Positions 1 through 64,000 of a stretch of 64,000 nucleotides of DNA are shown piece after piece. The translations under genes were made by a program, and so were the position numbers. Position 1 is the first letter of the stretch; the number at the start of each line of letters is the position of its first letter. This stretch comes from Candidatus Jettenia caeni (GTDB taxonomy: Bacteria; Planctomycetota; Brocadiia; Brocadiales; Brocadiaceae). The DNA is taken from NCBI GenBank assembly GCA_000296795.1, contig BAFH01000002.1, positions 342,686 through 406,685 on the forward strand. Direction: 5' to 3'. The notes below the pieces were generated by a model. That model saw nothing but the letters and a program-made list of their open reading frames with translations, was not told where the DNA came from and did no database searches.

Positions 1-682
1 TAACCTCCAGAGCAGTTTGGACCACATCTTGTTTTCTGGGATTAATGATACTATGTGCTCCCATTTTCTTACCGATAGCTAACCGATAATCATTAGGATC
101 AGAAATGATAATGAGTGAGGCGCCACAAGCTTTGGCAATACCCGTAGCAAAAAGTCCAATTGGTCCAGCCCCAAGAATTAAGACAGTCTTAGCCGAAACA
201 TCCTCAGCCAAAACGGTATCAACAGCATTTCCAAACGGCTCCTGAATAGTTGCCCATTCATCCGGAATATGGGAATCATTTTTCCATAAAACATGTTCAG
301 GCAAGACAAGAAATTCGGCAAAGGTGCCATCATGGTCAACTCCTAACAGCTTAAAATTTTTACAAACCTCCGAGTATCCGTTATTGCACTGATAACAATA
401 CCCACAGGTAAGATGGCTCTCAGCCGAAACACGATCTCCAATCTTTACCTGAGTAACCTCATCACCTATCTTTATTACGTTTCCGACGAATTCATGTCCT
501 ATAATACGAGGTGGTAGAAAACGATGTTGCGCCCAACGTGTCCAGTCAAAAATATGCACATCTGTACCACAAATAGAGGCAACCTTTACTTTAATCAGTA
601 CATCTTTTAACCCTACCCTTGGAGCAGGTACTTCCACAAATTCCATACCTCTTGTGCGTTTTTTTTTAACAATAGCCTTCAC
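1..682 (-). CDS. tdh: Zinc-dependent alcohol dehydrogenase, threonine 3-dehydrogenase-like (3' part missing)
   Basis: The reverse strand reads from a GTG at 682 with an AGAGGTG ribosome site just upstream and runs off the window edge, giving about 227 residues. Visible are the catalytic-zinc segment CGTDVHIFDW, the GHEFVGNV glutamate motif, the structural-zinc loop with spaced cysteines (HLTCGYCYQCNNG...VC) and the start of the Rossmann fold, LILGAGPIGLFA. This order and the CGTDVHI...W pattern are typical of L-threonine 3-dehydrogenase, which oxidises threonine to 2-amino-3-ketobutyrate with NAD. A sorbitol or butanediol dehydrogenase of the same MDR family cannot be excluded because the C-terminal half lies outside the window. 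Confidence 0.8.
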   Translation of the reverse strand, partial: MKAIVKKKRTRGMEFVEVPAPRVGLKDVLIKVKVASICGTDVHIFDWTRWAQHRFLPPRIIGHEFVGNVIKIGDEVTQVKIGDRVSAESHLTCGYCYQCNNGYSEVCKNFKLLGVDHDGTFAEFLVLPEHVLWKNDSHIPDEWATIQEPFGNAVDTVLAEDVSAKTVLILGAGPIGLFATGIAKACGASLIIISDPNDYRLAIGKKMGAHSIINPRKQDVVQTALEV

Positions 683-1204
683 GGAAGAACACCTCTTTCT
701 TTATTATTCCTTACTGTTGACTCAGGATTCCTCTTCTTTCACCGTGTATCATGTCACGCTTTTTTATAATGCATATGTGTGCCATGTCACATCTTTCAAA
801 CTTTACAACTTATCTCCCCTGTCTATCCATATCAAAATATAACTAATTGTAAAATAAATTTTTAGAACTATTTCTTCATTTTATAAATGTGTGTTTATCG
901 TTCAAAATTTATTAAAGTTTATTGGCATGAGCATTGCTCTTTTTAATACTGCAAAGAATTTATTTTCTATAATAAAAGAATTCTCAAGATGTTGCAACAT
1001 GCAAGAAATAATCATCTTTATAAGATAAAAATCAGGTATTTACTGATCAAATTGAGAATGATAGGTATAAATATTGTACAGCAAAGCTACTCTTACGGCA
1101 AAGTGTCACAATGAATTTACTATGGAAAACCTTACAAGTTTGTGAAAGTGTTTTCGTACCTTACTGAATTTTTTCATTAAACAATTTACAGAGGAGGCGG
1201 GAAA
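683..1204. other. AT-rich intergenic stretch
   Basis: Between the two divergently oriented genes the sequence is AT-rich with no convincing ORF. A strong ribosome site (GAGGAGGCGG) closes it before the start at 1205. I see no repeat or RNA gene here. Confidence 0.5.
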
Positions 1205-1483
1205 ATGTTAAAAAAATTTGGTTTTAGTTTTTCTATTGTAGGCGCACTGATATTTAGTATCGTTGTTGTAAATAACTCTTTTAGTAGCTCTGCCGTAGCA
1301 CAACATTATCAAGTCCTTCAGCCAGACGGAAAGGATGTAGCAAAAGACGAGGGAAAGAAGGAAGGGGCGAAAGAAGGAGTAAAGGCAGAAGGACAGAAGG
1401 AAGAAAAGTGTGAGAAGTGTAAACATATACCGTCTCAGCCAGAGGGCGATTGCAGATGCGATTGCCATCACAGGCACCAATAA
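1205..1483 (+). CDS. Small secreted Lys/Glu-rich protein with Cys/His-rich tail
   Basis: A 92-residue protein preceded by a very strong ribosome site. Residues 1-32 form a signal peptide (MLKK, hydrophobic core, SSSAVAQ cleavage-like end). A low-complexity stretch of Lys, Glu and Gly follows (KDEGKKEGAKEGVKAEGQKEE). The C-terminus is a dense metal-ligand cluster: CEKCKH, then CRCDCHHRHQ. Export to the periplasm and binding of a soft or transition metal are inferred from composition only. A perfect palindromic terminator follows directly, so the gene is probably monocistronic. No family is recognised. Confidence 0.65.
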   Translation: MLKKFGFSFSIVGALIFSIVVVNNSFSSSAVAQHYQVLQPDGKDVAKDEGKKEGAKEGVKAEGQKEEKCEKCKHIPSQPEGDCRCDCHHRHQ

Positions 1484-1502
1484 ACCCTGGAAGATCAGAA
1501 AT

Positions 1503-1534
1503 AAAAAAGGCAACTCATATGAGTTGCCTTTTTT
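1503..1534 (+). terminator. Rho-independent terminator
   Basis: A perfect 20-nt palindrome (GGCAACTCATATGAGTTGCC, 1509-1528) is flanked by A and T runs, 20 bases after the stop of the small secreted protein. It would work in either direction. Confidence 0.85.
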
Positions 1535-1576
1535 ATAGTCAAAAGCATCTATTTTTCGTAATTACCCAAATACTAT

Positions 1577-1816
1577 TCAAGCTGATACCCAATCATTTTC
1601 TTTGTATATTTTACAAGACTGTTCTTCTCTTTTCTGTTTACTTACAATATTCCCACAGTTTTTACACGCCAGATGTTGAACGCTCACAAAAAATGAATTT
1701 GCCAGTTTTTCGCCTTTGGCAGGAATGATTGATAAACCTGTTTTAGACTCTTGCATGGGTAGGGCAATAATGGCGCCCAGGGTAACCATAACAGCTTTTA
1801 TACCTTCTGTATCCAT
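1577..1816 (-). CDS. Hypothetical small protein with CxxC pair (doubtful)
   Basis: A possible 79-residue protein on the reverse strand with one CKNCG zinc-knuckle-like motif and a third cysteine near the C-terminus. There is no good ribosome site before the ATG and no recognised family. It fills the gap between the terminator at 1503-1534 and glgX, which argues weakly for it; it could equally be chance. Confidence 0.25.
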   Translation of the reverse strand: MDTEGIKAVMVTLGAIIALPMQESKTGLSIIPAKGEKLANSFFVSVQHLACKNCGNIVSKQKREEQSCKIYKENDWVSA

Positions 1817-1925
1817 GATTTTATACTAAGATTAAATCCTAACTGTATAAAGGAAAACACTATTTTCTTGGAGGAAAAAATGCAATAGGCTTTACTTTGT
1901 CTGTACGGGAAGTTTTCTCTTATTC

Positions 1926-4076
1926 TTACGCAGCCTCGTTGCTATGCAAGCAGAGTAATGCCAGAGAGCGCCCTACTAATTCATATGGCTCATTCTCACC
2001 CTTCGATTGAAACCGCCGTATTCCCGTTTCTGATCTGGTATCCAGGAGTAAATCCCACAGCATTTTCGATGGTTTAGATGGCAAGATAAAGGAAACCTGA
2101 TCATAATGGGCATTGAGCAGGAACAAAAGGGTATTATCTTTTATTGGATTACCACGATCATCAGTCTCTTCAATAGCATCGCCGCTCAGCCGAAGCCCCA
2201 GACAACGGGTGTTTTGATTATTCCAGTCCTCTTCAATCATCTCCTTTCCATCCGGTCTGAACCAGGTTAAATCTTTAATCTTAGAACCACGAATCTTTCT
2301 TCCCTGGAAAAAGTGTCTCCGCCGTAAAACCGGATGTTCATAAGAGAGTTTAATTACGTATTGGGTAAATTCTAAAAGTTCACGTTGTGATTGGTTCAAA
2401 TGCCAGTTTATCCAGGAAATTTCATTATCCTGACAATAGGTATTATTGTTTCCCTTCTGAGTCCTTCCGATCTCATCACCAGCCAGGAGCAATGGGACTC
2501 CCTGCGATAGGAATAGAGTTGCCAGGAAATTACGCTGCTGGCGCGCTCTTAAGACAAGGACTAACGGATCTTCGCTCGGACCTTCTGTTTCACAGTTCCA
2601 GCTCAGATTTTCATTCGTACCGTCCCGGTTATCCTCTTTATTAGCCTCATTGTGCTTTTCATTATAACTAACTAAGTCACGCAAGGTAAAACCATCATGG
2701 GCTGTTACAAAATTAATACTTGCATATGGCTTTCGCCCGCTTTTCCCGTAAAGGTCACTGCTTCCTGTTAATCGGTAGGCTAAATCGCCAATCTGCCCGG
2801 CATCTCCTCTCCAGTACCGCCGCACAGTATCCCGATATTTTCCGTTCCATTCAGCCCAAAGAACAGGAAAGTTTCCCACCTGGTACCCTCCTTCACCCAG
2901 GTCCCATGGCTCGGCAATTAACTTTACCTGTGAGAGCACAGGATCCTGGTGAATAATATCGAAAAACGATCCTAAACGATCTACCTCATGGAGCTCTCGC
3001 GCCAGTGTTGATGCCAAATCAAACCTGAACCCGTCGACGTGCATCTTAAGCACCCAGTAGCGCAAGCTATCCATAACAAGTTGAAGCACGTGGGGATGCA
3101 CCATATTTAACGTATTCCCGGTTCCCGTATAGTCCATATAGTAGCGATGATTTTCCGGTACTAAACGATAATAATTGGCATTATCAATCCCTCGAAAGGA
3201 AAAGGTAGGACCCAGATGGTTCCCTTCGGCAGTATGATTGTAAACCACATCCAGGATTACCTCGATCCCCTCACGGTGGAGTGTCTTAACCATAGTTTTA
3301 AACTCCGTCACCTGCTGCCCTAAAAACCCGCTGCTTGAGTATCGGGATTCCGGTGCAAAGAAACCAATTGAATTGTAACCCCAATAGTTAGAAAGCCCTC
3401 GATCCACAAGGTGTTTATCGTTTACAAAATAATGTACCGGCATTAACTCTACTGCCGTAATCTTCAAAGAGTGGAGATGATCAATAACCGCCGGTGTGGC
3501 AAGGCCAGCATAGGTACCCCGTAACTCTTCAGGTACATCCGGATGGCAAGCAGTAAAACCTTTAACATGCAATTCATAGATAAGTGTCTTATACCATGGG
3601 ATTCTTGGATACACATCATCTGCCCAGCTAAATGCTTCATCTACAACGACACACTTAGGGAGATGGGCAGAGCTATCGCGATCATCCTGAGAAAGATCGG
3701 CGGCAGGATCCCCCATCTTATAACCAAAAAGTGCATCGCTCCATTTAATATTCCCGGCAATAGCCCTGGCATATGGGTCCAACAATAGCTTGGCAGGGTT
3801 AAATCGGTGACCTTCTGCCGGTGCGTAAGGGCCATGCACCCGATAACCATACAGTTGCCCTGGACGTACCTCGGGGAGATAAATATGCCATATCTGATCA
3901 GTTTGCTCAATTAACTGAATCTTGGAAATTTCCTGATTTCCATCGGGTCCATTAAATAAACATAACTCCACTCTTGTAGCATTTTCTGAAAAAAGTGCGA
4001 AGTTAACTCCGGAACCATCCCAGGTCGCTCCCAGTGGATATGGCTTCCCTGGCCACATATTCTTAATCTCCTTCAT
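1926..4076 (-). CDS. glgX: Glycogen debranching enzyme (isoamylase-type GlgX)
   Basis: GlgX hydrolyses alpha-1,6 branches of glycogen limit dextrins. The protein (716 residues from the chosen start) begins with a CBM48-type domain ([20 protein letters not shown]), followed by a GH13 barrel with VYNHTAEG, the nucleophile region [10 protein letters not shown], the acid/base glutamate in LIAEPWD and the VTAHDG histidine/aspartate. All catalytic residues are present. The ATG at 4076 is preferred because GGAG lies 10 bases upstream; the longer frame to 4145 begins inside a dispersed repeat (4097-4124). E. coli GlgX is about 657 residues. The upstream side is occupied by an IS1182-type element, which may have cut the gene off from its original promoter. 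Confidence 0.95.
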
Positions 4077-4096
4077 CCTGTTTTCGCTCCTTTCAT

Positions 4097-4124
4097 AAAA
4101 TAGGCCTTCGGCGACTTTTTCCCC
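4097..4124. repeat. Dispersed short repeat, copy 1
   Basis: This contains AATAGGCCTTCGGCGACTTT. Near-identical copies lie at 5949-5974 and 26391-26418. It sits just upstream of the glgX ribosome site. Confidence 0.6.
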
Positions 4125-4218
4125 TCCCTTGAGAGACTGTGTCATAATTACCCAGAAAGGGTTGGATTCGTTCTTTAATCAGAGAGAAAAATACTCTCGG
4201 TGAAACATGATCTGCATA

Positions 4219-5841
4219 TGTGTCTCAAAAAGACATCGTTTTTTTCATACCCTGTAGATAATGAGGCATCTTCCCTCAATCTCTTAGCTCTGCAATGCCA
4301 TGAATCCTCCTATAAGCTCTCTCACACCTCCCAGTAACGTAATCATTCGTACGATATTAAAACAGGTTGCTGCGACTGATATCTCCGCCCGTGCTCCTTC
4401 TCGTCCCCGTACCAGAAAGCTCGTCATCCCCAGATTCCTCCTGATATGACCAAACGGATGTTCAACCCGTGCCTTCCGTTTCTTGTAGATCTCTTGAGAC
4501 TCTGGGTGCTCATACTGCCTCTCCAGTTTCTCCTTGACCTCTTCCTGAGATAACCGAACTATCTTTCTCCCCCTCGGGAAATCTGTACACTGACCATACT
4601 GCTTGCACTTCTTACACACGACAGCATCCGGTATCCGGTATGCTATCTTTTTGTCTCCCTCGTGTTTCCCTTCATACACGAGCTTCTGCCCTTCCGGACA
4701 CCAGTAACAGTCGTGCTCTTTGTCATAGACAAATTTATCCTTACCAAAGGGCTTTTCTTCTGGATTATGCAGTGCTTGCCGCTGCGATGGAACTATGACT
4801 GTTGTCCCCCTCCGGTCTATCTTCTCGAGCTCTTCGGTATCTGCATAGCCTGCATCTGCACATCCAACCTTACATCCCTTCCCGGTCACCTCTTCCGCTT
4901 GAGTAATCTGATGGGCAAATTGGTTTACATCACTCGTCTCGCTGACGGCATCAACATGCACAATAAGACTATGCTTCTCATCCACAACGCTTTGCACATT
5001 ATAGCTCGCATGGGAACCTTGTACGCTTCTCATCAGGGCACTCTCCGGATCGGTCTGGTTTATCGTTTTCGGCCTTTTCCCTTTTTCCTCTTCCTCTTTA
5101 AATCGATTCAACATCTCCCGTATCCGGGTACGATACTCTTCGTTCTCTACCAGCTCTTTCTCCAGCTTTATCCATGAACCCTGTTCTTTCTCTTTCTCAT
5201 CAATTCGTTCACATTCCTCAAGCAGTTCATCTATCCGCTTATCAACCTCTGCCAAGTGTTCCTCGTAGTGGTGCTTTGTGTGATTTCTCGTACGAGATGC
5301 ATTTGCCCTGATCTTTGTTCCATCTACAAAGAGTACATTGCCATCGAGTAAGTCTAATTCCATACACATCCGAGTACATTGCTTGAGAATTCTTTTAAGG
5401 GCTTCTGTGTTCTTACGGCGAAACTCCGCTATGGTTTTATGATCAGGAGTAAGTCCTCCCAGAAGCCAGATAAACGATACATTATGATACAGAGCTCTCT
5501 CGAGTTTCCGGGAACTCTTCCATCCATACGAATAGCCGTAGACAAATAATTTGAGCATGACCCGGGGATCATACTCTGTGTTACCAACTTTATGAGGATT
5601 CATCTCCATACCAAGTTCTTTCAAATCCAGTGCATCAACAAACGCATCATATACCCTTACCGGGTCATCGGGACCAACATAGTCCTCGATGCTTTTGGGT
5701 AATAATGCTATTTGATAACGATTCCCATATCGATATGCCATTATTCCACCTCCTTTTTAGGGGTATATTCTATCACATCCCGCATTCTTTATCTCTCCGA
5801 GAGTCCGCTTTTTTATAAAAAATTTTGATAATTACGACACA
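4219..5841 (-). mobile_element. IS1182-type insertion sequence
   Basis: An intact transposase gene is bracketed by short inverted ends, TGTGTC at 4219-4224 and GACACA at 5836-5841. The repeats are short and no target-site duplication is obvious, so the outer borders are tentative. The element lies between glgX and the phosphate cluster. Confidence 0.6.
4284..5741 (-). CDS. IS1182 family transposase
   Basis: A full-length 485-residue DDE transposase. It starts MAYRYGNRYQIALLPKSIED, has the N-terminal DUF772-like helical part (DPRVMLKLFVYGYSYG, FIWLLGG), then the catalytic core beginning LFVDGTKIRANASR, a cysteine-bearing segment (CYWCPEG, CKKCKQYGQC) and the C-terminal block VEHPFGHIRRNLGMTSFLVRG. 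The ATG has a perfect AAGGAGGT site. No frameshift or stop interrupts it, so it may be active. Confidence 0.95.
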   Translation of the reverse strand: MAYRYGNRYQIALLPKSIEDYVGPDDPVRVYDAFVDALDLKELGMEMNPHKVGNTEYDPRVMLKLFVYGYSYGWKSSRKLERALYHNVSFIWLLGGLTPDHKTIAEFRRKNTEALKRILKQCTRMCMELDLLDGNVLFVDGTKIRANASRTRNHTKHHYEEHLAEVDKRIDELLEECERIDEKEKEQGSWIKLEKELVENEEYRTRIREMLNRFKEEEEKGKRPKTINQTDPESALMRSVQGSHASYNVQSVVDEKHSLIVHVDAVSETSDVNQFAHQITQAEEVTGKGCKVGCADAGYADTEELEKIDRRGTTVIVPSQRQALHNPEEKPFGKDKFVYDKEHDCYWCPEGQKLVYEGKHEGDKKIAYRIPDAVVCKKCKQYGQCTDFPRGRKIVRLSQEEVKEKLERQYEHPESQEIYKKRKARVEHPFGHIRRNLGMTSFLVRGREGARAEISVAATCFNIVRMITLLGGVRELIGGFMALQS

Positions 5842-5849
5842 GTCTCGAA

Positions 5850-5925
5850 AGGGAGGGGTTAGGGGAGGGTGGTTGTCCTTTTCCTTCACCCCCACCTAAC
5901 CTCCCCCATCAAGGGGGAGGAACTC
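5850..5925. repeat. Imperfect GC-rich inverted repeat
   Basis: Purine arm GGGAGGGGTTAGGGGAGGG faces pyrimidine arm CCCCCACCTAACCTCCCCC across about 18 bases. It is directly outside the IS right end and can fold as a stable hairpin. Confidence 0.6.
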
Positions 5926-5948
5926 TTTGTTTGAATTTCCTAAGCATT

Positions 5949-5974
5949 AAAATAGGCCTTCGGCAACTTTTGTT
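5949..5974. repeat. Dispersed short repeat, copy 2
   Basis: AATAGGCCTTCGGCAACTTT, the same element as at 4097-4124 and 26391-26418. Confidence 0.6.
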
Positions 5975-5985
5975 TTTTATGAAAC

Positions 5986-6048
5986 CGTAGGGCGAGGCTT
6001 TAGCCTTGCCACTACATAGCTTGATGCATATGGGCTAAAGCCTTGCCC
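5986..6048. repeat. Palindromic GGGCAAGGCTTTAGCC-type dispersed repeat
   Basis: Inverted arms read AGGGCGAGGCTTTAGCC and GGCTAAAGCCTTGCCCT with TTGATGCATATG between them. Single arms recur near 15012, 23778, 60172 and 60609. Confidence 0.7.
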
Positions 6049-6221
6049 TGCATCGGCTCTGCCTTTTTATTGGGGAGAGACCGTAAGATTTTACGCTTCT
6101 CCTGCCAAAAAAGGCAGTCTCTTGTATGATTCATGGAAATACTGAATGAGAGAACAATGGGTAGGAGCGTTTCTCTTTAAATTACCGGCAAGCTACTTTC
6201 TCTCCCTGTTTGTTAAAAATA

Positions 6222-6273
6222 AAAAAGCCTTACTGTAAAGATATTTCTTAAAAGCATCTTCGGCAGTAAGGCT
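6222..6273 (-). terminator. Intrinsic terminator downstream of phoU / GEMM-like RNA
   Basis: AGCCTTACTG pairs with CAGTAAGGCT around a 28-nt loop, and the reverse-strand transcript then enters a U run (TTTTTTATTTTT). Confidence 0.75.
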
Positions 6274-6420
6274 GTCTTATTTCTATCGTGTCACTTATAA
6301 GTGTAAGTGTCTGTTATGTATAACTGACACTGTTCACGAATACTTTTCACTGTTACAAGATCCTTTACTTTGCGCCCCCTGATCACTCAGGGTTTGCCTT
6401 TATCGTAAAGGCATTCTATT
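6222..6420 (-). ncRNA. Candidate c-di-GMP-I (GEMM)-like riboswitch with terminator
   Basis: On the reverse strand AAAGGCAAACC (6393-6403) leads into a stem CCCTGA-GTGA-TCAGGG capped by a GNRA loop, followed by GGGCGCAAAG (6368-6377). This is the hallmark first half of GEMM. About 95 bases later comes GACAGCC-TTAC-TGCCGA (6259-6277 on the reverse strand), resembling the GGCAGCCGGGUUGCC arm of the aptamer. That arm is also the 5' side of an intrinsic terminator, giving a classic mutually exclusive switch. Between the halves is a hairpin-rich extension (AGTGTC...GACACT). The loop lacks the usual GGG and the closing stem is unclear, so this is a divergent or decayed aptamer. It follows phoU, and no gene now begins directly after it. 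Confidence 0.4.
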
Positions 6421-6496
6421 CCTGAACGGTATTTTATGTCAATGAATAATTTAAAATATTAATGGTTCAAATAATTTGAGATGGTAGATTATAAAA

Positions 6497-7162
6497 CTAA
6501 TACTTTGATACATTGAGCTCTTCCATCTTTCCTGTAACCATAAATACAATCCTCTCCGCAATATTGGTTACCCTGTCTGCAATACGTTCCAAATTGTGCG
6601 AAACCCAGGTTAAGTATGTGGCTCCGTGGATTATCCTCGGATTTTGTATCATCAGAAGCAGGAGTTCCCGGTAAATCTGATCATGAAGGGCATCTACCTT
6701 ATCATCTTCATTACAGATAAACCTCGCCGCTTCTATATCTCTGCTGACAAATGCCTTGAGACATTTATCGAGCATGGATAATCCTAATTCAGCCATTCTT
6801 GGGATATCAATCAGGGGCTTTACTAAAGGTTCATCGCCTATTAATAAATTTATTTTCGCGATTCCCTCTGCATGATCGCCCATGCGCTCAAGGTCTGTTA
6901 CTATGCTTAATATAGAAGTCAGCGTTCTTAAATCGACAGCCATAGGCTGCTGTGTAGCAATAAGGAAAATACACTTTTCTTCAATCTCAAACCGTTTTTT
7001 ATTTATATAAATGTCGCTTGCTATAATTTCTTTAGCGGCTTGTTTATCTCTCTTTTGAAGCGACTCAACAGATTTTTGTATAGCAATCGATACCATCTTT
7101 CCCATCGCCAGCACTTCATCCTGTAGATTCTGTAACGCCTTGTGATAAACATCTCTTGTCAT
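6497..7162 (-). CDS. phoU: Phosphate-specific transport system accessory protein PhoU
   Basis: A 221-residue, all-helical protein with the duplicated PhoU three-helix bundle. Conserved acidic metal-binding signatures are in both halves (TDLERMGDHAEGIA and SHNLERIADRVTNIAE). PhoU links the Pst transporter to the PhoR-type kinase and represses Pho signalling when phosphate is ample. It is the last gene of the operon behind pstB. AGGGGAAGG precedes the ATG. Confidence 0.97.
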   Translation of the reverse strand: MTRDVYHKALQNLQDEVLAMGKMVSIAIQKSVESLQKRDKQAAKEIIASDIYINKKRFEIEEKCIFLIATQQPMAVDLRTLTSILSIVTDLERMGDHAEGIAKINLLIGDEPLVKPLIDIPRMAELGLSMLDKCLKAFVSRDIEAARFICNEDDKVDALHDQIYRELLLLMIQNPRIIHGATYLTWVSHNLERIADRVTNIAERIVFMVTGKMEELNVSKY

Positions 7163-7218
7163 ACCTTCCCCTTATTTCAAATTATATCTGCGTACTTCCA
7201 TAATAACTGTTTTGACAC

Positions 7219-7983
7219 TTACCCAAATCTTCCCGTAATATAATCCTCCGTTTGTTTTTCATGTGGGTTTGTGAATATTTCCGTTGTAACATCAAACTCT
7301 ACGAGCTCTCCATGCATAAAGAAACCAGTAAATTCAGATATCCTGGCTGCCTGCTGCATATTGTGGGTAACAATAATAACGGTATAATCTGTTTTTAGTT
7401 CGACCAGCATATCCTCTATTTTTGCGGTAGCAATAGGGTCAAGGGCTGAACAGGGTTCATCAAGAAGTATGATCTCAGGCTCTACAGCTATTGCCCTGGC
7501 AATACAAATCCGCTGCTGCTGACCTCCGGAAAGATCAAGGGCGCTTACACGAAGTCTATCTTTTACCTCATCCCAAAGCGCAGCCTTTTTCAATGCCTTC
7601 TCACAAATTTCATCCAGAGCACTTCTTTTGTGAATGCCCTGCACCCGTGGTCCGTATACGACATTCTCGTAGATACTTTTTGGGAATGGATTTGGTTTTT
7701 GGAACACCATCCCAACTCTCCTTCTCAATTCTGTGACGTCTACAGCAGGGGCATAAATATCCTCTCCATCTATTTTAACGGTTCCTTCTATTTTTACACC
7801 CTCTACGAGATCGTTCATACGGTTCAAACATCTGATCAAGGTAGATTTTCCACAGCCGGATGGTCCAATAAAGGAAGTTATCTTTTTTTTTGCAATATCA
7901 AGATGTATCCCTTCCAGCGCCTTAATTTTGCCATAATAAAGAATCAGGTCTATAATATTAACTATCGGGTCAGGGACTATCAT
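7219..7983 (-). CDS. pstB: Phosphate ABC transporter ATP-binding protein
   Basis: The 254-residue ATPase that drives phosphate import. Walker A is GPSGCGKST, the Q-loop lies in [12 protein letters not shown], the ABC signature is LSGGQQQR, and Walker B is IILLDEP followed by the H-loop in [11 protein letters not shown]. The [15 protein letters not shown] block is diagnostic of PstB. It lies 56 bases upstream of phoU and 77 bases downstream of pstA. Confidence 0.98.
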
Positions 7984-8060
7984 GCTTTTTTCTTTTTTTC
8001 CGTAATAGTTCTCCGTACTATACGCCTCAGGTCAATGTATCGCTTTTACCTATCATACTT

Positions 8061-9659
8061 TTATAAAGCCGTTGTTCTGTACCGCTTTCTCAGCTTGTTC
8101 CTCATTACTATAGCAGTAAGATTCAAGACAAGTACGATGAAAAGTAAAACAAGTGTTGTGGTATAGACCATGGGGATGGCCGCCTCTACATTGGGAGACT
8201 GAAATCCAACATCATATATATGGAAGCCTAAATGCATAAACTTTCTTTCAAAATGGATATAGGGAAAATACAGATCTACCGGAAGAGAGGGCGCTAACTT
8301 CACAACTCCCGTGAGCATTAAGGGTGCAACCTCACCCGCAGCCCTTGCCATAGCGAGAATGGTACCGGTAAGTATCCCGGGGGTTGCCTGAGGAATTACG
8401 ACCTTCCATAAGGTTTCAAATTTTGTAGCACCTAGCGCATAAGAACCTTCCCTTACGGATTTTGGTACAGAAGATAACCCTTCTTCCGTTGCCACAACAA
8501 CTACCGGCACCGTCAGAAGCGCCAGAGTAAGGGATGCCCATAAAATACCACCGGTTCCAAAGGTAGGGGCTGGCAAGGATTCCGAGAAAAATACCTTATC
8601 GATATTTCCACCCACAAAGTAGATGAAAAAACCGAGACCAAAAACCCCGAATACAATGGATGGAACACCTGCAAGGTTACTCACTGATATCCTGATGAGC
8701 CGTGCAACAATATTATCATCGGCGTATTCCCTGAGATATACTGCTGTCAATACACCAAACGGGACAACCGCAATGCTCATAATGAACACCATCATAACCG
8801 TCCCAAAAATAGCAGGGAATATCCCCCCCTCGGTATTTGCCTCCCGTGGTTCGGTTGATACAAATTCCCAGAGCTTCATCAGGTAAAAACCAATTTTAGC
8901 AAAAACTCCCATTTCGTTCGGGGCGTAGACCCTGATAATATTAAAAACAGGCATACTCTTCTCTTTACCATCAGCAAAAAGCACGATAATTTCTTTTTCT
9001 TTCGCCTGAGCATACAGCCCGGCAAGTATATCTTCTTTTTCCCTGTAGGTCTTTTCGAGATTTTCCACCTTGTCCTTTACCTCTTCTATATCCTCTTGTG
9101 CCTTTACCGAATACTGCTGCATCATCAGGCGCTTCAATGCAAGGCGATATTTTTCCATCTGATAATTTATCTTGCCAATCACTTTTCTCTCAATATACCG
9201 TATCCTCTTCAAAAGCGCCTTACTTTCTTCCCGAAGCGGTGCCAACTCTTCGAGATTCAGAGGCTGAATATCGCCATCCTGTTTCAGTCCTTTTAAAAAA
9301 CCGTACATATTACCCCATTCACGCCTCTCAAAAGTTAAAGCATATAAGGGATATTCACGGGATACAATATCCGTATTATCGATCCATCTGAAGTCCATAC
9401 CGTAAACATCTCTGTTACCGACCTTTAATTTTGTCCGATACATGCCTTTTTTTTGCGGGATGGGCTCTTCTTTTTCAATCTCACCCAAAACCACCGTACC
9501 ATCCTGAAGCGTGAATTTAACAATTGTATGGGGCCAGAATATACCAAGCCCCTTCATCATAATGAGCACAACCAAACCGCCAACCATTAACATACTGATA
9601 GTCAGAGCGCATGCAGTCAGCCAGATATAAGGATTACCCGTTCTCAAGAATTTCTTCAT
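8061..9659 (-). CDS. pstA: Phosphate ABC transporter permease PstA, extended
   Basis: Inner-membrane permease of the Pst importer. An N-terminal membrane helix is followed by about 230 extra residues, including a charged coiled coil (residues ~140-225). The canonical five-to-six-helix permease follows (from about residue 285: GTVMMVFIMSIAVVPFGVLTAVYLREY), with the EAA loop near EGSYALGATKFETLWKVVIP. Usual PstA is close to 300 residues; extended forms are known in several Gram-negatives. Its start overlaps the stop of pstC by four bases (ATGA), so translation is coupled. Confidence 0.93.
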   Translation of the reverse strand: MKKFLRTGNPYIWLTACALTISMLMVGGLVVLIMMKGLGIFWPHTIVKFTLQDGTVVLGEIEKEEPIPQKKGMYRTKLKVGNRDVYGMDFRWIDNTDIVSREYPLYALTFERREWGNMYGFLKGLKQDGDIQPLNLEELAPLREESKALLKRIRYIERKVIGKINYQMEKYRLALKRLMMQQYSVKAQEDIEEVKDKVENLEKTYREKEDILAGLYAQAKEKEIIVLFADGKEKSMPVFNIIRVYAPNEMGVFAKIGFYLMKLWEFVSTEPREANTEGGIFPAIFGTVMMVFIMSIAVVPFGVLTAVYLREYADDNIVARLIRISVSNLAGVPSIVFGVFGLGFFIYFVGGNIDKVFFSESLPAPTFGTGGILWASLTLALLTVPVVVVATEEGLSSVPKSVREGSYALGATKFETLWKVVIPQATPGILTGTILAMARAAGEVAPLMLTGVVKLAPSLPVDLYFPYIHFERKFMHLGFHIYDVGFQSPNVEAAIPMVYTTTLVLLFIVLVLNLTAIVMRNKLRKRYRTTAL

Positions 9660-11914
9660 AACTTACTATACCTTCGCTTCATTTTCTGCCTTACCGTTTC
9701 TGCAAATGTATTTACAATAAAGGTTGTTACAAAAAGAAGCAGAGCTGCCAAAAAGAGCACACGGTAAAGTGTTCCGCCGACAGGCGCTTCCGGCATCTCA
9801 ACTGCAATATTTGCGGCAAGCGCCCTAAACCCATTAAATAAATTCCAACCCATAATAGGGGTATTACCTGTTGCCATAAGCACAATCATCGTCTCGCCTA
9901 CTGCCCTTCCAAAACCAATCATAACTGCTGAAAAAATTCCCGGACTTGCAGTTGGAAGCACGACCCTAACGGCTGTATGCCAGGTAGTTGCTCCGAGTGC
10001 CAGTGAGGCCGATGTAAGATTATTAGGAACATTGCTCATGGCATCTTCAGATATGGTGAAAATAAGAGGAATTACGGCAAATCCCATTGCGAAGCCTACA
10101 ATAAGGGCATTTCTCTGGTCATAGTTCAGACCCAAAATATGTAAAAGCCATTGCCGGTAATCTCCTCCGAAAAGAACTGATTCAGAAACGCTATTGAGCT
10201 GGATTGACACATAGATAGCCCCGATAATAAACGGTATCAGGAACAGGGCTTCTGCCCCATATCGGTATTTACCCTTTATCCATGAGGGTAAACACCTCCA
10301 AAGATACAAAGCCAAGGCAATGGAGAGTATGATGAATAACGGCATAATAACTATTGCAGGAAATACCCTCTCTATTAATGGCGCTAACCACAATCCGGCA
10401 AGAAATCCAAGAATAACGCTGGGAAGCGCTGCCATCAGTTCAATAACGGGCTTTATTATCTTGAGGGATTTGTGAAGAAATTGGGAGGTGTAGAGCGCAG
10501 CAAAGATTCCAATAGGCACAGCGATGATCATGGAGTATACAGTACCTTTAATAGTGCCAAAAATCAAGGGGACAAGACTGAGTTTCGGTTCAAAATCATC
10601 AGTCCCCCCGGTAGATTGCCAAACAAACTCCGGTTTCTCATACCCTTCATACCACACCTTGCCAAATAGGGTTTTCAGGGTAATCTCCGGATGTGGATTT
10701 GAAATAATCCATTGGAACAAATTATTGTTTGAACTTGCTGCCAGAATACCGTCTGCCTTGGGTGAAAAAGTAAGGGCTGTAGGGGTAGCTGGCACCTTAA
10801 AGATTAATACATTTTGTTCGGAAGTTGCATGGTTGAGATAGATGGTTCCATTCGCTGCCGAAGTCACAAAACCCTTATCTCGCAGAGAGGGCGCAAATGC
10901 TGTAACAGGGGCGTCATGAGATTTAAGGGTGTGTATTTTCTTAAGCACCCATCCTGATGGTGATGTTTCATCCCTTACCTGCATCCAGATATTTACACCA
11001 CCTTTATAATCACCAACTGCAAGTGAAATATCTCCAAACAAAAACCCCAGGGTAGTTATTGCCTTATCAGATACCTTTACCTTTTGCTGCAAAGAAGGAT
11101 TTTCTTTGTCGCTTATATTTATATGGAATAACTCGCCCAAGGATGTCCCGATATAGAGGTTTTCCATAAAATGATCAAGGGCTAGAGAAGTTATATCGAC
11201 TCCATTCTCCAGGCCTGGAGGATAGAGTCTTGAGTTATTATATGCCGCATGTATTCTCTTTGGTTGACATTGCTTTACGAGACCAGTGATATCCAGCTTA
11301 ATTTCCTTTTTTTCCCCTGTATCAAACAGGGTGCTCACTTCCTCTATGGATTTCAGCAATAATCTGCCATCTTCTGTAGAGACTACGGTAGCCGTTGTAC
11401 TATCATCACTACTGGATGTAATATTCCTGAGCGTTTTCTGCTGGTCATCAATTTGTACGGGTTCTTCTTCAGATACTTCGGGAATAATAACCCTTTTTTC
11501 GTTATCAAAGGATTCAGAAAAGGTAATAGAGACGGTTAAGATTCTTCCATCATTCGTTCCCAGAACAAGGCGATTATCATCCTTATCAACTGACGTTATC
11601 GTAGAGTCTTTAAGCCCTGAGATAAGGTATTTATTTAAAATGCTACCATCTGATAAAGAGATAAACGCTATAGTACCATCGTGAGAAACTGCATAGGCAA
11701 GTTCCTGATGTTCATTTATTCCAAGGGAAACGGTATTGCCGTTCAGAGGAAAGGTCTTTTCTTTTAAGACCTTAGCACCTTTAAGAAGCGGATAAACCTC
11801 GACAAACAGAAATACAAATAGGGCGAGCACAGCAAAAATGGTAGCTGCGCCACCGAATGTAATTACCCAGCGGGCGGCCTTATCAGTGAGTCTTCTTTTT
11901 CTTAAATGCCCCAT
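9656..11914 (-). CDS. pstC: Phosphate ABC transporter permease PstC with extracytoplasmic propeller-like insert
   Basis: A 752-residue permease. Helix 1 (about residues 15-42) is followed by about 400 residues of repeated beta-type segments (GTNDGRILTVSI, GTSLGELFHINI, TSAANGTIYLNHA, SSNNNLFQWII) that look like WD40-type blades. The standard permease resumes near FGTIKGTVYSMIIAVPIG and contains the EAA motif ASLALGATTWHTAVRVVLP. The insert would lie outside the inner membrane next to PstS. Large PstC forms are known in some Gram-negatives; the propeller reading here is by eye. Confidence 0.92.
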   Translation of the reverse strand: MGHLRKRRLTDKAARWVITFGGAATIFAVLALFVFLFVEVYPLLKGAKVLKEKTFPLNGNTVSLGINEHQELAYAVSHDGTIAFISLSDGSILNKYLISGLKDSTITSVDKDDNRLVLGTNDGRILTVSITFSESFDNEKRVIIPEVSEEEPVQIDDQQKTLRNITSSSDDSTTATVVSTEDGRLLLKSIEEVSTLFDTGEKKEIKLDITGLVKQCQPKRIHAAYNNSRLYPPGLENGVDITSLALDHFMENLYIGTSLGELFHINISDKENPSLQQKVKVSDKAITTLGFLFGDISLAVGDYKGGVNIWMQVRDETSPSGWVLKKIHTLKSHDAPVTAFAPSLRDKGFVTSAANGTIYLNHATSEQNVLIFKVPATPTALTFSPKADGILAASSNNNLFQWIISNPHPEITLKTLFGKVWYEGYEKPEFVWQSTGGTDDFEPKLSLVPLIFGTIKGTVYSMIIAVPIGIFAALYTSQFLHKSLKIIKPVIELMAALPSVILGFLAGLWLAPLIERVFPAIVIMPLFIILSIALALYLWRCLPSWIKGKYRYGAEALFLIPFIIGAIYVSIQLNSVSESVLFGGDYRQWLLHILGLNYDQRNALIVGFAMGFAVIPLIFTISEDAMSNVPNNLTSASLALGATTWHTAVRVVLPTASPGIFSAVMIGFGRAVGETMIVLMATGNTPIMGWNLFNGFRALAANIAVEMPEAPVGGTLYRVLFLAALLLFVTTFIVNTFAETVRQKMKRRYSKL

Positions 11915-11921
11915 GCCTGTA

Positions 11922-12896
11922 TTATTCTAACTTTTTCAGTTCATCTTTAACAACTAAAGCTGGTATAGGAATATATCCATCTTTTACAACGACTTCCTGC
12001 CCCGCCCTGCTTAGAATAAATTTTATAAATTCTCTGACGAGCGGGTCAAGGGGTTGACCTGGCTTCTTATTAATATATACATAGAGAAACCTTGCCAGTG
12101 GATAAGAACCGTTCATTACATTTTCCATTTCAGCCTCTTTATAGGGTTCTCCTTCTTTAAATGAAAGGGGTACCGTACGTATACCGGAAGTCTTGTAACC
12201 AATGCCACTGTAACCGATAGCATATCGGTCCTCGGTTACACCCTGTACGACAGAGGCAGAACCTGGCTGCTCTTTTACAGAATCTTTGAAGTCGCCCTTA
12301 TAAAGGGCATGTTCCTTGAAATAACCATAGGTACCCGAGGCAGAATTACGACCATAGAGACTCATCGGCCGGGTTGACCATTCTCCTGCTAAACCAAGCT
12401 GTCCCCATGTTTTAATGTCTTCTTTATACTTGCCTTTCCTGGTTTTTGAAAAAATAGCGTCCACCTGAGGTAAACTTAAACCTTTAAGAGGGTTATCCTT
12501 ATTTACATATATTGCCAGGGCATCCAATGCTGTCCTTATTACGGTGGGCTTATAACCATATTTCTTCTCAAAGGCATCGATCTCGGTAGGTTTCATTGCT
12601 CTACTCATCGGCGCTATCTGAGCTGTTCCCGAGATAAGAGCAGGTGGTGCAGTGGTAGAACCCTTACCCTCTATCTGGATCTTTACATTCGGATATACCT
12701 GGTTAAACCCCTCGGCCCAGTAGGTCATGAGGTTATTCATGGTATCAGAACCTATACTGTTCAGATTTCCTGAAACCCCACCGACCTTAGCATAAGGTTT
12801 TATGTTTGCATCAACCTCAACAGCCTCACTGGCAATAGTTATGCTCGTTAAACTAAAGCTAAAAATTGCCATGAACACCCATGCCTTCTTTACCAT
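11922..12896 (-). CDS. pstS: Phosphate-binding protein PstS
   Basis: Periplasmic phosphate receptor of about 324 residues. A signal peptide (MVKKAWVFMAIFSFSLTSI...ASEA) precedes the PstS fold with GSDTMNNLMTYWAEGF, the phosphate-site loop GRNSASGTYGYFKEH and SVVQGVTEDRYAIGYSGIGY. The ATG at 12896 is chosen because AAGGAGAG lies just upstream and the signal peptide begins there; the longer frame to 12995 overlaps the previous gene. It is third in the operon after the porin and the duplicated-domain protein, with pstC 8 bases behind. Confidence 0.95.
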   Translation of the reverse strand: MVKKAWVFMAIFSFSLTSITIASEAVEVDANIKPYAKVGGVSGNLNSIGSDTMNNLMTYWAEGFNQVYPNVKIQIEGKGSTTAPPALISGTAQIAPMSRAMKPTEIDAFEKKYGYKPTVIRTALDALAIYVNKDNPLKGLSLPQVDAIFSKTRKGKYKEDIKTWGQLGLAGEWSTRPMSLYGRNSASGTYGYFKEHALYKGDFKDSVKEQPGSASVVQGVTEDRYAIGYSGIGYKTSGIRTVPLSFKEGEPYKEAEMENVMNGSYPLARFLYVYINKKPGQPLDPLVREFIKFILSRAGQEVVVKDGYIPIPALVVKDELKKLE

Positions 12897-12969
12897 ATAC
12901 CTATCTCTCCTTTCATTTTCATTAGCATATTTGAACACTATATTACTCAAATTAATTCGAGAAGTCGAC

Positions 12970-13506
12970 TTATTTTTTGGAATGACGTTTATCATACTCC
13001 TTTACTGCCTCATCTGAATCGAAGACGGCGGTTTCGCCATTTGGCCCGTACCCTATCTTGACAATACTTTTGCCCATTTCTCCTGTTTTTTCAAACTCTG
13101 CCTTTCGTGCAGGCGATGTAAAAACGTACAGCCTGCCATCAATCTTAAATTCTTTATAAGCTTTGATATTGGTCTTTCCGAGTAGCTCTTTCACAAGACG
13201 AGATTCGTACTCAATCACAGCCTCTTCTGAATCAAAGACAACTGTTTCACCATTCGGTCCGTATCCGATCTTGATGATACCTTTCCCTAACTCACCCGTT
13301 TTCTCAAACTCCTCCTTTCGTTTAGACGAAACAAATATGTAGAGTCTTCCATCCTTGCTAACTTCTTGATAGGTACCTTCTTTTACTGTTTCATCGCTTG
13401 CAGTTACAGCCTGACACCTGGCCGTCTGTGGGATGGTACAAAGCGTGATGCCAGTAATACTTATCATGAAAGCAAAACGGGTAATCTTTCCATTAAATTT
13501 CCCCAT
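12970..13506 (-). CDS. Secreted protein with two tandem ~50-residue repeats, in the pst operon
   Basis: A 178-residue protein with a signal peptide (residues 1-32, ending ARCQA). Two homologous units follow (about 52-101 and 122-171), each of pattern DGRLYxFxSxxRKxEFEKTGExGKxIxKIGYGPNGETxVFDSxEAVxEY. The Leu-Tyr-x-Phe-x-Ser-x-x-Arg start is vaguely like a YHS domain without its cysteine. Placed between the phosphate porin and pstS behind the same Pho-box promoter, it is probably a periplasmic phosphate-starvation protein. No known family is recognised and the function is unknown. Confidence 0.75.
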   Translation of the reverse strand: MGKFNGKITRFAFMISITGITLCTIPQTARCQAVTASDETVKEGTYQEVSKDGRLYIFVSSKRKEEFEKTGELGKGIIKIGYGPNGETVVFDSEEAVIEYESRLVKELLGKTNIKAYKEFKIDGRLYVFTSPARKAEFEKTGEMGKSIVKIGYGPNGETAVFDSDEAVKEYDKRHSKK

Positions 13507-13552
13507 ACCTTTTATATCTCCTTTAATTTTAAAGGGAAAAACTTATTAACCA

Positions 13553-14932
13553 TTAGAAGATAATTTGATACTGTATCCTGAACCTATTCTCCTGTTGGTC
13601 CTGATCTTCTCCCTCGGTTACATAATGACTAAAATCTGACTGTATCTTTGAACGATGGGCACGGAAATAATAGTTTATACCCAAAGCATACTCTCTCCCC
13701 GTATCATTTGAAACATCATCATTAGGGTCAAGCTGGGAGTAACGGGCTGCAACCTCCAGCCTTTTCGGCAATACGAAATAACCAACCTGGGTAAAGAATC
13801 CATCTGAATCTATTGAACCATCATTGTCTTCTGGATCTTGAGACATCATGTAGTATTCATTATTCCACGATATACCCTTGTATTTAACACCAAGATCTAC
13901 AACCCCGGCAACGCCATCAGTAGCTTCTAATTTTTCATCTTGCAACTTAGGATTAAAAACTACAGCAGCCCCGATGGTTGCCTTTACTTTCTCGGAATAT
14001 TTTACATCGGTTTCATCGTAATAGTCATACTTTCCAAATGGGTTATATCTTACACCGAGGACATACATAAGTTCGTTATCGATATTATCGTCTGTACCCC
14101 TTTCTGCAGGATCTTCTCCAGCCCCATTAAATACCGCGGCATGGTATTCCACGTGTCCATCAAAGGGCTTCCCGTAAATATCAAACCCATAATCTCTATC
14201 CTGATCAAAAAACTCACTGGCAATGGATCTGTCTTGTAAGAGAAGTTTTGAAGATGATGAAACCCTTTGCCTGTTAAATGGCACCTTAAAGTACCCGATC
14301 TTGGCATTTAATTCTTCAAAAGGAGTAAAATATACATAAAAATCTCTTATATCAACATTAAAACTATCTCCATCTAACTCGACATAGTAATGGATGAGTT
14401 TGCTGTAGATATTACCACCAAAATAAACCCTTGCCCTACGAACATCGATATTGTTTGTATCGTTTTTCCCAAAATCTTCATCTCTATCCTTAAATGTATA
14501 TCGGAATTGCAACCTACCCCCTGCATTTAATGTATAATCTCCTTCTCGTGATTTGATACTTAACGCATATTTCTCATCATCAGGAGTGTATACCGGCGTG
14601 AGTCCGGGCATGCCAAGTGCCATTTTTTCCCTGGCTTCGGTTGTAGACATATAATCTTCAATCTCATGTTTAATCTCCTCCTTGGTAATGGGCGCAGGCG
14701 CCGGGCTGACCGTCTCCATACGGTTTTTTAATGCCTGTATCTGCTCCTGCTGCCTTTGCATTGACTCCTCCATCTGTTTCAACTGCCATTGTAAATAATC
14801 ACGCTCGCTTCCGGATATCTCCTCAGCCTGTTCTGTTTCCTGGGCAAACGTACCTTGTGGCATGTTAACTGCATACGTACTCCATAATACCATTGCAGAT
14901 GATAAAACACCTGTATACCATTTCCAACGCAT
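13553..14932 (-). CDS. Phosphate-selective porin O/P-like outer-membrane protein
   Basis: A 459-residue exported protein. A signal peptide (ending TFAQ) is followed by a coiled coil (EISGSERDYLQWQLKQMEES..., about residues 40-75) and then a beta barrel of the Porin_O_P type, with alternating aromatic strands (YTLNAGGRLQFRYTF, RRARVYFGGNIYSKLIHYYV, IGYFKVPFNRQRVSSSSKLL). It ends in the terminal-Phe strand RIQYQIIF. The role is phosphate or polyphosphate uptake across the outer membrane. AGGAGGT precedes the ATG. It is the first gene after the Pho box at 15334-15394, with an untranslated leader of nearly 400 bases. Confidence 0.9.
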   Translation of the reverse strand: MRWKWYTGVLSSAMVLWSTYAVNMPQGTFAQETEQAEEISGSERDYLQWQLKQMEESMQRQQEQIQALKNRMETVSPAPAPITKEEIKHEIEDYMSTTEAREKMALGMPGLTPVYTPDDEKYALSIKSREGDYTLNAGGRLQFRYTFKDRDEDFGKNDTNNIDVRRARVYFGGNIYSKLIHYYVELDGDSFNVDIRDFYVYFTPFEELNAKIGYFKVPFNRQRVSSSSKLLLQDRSIASEFFDQDRDYGFDIYGKPFDGHVEYHAAVFNGAGEDPAERGTDDNIDNELMYVLGVRYNPFGKYDYYDETDVKYSEKVKATIGAAVVFNPKLQDEKLEATDGVAGVVDLGVKYKGISWNNEYYMMSQDPEDNDGSIDSDGFFTQVGYFVLPKRLEVAARYSQLDPNDDVSNDTGREYALGINYYFRAHRSKIQSDFSHYVTEGEDQDQQENRFRIQYQIIF

Positions 14933-15004
14933 TTCTACCTCCTTTTCTAAAATACCTTATCTACTCAAATTAAGCTGCCTTTGGCAGCGCTCATGAGAAA
15001 AACA

Positions 15005-15040
15005 GTGAGACATAGGGCACGGCTTTAGCCTTGCCAGGCA
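15005..15040. repeat. Single arm of the GGCTTTAGCC dispersed repeat
   Basis: CATAGGGCACGGCTTTAGCC lies in the long leader of the porin transcript and matches the family at 5986-6048 and 60172-60642. Confidence 0.6.
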
Positions 15041-15239
15041 ACCTGAAAGGATTGCCTTACAGAATGAAATTCCTATGCACATAGCGCAACATAGTTACCA
15101 CGAAACTATTCCTCTTACAAGAAAGCCATGATAAGAAATCAAAATTCTTGAGAATGAAGAATAATAAAATATCATTTTGAACAACGCGCAAAATCGCATG
15201 TATTAAAAGAAAAAATTTTTTACTGCTGAACACAATAAA

Positions 15240-15275
15240 CTGGGGGAGAGGAGGAGGAATCCCTCTCCCCCAAGG
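15240..15275. repeat. Hairpin in the porin leader region
   Basis: CTGGGGGAGAGG pairs with CCTCTCCCCCAAG around a short purine loop. It lies between the Pho box and the porin start, so it would be in the leader RNA. No U tract follows on the reverse strand, so it is not a clear terminator. Confidence 0.5.
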
Positions 15276-15333
15276 GGTCCGGTTGTCCTTTACCGGAGAT
15301 TCACACGAGGTTAATCATGCAAATCATGAAAAC

Positions 15334-15394
15334 ATTCTACATTGCGAATATTAAGGAAATGTTAAGGAATTGTTAATTTTGTATTAATTTGAAG
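15334..15394 (-). promoter_or_regulatory. Pho box A and promoter of the porin-pst operon
   Basis: TTAA cores start at 15351, 15362, 15373 and 15384, an exact 11-bp period. On the reverse strand they read TTAAtAc, TTAACA, TTAACA, TTAATA, matching the PhoP/PhoB direct-repeat form. A -10-like TAGAAT lies 11 bases downstream (15334-15339), so the box takes the place of a -35 element. Confidence 0.85.
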
Positions 15395-15525
15395 GGTAAA
15401 TAATTTAGGCATCATTACTAAAGTAAATCCATTGCTTCCTCTTGTCATTTCATAAACACATTAACATACATATAAAATGGCCTAGCGCTGCAGATTGTAT
15501 AAATCCATCCATATAAAAGCAGTTA

Positions 15526-16305
15526 TTAAAATGGCTTACTAAAAATGTACCCTTGACCCCAATCTACTCCTAGTTCTTTAACGGTTATTAACTCATCAAC
15601 GGTCTCTATCCCTTCGGCCACAACAGTCGAATGAAAGACCTTATGGCACATATCTACAATCATTTTAAAAACAGCTTGTTTTTTAAAAGATTTATTGATG
15701 TTCTCTACCAGAGATTTGTCAATTTTAACTATCTGAGGATTTGCTTCGGAGATATGTTTTAAGCCAGTATTTCCAGAGCCAAGGTCGTCTATGGCTATTG
15801 AAAAACCTTGCATTTGATAATAGGCTAATGTCTGATAAAATAGATTCGAATCCCTTATAAGGGTTCTTTCTGTAATCTCAAGGACTATATTGTCAATTTT
15901 AAATCCGAATTTTTCAATAAGAGATTTTGTCTCTCCCTTGTTATGGTTTGTATACGTTAAACAAGCTGCGTCTATATTGATAAATAATTTCGTAACTTTT
16001 GTATTTAAGGATAACTTGTTAGCGTGAAAAATAGCTTTTTCTCTGCAGAGCATGTCCAGGTTTTCTAATAATTTCAATTTTTCTGCAACATCAAATAGAT
16101 ATAGTGGATTCTCGAATATGCTTGTCTCAGGCCCTCTGCTTAAGGCCTCATAGCCTACAATATCTCCTGTTGTAAGACAAACAATAGGCTGAAATTTGGT
16201 GGAGATTAATTTATTATTGAGAATTTTCTTAAATTCCTCTTCAAATCTATTCATGATTTTTGATTTTGGATCTATCCCTGATATGAGTGTAATTTCGGAT
16301 ATCAT
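15526..16305 (-). CDS. EAL-domain c-di-GMP phosphodiesterase
   Basis: A stand-alone EAL domain of 259 residues. Signature positions are visible: FQPIV, GYEALSRG (the EAL glutamate), the metal-ligand pair LFINID and VLEITE, IDDLGSG, the lysine in VKIDKSLV, VVAEGIET and the QGYIFSKPF end. All catalytic residues appear intact, so hydrolysis of c-di-GMP to pGpG is expected. No sensory domain or membrane helix is present. The ATG at 16305 is preferred over 16335 because AAAGGAACG precedes it. It lies 162 bases behind the histidine kinase on the same strand and may be co-transcribed from Pho box B. Confidence 0.9.
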   Translation of the reverse strand: MISEITLISGIDPKSKIMNRFEEEFKKILNNKLISTKFQPIVCLTTGDIVGYEALSRGPETSIFENPLYLFDVAEKLKLLENLDMLCREKAIFHANKLSLNTKVTKLFINIDAACLTYTNHNKGETKSLIEKFGFKIDNIVLEITERTLIRDSNLFYQTLAYYQMQGFSIAIDDLGSGNTGLKHISEANPQIVKIDKSLVENINKSFKKQAVFKMIVDMCHKVFHSTVVAEGIETVDELITVKELGVDWGQGYIFSKPF

Positions 16306-16466
16306 ATGCCACGTTCCTTTTCTCTTAATAGGCATTCATTGTTTATTCACTGAGGTCTTATATCTTTAACCCTTTAATTCAATTCTGAGGGATAATACGA
16401 CCTTGATGCAAAGATCATCTGTTTTTATCAAGAATCCATTTTATTTAAAATTTACAAGGAAAGATC

Positions 16467-17279
16467 CTACCTGAGTACCGGTAAAATTATAATAATTTTG
16501 GTAAATTCCCCCTCGGCACTATCAATCTTAAGTTTACCACCATGTTCAATAATAATTTCGTTGCTAATACTTAAACCCAATCCCGTACCTTTACCTTTAG
16601 GTTTGGTTGTAAAAAATGGACTCGTTACTTTATTTATTATATGAGCAGGAATACCTGTACCATGGTCGTAAAAGATAACTTTTACGAAGGGACAATCATC
16701 TATCATTATTTCTTCAGCCAAGATCTCAAGAATTTTATTCTCATGGGCTTCTGGGTATTTTTGATTCAAGGCATATCGTGCATTACTCAGGATGTTCAAG
16801 AAGACTTGCTGAATTTGGTGAGGATTTATAAGTATTTCAGGAAGTCCCGCAGGAATAGTCAGGTTTAATATAATACCTTCTTTTTTCAGTTGTGCATGTA
16901 TCAGAATAAGTGTATCAGAAAGCATTTCATACATGTTAATACCATATTTCTCTTCTTTTCTATCACCGGGTCTGGATAAAGAAAGAAGATTATTAACAAG
17001 ATGGGCTATGCGGTTGCCTTCTTTGGTAATTCGATTGGCAATATCGTTTTCTTTACTCCCTTTAACACTTTTATTAACCAATAGTTGAGAACAATTTACA
17101 ATACCAGTAACAGAATTGTTAATCTCGTGGGCCATACTTGTAGCCAGTTCTCCTAAAGACACCATACTTTCCATACGCAAATATTCTGTCTGCAGAACTT
17201 CTTTTTCGGTAACTTTTCGGAAATTACTGAGTATACTGACGATATTACTTTTTACATTTACTATTCGATTTTTAGCCAT
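16467..17279 (-). CDS. Soluble histidine kinase
   Basis: A 270-residue kinase core without membrane helices or an obvious input domain beyond about 40 residues. The H-box is SMAHEINNSVTGIVNCSQLL (His near residue 51), the N-box is HQIQQVFLNILSNARYAL, the G1 box reads DHGTGIP instead of DNGxGI, the F-box is SPFFTTKP and G2 is GKGTGLGLSIS. It should autophosphorylate; a partner regulator is not adjacent. AAAGGAG precedes the ATG. It lies 66 bases behind the small membrane protein driven by Pho box B, so it is probably induced in phosphate starvation. Confidence 0.92.
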   Translation of the reverse strand: MAKNRIVNVKSNIVSILSNFRKVTEKEVLQTEYLRMESMVSLGELATSMAHEINNSVTGIVNCSQLLVNKSVKGSKENDIANRITKEGNRIAHLVNNLLSLSRPGDRKEEKYGINMYEMLSDTLILIHAQLKKEGIILNLTIPAGLPEILINPHQIQQVFLNILSNARYALNQKYPEAHENKILEILAEEIMIDDCPFVKVIFYDHGTGIPAHIINKVTSPFFTTKPKGKGTGLGLSISNEIIIEHGGKLKIDSAEGEFTKIIIILPVLR

Positions 17280-17344
17280 AAGAAACTCCTTTTGCCTAAA
17301 AACAAAACACCAATATTTTTTTCTCCTTCAAATTTTCTTTTGGA

Positions 17345-17545
17345 CTACGCTAATGAATATTCCGCTAGCTCCATCATTTCCAGGATATCGTTGATATCGT
17401 ACTGTACAGATTCACGTGATTGATACTTTTCGAACAATACCCCTTCTTCCTCTTCTCTTAGTTTGTTTAGCTGAAACATAGCAAACAATGACGCAAGAAA
17501 AACAAATCCAAGTAATCCAAGGATAATACTCATCATGAAAAACAT
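17345..17545 (-). CDS. Small single-span membrane protein
   Basis: About 66 residues from the ATG at 17545, which has AAAGGTGG upstream. One membrane helix (residues 1-25) is followed by a charged tail with a cluster of glutamates (LREEEEG) and an acidic end (DINDILEMMELAEY). It lies first behind Pho box B and upstream of the kinase, so it could be a membrane partner of that kinase; this is inference. No family is recognised. Confidence 0.6.
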   Translation of the reverse strand: MFFMMSIILGLLGFVFLASLFAMFQLNKLREEEEGVLFEKYQSRESVQYDINDILEMMELAEYSLA

Positions 17546-17622
17546 AATTCTTACCACCTTTCTTTTTAAAAAAACAGTGCCGTTGTTACTCATTACGCTA
17601 TTTACCACCCTTATACACAGAT

Positions 17623-17683
17623 ATTATAAACTTTAAATATTAAGGGAATGTTAAGAACTTGTTAATTTTGTGTTAAATTTAAT
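17623..17683 (-). promoter_or_regulatory. Pho box B and promoter
   Basis: TTAA cores start at 17640, 17651, 17662 and 17673, an exact 11-bp period. A perfect TATAAT (reverse strand, 17623-17628) lies 11 bases beyond. It faces the small membrane protein and the kinase, and overlaps the 3' end of the psiE-like gene. Confidence 0.85.
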
Positions 17684-18137
17684 ATGGGTGTTTTAGACTG
17701 GGTGAATATTTAACCGTAAAAATCCTCATGATACACAAGGTAAGAACAAGAAAGGTTATCATACCCATCTTATAGAGATCAAATTCTCTGAACCAGCATG
17801 CCATGACTTCTGTAAGCATTACGACAATTACGGTGTCGATAATATACGTTACCTTTACCCGCCCCTCGGAAAAATAGGCAAGGGTTGTTTTAAATATCTC
17901 AAGAACGGCAAGTATGGTAAGTACATCGATAATGATAATCCGCAAAGCATGCTCTATATCCATGGTAAACAACAGTCGTAAATGAAAGATGGTTATAATA
18001 ACACCACCCAACATACACGAAAGGATAGCAAGGATTAACAGACTGAGCACCCACCTCGCCAGCTTCTCATAAAGCATCGATGGGCTAAATTCCATCCATC
18101 TATTTTTAAGGAAGCCGTTCAAAACTTCTAATTTCAT
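17679..18137 (-). CDS. psiE: PsiE-like phosphate-starvation-inducible membrane protein
   Basis: About 152 residues with four membrane helices: VLSLLILAILSCMLGGVII, then ALRIIIIDVLTILAVLEIF, YIIDTVIVVMLTEVMACWF and MITFLVLTLCIMRIF. The helix pattern and the central VLEIFKTTLAYF resemble the PsiE family, which is induced by phosphate starvation through PhoB in enterobacteria; its biochemical role is unknown. The ATG at 18137 begins MKLEVLNG. It is driven by Pho box C. A decayed copy of its 3' end lies at 18376-18485. Confidence 0.85.
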   Translation of the reverse strand: MKLEVLNGFLKNRWMEFSPSMLYEKLARWVLSLLILAILSCMLGGVIITIFHLRLLFTMDIEHALRIIIIDVLTILAVLEIFKTTLAYFSEGRVKVTYIIDTVIVVMLTEVMACWFREFDLYKMGMITFLVLTLCIMRIFTVKYSPSLKHPY

Positions 18138-18298
18138 ATGACAATACCCCCCAAAATAGTAATTACCCAATCTTAAGTAAAATTTTATAACCTACATTAT
18201 TATCTATAATCATCAGCACCCTCTGTTTCCCATCCATCAAGGCTTGGTTACCCTTACCAGAAACCTATATGGAGTTAACCATGCAAATCAGAAAAGAA

Positions 18299-18358
18299 TT
18301 ATAGACCTTATATATTAAGTAAATATTAAGAAACTGTTAATTTTGTGTTAAATGTAAA
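18299..18358 (-). promoter_or_regulatory. Pho box C and promoter of psiE
   Basis: TTAA cores start at 18315, 18326, 18337 and 18348, an exact 11-bp period. TATAAT (reverse strand, 18299-18304) lies 10 bases beyond. Sequence after the -10 (TGATTTGCATGGTTAAC) is shared with the region after box A. Confidence 0.85.
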
Positions 18359-18375
18359 AATAATTACACATATTT

Positions 18376-18485
18376 TCTATTTGGAGAATATTTAACGGTA
18401 AAGATTCTCGTTATGCATAACAGCACAAGAAGATCATCATACCCATTTAAAGAGGCCAAACTCTTAGCACCAACATGCCATGATT
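18376..18485 (-). pseudogene. Decayed duplicate of the psiE 3' end
   Basis: This stretch aligns along its length with 17702-17814, the end of psiE: shared blocks are AATATTTAAC, ATCATACCCAT and AACATGCCATGA against AGCATGCCATGA. It is followed at lower coordinates by Pho box C exactly as psiE is followed by Pho box B, so an operator-plus-psiE segment was duplicated in tandem and the outer copy decayed. Confidence 0.75.
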
Positions 18486-18589
18486 AAAGAAAATTCTCCA
18501 TAATACTATTTCGGATTTTAGATGTATTGTAATTACTCAAAATAAAGTGCAAGCAGACCTGGAAGTTGTCCGAAAAGGTTCCTTTTAAA

Positions 18590-18780
18590 TTCCTTGGGGA
18601 CAAGCTGAATACCAAAGTAAAGGAGAAGGAATCCCCCTTTGATCCCTCTTTCGAAAAGGGGGATTGGGGAGGCATTATCAAAGGGAAACTACCGGGATTG
18701 TTTATCCCCATTCCTCTTTCCTGAACGAAAGAAATAACCACATTTCCCCCGTTTTTAAAGGGGGGATTCTGTTGCTTCAG
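18590..18780. repeat. Cluster of GGGGGATT-type inverted repeats
   Basis: AATCCCCCTTT faces AAAAGGGGGATT (18630-18665), and a second pair, TTTCCCCC and GGGGGGATTC, lies at 18743-18770. These are intergenic hairpins beside the IS5 remnant; no credible gene is seen. Confidence 0.5.
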
Positions 18781-18846
18781 GCTCTTCTTCCCTGTCCAAT
18801 GCACGATACTGCCTTTTTGGACAGGCCTTATCCCTAACATCCTTAC

Positions 18847-19251
18847 GGGCCAGAGGAAGGTCTATGAGGGCTGTAAGAAAAGAGGGATTCTCAGAATACT
18901 TATTCCTCCGAGGAAGGATGCAAAGATATGGCAGCATGGCAACTGCAGTACAGAGCCACATGTCCGAGATGAGACGATAAGGCATATCAGAAGAACTTCC
19001 CTAAGACAGTGGAAAGAGCGTGTTGGTTACCACGTCCGCTCTCTGGTTGAGAATGCGATATTTCGATTCAAAACCATCTTTGGCGATAGGCTTTATGCCA
19101 GAAATCTTGCTCAACAAAGAACAGAAGTAGGTATCAAGGCATCTGTTTTAAACCGTATGATGAAATTAGGAATGCCGGAAAGTTATGCGATCACATAAAT
19201 TGCATACGACAGGGAAAAACTCCTTTTTTAGTGGATTTGTGCAACAAAGCC
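18847..19251 (+). pseudogene. IS5-family remnant (transposase C-terminus plus right terminal repeat)
   Basis: One frame ending at the TAA 19196-19198 reads YEGCKKRGILRILIPPRK, DETIRHIRR, GYHVRSLVENAIFRFKTIFG, DRLYARN and LNRMMKLGMPES, the C-terminal third of an IS5/IS1031-type DDE transposase. The end GGATTTGTGCAACAAAGCC at 19232-19251 is the typical right inverted repeat. The left two thirds and the left end are gone. Confidence 0.88.
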
Positions 19252-19329
19252 GTTTAAAACTGATGATACATCATCGTATATATTATCTGATGAAATCAGT
19301 TTGGACGATATATTCTAAAAGGAGGTCGT

Positions 19330-19677
19330 ATGGAAATATTGACAATAAGCGTCTTTAATACAGTTGGAACCCCTTTCTGTGTTGAAGCTGATGACGGACA
19401 GAAAGTTTACGAGCTTATTAAAAAAGCATTGCAGGAAAACAAAAAGGTAAAAGTGTCATTTCAGAATGTAGAAATGCTTACCTCCGCATTTCTTAATGCG
19501 GCAATAGGACAACTTTATAAGGATTTTTCTGAGGAAGAAATAAAGAACAACCTTTCCGTCGATAATATTGCAAAAGAAGATGCCTCACTCTTAAAGCGGG
19601 TAGTCATCACAGCAAAGCTTTATTATAAAGACCCCCAAAAAATGGAAAAATCAATAAACGAGATACTGGGAGAATAG
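19330..19677 (+). CDS. STAS-like (DUF4325-type) protein
   Basis: A 115-residue protein with an ideal AAAAGGAGGTCGT site before the ATG. The core (VFNTVGTPFCVEADDGQKVYELIKKAL...KVKVSFQNVEMLTSAFLNAAIGQLY) matches the STAS-like fold, with a conserved S/TSAFLN helix start. It ends 3 bases before the PIN gene, so the two form a unit. Such pairs have the layout of toxin-antitoxin modules, but no activity is known to me for this one; it may instead be the regulatory partner of the PIN nuclease. Confidence 0.7.
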   Translation: MEILTISVFNTVGTPFCVEADDGQKVYELIKKALQENKKVKVSFQNVEMLTSAFLNAAIGQLYKDFSEEEIKNNLSVDNIAKEDASLLKRVVITAKLYYKDPQKMEKSINEILGE

Positions 19678-19680
19678 TTC

Positions 19681-20232
19681 ATGAAAAAAAGATATTCTTC
19701 CAAAGATATTTCTTCAATTAATAACCGGCAGATATTTTTTGATGCTAATGTAATCTTGTATATTTTCTGGCCAACTGGCAAGTATACCTGAGAGCAACAC
19801 TATTCATCTGTTTTTGGTAAACTGATGAGGCAAAATAACACATTAGCAACAGATTTTATTGTCATATCAGAAACGCTTAACAGGGTAATCAGAATAGAAT
19901 ATCAAAAATATTTATATGAACGTAACCTGAAAGATGATGATTATAAATTTAAGGAATATCGGGATAGTAGTGATGGTAAGGAGGTGTTAAACGATATACA
20001 CACTATTGTCAAATCCAAGATATTAACAAAATTCTCTATTATAGGAAAAACTTTTCAAAAATCAGATATCGAAACATTTTTGTCAGTTGATTCCCTGGAT
20101 TTTTCAGATAAAGCTATTCTTTCTCTATGTAAGGAAAGTAATTGTATTTTGCTGACAAATGATAAAGATTTTGCAGAATCTGATATTGAGATTCTTACTT
20201 CTCACCCGGTGTTGTTGAAAAACAATGAGTAA
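19681..20232 (+). pseudogene. PIN-domain nuclease gene with an in-frame stop
   Basis: A single frame runs from the ATG at 19681 to the stop at 20232 but has a TGA at 19789-19791 (codon 37). Upstream is the first PIN motif, IFFDANVILYIFW; downstream are FIVISETLNRV, the LDFSDKAILSLC acidic motif and LLTNDKDF. All four acidic positions of a PIN nuclease are therefore present on either side of the stop. The coding quality after the stop is unchanged, so the lesion is recent, or it is a sequencing error. The end overlaps the start of the hsdR remnant by 8 bases. Confidence 0.8.
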
Positions 20233-21871
20233 CGCACTTTACGAATCAGATATTGAACAACTTGCCTTAGAGATTCTCAAAGATGAGCATGATTATAAGA
20301 TCCTCTACGGACCTGATATTTCCGAAGGTAAGTATAAAGAACGCGAATATACGGAAGTTATCCTGCAAGGGCGTTTAAAGAAAGCTGTTGATACGATTAA
20401 TGATTCAATTCCGGATGATGCCCGAGAAGAAGCGATTAAAAAGGTTTTGCGTACCTTCTCTGTCAGCATGATGGAAAACAATGAGTCTTTTCACCGCATA
20501 CTTACCGAGGGCATAGATATTAAGTTCAATGTGGGTGAAGGTAAGTCAAGAACAGAAAAGGTATGGCTGATTGATTTCACGAATTATGATAATAATGAAT
20601 TCTTGGCAGTCAATCAGTTTACCATAGTTGAAAATCATAACCATAAACGGCCCGACATTGTGTTATTTATTAACGGTATTCCTCTGATTGTGATTGAACT
20701 GAAAAATCCCATTGATGAAAACGCTGACGTTAAAGCCGCGTTTAACCAACTTCAGACCTATAAGCAATGAATTCCTTCACTCTTTTCTTACAATGCCTTT
20801 TTATTGCCAGCGATGGATGGTTTTGCCAAGGTTGGTACGATTACCAGCGATTATGCACACTTTATGGAGTGGAAAACTGCTGACGGAGAAACTATTGTTG
20901 ACGCCAGGGTTGAACCCGAACTTGAACCGATGATTAAGAGGCTGTTAAACAAAAAGACCCTGCTCGATGTCATCCGCCATTTCATTGTTTTTGAGGAAGC
21001 AAGAGAAAAGACGCTAAAAGCTTGATGAGAAAGCCGAAGATATTACCGAAGGCGATGAGCTTTCAGAGCGACAGCTTCGATTTGCCAAATGGACAAGCAA
21101 AGAAGCTGTGGTAGGAAGCGAACAGCGGCTTCAACAGGTTTCGGCTGACATGGTTAACCATTTTGAACAGCGTTTGTTGGCGGCAGAGGGCAAGGCCATG
21201 TTTGTTTGCATGAGCCGCAGGATTTGTGTCGCCCTTCATGATGAAATTATTAAGTTGCGCCCGCACTGGTATAACGCTGAGGATGACAAAGGCGCAATCA
21301 AGGTTATTATGATTGGTTCTGCCAGCGATCCCCTGGATTGGCAGGGACACACATCCGTAATAAGCAGAGAAGGATTAAAATCGGCAACCGGTTGAAAGAC
21401 CCTCAGGACCCACTAAAGCTTGTGATTGTCCGCGATATGTGGCTTACCGGCTTTGATGCGCCATGTTTGCATACTCTTTACATTGACAAGCCGATGAATG
21501 GACATAACCTCATGCAGGCAATTGCTCGTGTAAACCGTGTTTTTGGTGATAAAGAAGGTGGACTTGTAGTTGATTATATTGGCATTGCTCAGGATTTAAA
21601 AAAGGCACTGGCGGTTTACACGGAAAGTAAGGGTAGAGGCAACTTGACGTTTGATCAGGAAGAAGCGATTGCCAGGATGCTGGAGTTATACGAGATTGTT
21701 AATGATAAACAATCTAATTTCTCCTTGATAATGCAAAAAATCACAGATTTTTTTACTATAGAAAATCTTTTCCGCCTGACAAAGACAAAAGCCCTCCAAT
21801 GGGTAATCCTATTGATACAATACTCTACCTTGATCTTCATTCAGGTATTGTTGAATCACCTGACAGATTAA
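20225..21871 (+). pseudogene. hsdR: Type I restriction enzyme R subunit remnant
   Basis: The N-terminus is well kept: YESDIEQLALEILK, then the nuclease part with RPDIVLFINGIPLIVIELKNP. A TGA at 20768-20770 interrupts it, and the frame resumes IPSLF...DGFAKVGTITSDYAHFM to 21025. The whole ATP-binding helicase segment is then missing. The frame restarts as LDEKAEDITEGDE...GKAMFVCMSRRICVALHDEI, shifts near 21345, and continues as [24 protein letters not shown]...[10 protein letters not shown] before losing similarity near 21710. At least two frame lesions and a deletion of roughly 1 kb make it dead. No hsdM or hsdS lies nearby. Confidence 0.9.
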
Positions 21872-22722
21872 TTTGCGACTGGAACGGTAAACATAAAGCC
21901 GTTACCTTCTTCAGGTGTGACCGCAACCACGATACCCGGTACGAATTTGATTCTCCCTTCAGTCCGTAACGGTGTATAGGCAAGTTTCATGTTGACCGAA
22001 AGCACTGGTCGTCCTTGCATTGCATCCTGGATCTGGGTAACGATATCGTTGATTACCTGGTCTTGCGGCCGCAGCTTTTGCACATCTGCCAGAAAGAAAT
22101 CGGGCCACTTCACAAGCAGGCGGGAAATCTCACCTGTATTCGAGATCGCCCCCTTAATCTCGGAGGCAAATACCGGAAGGTTATTAACATTGCGCTCTAT
22201 ATATACAAGCTGTTCCCTGGCGAACGCTTCATCCCTGGTTTTCTCCTGAACCGACCCACCCTGACTCAATACCGTCGATACACCCGGCCCTTTTAGTTCA
22301 TCCTCAGGTACGCCGATGGTTTTGACTGCCTCAACGATCATCTTTTCAGCCTGATCCTTGGCCACTGCCTTTGTGGGAGAAACGCCGTGTTTGTAGCCAC
22401 GGTTTGCATTGATATAACGGACATAGCCCCTGTCCTTTTCAATTTGTAACTTTCGCTCTTTGTCCTGAAAACTTTCTTTTTCTGCCTTTTCCGGAACTTT
22501 ATCCCGAACTGCCTCAGTCAGCAATTGTATTGAGGCGCGCTCAGTCCACAGCTTCTGTTTCGGTGCGTTTAAAACACTTTCGTCCCATACAGGCAAGGAT
22601 TCTCTGATCAGGGCAGAATAATCTAAATCTGTCTTCCGTTGTTCTTCCTGTGCCACCACAGTCGCGGTCATTGCAATCACTAATAAACAGGCGGAAATGA
22701 TACCGATGTGGCATATTTTCAT
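21868..22722 (-). CDS. Secreted protein with PepSY/FTP propeptide-like segment
   Basis: A 284-residue exported protein: signal peptide [25 protein letters not shown], then a Glu/Lys-rich N-terminal part. Residues about 195-225 read VERN...[18 protein letters not shown], the form of the fungalysin/thermolysin propeptide motif (PVFxSExxxxxxxxGEI) found in protease propeptides and inhibitors. The ATG at 22722 has AGGAGGAA 5 bases before it; the longer frame lacks support. It starts 13 bases after the stop of the peptidase-like gene, so the two are co-translated neighbours. The inhibitor or chaperone role is inference. Confidence 0.6.
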
Positions 22723-22735
22723 TTTTGATTCCTCC

Positions 22736-23578
22736 TTAATCGATGCCCGTGCCGATTGTATCTTCGTTTGCGGGATCGCAGTTTTCGAGATATACAGTTC
22801 CCCAATACCCCACGCTCGTGGGATTGGAAAGCACGTTATTGTACCGTTCGGTGCCGATTCTATTCCAGGTATCATCGCTATTGGCTCCCACTGCGTATGC
22901 CACCGGGCACTGATCATCCGTACCGCTGATATCCGGACGGTACATATTGTCAAGCCAGGCATCTGCAATCGTAGCGGTAAAAGCATCGGATGCGAAGTCC
23001 TCGTAATCGCTGATCAGATCAGATCCAATCCACATGAAACCATGAAAGCCGTTCACTTGATGCAGACCACTGAAGGATTCCCACCACCGGTCAGCCCACT
23101 GGTTATCGTCCATACTGTTGCAAGAAGATATATGGAGAAACTTCAGATTGGTATTGCCGAAACGCATATCTCCCTGCCAGGTCTGGCAATCTCCGGCGCC
23201 CGCCTCATCCACCCTGACACTCCCTTGCCATCGGTCATTGCTCTCACTGCCATGCATAAAAATGAGGGCAGCATCTGCAATATCGATATTGTTGTGGTCG
23301 TTTCCCCAATTCACGGCATTGGTATCGGTGAATAGGCTATCTACGATATTGCCGTCGATGGTCTGGCCATCCTGCGCGTAAGCCCCTGAGTGCGCTGTAT
23401 TGGTAACTTCGTTGTACCAGGCAAGCCCCATGTCGTCCCACAGGGAAAGATTAGCGCCCGCGCAGCCTGCGTTCCACGTCGTTACTCCGTATAGTCTTGC
23501 TTTTCTCTTACATCCAAATGCAACGGTACACAAGGAGATTACAATAATTATGAGTAAGATAATTTTTCGCTCTCTCAT
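22736..23578 (-). CDS. Secreted putative clan-CD-like cysteine peptidase
   Basis: A 280-residue protein with an N-terminal hydrophobic segment ending AFGC, a weak lipobox. A hydrophobic strand leads into His109-Gly110 (ALIFMHGSES), and a second into Ser-Cys153 (LKFLHISSCNS). His-Gly followed after about 40-60 residues by a strand ending in Ser/Ala-Cys is the dyad layout of clan CD peptidases (caspase, gingipain, clostripain). Other features are WGNDHNN, the WNAGCAGAN motif and many Trp/Asp. It resembles the DUF6345 group as I remember it; this is not verified. The ATG at 23578 has GGAGG 4 bases upstream. Confidence 0.6.
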   Translation of the reverse strand: MRERKIILLIIIVISLCTVAFGCKRKARLYGVTTWNAGCAGANLSLWDDMGLAWYNEVTNTAHSGAYAQDGQTIDGNIVDSLFTDTNAVNWGNDHNNIDIADAALIFMHGSESNDRWQGSVRVDEAGAGDCQTWQGDMRFGNTNLKFLHISSCNSMDDNQWADRWWESFSGLHQVNGFHGFMWIGSDLISDYEDFASDAFTATIADAWLDNMYRPDISGTDDQCPVAYAVGANSDDTWNRIGTERYNNVLSNPTSVGYWGTVYLENCDPANEDTIGTGID

Positions 23579-23774
23579 ATGTCCTCCAATCAAATCGACT
23601 CTGTAAGTCAGAATCAGTTAAAGGTAAAAGAGATGATAGGAAATTGCTTTTCCCTGTAAAAATGACAATATAATAAAATTATGGAAATTACAAGGCTTTT
23701 TAATTTTTTCAGTAAAATCAAAAAATAAGTTCTTCTTTGATTTTGAAAATAAACTTTTTGTATAATGCTGCAAA

Positions 23775-23800
23775 GTAGGACAAGGCTTTAGCCTTGCGCA
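23775..23800. repeat. Single arm of the GGCTTTAGCC dispersed repeat
   Basis: AGGACAAGGCTTTAGCCTTG lies upstream of the ArnT-like gene and belongs to the family at 5986-6048. A TTG at 23794 inside it would extend the gene but is not a credible start. Confidence 0.6.
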
Positions 23801-23847
23801 GGTGCAAATCTAAAAAGGATATTTGCAATATAGATTGCTTTCACAAG

Positions 23848-25566
23848 ATGAATTCAATAACCCCTTTTCACAATACCCGTTTCATTGTAGTCTCTATCAT
23901 AGTATTCACAGCATTTCTCTTCCTGTTCAACATAGGGAAAAGGGACCTCTGGGCGCCTGATGAACCCCGATATGCACAGGTATCAAAAGAAATGAGAGAC
24001 AGCGGTAATTTCATTGTTCCCCATCTGAATAGTAAACCATATCCGGATAAACCTCCGCTCTTGTTTTGGCTCATCAATGTATTTTCACTGCCGTTCGGAA
24101 AGATTACCGCCTTATCCTCCCGCTTGCCTTCAGCCTTTGCTGGTATTGGCTGCTGTGTTGCGCTGTTTTATCTTGCTACAAGCTTATATCGAAACACGAG
24201 AATAGCCTTAATGGCTTCGCTTATCCTTGCCACCAGTTCAAAATTCCTTTGGATGGCGCACCGTGTTGCCTTCGACGTCCTCCTTACACTACTCGTAACC
24301 CTGTCGATACTCTTTTTTTATAAAGGATATACCGAACAAAAAAACAAAGGGTTGTATTATACCGTCTTTTATGTGCTCATGGCCTTCGGAGTACTTGCAA
24401 AGGGACCCATAGGCTTTATCCTTCCCTTTCTCATAGTATTAACTTACCTTATATTGAAAAGGGATGTCGGAATTTTAAAAGATACCAAACCATGGATAGG
24501 TGGGATATTGTTTACCATCATAGTATTTACCTGGGTTTATCTGGCAGGTATCTATGGTGGTAAGGAATATACCAATCAGATACTTTTCAAACAAAATGTT
24601 GGAAGGTTTGCCAGCTCATTCGCACATAAGAGGCCGTTTTATTACTACTTCATAAATTTTCCTGTTAATTTTTTGCCCTGGAGTATTTTTATTCCCAGTA
24701 TTGTGATATATCTATTTTCTCAGAAAGGGAGAGAGAAAATACCCAATATCCTGACGATAAGGAATTTCAAAACAAAGATACTTCGCCGCTCTTCACTCCA
24801 AAATAACAACATTTGTCATTCAGGGCGAAACGAAGAATCTCTTTTATTACCACTCGTTTGGTTTGCAGTTGTCTTTATCTTCTTTTCCATTGTGTCAGGG
24901 AAAAGGGATATTTACGTTCTCCCCTTATACCCTGCGGCTGCACTCTTTATAGCCTGGTTTCTGAATGAGTTTATTGAGCAGTCTCAGGAGAATTATTTTA
25001 GAAAAACAGGCTATTATCCCTGTTATATACTGTGTGGAATATCACTCGTACTGGGCGTTCTTTTCCCTATCACGGTATATAAGGCATTCCCTCAATATAT
25101 AACTACGACTACTCCATTTACAATAATTCTTTCTCTTGCTGGTATTGTAATGCTATACTTGATAAAGCACGCCAGGATAATTCCATTTTTCTTTACCCTT
25201 GTTTTTGTTATCTGTATCATTTTTAATGTCAGCACCGTAAGGGTTATTCCGATACTCGACCACTATAAATCTGCCAAAGAGATTTGTGGCAAAGCAAAGG
25301 CTATGATGAAACCGGATGACAGACTGGCGATGTATAATTTTTTCCGGGATCCGTATCTGTTCTATACCGATAGAAATTCTATTGAAGTAATTGCCGAATC
25401 AGACAATTTGAGAAAATTTTTGAACTCACAGGAGAGAGTATTTCTCTTTATCCAGGAGAAGGACTTCAAAAAGATTTCGAAACTTCCTGAAATGCCTCTG
25501 TTTGTGCTCGAAAGAGATTCTGTAGGTCACCGGGATATACTTTTTGTTTCAAATAAAGATATTTGA
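23848..25566 (+). CDS. ArnT-like glycosyltransferase (GT39/GT83 family)
   Basis: A 572-residue polytopic membrane protein that should transfer a sugar from a polyprenyl-phosphate donor to a lipid or protein acceptor on the outer face of the inner membrane. The first periplasmic loop has the catalytic Asp-Glu pattern RDLWAPDEPRYAQVSKEM and the YPDKPPLLFW motif, followed by about ten hydrophobic helices and a soluble C-terminal end. Around codons 314-332 a dispersed repeat is inserted in frame and encodes RSSLQNNNICHSGRNEES. No good ribosome site precedes 23848, so the start is uncertain. Confidence 0.85.
   Translation: MNSITPFHNTRFIVVSIIVFTAFLFLFNIGKRDLWAPDEPRYAQVSKEMRDSGNFIVPHLNSKPYPDKPPLLFWLINVFSLPFGKITALSSRLPSAFAGIGCCVALFYLATSLYRNTRIALMASLILATSSKFLWMAHRVAFDVLLTLLVTLSILFFYKGYTEQKNKGLYYTVFYVLMAFGVLAKGPIGFILPFLIVLTYLILKRDVGILKDTKPWIGGILFTIIVFTWVYLAGIYGGKEYTNQILFKQNVGRFASSFAHKRPFYYYFINFPVNFLPWSIFIPSIVIYLFSQKGREKIPNILTIRNFKTKILRRSSLQNNNICHSGRNEESLLLPLVWFAVVFIFFSIVSGKRDIYVLPLYPAAALFIAWFLNEFIEQSQENYFRKTGYYPCYILCGISLVLGVLFPITVYKAFPQYITTTTPFTIILSLAGIVMLYLIKHARIIPFFFTLVFVICIIFNVSTVRVIPILDHYKSAKEICGKAKAMMKPDDRLAMYNFFRDPYLFYTDRNSIEVIAESDNLRKFLNSQERVFLFIQEKDFKKISKLPEMPLFVLERDSVGHRDILFVSNKDI
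24787..24845. repeat. CATTC-GGGCGAA-CGAAGAATCTC dispersed repeat inside a gene
   Basis: GCCGCTCTTCACTCC and TTGTCATTCAGGGCGAAAC-GAAGAATCTC match the very common intergenic bacterial repeat whose translation gives CHSERNEES-type peptides. Here it is in frame inside the ArnT-like gene. Confidence 0.65.
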
Positions 25567-25618
25567 TACATGATAAAGATTAGATCACCGCAAAGAACAT
25601 GGAAAAGTGGTAAAACCT

Positions 25619-26380
25619 ATGAGATTAAAAAATAAGGTAGCACTTATTACCGGTGGTGGAACTGGTATTGGCAAGGCCACGGCGCTGCTTTTTGCCAGAG
25701 AGGGCGCTTCTCTTGTTATTACCGGGAGAAGGGAAACACCTCTGGAAGAGACGGTTTCACACATAAGAAATTTGCACAAGAATGCCATATATGTTATAGG
25801 GGATGTCTCAAAAGCAGATGATGCTCAGAATATGGTTCAAAAGACAGGAGAAACCTTTGGGAGGTTAGATATCCTTGTGAACAATGCCGGTGTTAATTAC
25901 AAACCGGACACAACCAGCGCAACAGAGGAGGAGGGTTGGGATATAACGATTAATACGAACCTAAAAGGTATTTATCTGGTCTCAAAATATGCCATTCCTG
26001 AACTTTCAAAAAATGGCGGTTCCATTATCAATATCTCTTCTGTTGTAGGATTAAAAGGGTTTCGGAAAGCCATTGCTTATGCTACATCAAAAGGCGGTAT
26101 CCTTAACATGACAAAAAGCATGGCCATAGAATTAGCCCCTGATAAGATCCGTGTCAACTGTATTTGCCCGGGCATGATAGATACCGATATGTACTGGAAT
26201 TTTATAAAGTCTTCAGAGAATCCTGACACATTGCATGAGTATGTAGTACATTCGCATCCGCTCGGTAGAATCGGAAAACCCGAGGATATTGCGTATGGTG
26301 CGCTTTTTCTTGCATCAGATGAAGCAAACTGGATTACCGGGGTTATATTACCCATTGATGGCGGCTTTACAGCGCGATAG
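25619..26380 (+). CDS. Short-chain dehydrogenase/reductase
   Basis: A 253-residue classical SDR. The nucleotide loop is TGGGTGIG, the structural NNAG is present, and the catalytic tetrad is Asn, Ser (INISSVVG), Tyr and Lys (YATSKGG), with the CPGMIDTDM and GVILPIDGGF C-terminal motifs. It resembles FabG or glucose-1-dehydrogenase types; the substrate cannot be told. A GTG at 25607 is an alternative start. It follows the ArnT-like gene by about 50 bases. Confidence 0.93.
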   Translation: MRLKNKVALITGGGTGIGKATALLFAREGASLVITGRRETPLEETVSHIRNLHKNAIYVIGDVSKADDAQNMVQKTGETFGRLDILVNNAGVNYKPDTTSATEEEGWDITINTNLKGIYLVSKYAIPELSKNGGSIINISSVVGLKGFRKAIAYATSKGGILNMTKSMAIELAPDKIRVNCICPGMIDTDMYWNFIKSSENPDTLHEYVVHSHPLGRIGKPEDIAYGALFLASDEANWITGVILPIDGGFTAR

Positions 26381-26390
26381 ATTTTTAACC

Positions 26391-26418
26391 ATAAATTAGG
26401 CCTTCGGCAACTCTTTTA
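26391..26418. repeat. Dispersed short repeat, copy 3
   Basis: AAATTAGGCCTTCGGCAACT lies right after the SDR stop. Other copies are at 4097-4124 and 5949-5974. Confidence 0.6.
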
Positions 26419-26479
26419 AGCCATGAATGAACACGAATGATCAGGACTATACCAGGCCTTGTCTTCTCTAGTGGTAAAA

Positions 26480-28549
26480 ATGAATAAATCGATTTTTATC
26501 GCAGGTATTCTCTGTTTCTTAAGCCAATCGCTATATTATCCCTTACAAAAGGTCATTTCTCAATCCATAGACAAACCGCCAACTATCGACTCAAACACCA
26601 ATAATCTTGTAAATCCTGTCTCTCTTAACTTTAAAGATGTTTTCAATCAATTTGGCGATAATGCAGAACGGCTTTATCAACACTATGGAACCTTCGCCCT
26701 TGAATTTTTAAAAGAATATAAGATAGAGGGACTTGCCCTTTTGGAAAAACACGGCAGGGAAATGGCAAATCTGTATCCACTTATCAATTACCGGGACATC
26801 TTCCGCTTATACAGCAATCCGGATAACAACAAAAATAATCTCCATATATTCTCACCCGAAACCCTCGCTACATTTTACACAACCTTTGGAGATGAAGGAG
26901 TAAAATATATTGCCAATAACCCTGAAAATTTCTTTCTTATCAATGAAGATAAAGAAAGAGGTATCGAGCTGATCAATCTTGCCAATGAAAAGGGCGATAT
27001 GGTATTTTCCCTGATACGAAAACACGGCATTGCCTTTGCGAGACTATATGATAAAGACGTGTTGGATATCGTCATTAAATTTCAAGAGGACGGCCTTCTG
27101 GCCATAAAAGAATATGGAGAAAAGGCAAAGGTTTTGTTCAACCTTTTTACCGATGATGATATCTTTTACCAGGTGATAAAAACGTACGGGCATAAACAAA
27201 CGATTCCCATCATCTATCTTTTCTATGATAATAAAGATTTTAACAGCCAAATTTACAACTATTTGAAGACGACAAGCGCCTACGGATGGGTCTCGTACTG
27301 GTGGTACGGCATTGAAACATCTGCGGCAGATGCTCAAAGCGATACAGCAATAAGACGTGAAAATGCACAACGGGCCATTCACCTCATCTTTGAATTGGGA
27401 AATGATTTTATTGACCGTTTTGAGATCCTCGATATCAATAATGTCAAGGAAGAAGCTATTACTACAATTACCAACAAATTAAGAAACTTCTTTATCTCTG
27501 ATATTGAGCGGGTAAGTCGAAAAAGGATCCGGCAGGAAGATATTACGTTTCAGGATAAATTGTTTGCGGGACTAGATATTCTGGGATTTGTCCCTATTGG
27601 CAGCGGTATATCTAAAGTGGCAAAGCTTGCAGCAAAAGGAGCACAGTTTGCCAGAACCACAAAAGGTTTTCGGGGTCTCGTCCATCTTACGGAAGATTTG
27701 GTTGAAACTTACGGAGATGATGCCGTTCAGTTTGTTGCAAAATACGGAGACGATGGCATCAGGGTCCTGAAGGCAACCGATGGTAAAATCCTCAAACTAT
27801 CGCAACAATATGGGGATGATACAGTTCGATACCTTACAAAATATGGCCCAGATGCAGGAAATGTGATTGAAAAATATGGTGATGAAGTACTGCTTCTTGC
27901 ACGTCAATATGGTGATGATGTCGTAAAATACACCATGCTTTACGGCGATGACGGCCTCAGGGTAATTCAGAAATATGGTAAAGATGTTGTACTTTTGAGT
28001 ACTCTTTACGGAGATGATGTCATTAAGTTATCGGCTTTCTATGGTGATGATATTATTCCCTGTGTATCAAAATATGGATCAAGCGGTGTCCAAGTTATAG
28101 GAAAATATGGAAACGATGTAATGCAGTTGGCAAAAAAGCACGGAGACGATGTTATTAAGTATGTCGGTATGTATGGTGATGACGGGATCAAACTTGCAAG
28201 AAAAGGCAAGGTAGGTCTATTGGTAATGCGATTCATACCGCCGAAGGTATTTTCAAGATGTATAAAATTTGTCAAATATGGTCTTGTTGCATCGATCCTC
28301 TTTACATTTGCCACGCATCCCATTGCATTTCTGTCAGGCCTGATAAAGGCCCTTTCATGGTTATTTGGCACCAATCCGGTAGTTGTAGCAACCGTTTTAG
28401 GCCTTATAATCACTTTCTTACTTATAAGATTTCTGAAAAAATTCAAAATCATTCTCAAACCTTTTTTCATATTTTTTTTTCTCTCAAGAAAGCTTAGAAT
28501 GGTAACGAGACCCCTGCAGAACCTGAGAGATACGGAGGTACAAAAATAG
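26480..28549 (+). CDS. Membrane protein built of 11-residue YGDD repeats
   Basis: A 689-residue protein of no recognised family. After an N-terminal hydrophobic signal segment, degenerate 11-residue units already appear (FGDNAERLYQH, YGTFALEFLKE, HGREMANLYPL). Residues about 411-575 (DNA 27710-28205) are roughly 15 uninterrupted 11-residue units of pattern YGDDxhxhhxx, for example YGDDVVKYTML, YGDDGLRVIQK, YGKDVVLLSTL, YGDDVIKLSAF. The C-terminus has two to three membrane helices (ILFTFATHPIAFLSGLIKAL, VVVATVLGLIITFLLIRFL) and a basic tail. An 11-residue helical period suggests a hendecad solenoid or bundle displayed on the outer face of a membrane. The start could also be a TTG at 26459. Confidence 0.8.
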   Translation: MNKSIFIAGILCFLSQSLYYPLQKVISQSIDKPPTIDSNTNNLVNPVSLNFKDVFNQFGDNAERLYQHYGTFALEFLKEYKIEGLALLEKHGREMANLYPLINYRDIFRLYSNPDNNKNNLHIFSPETLATFYTTFGDEGVKYIANNPENFFLINEDKERGIELINLANEKGDMVFSLIRKHGIAFARLYDKDVLDIVIKFQEDGLLAIKEYGEKAKVLFNLFTDDDIFYQVIKTYGHKQTIPIIYLFYDNKDFNSQIYNYLKTTSAYGWVSYWWYGIETSAADAQSDTAIRRENAQRAIHLIFELGNDFIDRFEILDINNVKEEAITTITNKLRNFFISDIERVSRKRIRQEDITFQDKLFAGLDILGFVPIGSGISKVAKLAAKGAQFARTTKGFRGLVHLTEDLVETYGDDAVQFVAKYGDDGIRVLKATDGKILKLSQQYGDDTVRYLTKYGPDAGNVIEKYGDEVLLLARQYGDDVVKYTMLYGDDGLRVIQKYGKDVVLLSTLYGDDVIKLSAFYGDDIIPCVSKYGSSGVQVIGKYGNDVMQLAKKHGDDVIKYVGMYGDDGIKLARKGKVGLLVMRFIPPKVFSRCIKFVKYGLVASILFTFATHPIAFLSGLIKALSWLFGTNPVVVATVLGLIITFLLIRFLKKFKIILKPFFIFFFLSRKLRMVTRPLQNLRDTEVQK

Positions 28550-28759
28550 ATAATTTGAGAGTTGGTTGAGTTGAGGAAAGAAACCCAACATCTCTCTTGA
28601 TCTTCTGTTTACCGTGGAGATATAATGCAAACAGAATAAAATTCAAAGATTTACAAAGATATGATAAAATAAGTCACGAATGAAAACTGAGAGGGCTTCG
28701 TTAAATTATCGGCCCCAAACATTCTTCATTATTTGGTACATCTTCATGGGAGGCTTAAC

Positions 28760-29560
28760 ATGCTCAAATCAAAATTCTTCATATCCACGCTTGCCATTAT
28801 TCTTTTCATTGGTTGCTCAACAGTGCCCATAACAGGGAGAAGACAGCTTTCCTTTGTACCGCAGTCTCAGCTTTTTACCTTAAGCCAGGATAGTTACCAT
28901 CAGTTGTTGTCCGAATCAAAGCTCTCTAACGATGCAGGAAAAAAAGAGATGGTGGTAAAAGTGGGGAAGAGCATAGCACAATCAGCAGAACAATTCATGC
29001 GTGAAAACGACATGGAAGAAGAGATAAAGAATTATGAGTGGGAGTTTAACCTCATTGAAGATGATAAAACAGTAAATGCCTTTTGTATGCCGGGGGGAAA
29101 GATTGCTGTATATACAGGCATCCTCCCTGCTACTCAGGATGAAACTGGACTTGCTGTTGTATTAGGGCACGAGGTTGCGCATGCTATAGCAAATCACGGC
29201 GGTGAAAGGATGAGCCAGCAATTGTTAGTACAATTAGGTGCAACTGGCTTATCGGTAGCATTAAGCCAGCAGCCGGCGCAAACACAACAAATATTGTTAC
29301 AGGCCTATGGGGCAGGTACGAATATCGGATTTATTTTACCGTATAGCCGGAGTCACGAACTTGAGGCTGACCATATTGGCCTCATCCTCATGGCACGGGC
29401 TGGCTACAACCCCAGGGAAGCCATTCCATTCTGGCAGCGGATGAGTAAAATGGGGGGAGAAAGGCCACCAGAATTCCTATCCACCCACCCGGAACCGGAA
29501 AGAAGGATAGAAGATATCAAAAAAGAATTGCCTGAAGCTATGAAATACTACAAAAAGTAA
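28760..29560 (+). CDS. M48-family metallopeptidase lipoprotein
   Basis: A 266-residue zinc peptidase of the LoiP/BepA type that degrades misfolded envelope proteins. It has a lipoprotein signal (LAIILFIGC), then PITGRRQLSFVPQSQ, the zinc motif HEVAH in VVLGHEVAHAIANHGGER, the third ligand in SRSHELEADHIGLILMARAGY, and the STHPEPERRIEDI C-terminal motif. The ATG at 28760 is chosen because GGGAGG precedes it by 6 bases and the lipoprotein signal starts there. It probably sits in the periplasm anchored to a membrane. Confidence 0.95.
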   Translation: MLKSKFFISTLAIILFIGCSTVPITGRRQLSFVPQSQLFTLSQDSYHQLLSESKLSNDAGKKEMVVKVGKSIAQSAEQFMRENDMEEEIKNYEWEFNLIEDDKTVNAFCMPGGKIAVYTGILPATQDETGLAVVLGHEVAHAIANHGGERMSQQLLVQLGATGLSVALSQQPAQTQQILLQAYGAGTNIGFILPYSRSHELEADHIGLILMARAGYNPREAIPFWQRMSKMGGERPPEFLSTHPEPERRIEDIKKELPEAMKYYKK

Positions 29561-30082
29561 AATCCTGTAGAAGCGTATTACAATACACTTCTACTTCAAT
29601 TCTTTAAATTTATAAAAGAATTCTCAAAATTTCTATGGACTTATAAAATCAAGTTATTTATACTTCCTCCTCTAAAAGAGAAAACAACAATTTGGGAGGA
29701 AGTATTTGGAAATCTTCACCAATTCACAAAAAGGATACCCATCCCCTTTTATACATCACCTAATAAGGTGCTTCCTCACCTTACCAGCAAAAACTTATCC
29801 TCAATTTTTTCCTCTTCAATTTCAGAAAATCCAAAACCTGAACTTCCTCACAAATACTGAAAAATTGTTTCTTATCCTCATCAAGACTCTAGATATCATT
29901 AAACCTACAGAGAGTAACTTTAACAAATAGAATAAAATATTATACTCTCAAGCTTAAAAAATTAGTAAGAAAACAATTAAAGGTTGGAATCGAGCATGGT
30001 ACAAATTCTTTAATTTATTATTTTTCTCAAATATTTGCATAACAACTTTTGACTCGATAGAGGATTATTGTAATGAGAAATG
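29561..30082. other. AT-rich intergenic region without a credible gene
   Basis: A TTG-started frame of 74 codons at 29706 has a good upstream GGGAGGAA but low-complexity content and no recognisable family, so I do not call it. The short inverted pair TAACAAC / GTTGTTA spans about 30050-30088. Confidence 0.4.
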
Positions 30083-30294
30083 TTGTTAGAGAGATTATCC
30101 AGAAACCTTAAAAAAGTTTGGGAAAAGGGTTTTCCGTTGATAACCTGGAACAGATGCGTAAGTTTTACGTATTTTATTCGGCTGGTGCTTTAATTTCCGA
30201 GATGCTGTCTTGGAAATTAAAGCAAAGTATTTATTCAATATACCCTTGGTGGTTTAAACATAGTGATCTCAAAACAAAATGTCATATAGCATAA
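30083..30294 (+). pseudogene. Remnant of a DUF1016 (YhcG-type) PD-(D/E)XK nuclease N-terminus
   Basis: One frame gives LLERLSRNLKKVWEKGF and the next frame gives SVDNLEQMRKFYVFYSA...LSWKLK. Together they read as the LSxxLxxxFGKGFSxxNLxxMRxFY block of DUF1016 proteins. The break is a missing T in a T run near 30134. Only a fragment is left, ending at the TAA 30292-30294. Confidence 0.6.
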
Positions 30295-30395
30295 CGGAAG
30301 GTTTAATTTAAGAAGCCAATAATTTCTGGGTTACTAAATTCATGAAAATTAAGAAAACTGAAATCTTGATAATATATGAAAAAACTATAGAAGGT

Positions 30396-30413
30396 GATAG
30401 CATAGCAGTGCGC
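30396..30413 (+). promoter_or_regulatory. Copy of the CRISPR leader end upstream of cas8b
   Basis: GATAGCATAGCAGTGCGC differs at two positions from GATAGCATAGAAATGCGC at 41987-42004, which abuts the first CRISPR repeat. It lies 52 bases before the cas8b start. It could be a shared regulator or host-factor site. Confidence 0.45.
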
Positions 30414-30465
30414 GGGCTCTTCATCTATAGAAATAGACCTGAATTGATAGGCATAGGGGGATTAG

Positions 30466-32547
30466 ATGCTAAAGGATATTAAATTGCTAACAGAATTGTA
30501 TTTACATTCCCAGGGGAAATTACCAGAAGACAAGTCATGGAATGAATTTCACGATACGCTAATTCATGAAGCGTCTAAAGAAAGTATCGGTCTCCTTGCA
30601 GATGCAAATCCAAAAGACAAATCCAAATACGCCTTGTTTGTTAATGTTGATACTAAGAAGAAGATGTGGGAAGTCAAAGATTATATCGAAATAGGTGCTG
30701 TAAATAACTGGGCAAACCATTTATTCTGGCAAGGATCAGGTGGAGCACAGAGCGACAAGATAAGGAATACACCTCACAAAATTTATTCAAAGAAAGTCGA
30801 CTTTTCTACGGATAATTTTATTACCCCACTTGAAACTATAATAAAAGATTATTGTCAGACACAGGAAGGTAAAGGAAAGGAAAAAACAGCAAAAGAAACT
30901 GGCCCTTTATTTTATAATAAAGACAAACAAGACGAAAGAAAATGGCTTGAAAACGTAGTTTTCATTTTAAAAAATAACAAAGAAGAAATAGATAAACAGG
31001 TGAAAGGAAATGAAAAAGACCGTAGAAAATTTCCGTCGGTAAAACCTGGAGAATCAGCTTTTGTAGGTTTAACTATTGACGAGAAACATCTTGCAGAGTA
31101 TGAATTATTTCGTCGATACTTATTATTTGTTAAAACAAGAGCGGCAATTCAGAAAGGTGCTGATAGGTTTAAACACAAAGTTGCAGTTGATGTAATTAAA
31201 GAATTAGTTGGTATTTGCCCTTCATGCCAAAGAGAAAAGCCACTTTTAGACCAGTGGCAAAGTGCTTCGGAACTATCTTTTTATCAGACTACCAATGAAA
31301 ATCATCTTTCGTATGCTTTTCCTGATTCAGCGTTTAAACTATGTCAAGGTTGTGCGGATTTATTGTTTATATTTAAGCAACATCTTCTTGAAGCTTTGAC
31401 TCGTAAATTAGGTGGGAATGAGTGTCTTGTTTTACCTTCTATAAAGCTAATTCCTCCAGATCAAAATGGAAAAAAAAGATTGTATGAAAATCTTAAAAGA
31501 TTATGGGGTTCACCTGCTAAAGAAGTGGCATCTACAGAAGAAAGACTATTATATAGGCTCGGTCAATTGCCATCCTATGCTACCATAACCTTTATTTTTG
31601 GAGATTACATTACAGTTGGCAAGTCGCAAAATGTGAGGAGATTGGATGAATTAAATATTGTATTCCCCGATGTCCTACCAAGTAGACTTTCTCAAATTTC
31701 CAATACAATCCAAAATAATAAACAACTATCTGAGATGTGGTCTTTAACAGGAAGAAACTGGCAGTGCACGTGGAATGTCCAAGATGATTTTTATTTACTC
31801 TACCAATTGTTTTATCCCTCATGGGAAGAAAATAAAAAGGATAAGAGTAGAAGAAGACCTGAAGTAGAACGATATTTGAGAGCGATATTTTATGGGCATG
31901 AAATTACTCATGCAGACATTGCGAATGATTGTTATAGCAATTTAATTTTTGCTATAAAAACAACACGTAATGCCCAAAAGGAAGATATCAAAGCTCAGTA
32001 CGCGAGAGATAACTATGTTGGAAATATTCTGTCTTTACTTGTTTTCCTAAAACAATTGAAAGAAACTAGCAAACTAGAAAAGGAGGTGAGAGGTATGCCA
32101 GAAAAAGAAAAAATAGGCTTTTCGTTTATTGCAATGCCAGATTTAGGCAAGTTTGTCGAAATACACCCTTTGTTAAAGGACAGTCAATATCTCGCTCCCT
32201 TTTTCGTAGGATGTTTGTTTTCGTATGCAGAAAACCTGCAGAAAGGCAATAGCAGACTGGCCGCATATAACTGGCTTGGGACTATGTCTTTGACTTATGA
32301 GGATATTTTGCAGGATATATACCCAAAAGTGTTGAACTACATTACAAACAAAGAAAAGATCGTATCTAGCCCAAGACTTCAAGAACTTATGAAGGCTATC
32401 TCTTATTATGATAAAGGAAAATGTGACAGCAACAGAGTTGCCCTTGTGTCTTTTTGCCATGGTTGGGCTGTTGGCCGTGATTTTATCTATAAAAAGAAAG
32501 AGGAATCAAAAACAATAAATCAAGAAGGAGGAACAAGTAATGGCTGA
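30466..32547 (+). CDS. cas8b: CRISPR type I-B large subunit Cas8b (TM1802/Csh1-like)
   Basis: The large subunit of the Cascade complex, thought to recognise the PAM and recruit Cas3. The 693-residue protein has two cysteine pairs forming a zinc-finger-like site (GICPSCQREK and LCQGCADL, about residues 244-302), as in the TM1802/Csh1 group of I-B Cas8. It is the first gene of the interference operon and overlaps cas7 by 8 bases. Assignment rests on the zinc pairs, size and position before a clear Csh2-type Cas7. Confidence 0.85.
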   Translation: MLKDIKLLTELYLHSQGKLPEDKSWNEFHDTLIHEASKESIGLLADANPKDKSKYALFVNVDTKKKMWEVKDYIEIGAVNNWANHLFWQGSGGAQSDKIRNTPHKIYSKKVDFSTDNFITPLETIIKDYCQTQEGKGKEKTAKETGPLFYNKDKQDERKWLENVVFILKNNKEEIDKQVKGNEKDRRKFPSVKPGESAFVGLTIDEKHLAEYELFRRYLLFVKTRAAIQKGADRFKHKVAVDVIKELVGICPSCQREKPLLDQWQSASELSFYQTTNENHLSYAFPDSAFKLCQGCADLLFIFKQHLLEALTRKLGGNECLVLPSIKLIPPDQNGKKRLYENLKRLWGSPAKEVASTEERLLYRLGQLPSYATITFIFGDYITVGKSQNVRRLDELNIVFPDVLPSRLSQISNTIQNNKQLSEMWSLTGRNWQCTWNVQDDFYLLYQLFYPSWEENKKDKSRRRPEVERYLRAIFYGHEITHADIANDCYSNLIFAIKTTRNAQKEDIKAQYARDNYVGNILSLLVFLKQLKETSKLEKEVRGMPEKEKIGFSFIAMPDLGKFVEIHPLLKDSQYLAPFFVGCLFSYAENLQKGNSRLAAYNWLGTMSLTYEDILQDIYPKVLNYITNKEKIVSSPRLQELMKAISYYDKGKCDSNRVALVSFCHGWAVGRDFIYKKKEESKTINQEGGTSNG

Positions 32548-33988
32548 TATGCTTTTAACCAACAGACATGAATCTTTGTTTTTATGGGATGTTCGCAAGA
32601 GTAATCCCAATGGTGATCCAAGCGGGAACGAACCGCGCATAGACAGGCATACCAAAAAGTGCGATGTAACAGATGTATGTATTAAAAGGACAGTTCGTGA
32701 CTACATAGGGCAAACAAAAGGGAAAGATTCTTTGCTTATAACTCGTTTAGGTGAAGATATCCCACAGATTGTAACACTTACTGAACGTATATCAGCTTTT
32801 CTTTTTGGTTCTGACGAAAAGAAAGAAAAAACATTCAAAGTGGTTGAAGATTCTACAAAAAAAGCTTTAAAAGATATTACAGAAAAGCATCAAGGTATGG
32901 AACAAGAAAAATTAAAAGCTCAAAAGGATGAACAAAAAAAAGAAATAGAAAAAGAAGAAAAAATATTAAAGAAAAGGTTAGAAGTATTTGAAGAATTTAA
33001 AACTAATAAATCTGCTGAAAAGTTAAAAACCCTCATAGATGAAAAAGAAAGTTGGCCGAATATCATAAACGATTTACGTAAATATATGTGTCAATGTTTC
33101 TGCGACCTTAAAATGTTTGGCAGTGTATTAGCAATAAAGAGCAAAACACCATTAGCTGACCTTGGTGGGCCTTTGACAGGCCCTATACAAATTGAAGTAG
33201 GAACTTCTTTGCACAAGGTTGTACAGTCTAATAAACAAATAACCAGTATTATGGCACCGGACAAAAAACCAGCGGAAGAAGGCGAGGAAGCAGAGCATGG
33301 CGGTGGACTTTTTGGTGACACTCATTGTATTGAATACGGCCTTTTTGCTACAAGTGCCATAGCGAATGAAAATACAGCAAAGTTTACAGGATTGCATAAT
33401 GATGACCATAACTTGTTTCTAAAAGCGTTATGGCGTGGCACTCGTGATAGGCATACTCGTAGCAAAAATCAAGTACCAAGGTTGTTGATAGATATCGAAT
33501 ATAATAAGCCCTTTCACTTTGGAGACCTTGTAAACAGCATTAAACTAATGCCTGTTAAAAGAGACGGAAAGAATATTGAAGAAGAAGCTTACAGAAGCAT
33601 AGAAGATTTTACGTTAGATTTATCAAAGTTTTACGAAACAGTTAAGTCCAAAACGGATGCAATAAAATCGATTAAATTTGCATCCAATGGGCTTATTACA
33701 CTTGAAGAGTTTAAGGAAGGACTCGATAACAGTTTAAAAAATAAAGTATGCGAACTTTCAAATATTGATTTTGACTGTTCAAAGGAAATCAAAGCAGAAG
33801 AATTCTCCGATACTGCAAAGAAGGCAATAGAAGGAATTAAAGGTATTAGTTATTGTGAACCAAACAAAACAATAACCATTACGACGGATTTAGCAGACGA
33901 TATTTTTAAGAGAATTATTGATAATCCTGTGTTGAGAGATTACAAAGACGGCTTACAAAAGGCATATAACGAACTCAAAGGAACTTAA
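32540..33988 (+). CDS. cas7: CRISPR type I-B backbone protein Cas7 (Csh2), with insert
   Basis: Cas7 polymerises along the crRNA. Conserved blocks are LFLWDVRKSNPNGDPSGNEPR, VTDVCIKRTVRDYI, DLKMFGSVLAIK, GPIQIEVGTSLHKV and HCIEYGLFATSAIANENTAKFTGL. At 482 residues it is much longer than the usual 280-320: residues about 90-175 form a Lys/Glu-rich coiled coil, and a second charged extension lies near the C-terminus (about 370-450). The overlap with cas8b and the 2-base gap to cas5 show a single operon. Confidence 0.93.
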   Translation: MADMLLTNRHESLFLWDVRKSNPNGDPSGNEPRIDRHTKKCDVTDVCIKRTVRDYIGQTKGKDSLLITRLGEDIPQIVTLTERISAFLFGSDEKKEKTFKVVEDSTKKALKDITEKHQGMEQEKLKAQKDEQKKEIEKEEKILKKRLEVFEEFKTNKSAEKLKTLIDEKESWPNIINDLRKYMCQCFCDLKMFGSVLAIKSKTPLADLGGPLTGPIQIEVGTSLHKVVQSNKQITSIMAPDKKPAEEGEEAEHGGGLFGDTHCIEYGLFATSAIANENTAKFTGLHNDDHNLFLKALWRGTRDRHTRSKNQVPRLLIDIEYNKPFHFGDLVNSIKLMPVKRDGKNIEEEAYRSIEDFTLDLSKFYETVKSKTDAIKSIKFASNGLITLEEFKEGLDNSLKNKVCELSNIDFDCSKEIKAEEFSDTAKKAIEGIKGISYCEPNKTITITTDLADDIFKRIIDNPVLRDYKDGLQKAYNELKGT

Positions 33989-33990
33989 TT

Positions 33991-34719
33991 ATGAAAGTTT
34001 TATCTTTCATGATGCATGGTAGATTTTCCCATTTCTGCGCTCCTTATACAAATGTGTATCGCTTGACTCAACCGTGTCCAACAAAGACTGCAATAATGGG
34101 ATTTGTAGGTTCGGTTTTGGGTATTGAAAAAGACGATTTTAGTCTTTATCAGAAAATTCAATGTGGCGTAGAAATATCTAGTGAATATCACACAACATCC
34201 ATACCATATTTGACAAGGCAAGGATTTCCCGGAAGTGCTGCAAATAAAAAGTCTTCGAGAACGTCAGTGGAGGTTATTGTTAAACCTAGTTATCGGGTAT
34301 ATATTGCCGAAGAAAATATAAAAGAAGATTCTATTCTTTCAAATATTCAAAAACTTATAAAACAACAAGAGCCTGTATTTACACCATATCTCGGACTTGC
34401 ACAATTTATAGCCAGTACAGATTTCCAGATTTCTGAAGTTGTCGAAGGGAAATTAGTTAAAAACATGGATACCGATGTGAATGGCGCTTTTATACGTGGA
34501 TTTCATGGAGAGTTGGATTTCGACAAAATAAATACGTTATCCAAAGAAGAAAATAAACTGCGGATAACTGAATTTGAAGGTTTAAAAGGTATTAAATCAC
34601 CGAGGGATTTTGAACATGCTGTCTTTACAGTAAATCTAGATGGCGGGGCTGTGCCTCTTAAAAATGTTAAGAATATTTTAAACATACCAGCTTGGAATAA
34701 ATATGTGCCTATTTTCTGA
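33991..34719 (+). CDS. cas5: CRISPR type I-B Cas5
   Basis: A 242-residue RAMP protein that caps the 5' handle of the crRNA in Cascade. It has the N-terminal beta strand MKVLSFMMHGRFSHF and the family block YRLTQPCPTKTAIMGFVGSVLGI, followed by SYRVYIAEEN and a C-terminal IPAWNKYVPIF. It begins 2 bases after cas7 and overlaps cas3 by 17 bases. Confidence 0.93.
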   Translation: MKVLSFMMHGRFSHFCAPYTNVYRLTQPCPTKTAIMGFVGSVLGIEKDDFSLYQKIQCGVEISSEYHTTSIPYLTRQGFPGSAANKKSSRTSVEVIVKPSYRVYIAEENIKEDSILSNIQKLIKQQEPVFTPYLGLAQFIASTDFQISEVVEGKLVKNMDTDVNGAFIRGFHGELDFDKINTLSKEENKLRITEFEGLKGIKSPRDFEHAVFTVNLDGGAVPLKNVKNILNIPAWNKYVPIF

Positions 34720-37063
34720 CATAAAGTCCCATCCCGATTTGCCTCTAGAAAAGCATTTGGCACAGGTTGCGGAGATTGCCATTGAACTCCTTGAAGGTAA
34801 GCATGTAGAGTTTCAATCTCTTGGTCTTACTAAAGAGCATCTAAAAGCACTTGTTAAGAGGGCGTCTCTATTTCATGATTTGGGCAAAGCAACAAGTTAT
34901 TTTCAAATGCGGTTGACAACCGGTAAAAAAGGACCTAATGGAGAACATTGGCATACTGGTTTATCTGCCATCCTTGCCTATGAACCTCTTTTAACTTACT
35001 GTAAAGAAAATAACCTGAATGAAATCATAGCCTTGTCGCCTTTATTAGCTATTTTGTATCATCATTCTGAATTATCGAAGGGTTTACCAAATGACCCAGT
35101 AATAGAAGATCGCTTAAAAGCCTTCAAAAAAGAGATTCTTAATCTACCAATTTTGGGAAAAGCCGGAATGGATGTCGAAATAAATTCGATTAAACCAATT
35201 GAGGTTGACTGTGGCATTGAGAATCTTTTCTCTGACTTATCACTATTTTCGAATGATCAGAAAATTGAATTTCGTTTATTGACTCTATTTATCTATTCTT
35301 TACTATTGGAAGCAGACAAGGCATATCTTGCTGTTAAAGACAAAGAACTCTATCAAAGAAAAGTTATACCCATTGATACAGATATAATTGATGCATATAA
35401 GGCAAAGGAATTTAAAAATAAAAAGGCAAATATAAATGCAGATCGAGAAAAGGCGTATAATGAAGTAATGACAGAACTGGAAAGTCTTGATTTAATTAAT
35501 CATCTATATTCTCTAACCTTACCAACCGGTATGGGAAAAACCTTATTGGCTGCCTCATGGGCGATAAAACTCAGGAATAAAATACAGAATAATTTAGGTT
35601 TTGTTCCTCAGATTATTATTGCCTTGCCATTTCTTTCAATTATTGACCAATCAGCAAAAGAATATGAAAAATTTCTTGGAAATCCTAACGAGGAAGTCTT
35701 TTTAAAGACCCATTCTCTCTCATCTTTTGAGTTCAATGGATACGAACCTAATACTGCTGAGTTTTTTGTGAATATTTGGAAATCACAAATAATAATGACA
35801 ACTTTTGACCAGCTGTTGTACACCTTTCTAAGTTTTAAGCCAAAACACCTCATGCGCTTTCATAATCTTCTCAACAGCATTATTATTATGGATGAAATCC
35901 AAGCCCTGCCGCCTCATCTTTGGCATCCATTTTCCACTTTTATTAAATATATTACAAATGTAGGCAAAAGCTATCTTCTCGTCATGTCTGCAACTCAACC
36001 AAGATTTTTAGATAATGCAGAAGAACTCGTTCCGACTATCAGGAAAGTTACTAAAGAAAAGGGACCGGAAAGATATTTTGAAAAACTGTCACGCTATAAG
36101 CTTCTGTTGAATCATAAAGATACGCTTGCTTTAGATGATTTTATATTGAAGATGCGGGATAAACTTTCCAAAATAGAAGAAGAAAAAATTATGATAGTTC
36201 TTAATACAAGAGATTCTGCAAAAAAAGTATATGAAAAACTTAAAAGTATTGCTAAGAATAGAGAAACCTATTTTCTTTCCTCGTATATAATTCCAGCAGA
36301 AAGATTAAACAGGATTGAAAAAATTAAAAATTCAAAAGGGGCGTTAGTTATATCTACCCAATGTATTGAAGCTGGTATAGATATTGATATGGATTATGTT
36401 ATCAGAGATTTTGGGCCATTGGATTCAATTATTCAGGTAGCTGGACGATGTAATAGAGAAGGAGAAAAGGAAACGAAGACTGTAAAGGTAATACGGCTAT
36501 ATGATCCAGATATAGCTAATAACTTTTGTCCAACTGGCGAATTCAATGCAATAGTTTATGATAGGCTTTCTCTTGACGCAACAATGGGCATTTTAAATAA
36601 ATTTGGAAGTACAGAGGTTATGGAAAATGAGGTTTTTGATTTAGCATCTCAATATTTCATTGAGCTTAAGCGGAAGGATTTAGGCAAAAACAAAACAGAA
36701 TGTTTGATAGATTTCTCTCATAATTATCTTAGAAACGGGAAGCAGCGTAGTTTTGATATTAGGACAGAATTGAGGGGGAAGCTAAAGCAATATAACATAA
36801 TAGTAGAAAAACATGCCCCAGGATTAAGAAACGAAATAGAGCAAATATTCAAAGAAGATATGGATAGATGGGAACGCAGAAGAAAACTAAAAGGACTTTC
36901 CAATAAGATTGCAATGAATTCCATATCTGTAAATGCTTATAATTTTAATCCGGACGATATCGCAGAAAAAGGAAAAGGTAATTTCTATTTTTTAAAGTCG
37001 GCGTATTATGATGATGAAATTGGTTTTAACTATCAACCACCTTCGGGTACTGTCATCGTATGA
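34703..37063 (+). CDS. cas3: CRISPR helicase-nuclease Cas3
   Basis: A 786-residue protein that unwinds and degrades target DNA. The HD nuclease domain comes first (HLAQVAEIA, LFHDLGKATSYF, EHWHTGLSA, LYHHSEL). The SF2 helicase has Walker A LPTGMGKTLLA, motif II MDEIQALP, motif III MSATQPRF and motif VI QVAGRCNREG. All catalytic motifs are present. Its stop overlaps the cas6 start (ATGA), so translation is coupled. Confidence 0.97.
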   Translation: MCLFSDIKSHPDLPLEKHLAQVAEIAIELLEGKHVEFQSLGLTKEHLKALVKRASLFHDLGKATSYFQMRLTTGKKGPNGEHWHTGLSAILAYEPLLTYCKENNLNEIIALSPLLAILYHHSELSKGLPNDPVIEDRLKAFKKEILNLPILGKAGMDVEINSIKPIEVDCGIENLFSDLSLFSNDQKIEFRLLTLFIYSLLLEADKAYLAVKDKELYQRKVIPIDTDIIDAYKAKEFKNKKANINADREKAYNEVMTELESLDLINHLYSLTLPTGMGKTLLAASWAIKLRNKIQNNLGFVPQIIIALPFLSIIDQSAKEYEKFLGNPNEEVFLKTHSLSSFEFNGYEPNTAEFFVNIWKSQIIMTTFDQLLYTFLSFKPKHLMRFHNLLNSIIIMDEIQALPPHLWHPFSTFIKYITNVGKSYLLVMSATQPRFLDNAEELVPTIRKVTKEKGPERYFEKLSRYKLLLNHKDTLALDDFILKMRDKLSKIEEEKIMIVLNTRDSAKKVYEKLKSIAKNRETYFLSSYIIPAERLNRIEKIKNSKGALVISTQCIEAGIDIDMDYVIRDFGPLDSIIQVAGRCNREGEKETKTVKVIRLYDPDIANNFCPTGEFNAIVYDRLSLDATMGILNKFGSTEVMENEVFDLASQYFIELKRKDLGKNKTECLIDFSHNYLRNGKQRSFDIRTELRGKLKQYNIIVEKHAPGLRNEIEQIFKEDMDRWERRRKLKGLSNKIAMNSISVNAYNFNPDDIAEKGKGNFYFLKSAYYDDEIGFNYQPPSGTVIV

Positions 37064-37788
37064 TTCATAATATCATAACAAACAATTTACTTAAGGAAGT
37101 ATTAAGTTGTACTGCTTCTTTATACTTTGATAAACCTGAAGCCACATCAGACTTCCAATCTAAAGACTTACGTGGAGCTATTGCAGGATTATATCCAAAT
37201 GAAATACTGCTTCATCAACACAGTGAAGATGGTACAGTTAAATACAGTTATCCCTTCGTCCAATATAAAAATGTTCATAGAACTTGTATGTTAGTAGGAA
37301 TAGAAAACGGTGCAAAACTTATCTCGAATCTTAATTTGGTGGGTGAAACAATCGAACTATCTTGTGAAAAATACAGGGTTCTTAAAAAAGATATATCGCT
37401 TCAAGAATCACTTTATGGAATAATAAAAACAACTTGTTCTTATTCCTTCCTCACCCCCTGGCTTGCCCTGAACGAAAAAAATTACGAACAATACCAGAAA
37501 CTTGAAGGCTGGACAAAGAAAAAGGAATTTTTGGAGAAGATATTAATTGGCAATATCATCTCCATGTCAAAAGGGCTTGGCTATACCGTACCAGAACCCA
37601 TTAAAGTAAGTATCATCAAACTCAGAGAAGTTCAAACATCCCTCAAAGGCACTCCCATGCTCGGCTTTCTCGGTACATTCTCCGTCAATTTCGAAATCCC
37701 TGATTACTGGGGCATCGGGAAGTCAGTATCGAGGGGATTTGGGACGGTGGTAAGCACAGTGTCGGTGAGAAGCATTAAAAAGAGTTGA
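37060..37788 (+). CDS. cas6: CRISPR pre-crRNA endoribonuclease Cas6
   Basis: A 242-residue RAMP protein expected to cut the repeats to leave an ATTGAAAC handle. The C-terminal glycine-rich loop GIGKSVSRGFGTV is typical of Cas6, and a conserved-looking segment near the N-terminus is LRGAIAGLYPNEILLHQHSED. The catalytic histidine is not assigned with certainty. It lies after cas3, whereas in many I-B loci cas6 comes first. Confidence 0.85.
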   Translation: MIHNIITNNLLKEVLSCTASLYFDKPEATSDFQSKDLRGAIAGLYPNEILLHQHSEDGTVKYSYPFVQYKNVHRTCMLVGIENGAKLISNLNLVGETIELSCEKYRVLKKDISLQESLYGIIKTTCSYSFLTPWLALNEKNYEQYQKLEGWTKKKEFLEKILIGNIISMSKGLGYTVPEPIKVSIIKLREVQTSLKGTPMLGFLGTFSVNFEIPDYWGIGKSVSRGFGTVVSTVSVRSIKKS

Positions 37789-37843
37789 GGAGTTAGCCAG
37801 TAAGAGCGAGATATTGCTAAAATGAAAATTTTGAGGTTCCATT

Positions 37844-37872
37844 TTGACACCTTAAATAGAATCGTTTTATTT
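37844..37872 (+). promoter_or_regulatory. Likely promoter of the mntA-hepT pair
   Basis: TTGACA (37844-37849), a 17-base spacer and TTATTT at the -10 place, 25 bases before mntA. It would give the pair its own transcription inside the cas locus. Confidence 0.45.
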
Positions 37873-37897
37873 ATTTCTTGTTAAAAGGAAAATAAAC

Positions 37898-38224
37898 ATG
37901 ATAAAAATTGAAAATATCCCAAAACAATTCAATAAAAAAACATTACAAGAAAAACTTAAGAACATTTGTGAAAAAAATGACGTAATTCTGCTGGCTTTGT
38001 TTGGTTCATTTGTAAGAGGGGAACAAAAAAAGAAAAGTGATATCGATATACTCATAAAATTTGATGAATCAAAGGAAAAGAGCTTGCTTGATTTGATACA
38101 TATTGAAAACGAACTCAAAAAAATATTTAGAAGAAAGGTCGATCTGTTAACACAAGAAAGTATTAGCCCTTATTTAAGGAATGAGATTACAAGCTCAATG
38201 AAAGTAATCTATGAAAAGAGATGA
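37898..38224 (+). CDS. mntA: MntA-type nucleotidyltransferase antitoxin
   Basis: A 108-residue minimal nucleotidyltransferase with the GSFVRGEQKKKSDIDILI signature (GSxxRG then DxD) and a third acidic strand RKVDLLT. In characterised pairs such an enzyme AMPylates a tyrosine of the HEPN toxin HepT and silences it. It overlaps hepT by 14 bases. AAAAGGAAAA precedes the ATG. Confidence 0.92.
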   Translation: MIKIENIPKQFNKKTLQEKLKNICEKNDVILLALFGSFVRGEQKKKSDIDILIKFDESKEKSLLDLIHIENELKKIFRRKVDLLTQESISPYLRNEITSSMKVIYEKR

Positions 38225-38558
38225 AATTTACTTAAAGCACATAATTGATGCCATTAATAATATAGAAGTTTTTATTGACAAAATGGGAAAAGATGAGTTT
38301 ATGAAGAATAAGCTCGTACAAAGTGCAACTATCAGACAACTTGAGATAATTGGCGAAGCAGTTAAGAATGTATCTTCTCACTTGAGAAAATCATATAGTG
38401 ATATATCCTGGAAAGATATCGCAGATCTAAGAGACAAATTGATCCATGAATATTTTGGGGTGGATATTCAGCTAGTCTGGATAATATGTGTGAGGGATAT
38501 TCCGACACTCAAAAAAGATGTTGTAAAAATTATTCATGATCTAGAAAAAAATGAATGA
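38211..38558 (+). CDS. hepT: HepT-type HEPN ribonuclease toxin
   Basis: A 115-residue DUF86 HEPN protein. The active motif R-x4-H-x-Y is present (RDKLIHEYFG), including the tyrosine that the antitoxin modifies in studied homologues. Other family blocks are RQLEIIGEAVKNVS and ISWKDIADLRDKL. It would cleave RNA when free. It is intact and translationally coupled to mntA, and located between cas6 and cas1. Confidence 0.93.
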   Translation: MKRDEIYLKHIIDAINNIEVFIDKMGKDEFMKNKLVQSATIRQLEIIGEAVKNVSSHLRKSYSDISWKDIADLRDKLIHEYFGVDIQLVWIICVRDIPTLKKDVVKIIHDLEKNE

Positions 38559-38699
38559 CGGGGTTTCTAACTATAGAATCGCTTTTTCCGCGAAACGGTG
38601 TTAGTGAACAGTATCGGTGTCAGTGGAAAGTGTCAGAAAGGGTTAAGGAGTTTGAGAGTTTAAAGAGCTGTGGAGTGAAAAAAGAGGAAATATTTATAT

Positions 38700-38990
38700 A
38701 TGATACAAAGAGACTATGAGATAGCGAAAGAATTAAAAGAGAGACTGTCTAAAGTTATCCAATTAATTGATTTCAGAGTCTTTGGTTCTCGGGCAAGAGG
38801 AAATGCCGACGAATATTCTGACATGGATGATCAATTAAAAAAAATAATCCGTAACATTGTATGGGAAGTTGGATTTGAAAATTCAATATATATTTCTCCG
38901 CTTATTTTTACACGCTATGAGATAGAAGATTCCCCGCTAAGGGCATCCCCCATAGTGAGAGGCATTAACGAAGAAGGAATTAGAATATGA
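38700..38990 (+). CDS. Second nucleotidyltransferase, internally shortened
   Basis: A 96-residue protein with FGSRARGNADEYSDMD, the nucleotidyltransferase GS/DxD motif, and the C-terminal block KKIIRNIVWEVGFENSIYIS...SPIVRGINEEGI of the larger MNT family. The usual strand after the DxD (VFIEV-like) and the linker are missing, because SDMD runs straight into DQLKK, so an in-frame deletion is likely. It is the antitoxin-position gene of a second pair and overlaps the next gene by 4 bases. Confidence 0.7.
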   Translation: MIQRDYEIAKELKERLSKVIQLIDFRVFGSRARGNADEYSDMDDQLKKIIRNIVWEVGFENSIYISPLIFTRYEIEDSPLRASPIVRGINEEGIRI

Positions 38991-39378
38991 CAGATAAAGA
39001 GGCTCTCTCTGTGTATCGGTTTAAGCAGGCTGAAGAGACACTCTCTGAAGCGGAAAGGATGGTACGCGAGAATTTTAGTCCCGGATCTATTATAAACAGA
39101 GCTTACTACTCCCTATTTTATTCGGTTTTGGCACTCTTTCTGAAAGCCGATATCAATGTCAAAACCTCTAAGCATAGTGGAATTATTTCTGTATTTGATA
39201 AGGAATTTGTTAAAACAGGAAAGATTGATAAGCGTTACTCAAAAATCTTTCATGATGCTTTTGACGATGACAAGAGGGAGATTATAAAGAACTGATTGAA
39301 ATTCCATTTGAAAAAACGACAGAACATGTTAGGCTGGCAAGAGAATTTTTAACCGCTATCAAGGATTCTATCAAATAA
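38987..39378 (+). pseudogene. Second HEPN-domain gene (UPF0332 type), frameshifted
   Basis: The first frame (38987-39295) reads NRAYYSLFYSVLALF...SKHSGIISVFDKEFVKTGKID, a UPF0332 HEPN protein. It shifts near 39275; the other frame continues DYKELIEIPFEKTTEHVRLAREFLTAIKDSIK to the TAA at 39376-39378. The shortened ORF would lose the last helix. With the damaged partner upstream, this whole pair looks dead. Confidence 0.75.
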
Positions 39379-39394
39379 TATATCAGATCATACC

Positions 39395-40381
39395 ATGCAG
39401 CTTGTAATTAACTCATATGGTTCATACCTACAGAAAAACGGAGATTGCTTCAAGGTCAAGAAGGATGAACAGGTCTTTGAGGTCTCCGTAAAAAAAGTAG
39501 ACAGCATTATGATCACAACGGCTGCCTATATTACCACCGATGCCATCAAGCTTGCTATGGATAACAATATTGATATTATCTTTCTGGATGAATTCGGAGA
39601 TCCCTTTGGCAGGGTATGGCACAGCAAGCTGGGCAGTACAACCCTTATCCGCCGCAGACAATTAGAGATTGCCAGTACCAGAGAAGGGGTAAATCTGGCA
39701 TTGGAATGGATTAAGAAGAAGTTCGATAACCAGATCGACCTTTTAACGAGGCTTCGCGAGAGCCGCTCTACCAAATCGGCAGAAATAACCTCATATATTG
39801 AGAAATTACGTACGAGCAGAAATAGCCTGGACTCAGTTGTTTCACAGGACAACAATACTATCGGGATGGAAGAGATACGAAGCTCCGTTATGGGGATAGA
39901 GGGCAGTGGAGGACGTGCCTACTTCGAGGCGATTAGTTTTATCATGCCAGACCGGTATAAATTTGAAGGACGAAGCCGCAACCCTGCAAAGGATGAGTTT
40001 AATACCTTGCTGAACTATACCTATGGTATCCTGTATTCTAAAGTAGAAAAAGCTTGCATTATTGCAGGCCTGGATCCCTACGTGGGGGTTATCCATACTG
40101 ATCACTATAATAAGAAATCCCTTGTCTTTGATTTAATTGAAAATTTCCGTATCTGGGCAGATGAAACAATAATAAAACTTTTTGCGGGGAGAGACGTTAA
40201 ACAGGAACACTTTGACAAACTCCAAAATGGGTTTACTCTCAATAAAGAAGGCAAGGCACTCCTTATCAGTGCATTCAATACATTCCTCGACGAGTCCATT
40301 CGCTACAGCGGCAGGAATATCAGACGAGGGGATATTATACAGTTTGAATGTCATAGGATAGCGAATGGGTTGATAAAGTAA
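39395..40381 (+). CDS. cas1: CRISPR integrase Cas1
   Basis: The 328-residue metal-dependent integrase for spacer acquisition. The N-terminal beta domain has VSVKKVDSIMITTAAYITTDAI and IDIIFLDEFGDPFGR. The helical catalytic domain has MGIEGSGGRAYFEAIS (Glu), GLDPYVGVIHTDHYNKKS (His) and LVFDLIENFR (Asp/Glu). All three ligand motifs are intact. It begins 16 bases after the decayed HEPN gene. Confidence 0.96.
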   Translation: MQLVINSYGSYLQKNGDCFKVKKDEQVFEVSVKKVDSIMITTAAYITTDAIKLAMDNNIDIIFLDEFGDPFGRVWHSKLGSTTLIRRRQLEIASTREGVNLALEWIKKKFDNQIDLLTRLRESRSTKSAEITSYIEKLRTSRNSLDSVVSQDNNTIGMEEIRSSVMGIEGSGGRAYFEAISFIMPDRYKFEGRSRNPAKDEFNTLLNYTYGILYSKVEKACIIAGLDPYVGVIHTDHYNKKSLVFDLIENFRIWADETIIKLFAGRDVKQEHFDKLQNGFTLNKEGKALLISAFNTFLDESIRYSGRNIRRGDIIQFECHRIANGLIK

Positions 40382-40399
40382 CACGGATGATCCCGTTAT

Positions 40400-40422
40400 C
40401 CGTGGACCGTAGTCCGTGGATT
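40400..40422. repeat. CCGTAGTCCGT-type short repeat between cas1 and the next gene
   Basis: GTGGACCGTAGTCCGTGGAT. Related units, in direct or inverted sense, occur at 40810-40838 and 41155-41228, flanking the four-helix gene and cas2. Confidence 0.55.
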
Positions 40423-40455
40423 ATTGCAAAAATATTTAATGCAAAGGAGGGCATC

Positions 40456-40848
40456 GTGAGGATTGAAGAAATGGATGTTTTTAGATTATCGCATAATTTA
40501 ACCCTGAAGATATATAATCAAACAAAAGGGTATCCTCCAGATGAGAGATTTGGCCTGGTGTCACAGATGAGAAGAGCGGCTTCATCAGTACCAATGAACC
40601 TTATGGAGGGTAGCCATCGGAACAATAGAAAAGAATACAGGCAGTTTGTAGGTATTGCCAAAGGTTCAGCAGCGGAGTTAAAATACCAATTATTATTATC
40701 AAACGACCTTGGTTATCTTAACAAAGACATTTTCCAAGAACTTTTTCAGATTACACAGCGGGTTTTGCAAATGCTTGAGAAGTTAAATAGTTCACTAAGA
40801 TCAGAAAAACGGACATCGGACAACGGTAACCGGACTACGAAAGTATAA
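40456..40848 (+). CDS. Four-helix bundle protein (23S rRNA IVS / S23 type)
   Basis: A 131-residue protein, from a GTG at 40456 with AAGGAGGG five bases upstream. The family blocks are MDVFRLSHNLTLKIY, RFGLVSQMRRAASSVPMNLMEG, EYRQFVGIAKGSAAELKYQL and the LEKLNSSL end. Homologues are encoded within 23S rRNA intervening sequences or scattered in genomes; the role is unknown. It is not a cas gene, yet lies between cas1 and cas2, and its flanks carry CCGTAGTCC repeats, so it looks inserted. Confidence 0.9.
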   Translation: MRIEEMDVFRLSHNLTLKIYNQTKGYPPDERFGLVSQMRRAASSVPMNLMEGSHRNNRKEYRQFVGIAKGSAAELKYQLLLSNDLGYLNKDIFQELFQITQRVLQMLEKLNSSLRSEKRTSDNGNRTTKV

Positions 40849-41151
<303 letters not shown>

Positions 41152-41154
41152 AAG

Positions 41155-41228
41155 ACGTGCACCGTAGTCCGTAATCCGTTGGCCGTAACGATTATGGTTC
41201 ACGGGTCACGGCTATCGGAACACGGACT
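41155..41228. repeat. CCGTAGTCCGTAATCCGT repeat cluster between cas2 and cas4
   Basis: Degenerate CCGTAGTCC and CGGACTAC units in both senses (ACCGTAGTCCGTAATCCG, CACGGACTAC). They match those around the four-helix gene. Confidence 0.55.
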
Positions 41229-41237
41229 ACATTACCT

Positions 41238-41831
41238 ATGGACACCGAATCGACCTTAATGATAACGCCCTCGGAGGTAATTGAACATCTCTACTGCCCA
41301 AGGTTTACCTATTTTATGAACTGCTTGAATATTCCACAGCATGAAGAGTTGCGGTATAAGGTTCTTAAGGGTAGGAAAATACATGAACGGAAGGAGCGGG
41401 AAAACCAGGATTATTTGAGAAAGAAGATTGGTTGTACCTCAAAGGCAGTTTCAGTATATCTTGCTTCTCCCAGGATAAGGGTGCGAGGAATAGTAGACGA
41501 GGTACTGGAATTATCTGATGGAACGATGGCACCTTTGGACTATAAATATACTGAGTTTTCAGAATACACGTATAAGACACACAAATTCCAATCGGTCATG
41601 TATGCCATGCTCATTGAAGAGATTTATAAAAAGCCTGTAAAAAAGGGGTTTATCTGTTATGTGAAGGATGGTGCAAGTTTAAAAGAGATAAGTTATGAAC
41701 CATCCGATTTTGAAGATGCAAAAGCTTTACTTTCTGAAATATTTGATGTAATATCAAAAGGATATTATCCCAAAAAAACTAAGTTCTCAAATCGATGTAT
41801 AGACTGTTGTTACAGAAATATTTGTGTTTAA
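41238..41831 (+). CDS. cas4: CRISPR Cas4 nuclease
   Basis: A 197-residue RecB-family nuclease that trims prespacers and sets PAM choice. The N-terminal iron-sulfur cysteine is in HLYCPRFTYF; the nuclease motifs are VRGIVDEVLE, LDYKYTEF and KFQSVMYAMLI; the three remaining cysteines are in CIDCCYRNIC at the C-terminus. All appear intact. It is the last gene before the leader and array; no clear ribosome site precedes the ATG. Confidence 0.95.
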   Translation: MDTESTLMITPSEVIEHLYCPRFTYFMNCLNIPQHEELRYKVLKGRKIHERKERENQDYLRKKIGCTSKAVSVYLASPRIRVRGIVDEVLELSDGTMAPLDYKYTEFSEYTYKTHKFQSVMYAMLIEEIYKKPVKKGFICYVKDGASLKEISYEPSDFEDAKALLSEIFDVISKGYYPKKTKFSNRCIDCCYRNICV

Positions 41832-42003
41832 GGTGCTGTTTGACATAAAGCTTTAGAGAAGAATATGTTATTTCAGTAAATAGGATGTAAAACATGAAAT
41901 TTTTTAACGAAAACAGGTTTAATTTTAAGGTAAAAAATTACATTTTGACAAGGAGTAATTTTTATGTAAGTGTCGTAATAAATAAAGATAGCATAGAAAT
42001 GCG
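41832..42003 (+). promoter_or_regulatory. CRISPR leader
   Basis: A 172-base AT-rich stretch between cas4 and the first repeat. It has a TTGACA at 41945-41950 but no clear -10. The end is GATAGCATAGAAATGCG next to repeat 1, nearly repeated upstream of cas8b. Confidence 0.75.
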
Positions 42004-43042
42004 CTTGAGAGGTAATTCCATTAAAACAAGGATTGAAACGTCTCCACTTGCTAGTTTCTCCGCCATCGTGGACAAACTTGAGAGGTAATTCCATTAAAAC
42101 AAGGATTGAAACTCTGTGAATATCTGCTTAGCTTGATTGAGTGTCTGCTTGAGAGGTAATTCCATTAAAACAAGGATTGAAACATTTCAAGTAACTTGTC
42201 AGCCTCTTCTTGGGTGGCCTTGAGAGGTAATTCCATTAAAACAAGGATTGAAACCTAAGAGAAACACACCCTCCCTACTTAAACGAGGGTCTTGAGAGGT
42301 AATTCCATTAAAACAAGGATTGAAACCAAGTGAGCCACATTGTTGAAACCGGGATACAGGTCTTGAGAGGTAATTCCATTAAAACAAGGATTGAAACAGA
42401 ATATACGAGAAGTAATTCCTGCAGCTACAATCCTTGAGAGGTAATTCCATTAAAACAAGGATTGAAACCCTTTATAATTTTTACCTTACCAGGGGAAATC
42501 GAGGCTTGAGAGGTAATTCCATTAAAACAAGGATTGAAACACTAGCCATTCTGGCACTTGTACTCCATTTAAGGACTTGAGAGGTAATTCCATTAAAACA
42601 AGGATTGAAACTTGTCTTAAAAAATTTGAATAGTCAGCTTTGGAATCCTTGAGAGGTAATTCCATTAAAACAAGGATTGAAACCTTTTTTGTATTCAATC
42701 ACCCCTAAAACATTTACCGCTTGAGAGGTAATTCCATTAAAACAAGGATTGAAACATCATCTGTTATGTATTCGACTTGTTCAACCTCGCGGCTTGAGAG
42801 GTAATTCCATTAAAACAAGGATTGAAACATTACCGATACAGTTCCATCGCCATTATTCGCCGTCTTGAGAGGTAATTCCATTAAAACAAGGATTGAAACA
42901 TACCTGAGATCCAGAACGGATCCGTCAGCCCCGTCTTGAGAGGTAATTCCATTAAAACAAGGATTGAAACACAAACACAGGGACAAACACCCATGCGCAA
43001 ATCGACCTTGAGAGGTAATTCCATTAAAACAAGGATTGAAAC
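42004..43042 (+). CRISPR. CRISPR array, 15 repeats of 36 nt, 14 spacers
   Basis: Repeats start at 42004, 42077, 42148, 42219, 42291, 42362, 42433, 42505, 42576, 42649, 42720, 42793, 42864, 42935 and 43007. Each begins CTTGAGAGGTAATTCC and ends AAGGATTGAAAC; all 15, including the last, look identical by eye. Spacers are 35-37 nt. The ATTGAAAC end is the usual 5' handle of type I-B crRNAs, so transcription is on the plus strand, away from the cas genes and leader. Confidence 0.99.
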
Positions 43043-43630
43043 AAACTCTAAACTCGAAAATAACTGCTTGATAAGAATTTTCCAGATAAAAAATTTCGGA
43101 AAGGGAAAGATATGCCTGGTAATAATTCTTCTGAAGTTTTTGCTACCAGAAGACTGGACCGTCTTGTATAGGAGATTTTTGAGGTGACAGAGCTACATCC
43201 TATCTCAGTTATGCCTTGATGTCTTGAACAGGGACTATTTGCTATACATGGTATCATCCTCACGTGTTTTCTGCCATTCCACTGTTTCACATTTGTTATT
43301 CCCGAATGCTTCCCCGTCCCCCATTTCCCTTTCTACCTATAGCACCCAAGAGATGAACCTGAACAGATGTGGCGAAAGTTGATCTTTGGTTGTATGCAAA
43401 TGTATGAAATATACAGAATCCTTAGATTATACAAATCCAAAACCGGTTTCCCGGCCAGCGCACACTTATCGCACTTGCATGGGTATTACTATTTAACCAT
43501 TATGTGTGTAGGAAGAGCAAATCTATACCCATGCAACAATGGTAAATTACCCTGTAAATTTTAAGAATTGTGTGTATAATATTGAGTCTATAGTATTTCT
43601 TTTTACATTAACTTTTTATTGTGAAACCCT
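43043..43630. other. Non-coding stretch after the CRISPR array
   Basis: There are only short frames without family signatures on either strand. I see no further repeat of the array and no RNA gene. Confidence 0.4.
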
Positions 43631-44584
43631 ATGCTATTACAAATCATATTGTTTTTTATAGGTCTTGCCGGGCTCTATTTTGGAGCTGAATGGCTCGTGA
43701 AAGGGGCGTCCAGATTTGCCCGTTCTTTCAATATCCGACCAATAGTTATAGGACTTACCATAGTGGCCTTCGGTACTTCAACCCCGGAACTTGTTACCAG
43801 TATAATGGCTGGTATTAACCATCTAAACGATATTGCTATAGGGAATATCGTCGGAAGTAATATTGCAAATATTGGCTTAATATTAGGATTGACAGCCATC
43901 GTTCAGCCTCTTAAAGTTGATATGAAACTCATCAGCCGGGAAATGCCAATTGTCATCGGCATTTCTTTACTCTTATATTTTATGGGATGGGATAGTGTCC
44001 TGAGCCGTCGGGAAGGGATCATACTTATGGCAGGTATTCTTGCATATACCGTTTATGTCTATCGTGCCGCCCTGAGAGAATCAAAATCCGTAGAAAAGGA
44101 ATTTCTGGAATATGAAGAATCTATCGGAGCAACAAGCGATAATTTAAAAAAAGATATCGTATGGATTATAGTTGGTCTTGGGGCGCTTATTGGGGGTGCA
44201 TACCTGCTGGTTCATTCAGCAGTATACATCGCCAGGGTTGTAGGAATTAGTGAGCTGGTTATAGGACTCACCATCATTGCTGTAGGCACCTCCCTGCCAG
44301 AGCTGGCTACGTCGATGGTCGCTACAATCCGTAAGGAATCCGATATCAGTGTAGGTAATGTATTGGGCAGCAATATCTTTAATATCCTTGCAATCCTTGG
44401 TATTGCTTCAATAATTCAACCATTACAAATCAATACTGCTTCTCTCCGCATCGATATGCCGGTCATGCTACTGTTTGGTATAGTCCTTGTGCCTATAATT
44501 ACCTGGAAATTCATGATCACCCGGATACAGGGATTTCTCTTATTGACTGGGTATAGTATTTACATACTATGGTTGTTCAAATAA
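43631..44584 (+). CDS. CaCA-family Ca2+/Na+ antiporter (YrbG-like)
   Basis: A 317-residue membrane protein with two inverted repeats of five helices. The alpha-1 motif is VAFGTSTPELVTSI with VGSNIANIGLILG; the alpha-2 motif is AVGTSLPELATSM with LGSNIFNILAILG. Both glutamates that bind the cation are present. It exports calcium in exchange for sodium or protons. It is a single gene; no neighbour hints at a specialised role. Confidence 0.95.
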   Translation: MLLQIILFFIGLAGLYFGAEWLVKGASRFARSFNIRPIVIGLTIVAFGTSTPELVTSIMAGINHLNDIAIGNIVGSNIANIGLILGLTAIVQPLKVDMKLISREMPIVIGISLLLYFMGWDSVLSRREGIILMAGILAYTVYVYRAALRESKSVEKEFLEYEESIGATSDNLKKDIVWIIVGLGALIGGAYLLVHSAVYIARVVGISELVIGLTIIAVGTSLPELATSMVATIRKESDISVGNVLGSNIFNILAILGIASIIQPLQINTASLRIDMPVMLLFGIVLVPIITWKFMITRIQGFLLLTGYSIYILWLFK

Positions 44585-44662
44585 TCTTGTAAAGGCGGAA
44601 GTGAAGCGTGTCAGGAAAAGAATCACAACTACAGACACAAACACTTCTCACTGGCATTTTTA

Positions 44663-45718
44663 TTATGTATACTTATTTATGAAATCCAATCCCACCTTTG
44701 CGACCCTTTCTGGCTTTATTGCTGTCATGCATCGATGATCTTTCGGACATACCTTGCGATGGCAGGCAAGGCAATCCACATCGGCTCTGATAACTTGTCC
44801 TATCTCTGCCGGAGAATCTGTATACCGTGGATCGTTTGGCCCCATCAGGGTTACCACAGGCCTTTTGAAGGCAACAGCGATATGGCGAGGGCCGGAATCA
44901 ACGGTTATCAACAAGGCACATCTTTTTATGATCGCTTTAAGGACATCCAGAGACTTAATCTCGTTTCCCAGATTTATCAATTTTGATTTTGCTGCATGCT
45001 CAATATCCCTGGCTAATTTTATTTCTTGCGGTGCACAGACAATGGCTATATTGCAGTCCGATTGTTTCTTTATGAGATCTGCCGTTTCGGCAAATCCCTC
45101 CGGTGTCCAGCATTTTGAAGAACCATATGCCGCACCCGGATTTAACAAGATAAGGGGAAGATCATTCTTAAGTTTGAACTTCTCACATATTTCATCCACA
45201 CGATGCTGGCATTCCTGGCTCAGAAACAATTCCAATTCTTTTGAGCGTACCTTACAACCAATCTCTGTACACAGATGCAGGTAATAGTCCGCCATATAGG
45301 TTGGACAAAAATGCCCATTCTCATAAAGCCTGCCTAACGTGTCGGTTAATAGCCATGAGCGCGCATCTCGTTTATAACCGATACGCCGTTTCACACCAGC
45401 AAGCCAAAACATGAGTGCGGAGCTGAAAGAATTCGGAAACAAAAAGCCAAGGTCGTACTTTTTGGCTCTTAGTTCTTTTATAAAAGAAATATACTGCATA
45501 CCCTTAAGGTGTTGTTCTTTTGAGTCTAAAGGAATTACGGCATCAAACCAGGGAGCGCCTTCAATAAGCCTTTGTACATAAGATTTCAGAATAATCGTTA
45601 TTTTTGCCTGAGGAAAATTTTCCCGAATACACCGGAAGGCAGGGGTTGCCATAACAACATCACCTACCCAGTTGGGAGAACGGATAATAATATTATTTAC
45701 TTTGGTAGGTTTTATCAA
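44663..45718 (-). CDS. waaF: Lipopolysaccharide heptosyltransferase II-like (GT9)
   Basis: A 351-residue glycosyltransferase that adds heptose to the LPS inner core. It has the N-terminal IIIRSPNWVGDVVMATPAFRCI, the central LLNPGAAYGSSKCWTPEGFAE and the nucleotide-sugar site TVDSGPRHIAVAFKRPVVTLMGP, with a cysteine-rich ending CLACHRKVCPKDHRCM. The start appears to be TTG at 45718. It supports an LPS-bearing Gram-negative cell. It is divergent from the kinase gene at 45836. Confidence 0.93.
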   Translation of the reverse strand: MIKPTKVNNIIIRSPNWVGDVVMATPAFRCIRENFPQAKITIILKSYVQRLIEGAPWFDAVIPLDSKEQHLKGMQYISFIKELRAKKYDLGFLFPNSFSSALMFWLAGVKRRIGYKRDARSWLLTDTLGRLYENGHFCPTYMADYYLHLCTEIGCKVRSKELELFLSQECQHRVDEICEKFKLKNDLPLILLNPGAAYGSSKCWTPEGFAETADLIKKQSDCNIAIVCAPQEIKLARDIEHAAKSKLINLGNEIKSLDVLKAIIKRCALLITVDSGPRHIAVAFKRPVVTLMGPNDPRYTDSPAEIGQVIRADVDCLACHRKVCPKDHRCMTAIKPERVAKVGLDFINKYT

Positions 45719-45835
45719 CAGAACTCGTAGTAATAATTCAATTCCTGGATATTTTATATTGGTTTTGTAACGCTCAGATTTTACAATAATACCCTATCCA
45801 TTGTCAAGGTAAGCGATTGATAATTATACATTCTT

Positions 45836-48118
45836 ATGCTTTTTCTATTGACAGGGATTTCTTTTACTCCTCATAATAATATAAGATATTTGTTCTTCGT
45901 GAGCAATTCTGCAATGAAAGACGATGAACCAATATGGAACAGAAAAGAATCTATCAGAAAACCACACACATATATGCCACTTTACGAAATTATATCACTC
46001 ATAGGTTTTATCCTTGGAACCATCCTGCACATAGTGCTCTCCATCCTCATTGTACAACGAAAGCAGAAGACGAGAAGCGAGCTTATATTTCTCTTCCTGG
46101 TTATCAGTGTAGCTATGTGGCACTTTGGAAATACCGTCTATCTTTTTAGCTTTCTCTTATTTGGCAAGGACCTTGCTTCTGTTAATCTTGTCTCTGATGC
46201 AATTTCTTATATAGGGATTGGTTTTATGCCCAGCCTTCTCTTGCATACGGCAGTCTTGTTTCTTTTCGAGAGCAAGCCTCACATCAGGAAATCTTTGCAG
46301 TGGATTATTTTTTTTGGTATTTACCTTCCCGTCATTCCCTTTTCGGTAGTAATAAAAAATTTTATCCTATCAGGAGATATGCATTTAATGACAACTGCAA
46401 CTCCTTATATAAAGCCCTTCGTTGTATGGCTGATTATCTCGTTGTTTATTGCAGCAAATATCTCAAAATGGCTGGCAAAAGCGGTAGATGAAAAGGAAGA
46501 GCAGAAGTTCTACATGGCTATCTTTTGGGTGATAATCGCTATTGCAATATTTATTGGATTTACGGTACTCTTTGAAGGGAATAAAATCCGCTACGCCGGT
46601 GATTACCTGGTACTCGTTTCCATGTTGTCCTCAATATTCCCCAGTATTATTTTCTCTTATTATGTGTATCGATACAATTATATGGAATTTGTACTCCGCC
46701 GGAGTGTTTTTTATTCATTCCTTACTCTTATCCTGATTTGTCTCTATTATTTTGGGATAAAAAAATTGAGTAAATCGTTGGAGCAATATTATTCGGTAAA
46801 TGCAAAGATCCTGGAGCCTGTCTTTGTTATCAGTCTTGTATTCTGGTTTCCAACCCTGAAGGAAAGCGTACAAAAATTGTTTAGAAAACTGATATTCCAC
46901 CGTATTGCAGATAGTGAGTATTTGCTGAATGAATTAAGTCATGTCATTAGTACCGATCCTCTCGTTAATCTCGTAAAACTCCTTGAACATGTAGTTGAAT
47001 CTATCAAAAAGGCAACAGCTATTAAATCTACAAATCTCCTTCTTTTTAAGAGTGAGCGGATCCAGGTTATTGGCGATAAAAGATACGAACACATTAACCA
47101 ATCGGATATACAGCATATTGTACAGTTCTTTGCTAATGGTGAATTTGTTGTGCTCAATCGCTATGAGATAAAAGACGCCCTGATTATTAATGAAATGCGG
47201 CCAATAGATGCAATTTTCATTTTCCCCATATTTGTAAACCGGAAACTTACGGGTCTTTTAAGTTTAGGACGCGCCAGACGTGGTTTACCCGTTGCATCTG
47301 ATCATCTGGATCAATTAATGATTATTGCCAATGAAATCGGTTCTGCAGTGGAAAAATCGAAAATCATCGAAGAGAAACTTCATCTGGAAAGGAAGATATA
47401 TGAGAATGAAAAACTATCCAGCCTTGGACGCCTTTCTACAAGCGTAGCGCATGAAGTCAAAAATCCCCTCAGCTCTATAAAGGCTATTGTTCAGGTCATG
47501 CAGGAAGATTTAAAGAAAAACGATCCGTTACAGGAAGACCTAGCGATTATTGTCGATGAAATAGACCGGTTAACTAAGGTCGTCAATCAATTGCTGCAAT
47601 TTGCAAAACCGGGCAGTGTGATAAAAACCCATGTCAGGATTGGAGAAGTAATAAACTCGACACTGGTTGTACTCAGTAACGAAGCAAAACAAAATAAGAT
47701 TGTAACACAATGCCAAATCCCCGGCGACCTCCCATCAATCCTTACTGATAGAGGGGCATTGAAGGAGATATTTTTTAACCTCCTTCTTAATGCCATCCAG
47801 GCTATGCCTTCCGGAGGGAAGATACAGATACGCGCTGATTATATACCTTACAACCAAATGATCAAGGTAACGATCTCCGACACAGGCCCTGGCATACTGC
47901 AAGAGTGCATGCCAAAGATATTTGAACCTTTCTACACGACAAAGCAAACGGGGACGGGACTTGGTCTTTCTATCGTAAAAAAGAAGCTAGAGGATATGGA
48001 GGCTACTATTCATGTTGAAAGTAATGAGAATGGAGCATCATTTATTGTAAGTTTTCCCTTAGAAAAATCTATGCAAACACAATCTGCCACAAACGATGCA
48101 AATGAATCGCCCTTTTAA
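45836..48118 (+). CDS. Membrane histidine kinase with GAF domain (NtrB type)
   Basis: A 760-residue sensor kinase. About seven to eight membrane helices (residues ~45-345) are followed by a cytoplasmic GAF-like region (~370-510), a linker helix (EEKLHLERKIYENEKLSSLG), HisKA with STSVAHEVKNPLSSIKAI, N-box LKEIFFNLLLNAIQAM, G1 DTGPGI, F-box FEPFYTTK and G2 GTGLGLSIV. The H-box HEVKNPL and the sigma-54 regulator just 32 bases downstream place it with NtrB/AtoS/ZraS-type systems. The true start may lie further in, since no ribosome site is clear. The signal is unknown. Confidence 0.94.
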   Translation: MLFLLTGISFTPHNNIRYLFFVSNSAMKDDEPIWNRKESIRKPHTYMPLYEIISLIGFILGTILHIVLSILIVQRKQKTRSELIFLFLVISVAMWHFGNTVYLFSFLLFGKDLASVNLVSDAISYIGIGFMPSLLLHTAVLFLFESKPHIRKSLQWIIFFGIYLPVIPFSVVIKNFILSGDMHLMTTATPYIKPFVVWLIISLFIAANISKWLAKAVDEKEEQKFYMAIFWVIIAIAIFIGFTVLFEGNKIRYAGDYLVLVSMLSSIFPSIIFSYYVYRYNYMEFVLRRSVFYSFLTLILICLYYFGIKKLSKSLEQYYSVNAKILEPVFVISLVFWFPTLKESVQKLFRKLIFHRIADSEYLLNELSHVISTDPLVNLVKLLEHVVESIKKATAIKSTNLLLFKSERIQVIGDKRYEHINQSDIQHIVQFFANGEFVVLNRYEIKDALIINEMRPIDAIFIFPIFVNRKLTGLLSLGRARRGLPVASDHLDQLMIIANEIGSAVEKSKIIEEKLHLERKIYENEKLSSLGRLSTSVAHEVKNPLSSIKAIVQVMQEDLKKNDPLQEDLAIIVDEIDRLTKVVNQLLQFAKPGSVIKTHVRIGEVINSTLVVLSNEAKQNKIVTQCQIPGDLPSILTDRGALKEIFFNLLLNAIQAMPSGGKIQIRADYIPYNQMIKVTISDTGPGILQECMPKIFEPFYTTKQTGTGLGLSIVKKKLEDMEATIHVESNENGASFIVSFPLEKSMQTQSATNDANESPF

Positions 48119-48150
48119 AAAAATGATAAAAAGTATTCAATAGGAAACCT

Positions 48151-49530
48151 ATGGTTACGCCGTCAATATTAATTGTAGATGATGAAAAAGCTGCCCGTTA
48201 CGGAATGAGAAAGATTCTTCAAAAGGATAGTTACACAATATACGAGGCAAAGGATGGCGCCAATGCACTCCACATGATAAAGACATTACAGCCCGCATTG
48301 GTGTTTCTGGATATCAATATGCCGCAGGTCGATGGCATGAAGACTTTGGAAATGATCAATGCCATGAGGAATCCTCCCCTTGTAGTTATCGTTACTGCTT
48401 ATGGTTCTGAAAAACTTGCCGTTGAGGCTATGAAAAATGGCGCATACGATTACATTGCAAAGCCTTATGAGATCGATGAACTCCGGATTATCGTCAAAAA
48501 TGTTTTCGAGAGACTTGCCTTACAGGAAGAAAATGCCCGGCTCAGATCCGAAATAGATCGATTGGAGGGGATGGGAGAGCTTATCGGTCAAAGCAAACCT
48601 ATGAAAGATGTCTTTGATAAGATTGAAAAAGTCGGCACAACAGACGTTACCGTACTCATTCAGGGTGAGAGTGGCAGCGGAAAGGAGATTGTTGCCAGAG
48701 AAATTTATAAACGCAGTAAGCGCCGGAATGAACCTTTCATTATCATGAATTGCGCTGCAGTGCCAGAAACACTGATCGAAAGCGAACTCTTCGGACATGA
48801 AAAGGGCGCATTCACCGGCGCAACAGAAAGGCGCCTGGGGAAGTTTGAATTAGCCAATAAAGGAACGATATTCCTTGATGAGATCGGAGATATGAGTCTT
48901 AGTACACAATCAAAACTCTTGCGGGTATTACAGGAACAGAAATTTGAGCGACTCGGTGGTATAGAAACACTCGCTGTTGATGTACGAGTCGTGAGCGCTA
49001 CTCACCGCGATCTTGAGGAAGAAATTGAGGAAGGCAGGTTTCGGGAAGATCTTTATTATAGAATTAAGGTAGTAAACATAAAACTGCCTCCTTTGAGACA
49101 CAGAAAAGAAGATATCCCTCTTTTAGTAAACCGATTTATACAATACTTTTCTGAAAAGCACCAAAAGCATATCCTGTCAATTTCTCATGAATCGATGAAA
49201 TCTTTAGTGTCTTACAATTGGCCTGGAAATGTCCGGCAACTTAAAAATGTGATTGAAAGTTCTGTCGTTCTTTCCGATAGTGAAGTTCTTAACAACGTAG
49301 ATCTTCCGGAAGAGATACATCATCAGGATACCGCATTAGTATTGAAGAATATTGATTACAGCCTCTCATTCCGTGATGCGAAGAAGATACTTATAGAAAA
49401 TTTTGAACGCGATTTTATAAAAAAGAAATTAGAAGAATGTAATGGGAATATTAGCCGTGCCGCTGAAGCGCTGGATATGCACCGTCAAAACCTTCAGCAA
49501 AAAATACGAGAACTCCAGATAAACAAATAA
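48151..49530 (+). CDS. Sigma-54-dependent response regulator (NtrC family)
   Basis: A 459-residue activator. The receiver domain has the DDE acidic pocket, phospho-acceptor Asp in LVFLDINMPQVDG, VTAYG and the lysine in IAKPYE. The AAA+ domain has Walker A GESGSGKE, the sigma-54 contact loop GAFTGA, Walker B IFLDEIGDM and the arginine finger region. The C-terminal Fis-type helix-turn-helix ends NISRAAEALDMHRQNLQQKI. It pairs with the kinase upstream; target promoters are unknown. Confidence 0.97.
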   Translation: MVTPSILIVDDEKAARYGMRKILQKDSYTIYEAKDGANALHMIKTLQPALVFLDINMPQVDGMKTLEMINAMRNPPLVVIVTAYGSEKLAVEAMKNGAYDYIAKPYEIDELRIIVKNVFERLALQEENARLRSEIDRLEGMGELIGQSKPMKDVFDKIEKVGTTDVTVLIQGESGSGKEIVAREIYKRSKRRNEPFIIMNCAAVPETLIESELFGHEKGAFTGATERRLGKFELANKGTIFLDEIGDMSLSTQSKLLRVLQEQKFERLGGIETLAVDVRVVSATHRDLEEEIEEGRFREDLYYRIKVVNIKLPPLRHRKEDIPLLVNRFIQYFSEKHQKHILSISHESMKSLVSYNWPGNVRQLKNVIESSVVLSDSEVLNNVDLPEEIHHQDTALVLKNIDYSLSFRDAKKILIENFERDFIKKKLEECNGNISRAAEALDMHRQNLQQKIRELQINK

Positions 49531-49532
49531 AA

Positions 49533-49562
49533 AAGGGGAAAGATGAAATCTTTCCCCTTTTC
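49533..49562. terminator. Bidirectional intrinsic terminator
   Basis: AAGGGGAAAGAT and ATCTTTCCCCTT form a 12-bp stem around GAA with A and T runs outside, 3 bases after the response-regulator stop. It also lies 43 bases beyond the stop of the convergent coiled-coil gene. Confidence 0.9.
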
Positions 49563-49604
49563 AATTCACAAAAATACAAAATATCCTTAATTTCCGGGAT
49601 ATTT

Positions 49605-50459
49605 TTATTTTAAATTTTTTAATGCATTCTCCATTCTGGAAAGTAATATGCTTACTTCGGAAAGAGACATGGTAGGCGAAGTAACTCTCTCACGCAGTAA
49701 GGCAAATGCCTTATCCAAATCTTCAGCCGCAGATGAGTCCATAAGCGGAAAATGTGGCTGTTCTGATGTGGATGGAGTTTGTGAAGGCGAAGTTTGTGGG
49801 GTAGTGGAAGGTCCTTGCTCTTTAATCTTCGCTAATTCCTGCTCCAAAGCCTCTTTTGCCTTTTGAAGCTCTTCAACATTCTTTTTCTTTTCTGCAAGCT
49901 CCTGCTCAGCAAGCTTCTTTGCTTCGTTGCTATAAATGAGCTGATTTTTTAAATCTTCCTGACTCCTCTTCATATCAGCAACCTGCAATTCAGATTTTTC
50001 AGCACCCTTTTTACTTTCTTCTTCCAGAGAAGCAATCTGTTGTGTTAACCTGGCTCTCTCTTCCTCTATTGTATTCAGCTTGTTTTGTTGTTCCTGGATC
50101 GTATTCTGTAATCCGCTCAACTGCACTCCAACAGCGGCTTTAATGGCGCCAAAAGTGTCCACTTCCTTCTGCAGTTCGGCTACTTTTGTTGTCAGACCTT
50201 CTTTTTCTGAGGCACAGGTAACAAATTTCTCCTCAGTTTCTTTCTTTGCAAGTTCAACCTTATCTAAATTTTCCATCAATTCCGGAACTTTTAATACCTC
50301 TTTACGCCCGGCGCCAAGCTGCCTTTCAAGGGCATGTACCCGCTCTTTTTGTACTCTGTATTTTTCCGTAACTGATACTGCAAAACCAACACACAGCAAT
50401 CCGAAAAGACCTACCAATACAACCATAATAGCCTTTGCTTTTGTGCCACAACTAGACAT
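49605..50459 (-). CDS. Membrane-anchored coiled-coil protein
   Basis: A 284-residue protein with one N-terminal membrane helix (AIMVVLVGLFGLLCVGFAV). A long coiled coil follows (residues ~35-215; repeated KVAELQKEVD, LQNTIQEQQNKLNTIEEE and LAEQELAEKKKNVEELQKAK). A Pro/Ser/Thr linker (STTPQTSPSQTPSTSEQ) and a short helical end complete it. The function is unknown; a structural or scaffold role in the envelope is inferred. It is transcribed towards the shared terminator at 49533-49562. Confidence 0.8.
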   Translation of the reverse strand: MSSCGTKAKAIMVVLVGLFGLLCVGFAVSVTEKYRVQKERVHALERQLGAGRKEVLKVPELMENLDKVELAKKETEEKFVTCASEKEGLTTKVAELQKEVDTFGAIKAAVGVQLSGLQNTIQEQQNKLNTIEEERARLTQQIASLEEESKKGAEKSELQVADMKRSQEDLKNQLIYSNEAKKLAEQELAEKKKNVEELQKAKEALEQELAKIKEQGPSTTPQTSPSQTPSTSEQPHFPLMDSSAAEDLDKAFALLRERVTSPTMSLSEVSILLSRMENALKNLK

Positions 50460-50719
50460 TGGATACCCCCTTTTGGTGTATTTTAATAATGTTCTTTTAC
50501 CTTGAATCTATGAATATTCAAAAATAATTTTAGCTAAAAATTAGGTAGGCACCATAATAGCAAAAGGTTAATGAAGTTTCAAGTAAAATTGTTGTCCAAA
50601 TAGAGCTTGATTTTCCGAACGATATCGTAGCATAATACCGGACAGAAAATATCAATGAGTGCTTTTGTTACCGCAGTATAATTTCTTTTCCTTAACAACA
50701 TTATTTATCGGATATATAC

Positions 50720-53700
50720 TTGAGTAAAGATACTTTTATACACCTTCATGTCCATAGTGAATACAGCCTCCTTGACGGCGCCTGCAAGATAAGTGATCTT
50801 GTAGATAAAGCCGCACAGCTTAAAATGCCTGCCCTCGCCCTTACAGACCACGGAAATATGTTTGGCGCCATAGAATTTTATGAAATAGCCAAGTCGCGGG
50901 GAATAAAACCTATCCTGGGTTATGAAGCATACGTAGCAAAAGGAAGTCGTCTGGATAAGGAGTCGAGAAATGGGAAAGAATCTCTTAGCCATATCACTCT
51001 CCTTGCTGAGAATTACGAGGGTTACCGCAATCTTTTAAAACTCACAACCTCGGCATACCTGGAGGGTTTTTACTATAAACCACGGATTGATAAGGCACTC
51101 CTGAGAACCCTTTCCAAAGGGATTGTTTGTCTGAGTGGATGTATGACTTCAGAAATTAATCATTGCTTATTAAATAACCGTTATGAAGAAGCAATAATGG
51201 TAGCAAGAGAATATCAGGACATCTTTGGTCCCGATCATTTTTATCTGGAGGTTCAAAACAATAAGATTGAGCAACAAGCGGGATTGGTGTCACAAGCGAT
51301 CGAAATAGGGAAGGAATTGGGTATATCCCTGGTGGCAACGAATGATATTCATTACATGAACGCAGATGATGCGATGGCCCATGATGTTCTCTTATGCATT
51401 AATACCGGAAAACATCTGTCAGATGTACAAAGGCTGCGCTTTGGAACAAGTGAATTTTATTTTAAAAATCCCGGTGAAATGTACGACATCTTTCAGCATC
51501 TGCCGGAAGCCGCTGAAAACACTCTAAAAATTGCCGACCGGTGCAATGTGGAAATGCCCTTTGGAAAGATGCATCTGCCAAAGTTCATTGCACCACAGGG
51601 TATGGCCAACAATGCCTATCTCAGGAAGCTTTGTGAGGAGGGCGCAATCCGGAAATACGGTTCTCTTACGCAACAGGTTCGTGAACGGCTGGATTACGAG
51701 CTGCAGGTTATCGAAACTACCGGTTTTGTGGATTATTTTTTAATCGTTTGGGACTTTATTTATTTTGCCGTACAACATCGCATACCTGCTACGGGAAGAG
51801 GTTCCGGTGCAGGCAGTCTGGTCGCTTATTTATTAAATATTACCAACATCGATCCTCTCGAAAACGACTTGCTCTTTGAGCGATTTCTTAATGCAGAAAG
51901 AATTTCCATGCCTGATCTCGATATTGATTTCTGTGCGGAAGGTCGCGAAAAGGTTATCCAGTATGTAAGAAAAAAATACGGCGGGGATAGCAATGTAGCT
52001 CAAATCATTACCTTTGGAACAATGAAGGCAAAGGCCGTTATTCGCGATGTAGGCCGGGTAATGAATATCCCTTTGTCGGAAGTAGATAAAGTGGCTAAAC
52101 TTATTCCCAATACAATCAATATAACTTTAAAACAAGCCCTGGAGCAGGAACCTGCATTAAAGACACTCTATGAAGGCGAAAAACATATCCGTGAACTGTT
52201 CGATATTTCTAAAAAGCTGGAAGGATTATGCCGCCATGCATCAGTGCATGCAGCAGGTATTGTAATCTCAGATGAACCACTCACCGAGTATGTACCTCTG
52301 GCAAAAAGCGGAGACGTTGTTACAACGCAATTCTATGATGAAATATTGGTAGATAAAATTGGTTTGTTAAAGGCCGATTTTCTTGGCGTCCGGAAATTAA
52401 CCGTCATCGATAAGGCCATAAAATTAATTCATGAGACTACCGGGAAAGATATCGATCTTATGAAAATTCCTATGGACGATAAGCGGACGTATGAATTATT
52501 AGCCCGTGGGGATGTAAAAGGGATTTTCCAGGTAGAAACCAGCCGCGGATTCAGGGAATTGTTAAAAAAGCTAAAACCTGATAAATTTGCTGATATTTTA
52601 CCTCTCGTGGCCTTGTACAGACCAGGTCCACTGCAGAGCGGGATGGTAGAATCTTTTATTAACCGGAAACACGGAAGAGAAGAGGTAACGTATCTTCATC
52701 CTTCGCTGGAACCTCTCCTGAAGGAAACCCACGGAGTAATTTTATACCAGGAGCAGGTTATGCGTATTGCCAACCGCCTGGCCGGTTTTTCTCTCAACCA
52801 GGCTGACAATCTCCGTAAAGCAATGGGAAAAAAGAAACCTGAGATTATGGCAAAATTTAAAGACCAGTTCGTAAATGGGGCTATCGCATATGGGATTCCT
52901 GAAAAAACTGCAAGAAGTATCTTTGAACTGATGGAATATTTTGCAGGATATGGTTTCAATAAATCCCACTCCGCAGCGTATGCGGTAATCACTTATCAGA
53001 CTGCCTATTTAAAGACAAATTACCCTGTTCAGTATATGATTGCACAGTTGAGTTGTGAAAAAGAAAATACGGATAAGATTGTAGAGTATATTGAGGATTG
53101 CCGCCGGATGGGTATCGAGGTGATGCCTCCGGATGTCAACGAAAGTCAAAATGATTTTACTATCTCAGATGGAAATAAGATACGGTTTGGACTGGGAGCT
53201 ATCAAAAATGTAGGGGACAAAGCTATCGAATCAATCGTCCTGTCCAGAAATAAGGGAGGACGATTTACCTCAATCCTGGATGTATGCAAACGGGTTGATA
53301 TGCGGGTCGTTAATAAGCAGGTAATCGAATCGATGATCAAATCAGGATGTTTCGACTCGTTGCATGATAATCGCGCGCGGCTGCTTGCAGGGCTTGATAC
53401 AACTATGCAGATGGGAAGCGTAGCAAACAAAGATAGGCGTACCGGTCAAAAATCCTTGTTTGCTATCGACACCGATATGGATATGTTTGGGAAAGGCAAC
53501 CCGGGAAAAGACAGCGATACGAACCAATGGTCAGAAAAGGAACTGCGGCAAGCAGAAAAGGAGAGTCTTGGCTTCTACCTGAGCTCTCATCCCTTGCATG
53601 CCTATCATGAGAAAATCAAGCAATTATCCACCACGTCATCTGCAGAGGTATCGGAACTTTCTGAAGGAGATGAAGTAGTTATAGGGGGAATTATTACAAA

Positions 53701-54187
53701 TCTTCGGCAAAGTACTACAAAACGAGGCGACCCCATGCTCTATATTACTCTCGAAGATACGAAAGGCATAGTTGAGTGTATTGCTTTTCACAAAGAAACA
53801 AAGACGTATAAGCCACTATTCAACATAGATGAGGTTGTTTTTGTGAAAGGCCAGGTCGGCTTCCAAAGCACTGTCCCCACCGTACGGATAAAGGAAGTTA
53901 TTGCCGAAAAAGATGCATTCACACGTCTTGTTACATGCGTAGCCATTCGCTTTGATGCCTCTCATTTTGAAGAGACAAAATTCCTGCAATTAAAAGAGAT
54001 TATTAAGCTCCACAGCGGCACATGTCCCCTGTTTTTTACTATCATCACTGCTCAGGGTGCTTATCAAATCAAGACATCCCGTCAATATTTCATCTCAGCA
54101 ACAGATGCCTTCGTATCGCATATACAAGAACTCTTCGGTTCGGATGCGCTTCTGATAAATCAGACGGAATACGAAACAACGGCTTAA
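50720..54187 (+). CDS. dnaE: DNA polymerase III subunit alpha
   Basis: The 1155-residue replicative polymerase. The PHP domain starts with FIHLHVHSEYSLLDGA and LALTDHGNMFGAIEFY. The palm domain has GRGSGAGSLVAYLL and the catalytic aspartates in MPDLDIDFC. Later blocks include HAAGIVIS, PLVALYRPGPLQSGM and GYGFNKSHSAAYAVITYQTAYL, and the OB-fold part reads VIGGIITNLRQSTTKRGDPM. Full length. The start is a TTG. Confidence 0.98.
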   Translation: MSKDTFIHLHVHSEYSLLDGACKISDLVDKAAQLKMPALALTDHGNMFGAIEFYEIAKSRGIKPILGYEAYVAKGSRLDKESRNGKESLSHITLLAENYEGYRNLLKLTTSAYLEGFYYKPRIDKALLRTLSKGIVCLSGCMTSEINHCLLNNRYEEAIMVAREYQDIFGPDHFYLEVQNNKIEQQAGLVSQAIEIGKELGISLVATNDIHYMNADDAMAHDVLLCINTGKHLSDVQRLRFGTSEFYFKNPGEMYDIFQHLPEAAENTLKIADRCNVEMPFGKMHLPKFIAPQGMANNAYLRKLCEEGAIRKYGSLTQQVRERLDYELQVIETTGFVDYFLIVWDFIYFAVQHRIPATGRGSGAGSLVAYLLNITNIDPLENDLLFERFLNAERISMPDLDIDFCAEGREKVIQYVRKKYGGDSNVAQIITFGTMKAKAVIRDVGRVMNIPLSEVDKVAKLIPNTINITLKQALEQEPALKTLYEGEKHIRELFDISKKLEGLCRHASVHAAGIVISDEPLTEYVPLAKSGDVVTTQFYDEILVDKIGLLKADFLGVRKLTVIDKAIKLIHETTGKDIDLMKIPMDDKRTYELLARGDVKGIFQVETSRGFRELLKKLKPDKFADILPLVALYRPGPLQSGMVESFINRKHGREEVTYLHPSLEPLLKETHGVILYQEQVMRIANRLAGFSLNQADNLRKAMGKKKPEIMAKFKDQFVNGAIAYGIPEKTARSIFELMEYFAGYGFNKSHSAAYAVITYQTAYLKTNYPVQYMIAQLSCEKENTDKIVEYIEDCRRMGIEVMPPDVNESQNDFTISDGNKIRFGLGAIKNVGDKAIESIVLSRNKGGRFTSILDVCKRVDMRVVNKQVIESMIKSGCFDSLHDNRARLLAGLDTTMQMGSVANKDRRTGQKSLFAIDTDMDMFGKGNPGKDSDTNQWSEKELRQAEKESLGFYLSSHPLHAYHEKIKQLSTTSSAEVSELSEGDEVVIGGIITNLRQSTTKRGDPMLYITLEDTKGIVECIAFHKETKTYKPLFNIDEVVFVKGQVGFQSTVPTVRIKEVIAEKDAFTRLVTCVAIRFDASHFEETKFLQLKEIIKLHSGTCPLFFTIITAQGAYQIKTSRQYFISATDAFVSHIQELFGSDALLINQTEYETTA

Positions 54188-54193
54188 AAATGT

Positions 54194-54222
54194 TTGACCT
54201 GCCTCAATTATTGTGTTATAGT
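54194..54222 (+). promoter_or_regulatory. Sigma-70-type promoter upstream of the NDK gene
   Basis: TTGACC, a 17-base spacer and TATAGT at 54217-54222, 80 bases before the start. Confidence 0.6.
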
Positions 54223-54301
54223 TAAGTGTTTATTATTTATAATTATATGCTTATTCTTATATCATTAAATATCATTCTGAATCTTGGAGAAAAACAAATT
54301 T

Positions 54302-55492
54302 ATGGCGGATGAACTTACGTATGCACTGATTACTCCCTACAGCCTTCTCAAAAGCCGGACTGGCGGTATTCTGGGGCGTCTACTTTCGTTAGCAAATCTT
54401 GAGCTTATCGGGGCAACAATGTTTGCGCCAAGTGATGATTTCGTCGATAAATATTGTGCAACTATTGAGGAACAGGATATCAAACAAGCATGGAAGAAAG
54501 TTATGATTAACTATATCAACAGTAACTTTCGTAAGGAAAATAAATTTGGGATTACCAACCGGACGGTATTGCTTTTCTTTAAGGGTTCCCATGCTATTGA
54601 AAAGTTAAAGGATGATGTAATCGGACCTATTACCAGTTTCCAGGGACATACCATTCGGGGCAGCTTTGGAGATTTTGTAGAAAATTCTGATGGCACCATG
54701 GAGTATTTTGAGCCGGCCGTCGTCACTTCAGCGGACCCTATTACTAACGATAAACAACTTTCCTTATTTGCCGAATATCTGCCAAAAGACGGAGGCGTTT
54801 TGGAAGATATCATTAAGTTTCCCGAAGGGGTAAAGGCAGAAACAACTTTGGTTATCCTGAAGCCGTTTGAGGAACAAAGTCCGCTACCCGGCAATATCAT
54901 CGATATGTTTTCCCGAACGGGTTTATTCATTGTTGGACTAAAGCTTTTAAGAATGAGTATTGCACAGGCTGAAGAATTTTATGGCCCTTTAATAAACATA
55001 TTTCGTGAAAAACTAAAGCCAAAACCAGAAAAAATAGCAGAAAAATTAAAAGAAAGTTTTAAATCCTGCTTCACCTTCGAAGTACCAGATGCTATTATTA
55101 AAAACCACGCAGCAGAATTATCAGAACAATTAAAAGATATGAATGCTATGCATGAATTCAATAAGATCATACAGTATATGACAGGCCTGGACCCTGAAAA
55201 GACAAGCCCGTCCGATAAGGAAAAACCAGGGACTGCGCGTTGCCTAGCCCTTTTATACCGCGGGCCGGATGCCATCCGTAAAATCAGAAATATTCTGGGG
55301 CCTACCGATTCAAAGAAAGGGGAGCCTGGTAAAGTCCGCAGAATTTACGGAGAAGATATCATGAAGAATGCTGCTCACGCCTCAGATGCTGTGGAAAATG
55401 CTGAGAGGGAACGAAAAATTATCGGATTGTGGGAGAACAAGGAGCCGTATGAGCTTAAGGAAATAATCGAAGATTATTTACGGAAAAAGTAG
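54302..55492 (+). CDS. Tandem nucleoside diphosphate kinase-like protein
   Basis: A 396-residue protein with two NDK folds. The first (residues ~1-165) has ALITPYSLLKSRTGGILGR and GHTIRGSFGDF but lacks the catalytic histidine motif, having YFEPAVVTSADP instead. The second (~185-380) has TTLVILKPFEEQ, GPDAIRKIRNILGPTDSKK and the active-site motif NAAHASDA, matching NxxH-x-SD. So only the C-terminal half should transfer phosphate among nucleotides. The ATG at 54302 is preferred to a TTG at 54284. It is followed 4 bases later by the MBL gene. Confidence 0.88.
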   Translation: MADELTYALITPYSLLKSRTGGILGRLLSLANLELIGATMFAPSDDFVDKYCATIEEQDIKQAWKKVMINYINSNFRKENKFGITNRTVLLFFKGSHAIEKLKDDVIGPITSFQGHTIRGSFGDFVENSDGTMEYFEPAVVTSADPITNDKQLSLFAEYLPKDGGVLEDIIKFPEGVKAETTLVILKPFEEQSPLPGNIIDMFSRTGLFIVGLKLLRMSIAQAEEFYGPLINIFREKLKPKPEKIAEKLKESFKSCFTFEVPDAIIKNHAAELSEQLKDMNAMHEFNKIIQYMTGLDPEKTSPSDKEKPGTARCLALLYRGPDAIRKIRNILGPTDSKKGEPGKVRRIYGEDIMKNAAHASDAVENAERERKIIGLWENKEPYELKEIIEDYLRKK

Positions 55493-55496
55493 AACT

Positions 55497-56171
55497 ATGT
55501 TTATTCACAAGATACCTGTAGGACCATTAAAGGTATGCTGTTATATTGTTGCAGGTAAAATCTCAAACGATGCAATGATCATCGACCCGGGCGCAGATGC
55601 AGAAGCTATTATTGATTTTCTGAAAAAAGGGCGCCTAACACCTAAAATTATCGTACTTACCCATGGTCATGGCGATCATATCGGCGCCAACACTGGTCTT
55701 AAAAAAGCATTTCCCGATATTCAAATTTGTATACATGAGGAAGATCAGGATATGCTCCCTTATCCGGCAAAAAACCTTTCTATCCTTTCCGCTTTTTACG
55801 GCGGCCCAACGGTACGGTCACCCCTGGCAAACCGATTACTCAGGGATGGAGATACGATCACCGTGGATGAACATATCTTTGATGTAATCCATACACCGGG
55901 GCATACCCCTGGCGGAATATGCCTCTCCAGCAAAAAGCGGGAGAACGGAAGACCTCCCATATTATTTTCCGGAGATACCCTATTTAAAGAAAGTATCGGC
56001 CGGACAGATTTTCCGGGAAGCGATCAGGAAAAACTCCTTCGCGCTATCAAGGAACGATTGTTTGTTCTGGATGAAGATACAATTGTATACCCTGGACATG
56101 GTCCATCAACAACTATTTTAGAAGAAAAGAAACATAATCCATTTGTTACCGAGGTAACTATGCATGGTTGA
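55497..56171 (+). CDS. MBL-fold hydrolase (glyoxalase II-like)
   Basis: A 224-residue metallo-beta-lactamase-fold enzyme with the zinc motif THGHGDHIG, further ligands in HTPGHTPGG and FSGDTLF, and the end YPGHGPST. Members hydrolyse thioesters such as S-lactoylglutathione or related substrates; the exact substrate is unknown. It overlaps gyrA by 8 bases, so it is co-translated with it. Confidence 0.93.
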   Translation: MFIHKIPVGPLKVCCYIVAGKISNDAMIIDPGADAEAIIDFLKKGRLTPKIIVLTHGHGDHIGANTGLKKAFPDIQICIHEEDQDMLPYPAKNLSILSAFYGGPTVRSPLANRLLRDGDTITVDEHIFDVIHTPGHTPGGICLSSKKRENGRPPILFSGDTLFKESIGRTDFPGSDQEKLLRAIKERLFVLDEDTIVYPGHGPSTTILEEKKHNPFVTEVTMHG

Positions 56172-58671
56172 AAATATAAAAGACTTATTCATTGAAGAAG
56201 AGATGAAGGATTCGTATCTGAATTATGCCATGAGCGTCATCATGAGCCGTGCACTTCCCGATGTAAGAGACGGCTTAAAGCCATCACAAAGACGCATCCT
56301 CGTTGCCATGAATGATCTTGGTTTGGGCCCTCGTTCCAAATTCAGAAAATGCGCTAAAATTGCGGGTGATACTACGGGTAATTACCATCCTCACGGCGAG
56401 CAGGTAGTCTATCCGACCCTTGTCCGTATGGCACAGGATTTTAATTACCGGTATCCTCTTATCCAGGGACAAGGAAATTTTGGTTCTATCGATGGTGATC
56501 CTCCTGCAGCTATGCGTTATACAGAGGCCCGCATGACGGAAGTCACTATGATTATTATGGAAGATCTTGAAAGAGAAACTGTTGATTACGTGCCTAATTA
56601 CGATGATACGCGGCAGGAACCGATTGTCCTTCCATCGAAATTCCCCAATCTATTGTGTAACGGCTGTTCTGGCATTGCGGTGGGCATGGCTACCAGTATC
56701 CCGCCACACAATGTACATGAAATTTGTGATGGAATTATTAAAATTATTGATAATCCTGATGTCACTATTGATGAATTAATGCATATTATCAAAGGGCCGG
56801 ATTTTCCTACAGGCGCATTGATTTGCGGTACTGAAGGTATTAAAGAAGGGTATCGGACGGGACGCGGAACGATTACGGTACGGGCACGCGTACATACAGA
56901 AACCACGAAGAGCGGGAAAAAAAGTCTTGTGGTAACCGAAATACCCTATCAATTGAACAGGGATAACATCCTGGAACGAATTGCTGACCTGGTAAAGGAA
57001 GACCAGCTTAAAGGTATCTCAGATATCCGTAACGAGAGTGACCGGGAAGGAAGCCGTCTGGTTATCGATTTAAAAAAGGGTGAGGATGAAGAAGTAGTTC
57101 TCAATCAACTTTACAAGCACACAAAACTTCAGGATAGTTTCAGCATTATTATGATTGCCCTGGTTAACAACCGGCCGGAGACGCTTAACCTAAAACAGAT
57201 GTTAGTGTACTATATTGAGCATCGGAAGGTTGTTATTATACGCAGGACTCAATATTTACTGGCAAAAGCACAAGCGAGAGCTCATATCCTGGAAGGATTG
57301 AGGATCGCACTCCAAAACATTGATAAAGTTATCCAGTTAATCAAGACCTCCAGCTCTGTCGATCATGCACGACAGGAACTTATCAGTCAATTTTCCCTTT
57401 CCGAGGTTCAAGCGAATGCTATTCTGGATATGAAACTTCAAAGATTAACCGGTTTGGAGCAAGAGAAGATTGAGGAAGAGTATAAAAAACTGTGCGCCGA
57501 TATTAAAGAATACGAGGCCATTCTTGCCAACGAAAAATTAGTATTGGCTATTATCAAAAAAGATATTGAAGAAGTTAAAGAGCGTTTTGGCGATAAGCGA
57601 CGCACAGAAATTGTTAATGCAATTACCGAACTCAATCTGGAAGATCTTATCGCGGAGGAGAATGTCGCCGTTATCATTACCCATGAAGGGTATATTAAAC
57701 GGCTGCCACTTACCTCATACCGGAAACAACATCGCGGCGGTAAAGGCGTTACCGGCGCCGAAATGAAAGAAGGAGATTTCATAGAACATCTGTTTGTAGC
57801 ATCAACGCATGATTATATCCTGTTTTTTACTGACCAGGGCAGGGTTTACTGGCAAAAGGTTTACGATATTCCGCAAATGGGCAGGACATCAAAAGGGCGG
57901 GCGCTCATTAATTTGTTAGAACTGAAAGAAGACGAGAATGTAACCTCTCTCATTCCGGTACGGGATTTTGATGAACGGCAGTTGGTTATGGCAACCAGCA
58001 ATGGCATTATTAAAAAGACGCCGTTGTGCGCTTATGGCAATCCGAAAAAGGGTGGTATTATTGCCATTACCCTCGACGAAGGGGATAAATTAATCTGTGT
58101 TAAATTAACCAACGGTAAACAAGATATTATTCTGGGCACAGAACAAGGAAAAGCCGTGCGTTTCTCCGAAACAGATGTAAGAACTATGGGGCGTGTAACT
58201 CATGGCGTAAAGGGAATAACGCTCAAGGACAGTGATAAGGTCCGGGGTATGGTAATTGTAGATGAAAACGCTTCCCTGCTGACCGTTTGCGAGCACGGCT
58301 TCGGAAAACGTACCGATTTCGGAGAGTATTCGGCTCACCATCGGGGTGGTCAAGGCGTTATTAATATTAAAACCACCGATAGAAACGGAAAGGTTGTGGC
58401 GCTGCTTGATGTCAGGGATGAGGATGAATTGATAATGATAACTGCAAAAGGTATGGTTATCCGTACATCGGTAAATACTGTTCGTGCCATAGGAAGAAAT
58501 ACCCAAGGGGTAAAACTCTTCTCTGTAGTAGAAGGTGATAAACTCGTTTCCGTTGCCCGCGTTGTCCCGGAAGAGGCAACTTCTGAAGGCGGTATAGAAG
58601 AACCATTGGCAGGAGAAATTACCAATAAAGAGATGACGGAAGAAAGCTCCCAGGAAGAAACGGAAGAGTAA
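56164..58671 (+). CDS. gyrA: DNA gyrase subunit A
   Basis: An 835-residue type II topoisomerase subunit. The breakage-reunion domain has NYAMSVIMSRALPDVRDGLKPSQRR and the catalytic Tyr in AAMRYTEARMT. The C-terminal beta-pinwheel begins after about residue 500 and contains the GyrA box as HRGGKG (KQHRGGKGVTGAEMKEGD), which supports gyrase rather than topoisomerase IV. It ends in an acidic tail. gyrB is not in the window. Confidence 0.96.
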   Translation: MVENIKDLFIEEEMKDSYLNYAMSVIMSRALPDVRDGLKPSQRRILVAMNDLGLGPRSKFRKCAKIAGDTTGNYHPHGEQVVYPTLVRMAQDFNYRYPLIQGQGNFGSIDGDPPAAMRYTEARMTEVTMIIMEDLERETVDYVPNYDDTRQEPIVLPSKFPNLLCNGCSGIAVGMATSIPPHNVHEICDGIIKIIDNPDVTIDELMHIIKGPDFPTGALICGTEGIKEGYRTGRGTITVRARVHTETTKSGKKSLVVTEIPYQLNRDNILERIADLVKEDQLKGISDIRNESDREGSRLVIDLKKGEDEEVVLNQLYKHTKLQDSFSIIMIALVNNRPETLNLKQMLVYYIEHRKVVIIRRTQYLLAKAQARAHILEGLRIALQNIDKVIQLIKTSSSVDHARQELISQFSLSEVQANAILDMKLQRLTGLEQEKIEEEYKKLCADIKEYEAILANEKLVLAIIKKDIEEVKERFGDKRRTEIVNAITELNLEDLIAEENVAVIITHEGYIKRLPLTSYRKQHRGGKGVTGAEMKEGDFIEHLFVASTHDYILFFTDQGRVYWQKVYDIPQMGRTSKGRALINLLELKEDENVTSLIPVRDFDERQLVMATSNGIIKKTPLCAYGNPKKGGIIAITLDEGDKLICVKLTNGKQDIILGTEQGKAVRFSETDVRTMGRVTHGVKGITLKDSDKVRGMVIVDENASLLTVCEHGFGKRTDFGEYSAHHRGGQGVINIKTTDRNGKVVALLDVRDEDELIMITAKGMVIRTSVNTVRAIGRNTQGVKLFSVVEGDKLVSVARVVPEEATSEGGIEEPLAGEITNKEMTEESSQEETEE

Positions 58672-58852
58672 CAGAATAAACAAAACGAAAGAAACATGGT
58701 AATTGCTTAAAAATAAGGTGTAAATGATAGTAAGTAATACGGGGCAAGCATATTCGTACCTGTTTTTGCAAATACTTCTTCCCTTCTCTTCTCATACGTA
58801 ATAATCTCAAGAAAACACTTCATTCCAATTTATGACAACCTGTTAACTCAAT

Positions 58853-59356
58853 ATGATACATAAATATCGGATATACAACATATTCTATTTAGCTTTTCTG
58901 CTATTCCTGCCTTCAGGGGTTGGAATTGGAGAAATATTAGAGAATAAAGATAAGATACACGCGCACATGTTATGGCACTATATAACCAGAGAAAAACCAT
59001 ACAAAAATTACCCTGCCTGGCCTGGCAAAGAAGGTTTTTATGAAAGTACCATGCCGCCGGGTAATATCCTTAAATTATATATAAATGAACTTGCCCTTGA
59101 CACGGTTCTCCACAAGAAGGGAGTGTTTCCAGACGGCGCACTCTTAATTAAAGAGAACTATACGGATAATGGAGAGCTGTTTTTAATTACGGTGATGTAT
59201 AAAGCAAAAGGATTCAACCCTGCAGGACATAACTGGTACTGGGTAAAGTACAAACCGGATGGAGAAGCGCGTCTGGAAGGCAAGGTTGATGTATGTATCA
59301 GTTGCCATGTAGGGGTAGCAGGAAACGACTATGCATTTACCGGTAGTATAAAGTAA
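58853..59356 (+). CDS. Cytochrome P460-like c-type haem protein
   Basis: A 167-residue exported protein: signal segment to about residue 26 (FYLAFLLFLPSGVGIG), then the P460 core (WPGKEGFYESTMPPGNILKLYINELAL, FPDGALLIKENY, HNWYWVKYKPDG) and one haem-binding CISCH near the C-terminus followed by GNDYAFTGSIK. Related proteins oxidise hydroxylamine or bind NO in ammonia oxidisers, methanotrophs and anammox bacteria. Whether this one is catalytic (a crosslinked lysine) or a cytochrome c'-beta-type NO binder cannot be read here. Confidence 0.9.
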   Translation: MIHKYRIYNIFYLAFLLFLPSGVGIGEILENKDKIHAHMLWHYITREKPYKNYPAWPGKEGFYESTMPPGNILKLYINELALDTVLHKKGVFPDGALLIKENYTDNGELFLITVMYKAKGFNPAGHNWYWVKYKPDGEARLEGKVDVCISCHVGVAGNDYAFTGSIK

Positions 59357-59583
59357 ATAAAACCAGCACTATTTCATCAGAGTTTCAATAAGAGAGACCA
59401 TAGGGTGCTACCTTCCAAATCCTGCTACGGCTGATTTATCATAAACCAATAAGTATAAGCTCGCGCTATCCAAAAAGTTCAAATAGTAGCTGTTATTGTG
59501 AGAGTGTTACCCGAAGCAATCTTTTTTGTTGACATCTCTAAACCATTAAATTATATTTTATATTAATTAACAATCATTTTTCT

Positions 59584-59596
59584 TTATAATTTATAA
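59584..59596 (+). promoter_or_regulatory. PerR/Fur-box-like palindrome and promoter of the regulator gene
   Basis: TTATAATTTATAA overlaps a TATAAT -10 element just upstream of the Fur-family gene, suggesting self-repression. It is close to the PerR box TTATAATnATTATAA. Confidence 0.5.
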
Positions 59597-59600
59597 TACT

Positions 59601-60017
59601 ATGGAATCTGTAGAAAAATTAACTCATGTATTACGAAATAACGGTATGAAAATCACCCCACAACGGCTGATGATTTTTAAAATTTTAGAGAATAACACTT
59701 CTCATCCATCTGCCGAAGAAGTTTTTAAAAGGGTAAAGAAGATCTATCCTGCCGTATCATTTACCACAATCTATAAGACCTTAGAAACCTTAAGAGATCT
59801 CGGTGAGGTTAAAGAGCTTATTATCGATGAAGACCGTAAACACTATGACCCCAACACGAACTCTCACCATCACTTCATCTGCTCTACCTGTAAAAAGATA
59901 CTTGACATCTTTGAAGATTTCTCTTCACATATTAAATTACCTGATTCTCTCAAAAGTGATTACACGGTTTTTGGATTTCAGATATCCTTCTACGGTATCT
60001 GCAAAGAGTGCGGTTAA
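59601..60017 (+). CDS. Fur-family regulator, PerR-like
   Basis: A 138-residue metal-dependent repressor. The winged helix has KITPQRLMIFKILENN and SFTTIYKTLETLRDLGEV. The metal region has HYDPNTNSHHHFICSTCKKI, and the structural zinc site is completed by CKEC at the end. HYDPNTxxHHHFxC is the pattern common in PerR-type peroxide sensors rather than Fur or Zur. It is a single gene with a likely operator on its own promoter. Confidence 0.93.
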   Translation: MESVEKLTHVLRNNGMKITPQRLMIFKILENNTSHPSAEEVFKRVKKIYPAVSFTTIYKTLETLRDLGEVKELIIDEDRKHYDPNTNSHHHFICSTCKKILDIFEDFSSHIKLPDSLKSDYTVFGFQISFYGICKECG

Positions 60018-60171
60018 AAAACTTGCACGGCAAGGCAGTCTAAAGAACAAAATTCCGAAGGCTGTTATCATTCCTACATACCCTTATTTTGCGCCATATT
60101 TTAACTATAGATAACTTTATGAGAATTATGGTATATTTTGGTTTACTGTTGAGGAATTTCAATTTCGTTCC

Positions 60172-60642
60172 GTAGGGCAAGGGGCTAAAGCCCATATGCA
60201 TCAAGTTATCGTTTAATCAAGGGTGGCACGGACAAACTTTGTTTGTCCGTGTGTTCTATTCCCTATCAACGCTGGCATTTGAAGCAAGCACGGACAAACA
60301 AAGTTTGTCCGTGCCACCCTGAAAACCGCTTACATAAAATGAAAATTCCTATACAATCAAGCTAAGCTTTAGTTGCTTGTTGGCTTGTTCCCAAACTCTT
60401 CCCCATTTACATGAGAACATAGTTTGGGAACATACTTGTACGGAAAACTCTGTTTTCCGAATTCAGAAGTACCTGATCGGATGATTCCTCAGGAGGGACA
60501 GGGTTGAAACCTATTCTTACTCGAAACAGAGTTTCGAGGCAATTGCGTTCCCAAACACAGAGTTTGGGAACGAGTTACACATGAAGCTCATGGGCACAGA
60601 AATCCTTAGCTTGATGCATATGGGCTAAAGTCTTGCCCTATG
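60172..60642. repeat. Nested inverted-repeat element
   Basis: The outer ends are inverted copies of the GGGCAAG...GGCTAAAGCCCATATGCATCAAG repeat (60172-60204 and 60609-60642). Inside is a perfect 32-bp inverted pair beginning AGGGTGGCACGGACAAAC (60220-60251 and 60289-60320), each arm itself palindromic. Further hairpins follow: GTTCCCAAAC/GTTTGGGAAC twice, GAAAACTCTGTTTTC and CGAAACAGAGTTTCG. There is no ORF. It looks like a MITE-type or composite repeat cluster. Confidence 0.75.
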
Positions 60643-61339
60643 AGGCATGAATAAGGGCTTGAAATAAGGATGCATGACATGGATTTTCTATCATACGTTC
60701 AGGATGCCATTGAACCCCTAAAAGGAATGGATAATCATCTGCCCATTCAACAGCTTCTATAATACTATCAACAGCATGGGCTGCATCTTTTAAACCATTA
60801 CCCAATCTTTTAATAGCCTGATGGTGTATGCTGTTAGTCTCAATAGAGCCTGATCCGATAATGCTGTAAAGGAGAGAATCCTTCTCTACCATTACAGAGT
60901 GAGTATAACTCTTGTTGTGCGGGTCATTATGAAGGATTGAGGATTTATATTCTGAAGGTATATCCTGTATAAGAGAGCCACCTAAGACAACATTTACCAG
61001 TTGAACACCATAACATATAGCCAGAATAGGCTTTTTCATTTCAAGGGCTGTTTGTAACAGAACGAAATCGGAAGCATCTTTATCAGAATGGACACATACA
61101 GTTTTTGCATGTCTTTTTTCCTCATAGCGTTCGGACGGAACGTCGTTTCCACCGGTGAGAAGCAGGCCATCAATCCTTCCCAGAAAGGACTCTACATCGC
61201 GTTTATCCTTAATTACGGGTAGTAGGAAAGGGATTCCGCCAGCCCCAATGATGGCTTCACTGTAATCTCTATACAAAAAAGAATAGGGTAACCTGCCTTC
61301 CTCTTCGTAATCGCAATTTATACCAATAACTGGCTTCAT
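60638..61339 (-). CDS. Class I glutamine amidotransferase, gamma-glutamyl-GABA hydrolase-like (peptidase C26)
   Basis: A 233-residue enzyme of the PuuD type that hydrolyses gamma-glutamyl amides. It starts MKPVIGINCDY, has LLLTGGNDV, the nucleophile Cys in ILAICYGVQLVNVVLGG, and the His-Glu pair in LGVQWHPE. The triad is complete. In anammox and other bacteria without a Puu pathway the substrate is open. Its stop codon TAG lies inside the end of the adjacent dispersed repeat, so the last residues may have been altered. Confidence 0.92.
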   Translation of the reverse strand: MKPVIGINCDYEEEGRLPYSFLYRDYSEAIIGAGGIPFLLPVIKDKRDVESFLGRIDGLLLTGGNDVPSERYEEKRHAKTVCVHSDKDASDFVLLQTALEMKKPILAICYGVQLVNVVLGGSLIQDIPSEYKSSILHNDPHNKSYTHSVMVEKDSLLYSIIGSGSIETNSIHHQAIKRLGNGLKDAAHAVDSIIEAVEWADDYPFLLGVQWHPERMIENPCHASLFQALIHAS

Positions 61340-61431
61340 ATTTTAACCCCATATTTCACCGGTAAAAGATTTTATTTTTAAACTTTTTATTTATCTGTGT
61401 AATCTGTGAAACCTGCGGTTTCAAATATCTT

Positions 61432-62766
61432 TTATAAAATATACCGGCTCAAATCTTCGTCTTTCGCTATGGCTTGTAATTTATTCTCCACGTACTTCGC
61501 ATCAATAATAATCTCTGCGCCATTCATATCCGGCGCATCGAAAGAAGCATCTTCCACCAGTTTCTCCATAACGGTATGTAATCTTCGCGCGCCAATATTC
61601 TGAGTACGCCTGTTAACCTGCACAGCAATATTGGCAATAGCTTCAACAGCATCATTTTCAAATCGTATCTTAATTCCTTCCGTCTCAAGAAGCGCCTTAT
61701 ATTGTTTAATTAAGGCATTTTTTGGTTCGGTTAAGATACGCAAAAATTCTTCTTTTCCGAGATCCTCTAACTCCACGCGAATGGGAAAACGTCCCTGAAG
61801 TTCGGGTATTAAATCTGAAGGTTTGGAGACATGAAATGCGCCTGCTGCAATAAAGAGAATGCGATCCGTTTTAACGATCCCGTATCTCGTGTTTACCGTT
61901 GTGCCGTCTACTATCGGCAATAAATCTCTTTGCACACCCTGCCGGGACACATCGGGACCATGAGTAGATTCACGTCCTGCAATCTTATCAATTTCATCAA
62001 TAAAGATAATGCCAAACAATTCGGTTCTCCGGATTGCCTCCTGCATAACCTTTTCCTTATCGATAAGCTTCTCAGCCTCCTCTTGTATCAAGATCCTTCT
62101 TGCTTCGGGCACGGAGACCTTTCGCATTTGCGCGCGCGGAGGAACCATTTTTTCCAGCATATTCTGGAAGTCCATTCCTATCTCTTCTACCCCTGCCACA
62201 AAACCCTGAAGTACATAGGGTTTTTCGTGAATAGTTAATTCCACGGTACGATTTGAAAGCTCACCATCCTGTAATTTTTTCCGGAATTTTTCCCGCGTAC
62301 TGAGACGCTGTTCTTCAGCTTCAGTAGCAGGCTGCTCGGTATTTTTCGGTAAAGGGGGCAAGAGTAAATCGAGGAGCCTTTCCTCTGCCATCCTTTCTGC
62401 TTTTTCCTGGACACCTTGTATCATTTCCGCCTTGACCATATTCACACCGATCTCGGTAATATCACGTATCATAGACTCCACGTCCCGTCCGTGGTAACCA
62501 ACCTCAGTATATTTTGAGGCCTCCACTTTAAGAAAGGGGGCTTTGACAAGGGCAGCCATGCGTCTGGCAATCTCTGTCTTCCCTACACCGGTAGGACCGA
62601 TCATAATGATATTCTTCGGCAATACCTCTTCTCGTAATTCATCAGCAAGTTGATGCCTGCGCCATCGGTTACGAATAGCAATTGCCACCGCGCGTTTGGC
62701 ATTTTTCTGACCGATAATATATTTATCAAGAGCTTCTACGATCTTACGGGGTGTCAGTTTATCCAC
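61432..62766 (-). CDS. hslU: HslU ATPase subunit of the HslUV protease
   Basis: A 444-residue AAA+ unfoldase. It has the N-terminal [34 protein letters not shown], Walker [10 protein letters not shown], the pore motif [11 protein letters not shown] (GYVG-type loop), Walker B FIDEIDKI, sensor region [25 protein letters not shown] and the C-terminal DLSRYIL tail that docks into HslV. Its start overlaps the hslV stop by one base. Confidence 0.98.
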
Positions 62767-63305
62767 TACTTGATCTCCTCTACCTTGATATTTTTATTGG
62801 TATAGATACAAATGTCTGCTGCAATGTTGAGGGATTCTTCCACAACCTCTTTTGCTGTTAACGACGAGTGTTTTATCAATGCCCTGGCTGCTGCAATCGC
62901 GTATGAGCCGCCAGAACCGATACCAATGATACCATCATCTGGCTCGATTACATCACCGCCGCCAGATATTAAAAAGGAGTAATTTTTATCTACGACAACA
63001 AGCAGAGACTCCAATCGCCTCAAAATTTTATCCGTTCTCCACTCTTTCGCCAGTTCATGAGCGCTGCGCAGGACATTCCCCTGGTACTGTTCAAGCTTGG
63101 CATCAAACCTTTCCATAAGGGCAAAAGCATCCGCTGATGAACCGGCAAATCCAACAATGACCTTATCGTGATAGAGCTTGCGAATCTTTTTCGCGTCTTT
63201 TTTAACTACCGCAGCGTTCATGGTAACCTGACCATCGCCGCCAATAGCAACATGTCCATTCTTCCGAACTGCTAAAATTGTTGTAGATATAATGGTAGGT
63301 TTCAT
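62766..63305 (-). CDS. hslV: HslV peptidase subunit
   Basis: A 179-residue threonine peptidase. The mature enzyme should begin at the Thr-Thr of [21 protein letters not shown] after the propeptide MKPTIIS. Other blocks are [22 protein letters not shown] and [21 protein letters not shown] lies upstream of the ATG, and TATACT at 63324-63329 (reverse strand) is a likely -10. Confidence 0.98.
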
Positions 63306-63404
63306 AATACGAGCCCCTTTTTTAGTATAGAATATTTCAGATGATGAACATAAATGTTATCAATTTGCTTAGGAGTTAGCAAGGCTTTTCTCATTTCTTA
63401 CTGT

Positions 63405-63432
63405 TTGACAAACAAGGGATTAAGCGTATAAT
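63405..63432 (+). promoter_or_regulatory. Sigma-70 promoter of the CBS gene
   Basis: Consensus TTGACA (63405-63410), a 16-base spacer and consensus TATAAT (63427-63432), 73 bases before the start at 63505. Confidence 0.85.
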
Positions 63433-63504
63433 AAACTTAAATTTCTCCGCATGTTAAGGAATAATCTGAAGGTAAATAAAAACCTAATTAAGGGAGGTTA
63501 TATC

Positions 63505-63912
63505 ATGATAAAGAAGACAGCCAAAGATATTATGAATAAAATTGTTACTGCAGCAAAAAAGAAAACGATTGGCAGAGATCTGGCTGTAAAATTATTATCG
63601 GGTATGTATAGTGGTTTACCTGTTGTGGACGATAACGGAAAGGTCATTGGGATAGTCAGTGAATTTGATCTTTTAAAGGTCATAAAAAATGGGAAGGCTT
63701 TGGAACAAGTAACGGCAGAGGAAATCATGTCAAAAAACCCTATATGCGTTTCTGAAAATACCTCAGTCGATGAGATTATAGACCTCATGACAAAACATAA
63801 TATTATTCGTATCCCTATTATAAGAAACGATGTTCTGGTGGGAGTCGTATCAAGATGTGACATCCTCAGCAGCATTGTGGAACCTGAATTTGTCACGGTT
63901 TTTGCCGATTAA
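63505..63912 (+). CDS. Two-CBS-domain protein
   Basis: A 135-residue protein consisting of a CBS pair: MIKKTAKDIMNKIVTAAKK... SGLPVVDDNGKVIGIVSEFDLLK, then AEEIMSKNPICVSENTSVDEIIDLM... IRIPIIRNDVLVGVVSRCDIL. Such pairs bind adenine nucleotides and regulate partners. No partner is adjacent. AGGGAGGT precedes the ATG at 63505; the longer frame from 63451 has no ribosome site. Confidence 0.93.
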   Translation: MIKKTAKDIMNKIVTAAKKKTIGRDLAVKLLSGMYSGLPVVDDNGKVIGIVSEFDLLKVIKNGKALEQVTAEEIMSKNPICVSENTSVDEIIDLMTKHNIIRIPIIRNDVLVGVVSRCDILSSIVEPEFVTVFAD

Positions 63913-64000
63913 GGTATTAAGAGCCATTGCCTTATGGTAAGGGAATTGGGTATTTAGGCTTATTTGCAAGGCTTTACAGGCTGTCCGAGAATTCATTGGC

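Follow-up and report, generated by a model that had tools for sequence, protein, structure and literature searches.

Putative PhoB-type operators of four TTAAYA units, with an attached candidate leader RNA, in an anammox bacterium

The window analyzed here, a 64,000-nucleotide stretch of the Candidatus Jettenia caeni genome, contains three promoter elements that are very probably PhoB-type operators, constituting the Pho switch of this anammox lineage and activating its phosphate-starvation genes. This assignment, made at the sequence level, is based on the observed box itself, its rarity and conservation, the content of the genes behind it, the fixed spacing to a -10 element in the absence of a -35 element, and the occurrence of a single candidate regulator of the OmpR/PhoB type. 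What the scheme predicts is that PhoB binds the boxes, that the response depends on phosphate, that the genes are activated instead of repressed, and that each cluster is transcribed as a unit.

When phosphate is short, a PhoR/PnpS-like kinase would phosphorylate the single PhoB homologue, two dimers of which would bind head-to-tail on one helix face, with one monomer per 11-bp TTAAYA unit. As the last box unit would cover the site of the missing -35 element, RNA polymerase would be recruited to the -10 element, nine bases past the box. The promoters switched on would be those of the porin-pst-phoU cluster, of psiE, of the membrane protein-kinase-EAL genes and, outside the window, of pstB2-phoU2. 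At several such promoters, the transcript would begin with a conserved three-hairpin leader RNA. In the standard PhoB model, two tandem dimers on four units bring the polymerase to a -10 element lacking a -35 (PMC4415409, PMC10294691), and the anatomy described below matches this model in every testable feature.

Anammox bacteria are important in wastewater treatment and in the nitrogen cycle, and are genetically hard to manipulate. The boxes offer a sequence-level definition of their phosphate-starvation regulon, which would extend beyond pst to EAL (c-di-GMP) enzymes, an Acr3/SBF-type transporter, and PhoX phosphatases.

Operator Architecture and Associated Genes

The window belongs to an assembly of 4.09 Mb in four contigs, 99.95% complete. 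Re-scanning it confirmed an earlier note made from the sequence alone, both in coordinates and in sequences: TTAA occurs four times at exact 11-bp steps from positions 15351, 17640, and 18315, and no other such run exists in the window. Four-unit TTAA runs at the other periods from 5 to 30 were likewise absent from it, and none arose in 40 third-order Markov simulations. The repeats had been described as TTAACA-like on the reverse strand, and all twelve minus-strand units (12/12) indeed read TTAAYA. The direct-repeat layout of a Pho box, with an 11-bp period and at least two units, is therefore present here with four units. The -10 elements that had been proposed (TAGAAT, TATAAT, and TATAAT) were also correctly read, and all three lie at an identical offset, nine bases past the last box unit; transcription would be expected to start near 15326, 17616, and 18290. 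With a scoring matrix built from 77 sites of the Jettenia genome and its relatives, the window's three boxes included, boxes 1, 2, and 3 score 64.2, 70.8, and 63.0 bits, respectively, while the next-best positions in the window are register shifts that reach at most 5.9 bits.

The names previously given to the genes behind the boxes (porin-pst-phoU, small membrane protein-kinase-EAL, and psiE) hold when protein family models are applied (Table 1). The PstC permease of the first cluster carries a long N-terminal beta-propeller/WD40-like region ahead of its transport domain.

Table 1. Coordinates of the operators, leader RNAs, genes, and duplicated segment in the window.
Feature	Position	Strand	Evidence or remark
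Pho operator 1, four TTAAYA units at 11 bp, before the porin-YHS-pstS-pstC-pstA-pstB-phoU cluster	15349..15387	-	
Operator 1 -10 element	15334..15339	-	TAGAAT
Pho operator 2, before the small membrane protein-histidine kinase-EAL genes	17638..17676	-	
Operator 2 -10 element	17623..17628	-	TATAAT
Pho operator 3, before psiE	18313..18351	-	
Operator 3 -10 element	18298..18303	-	TATAAT
Structured leader RNA, three hairpins, from the expected +1 of promoter 1	15235..15325	-	CM R1, 94.2 bits (training member)
Weak leader relative before psiE	18206..18289	-	24.7 bits, E 0.0023; first half conserved
PhoU	6497..7162	-	TIGR02135 over cut-off
PstB	7219..7983	-	TIGR00972 over cut-off
PstA	8061..9659	-	TIGR00974 over cut-off
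PstC, N-terminal beta-propeller-like part	9656..11914	-	TIGR02138 over cut-off
PstS	11922..12995	-	TIGR02136 over cut-off; true start probably downstream of ORF start
YHS-like protein in porin-pst cluster	12970..13506	-	PF04945 below cut-off
Phosphate-selective porin O/P	13553..14932	-	PF07396
EAL-domain c-di-GMP phosphodiesterase	15526..16335	-	PF00563
Histidine kinase	16467..17279	-	HisKA + HATPase_c
Small membrane protein, 87 aa	17345..17608	-	no family
PsiE	17679..18170	-	PF06146
Duplicated segment of ~190 bp with Pho box and psiE 3' end	17623-17806 and 18298-18483		remnant at 18370-18432

Genome-Wide Occurrence and Origin of the Boxes

When the whole genome was searched for runs of four TTAAYA units with up to three mismatches, exactly four perfect sites emerged, namely the three of the window and one at C2:803319-803357. 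The remaining matches consist of two register shifts of this fourth site and a single 3-mismatch box at C4:306402, which was discarded because of its matrix score of -7 bits. The fourth box lies 81 bp ahead of a second pstB-phoU pair, both products of which are over their NCBIfam cut-offs, and TATGAT/TATACA are found in its -10 region. As it was located by the pattern alone, it constitutes an independent prediction that came true. Directly before it (locus L010, 1995-6334) lie a second phosphate-type porin and then molybdate-type transporter genes, whose modA, modB, and modC labels were assigned from sequence.

Boxes 2 and 3 are contained in a duplication, 74% identical, that carries a leftover of the psiE 3' end, and a 78-bp block is common to boxes 1 and 3. 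The three boxes of the window are, therefore, not independent by descent, and their local cluster grew partly by duplication. This kinship is what would favor regarding the boxes as chance products or duplication debris of AT-rich intergenic DNA, but such an origin has a negligible probability, given the lack of four-unit matches in the simulations or at other periods, the position of the fourth site before a second pstB-phoU, and two results obtained with relatives: the reversed pattern, searched as a control, was found in none of 59 genomes, and many species conserve the -10 element at one fixed offset.

Conservation in Relatives

With at most one mismatch, the box is present in 39 of the same 59 relatives' genomes. 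In a sample of the phylum, it occurs in 14 of 15 Brocadiaceae, whereas among about 273 genomes from beyond the order only 2 have it. The order's fourth family, f4, to which Scalindua belongs, has a diverged box, made of TTAACC units with TTTATA as the third unit. In Methylomirabilota and Gammaproteobacteria, TGTCA-type repeats, scored at a looser threshold, take its place near named pstS loci.

Once register shifts had been removed, 77 non-redundant sites were compared with reference proteins. A recognized gene of the putative regulon follows 72 of them, a figure that is partly circular, since several reference families were added because they follow boxes. The number of sites preceding a core phosphate gene, 50 of 77, constitutes the unbiased part, except for phoX, which was likewise added because it was found behind boxes. 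By nearest gene, this core set comprises porin (25), pstB2/phoU2 (12), pstC (4), pstS (3), and psiE, phoX, and phoB (2 each). The phoB tally of two includes just one site, L111, that precedes a close PhoB homologue (76% identity); the other, L098, precedes a receiver-only protein of 123 aa with 29% identity, so that the core count would be 49. The non-core genes behind boxes encode EAL, SBF/Acr3-like transporter, cNMP-binding, CheW, small zinc-ribbon, and beta-helix proteins, and at five sites there is no recognized gene. The cNMP-binding, small zinc-ribbon, and beta-helix targets recur without a known phosphate role. One of them, a zinc-ribbon-like protein of about 100 aa with no known family (L081 832-1140 and homologues), stands behind Pho boxes at at least six sites.

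The position of the -10 element is sharply fixed in the aligned sites: TANNNT occurs at offset 49 in 53 of 77, and the mean match to TATAAT at this offset is 4.77 out of 6, versus at most 2.82 at other offsets. No TTGACA-like -35 element appears at the expected position in the 77 aligned sites, in which the box occupies the -35 place at a short fixed distance from the -10. Recurrence before phosphate acquisition genes of relatives, the other hallmark of a Pho box, was also found. The earlier note had staked its reading on conservation before the pst operons of relatives; this was searched for and is present, and the recurrence extends across Brocadiaceae to porin, pst, phoU, psiE, phoX, acr3, and EAL genes, with the predicted -10 element included. 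In the accessible literature, mostly outside subscription journals, nothing relevant was found on Pho boxes of anammox bacteria or planctomycetes.

The Candidate Regulator

The genome encodes one OmpR/PhoB-type DNA-binding domain (Trans_reg_C), in a protein of 228 aa, encoded at C3:172085-172768, that shares 45% identity with E. coli PhoB and retains the phospho-acceptor Asp54, as well as Thr84 and Lys106. Its best NCBIfam model is PhoB, at a score below the strict cut-off (265.5 vs. 296.2). The adjoining kinase is over the PnpS cut-off (PnpS/PhoR-type), and the PhoB-type regulator and PhoR-type kinase that a Pho box calls for are both encoded. This PhoB homologue is not adjacent to pst in the Jettenia genome; its counterparts in sister families are encoded at most a few kb from pstS. 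The matrix scan revealed no box at the locus of the homologue itself, which suggests that autoregulation is absent or different; one relative has a box ahead of phoB.

It is very unlikely that some other regulator favoring 11-bp direct repeats binds the boxes, phosphate being incidental. Other OmpR-family regulators do bind direct repeats, and the cNMP-binding, CheW, and zinc-ribbon targets are not phosphate genes, but the single OmpR/PhoB-type domain of the genome, the prevalence of core Pho genes behind the sites, and the proximity of PhoB to pst in sister families all argue for PhoB.

Comparison with Known Pho Boxes

The Bacillus subtilis PhoP box is composed of TTAACA units at 11-bp steps, with four units per core site. 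The anammox box shares the unit type, the period, and the number of units, but belongs to a Gram-negative host with a phosphate porin, prefers TTAATA as unit 3, and favors a CAAAA or CAATC spacer after unit 1. With the E. coli Pho box, it has in common the 11-bp direct repeats, the two boxes totaling four units, the pst and phoB targets (PMC4415409), and the location of the box in the -35 place at a fixed short distance from the -10 (PMC4415409; strict spacing in PMC10294691). The unit differs, as it reads TTAAYA rather than CTGTCAT.

Cyanobacterial SphR boxes consist of CTTAACCT repeats with 3-bp linkers (PMC1906773). They resemble the anammox boxes in their TTAA core, in their 8-bp units that total 11 bp with the linker, in having three or more units, in targeting pst (along with phoA), and in their Gram-negative hosts (PMC1906773). 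Nevertheless, the anammox unit does not conform to the SphR consensus CTTAACCT: its consensus is TTAAYA, with A at position 6 in 92-99% of sites. A four-unit TTAACA box had been put forward as a distinctive signature in a Gram-negative bacterium. The TTAAYA form is clade-specific, but a TTAA-core box of this kind is not unique, SphR boxes sharing its TTAA core and 11-bp period (PMC1906773). As the PhoB/PhoP/SphR architecture is textbook knowledge and TTAA-core boxes exist in Gram-negative cyanobacteria, the box is less singular than claimed: it adds a new, lineage-level form to an established operator type and brings no novel mechanism.

The base-contacting residues named for E. coli PhoB are T194, V197, R201, and R219 (PMC3264566). 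In the aligned Brocadiaceae homologues, T194, V197, and R219 are kept, whereas R201 is replaced by Ser (Ala in a few). From the alignment, this replacement would fit a changed G:C contact, as a correlation only. The idea that R201-to-Ser alone accounts for the TTAACA preference was not adopted: SphR reportedly keeps the PhoB contacts, described as highly conserved, although the box that it binds has a TTAA core (PMC1906773), and f4 regulators have Lys-His at R200-R201 alongside the TTAACC/TTTATA variant box. In this respect too, the anammox homologues, with R201 changed, differ from SphR. The clade-specific TTAAYA box and the R201-to-Ser change in PhoB together offer a natural test case for the evolution of response-regulator specificity.

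A Probable Conserved Leader RNA at Pho Promoters

The leader is the novel part of this regulon, one that a specialist would not expect, and it occurs only in Brocadiaceae. At promoter 1, roughly the first 90 nt of the expected transcript form three hairpins, and a folding z-score of -4.84 was obtained for the enclosing 102 nt. In relatives, leaders of this kind are found past the -10 element at many sites. In a structure-free alignment, seven base pairs show double changes, versus a shuffled mean of 2.5, and 88.5% of cells are paired, versus at most 51% when slid. A realigned 29-member set scores still higher, with an alignment fitted to the structure. With the covariance model, 24 matches were obtained, spread over 19 of the 59 relatives' genomes, all Brocadiaceae, and none in about 114 genomes of other families of the phylum sample. 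Rfam leader families are likewise structured bacterial leaders upstream of operons, but none matches: nothing reached the gathering cut-off, with only chance-level matches (E up to 5).

Ten leader matches were neither in the training set nor first found via the box. In five of them (L291, L293, L296, L298, and L301), a full or weaker box precedes the RNA at the usual distance or at most nine bases off; the box of L297 contains one 10-bp step, and L285 has about half a box. The genes after these seven leaders encode a porin, an Acr3/SBF-like transporter, a cNMP-binding protein, and a zinc-ribbon protein plus PsiE. Among the other three, the match at L300 looks spurious, and those at L288 and L294, taken up below, have no box. 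Before psiE in the window, the weak relative of the leader folds no better than shuffles (z -0.30).

The leader is likely a real conserved RNA, which may act as a 5' mRNA stabilizer or in translation or attenuation control. On balance, the evidence leans slightly toward a second, RNA layer in the Brocadiaceae Pho regulon, in which this covarying three-hairpin leader at the +1 of many PhoB-promoter messages would be a new RNA family controlling the stability, translation, or termination of phosphate-starvation genes (the porin-pst cluster, the cNMP-binding regulator, the Acr3/SBF-type transporter, and psiE). It is thus a candidate RNA family tied to one regulon. Promoter 1 might otherwise mainly yield a small RNA of about 90 nt, terminated at the third hairpin, the porin having another promoter. 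At 15240-15273 (-), a strong hairpin with TTTATT behind it, called terminator-like, points in that direction, as do the approximately 300 nt between the third hairpin and the porin start, and two strong leader copies of relatives (L288 1501-1591 and L294 1501-1613) located directly after the stop codon of the upstream gene, with no Pho box. This is nevertheless rather unlikely, as most relatives have only a weak T tract (AATTCTT) and the starts of several regulon genes lie no more than about 60 nt past the third hairpin, as in an mRNA leader.

Two other candidates were set aside: a CsrA site formed by AAGGA in the hairpin 2 loop, because some leader members have no GGA, and a match in the same genome at C1:64173 (35.9 bits), a GC-rich hairpin without a box or the conserved first half.

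Another RNA element of the window is a c-di-GMP-I riboswitch (RF01051, 55.6 bits) at 6259-6408 (-), just 3' of phoU; together with the EAL gene behind a Pho box, it hints at a link between phosphate and c-di-GMP. Farther along, at 42003-43042 (+), the window contains a CRISPR array of fifteen CRISPR-DR7 repeats.
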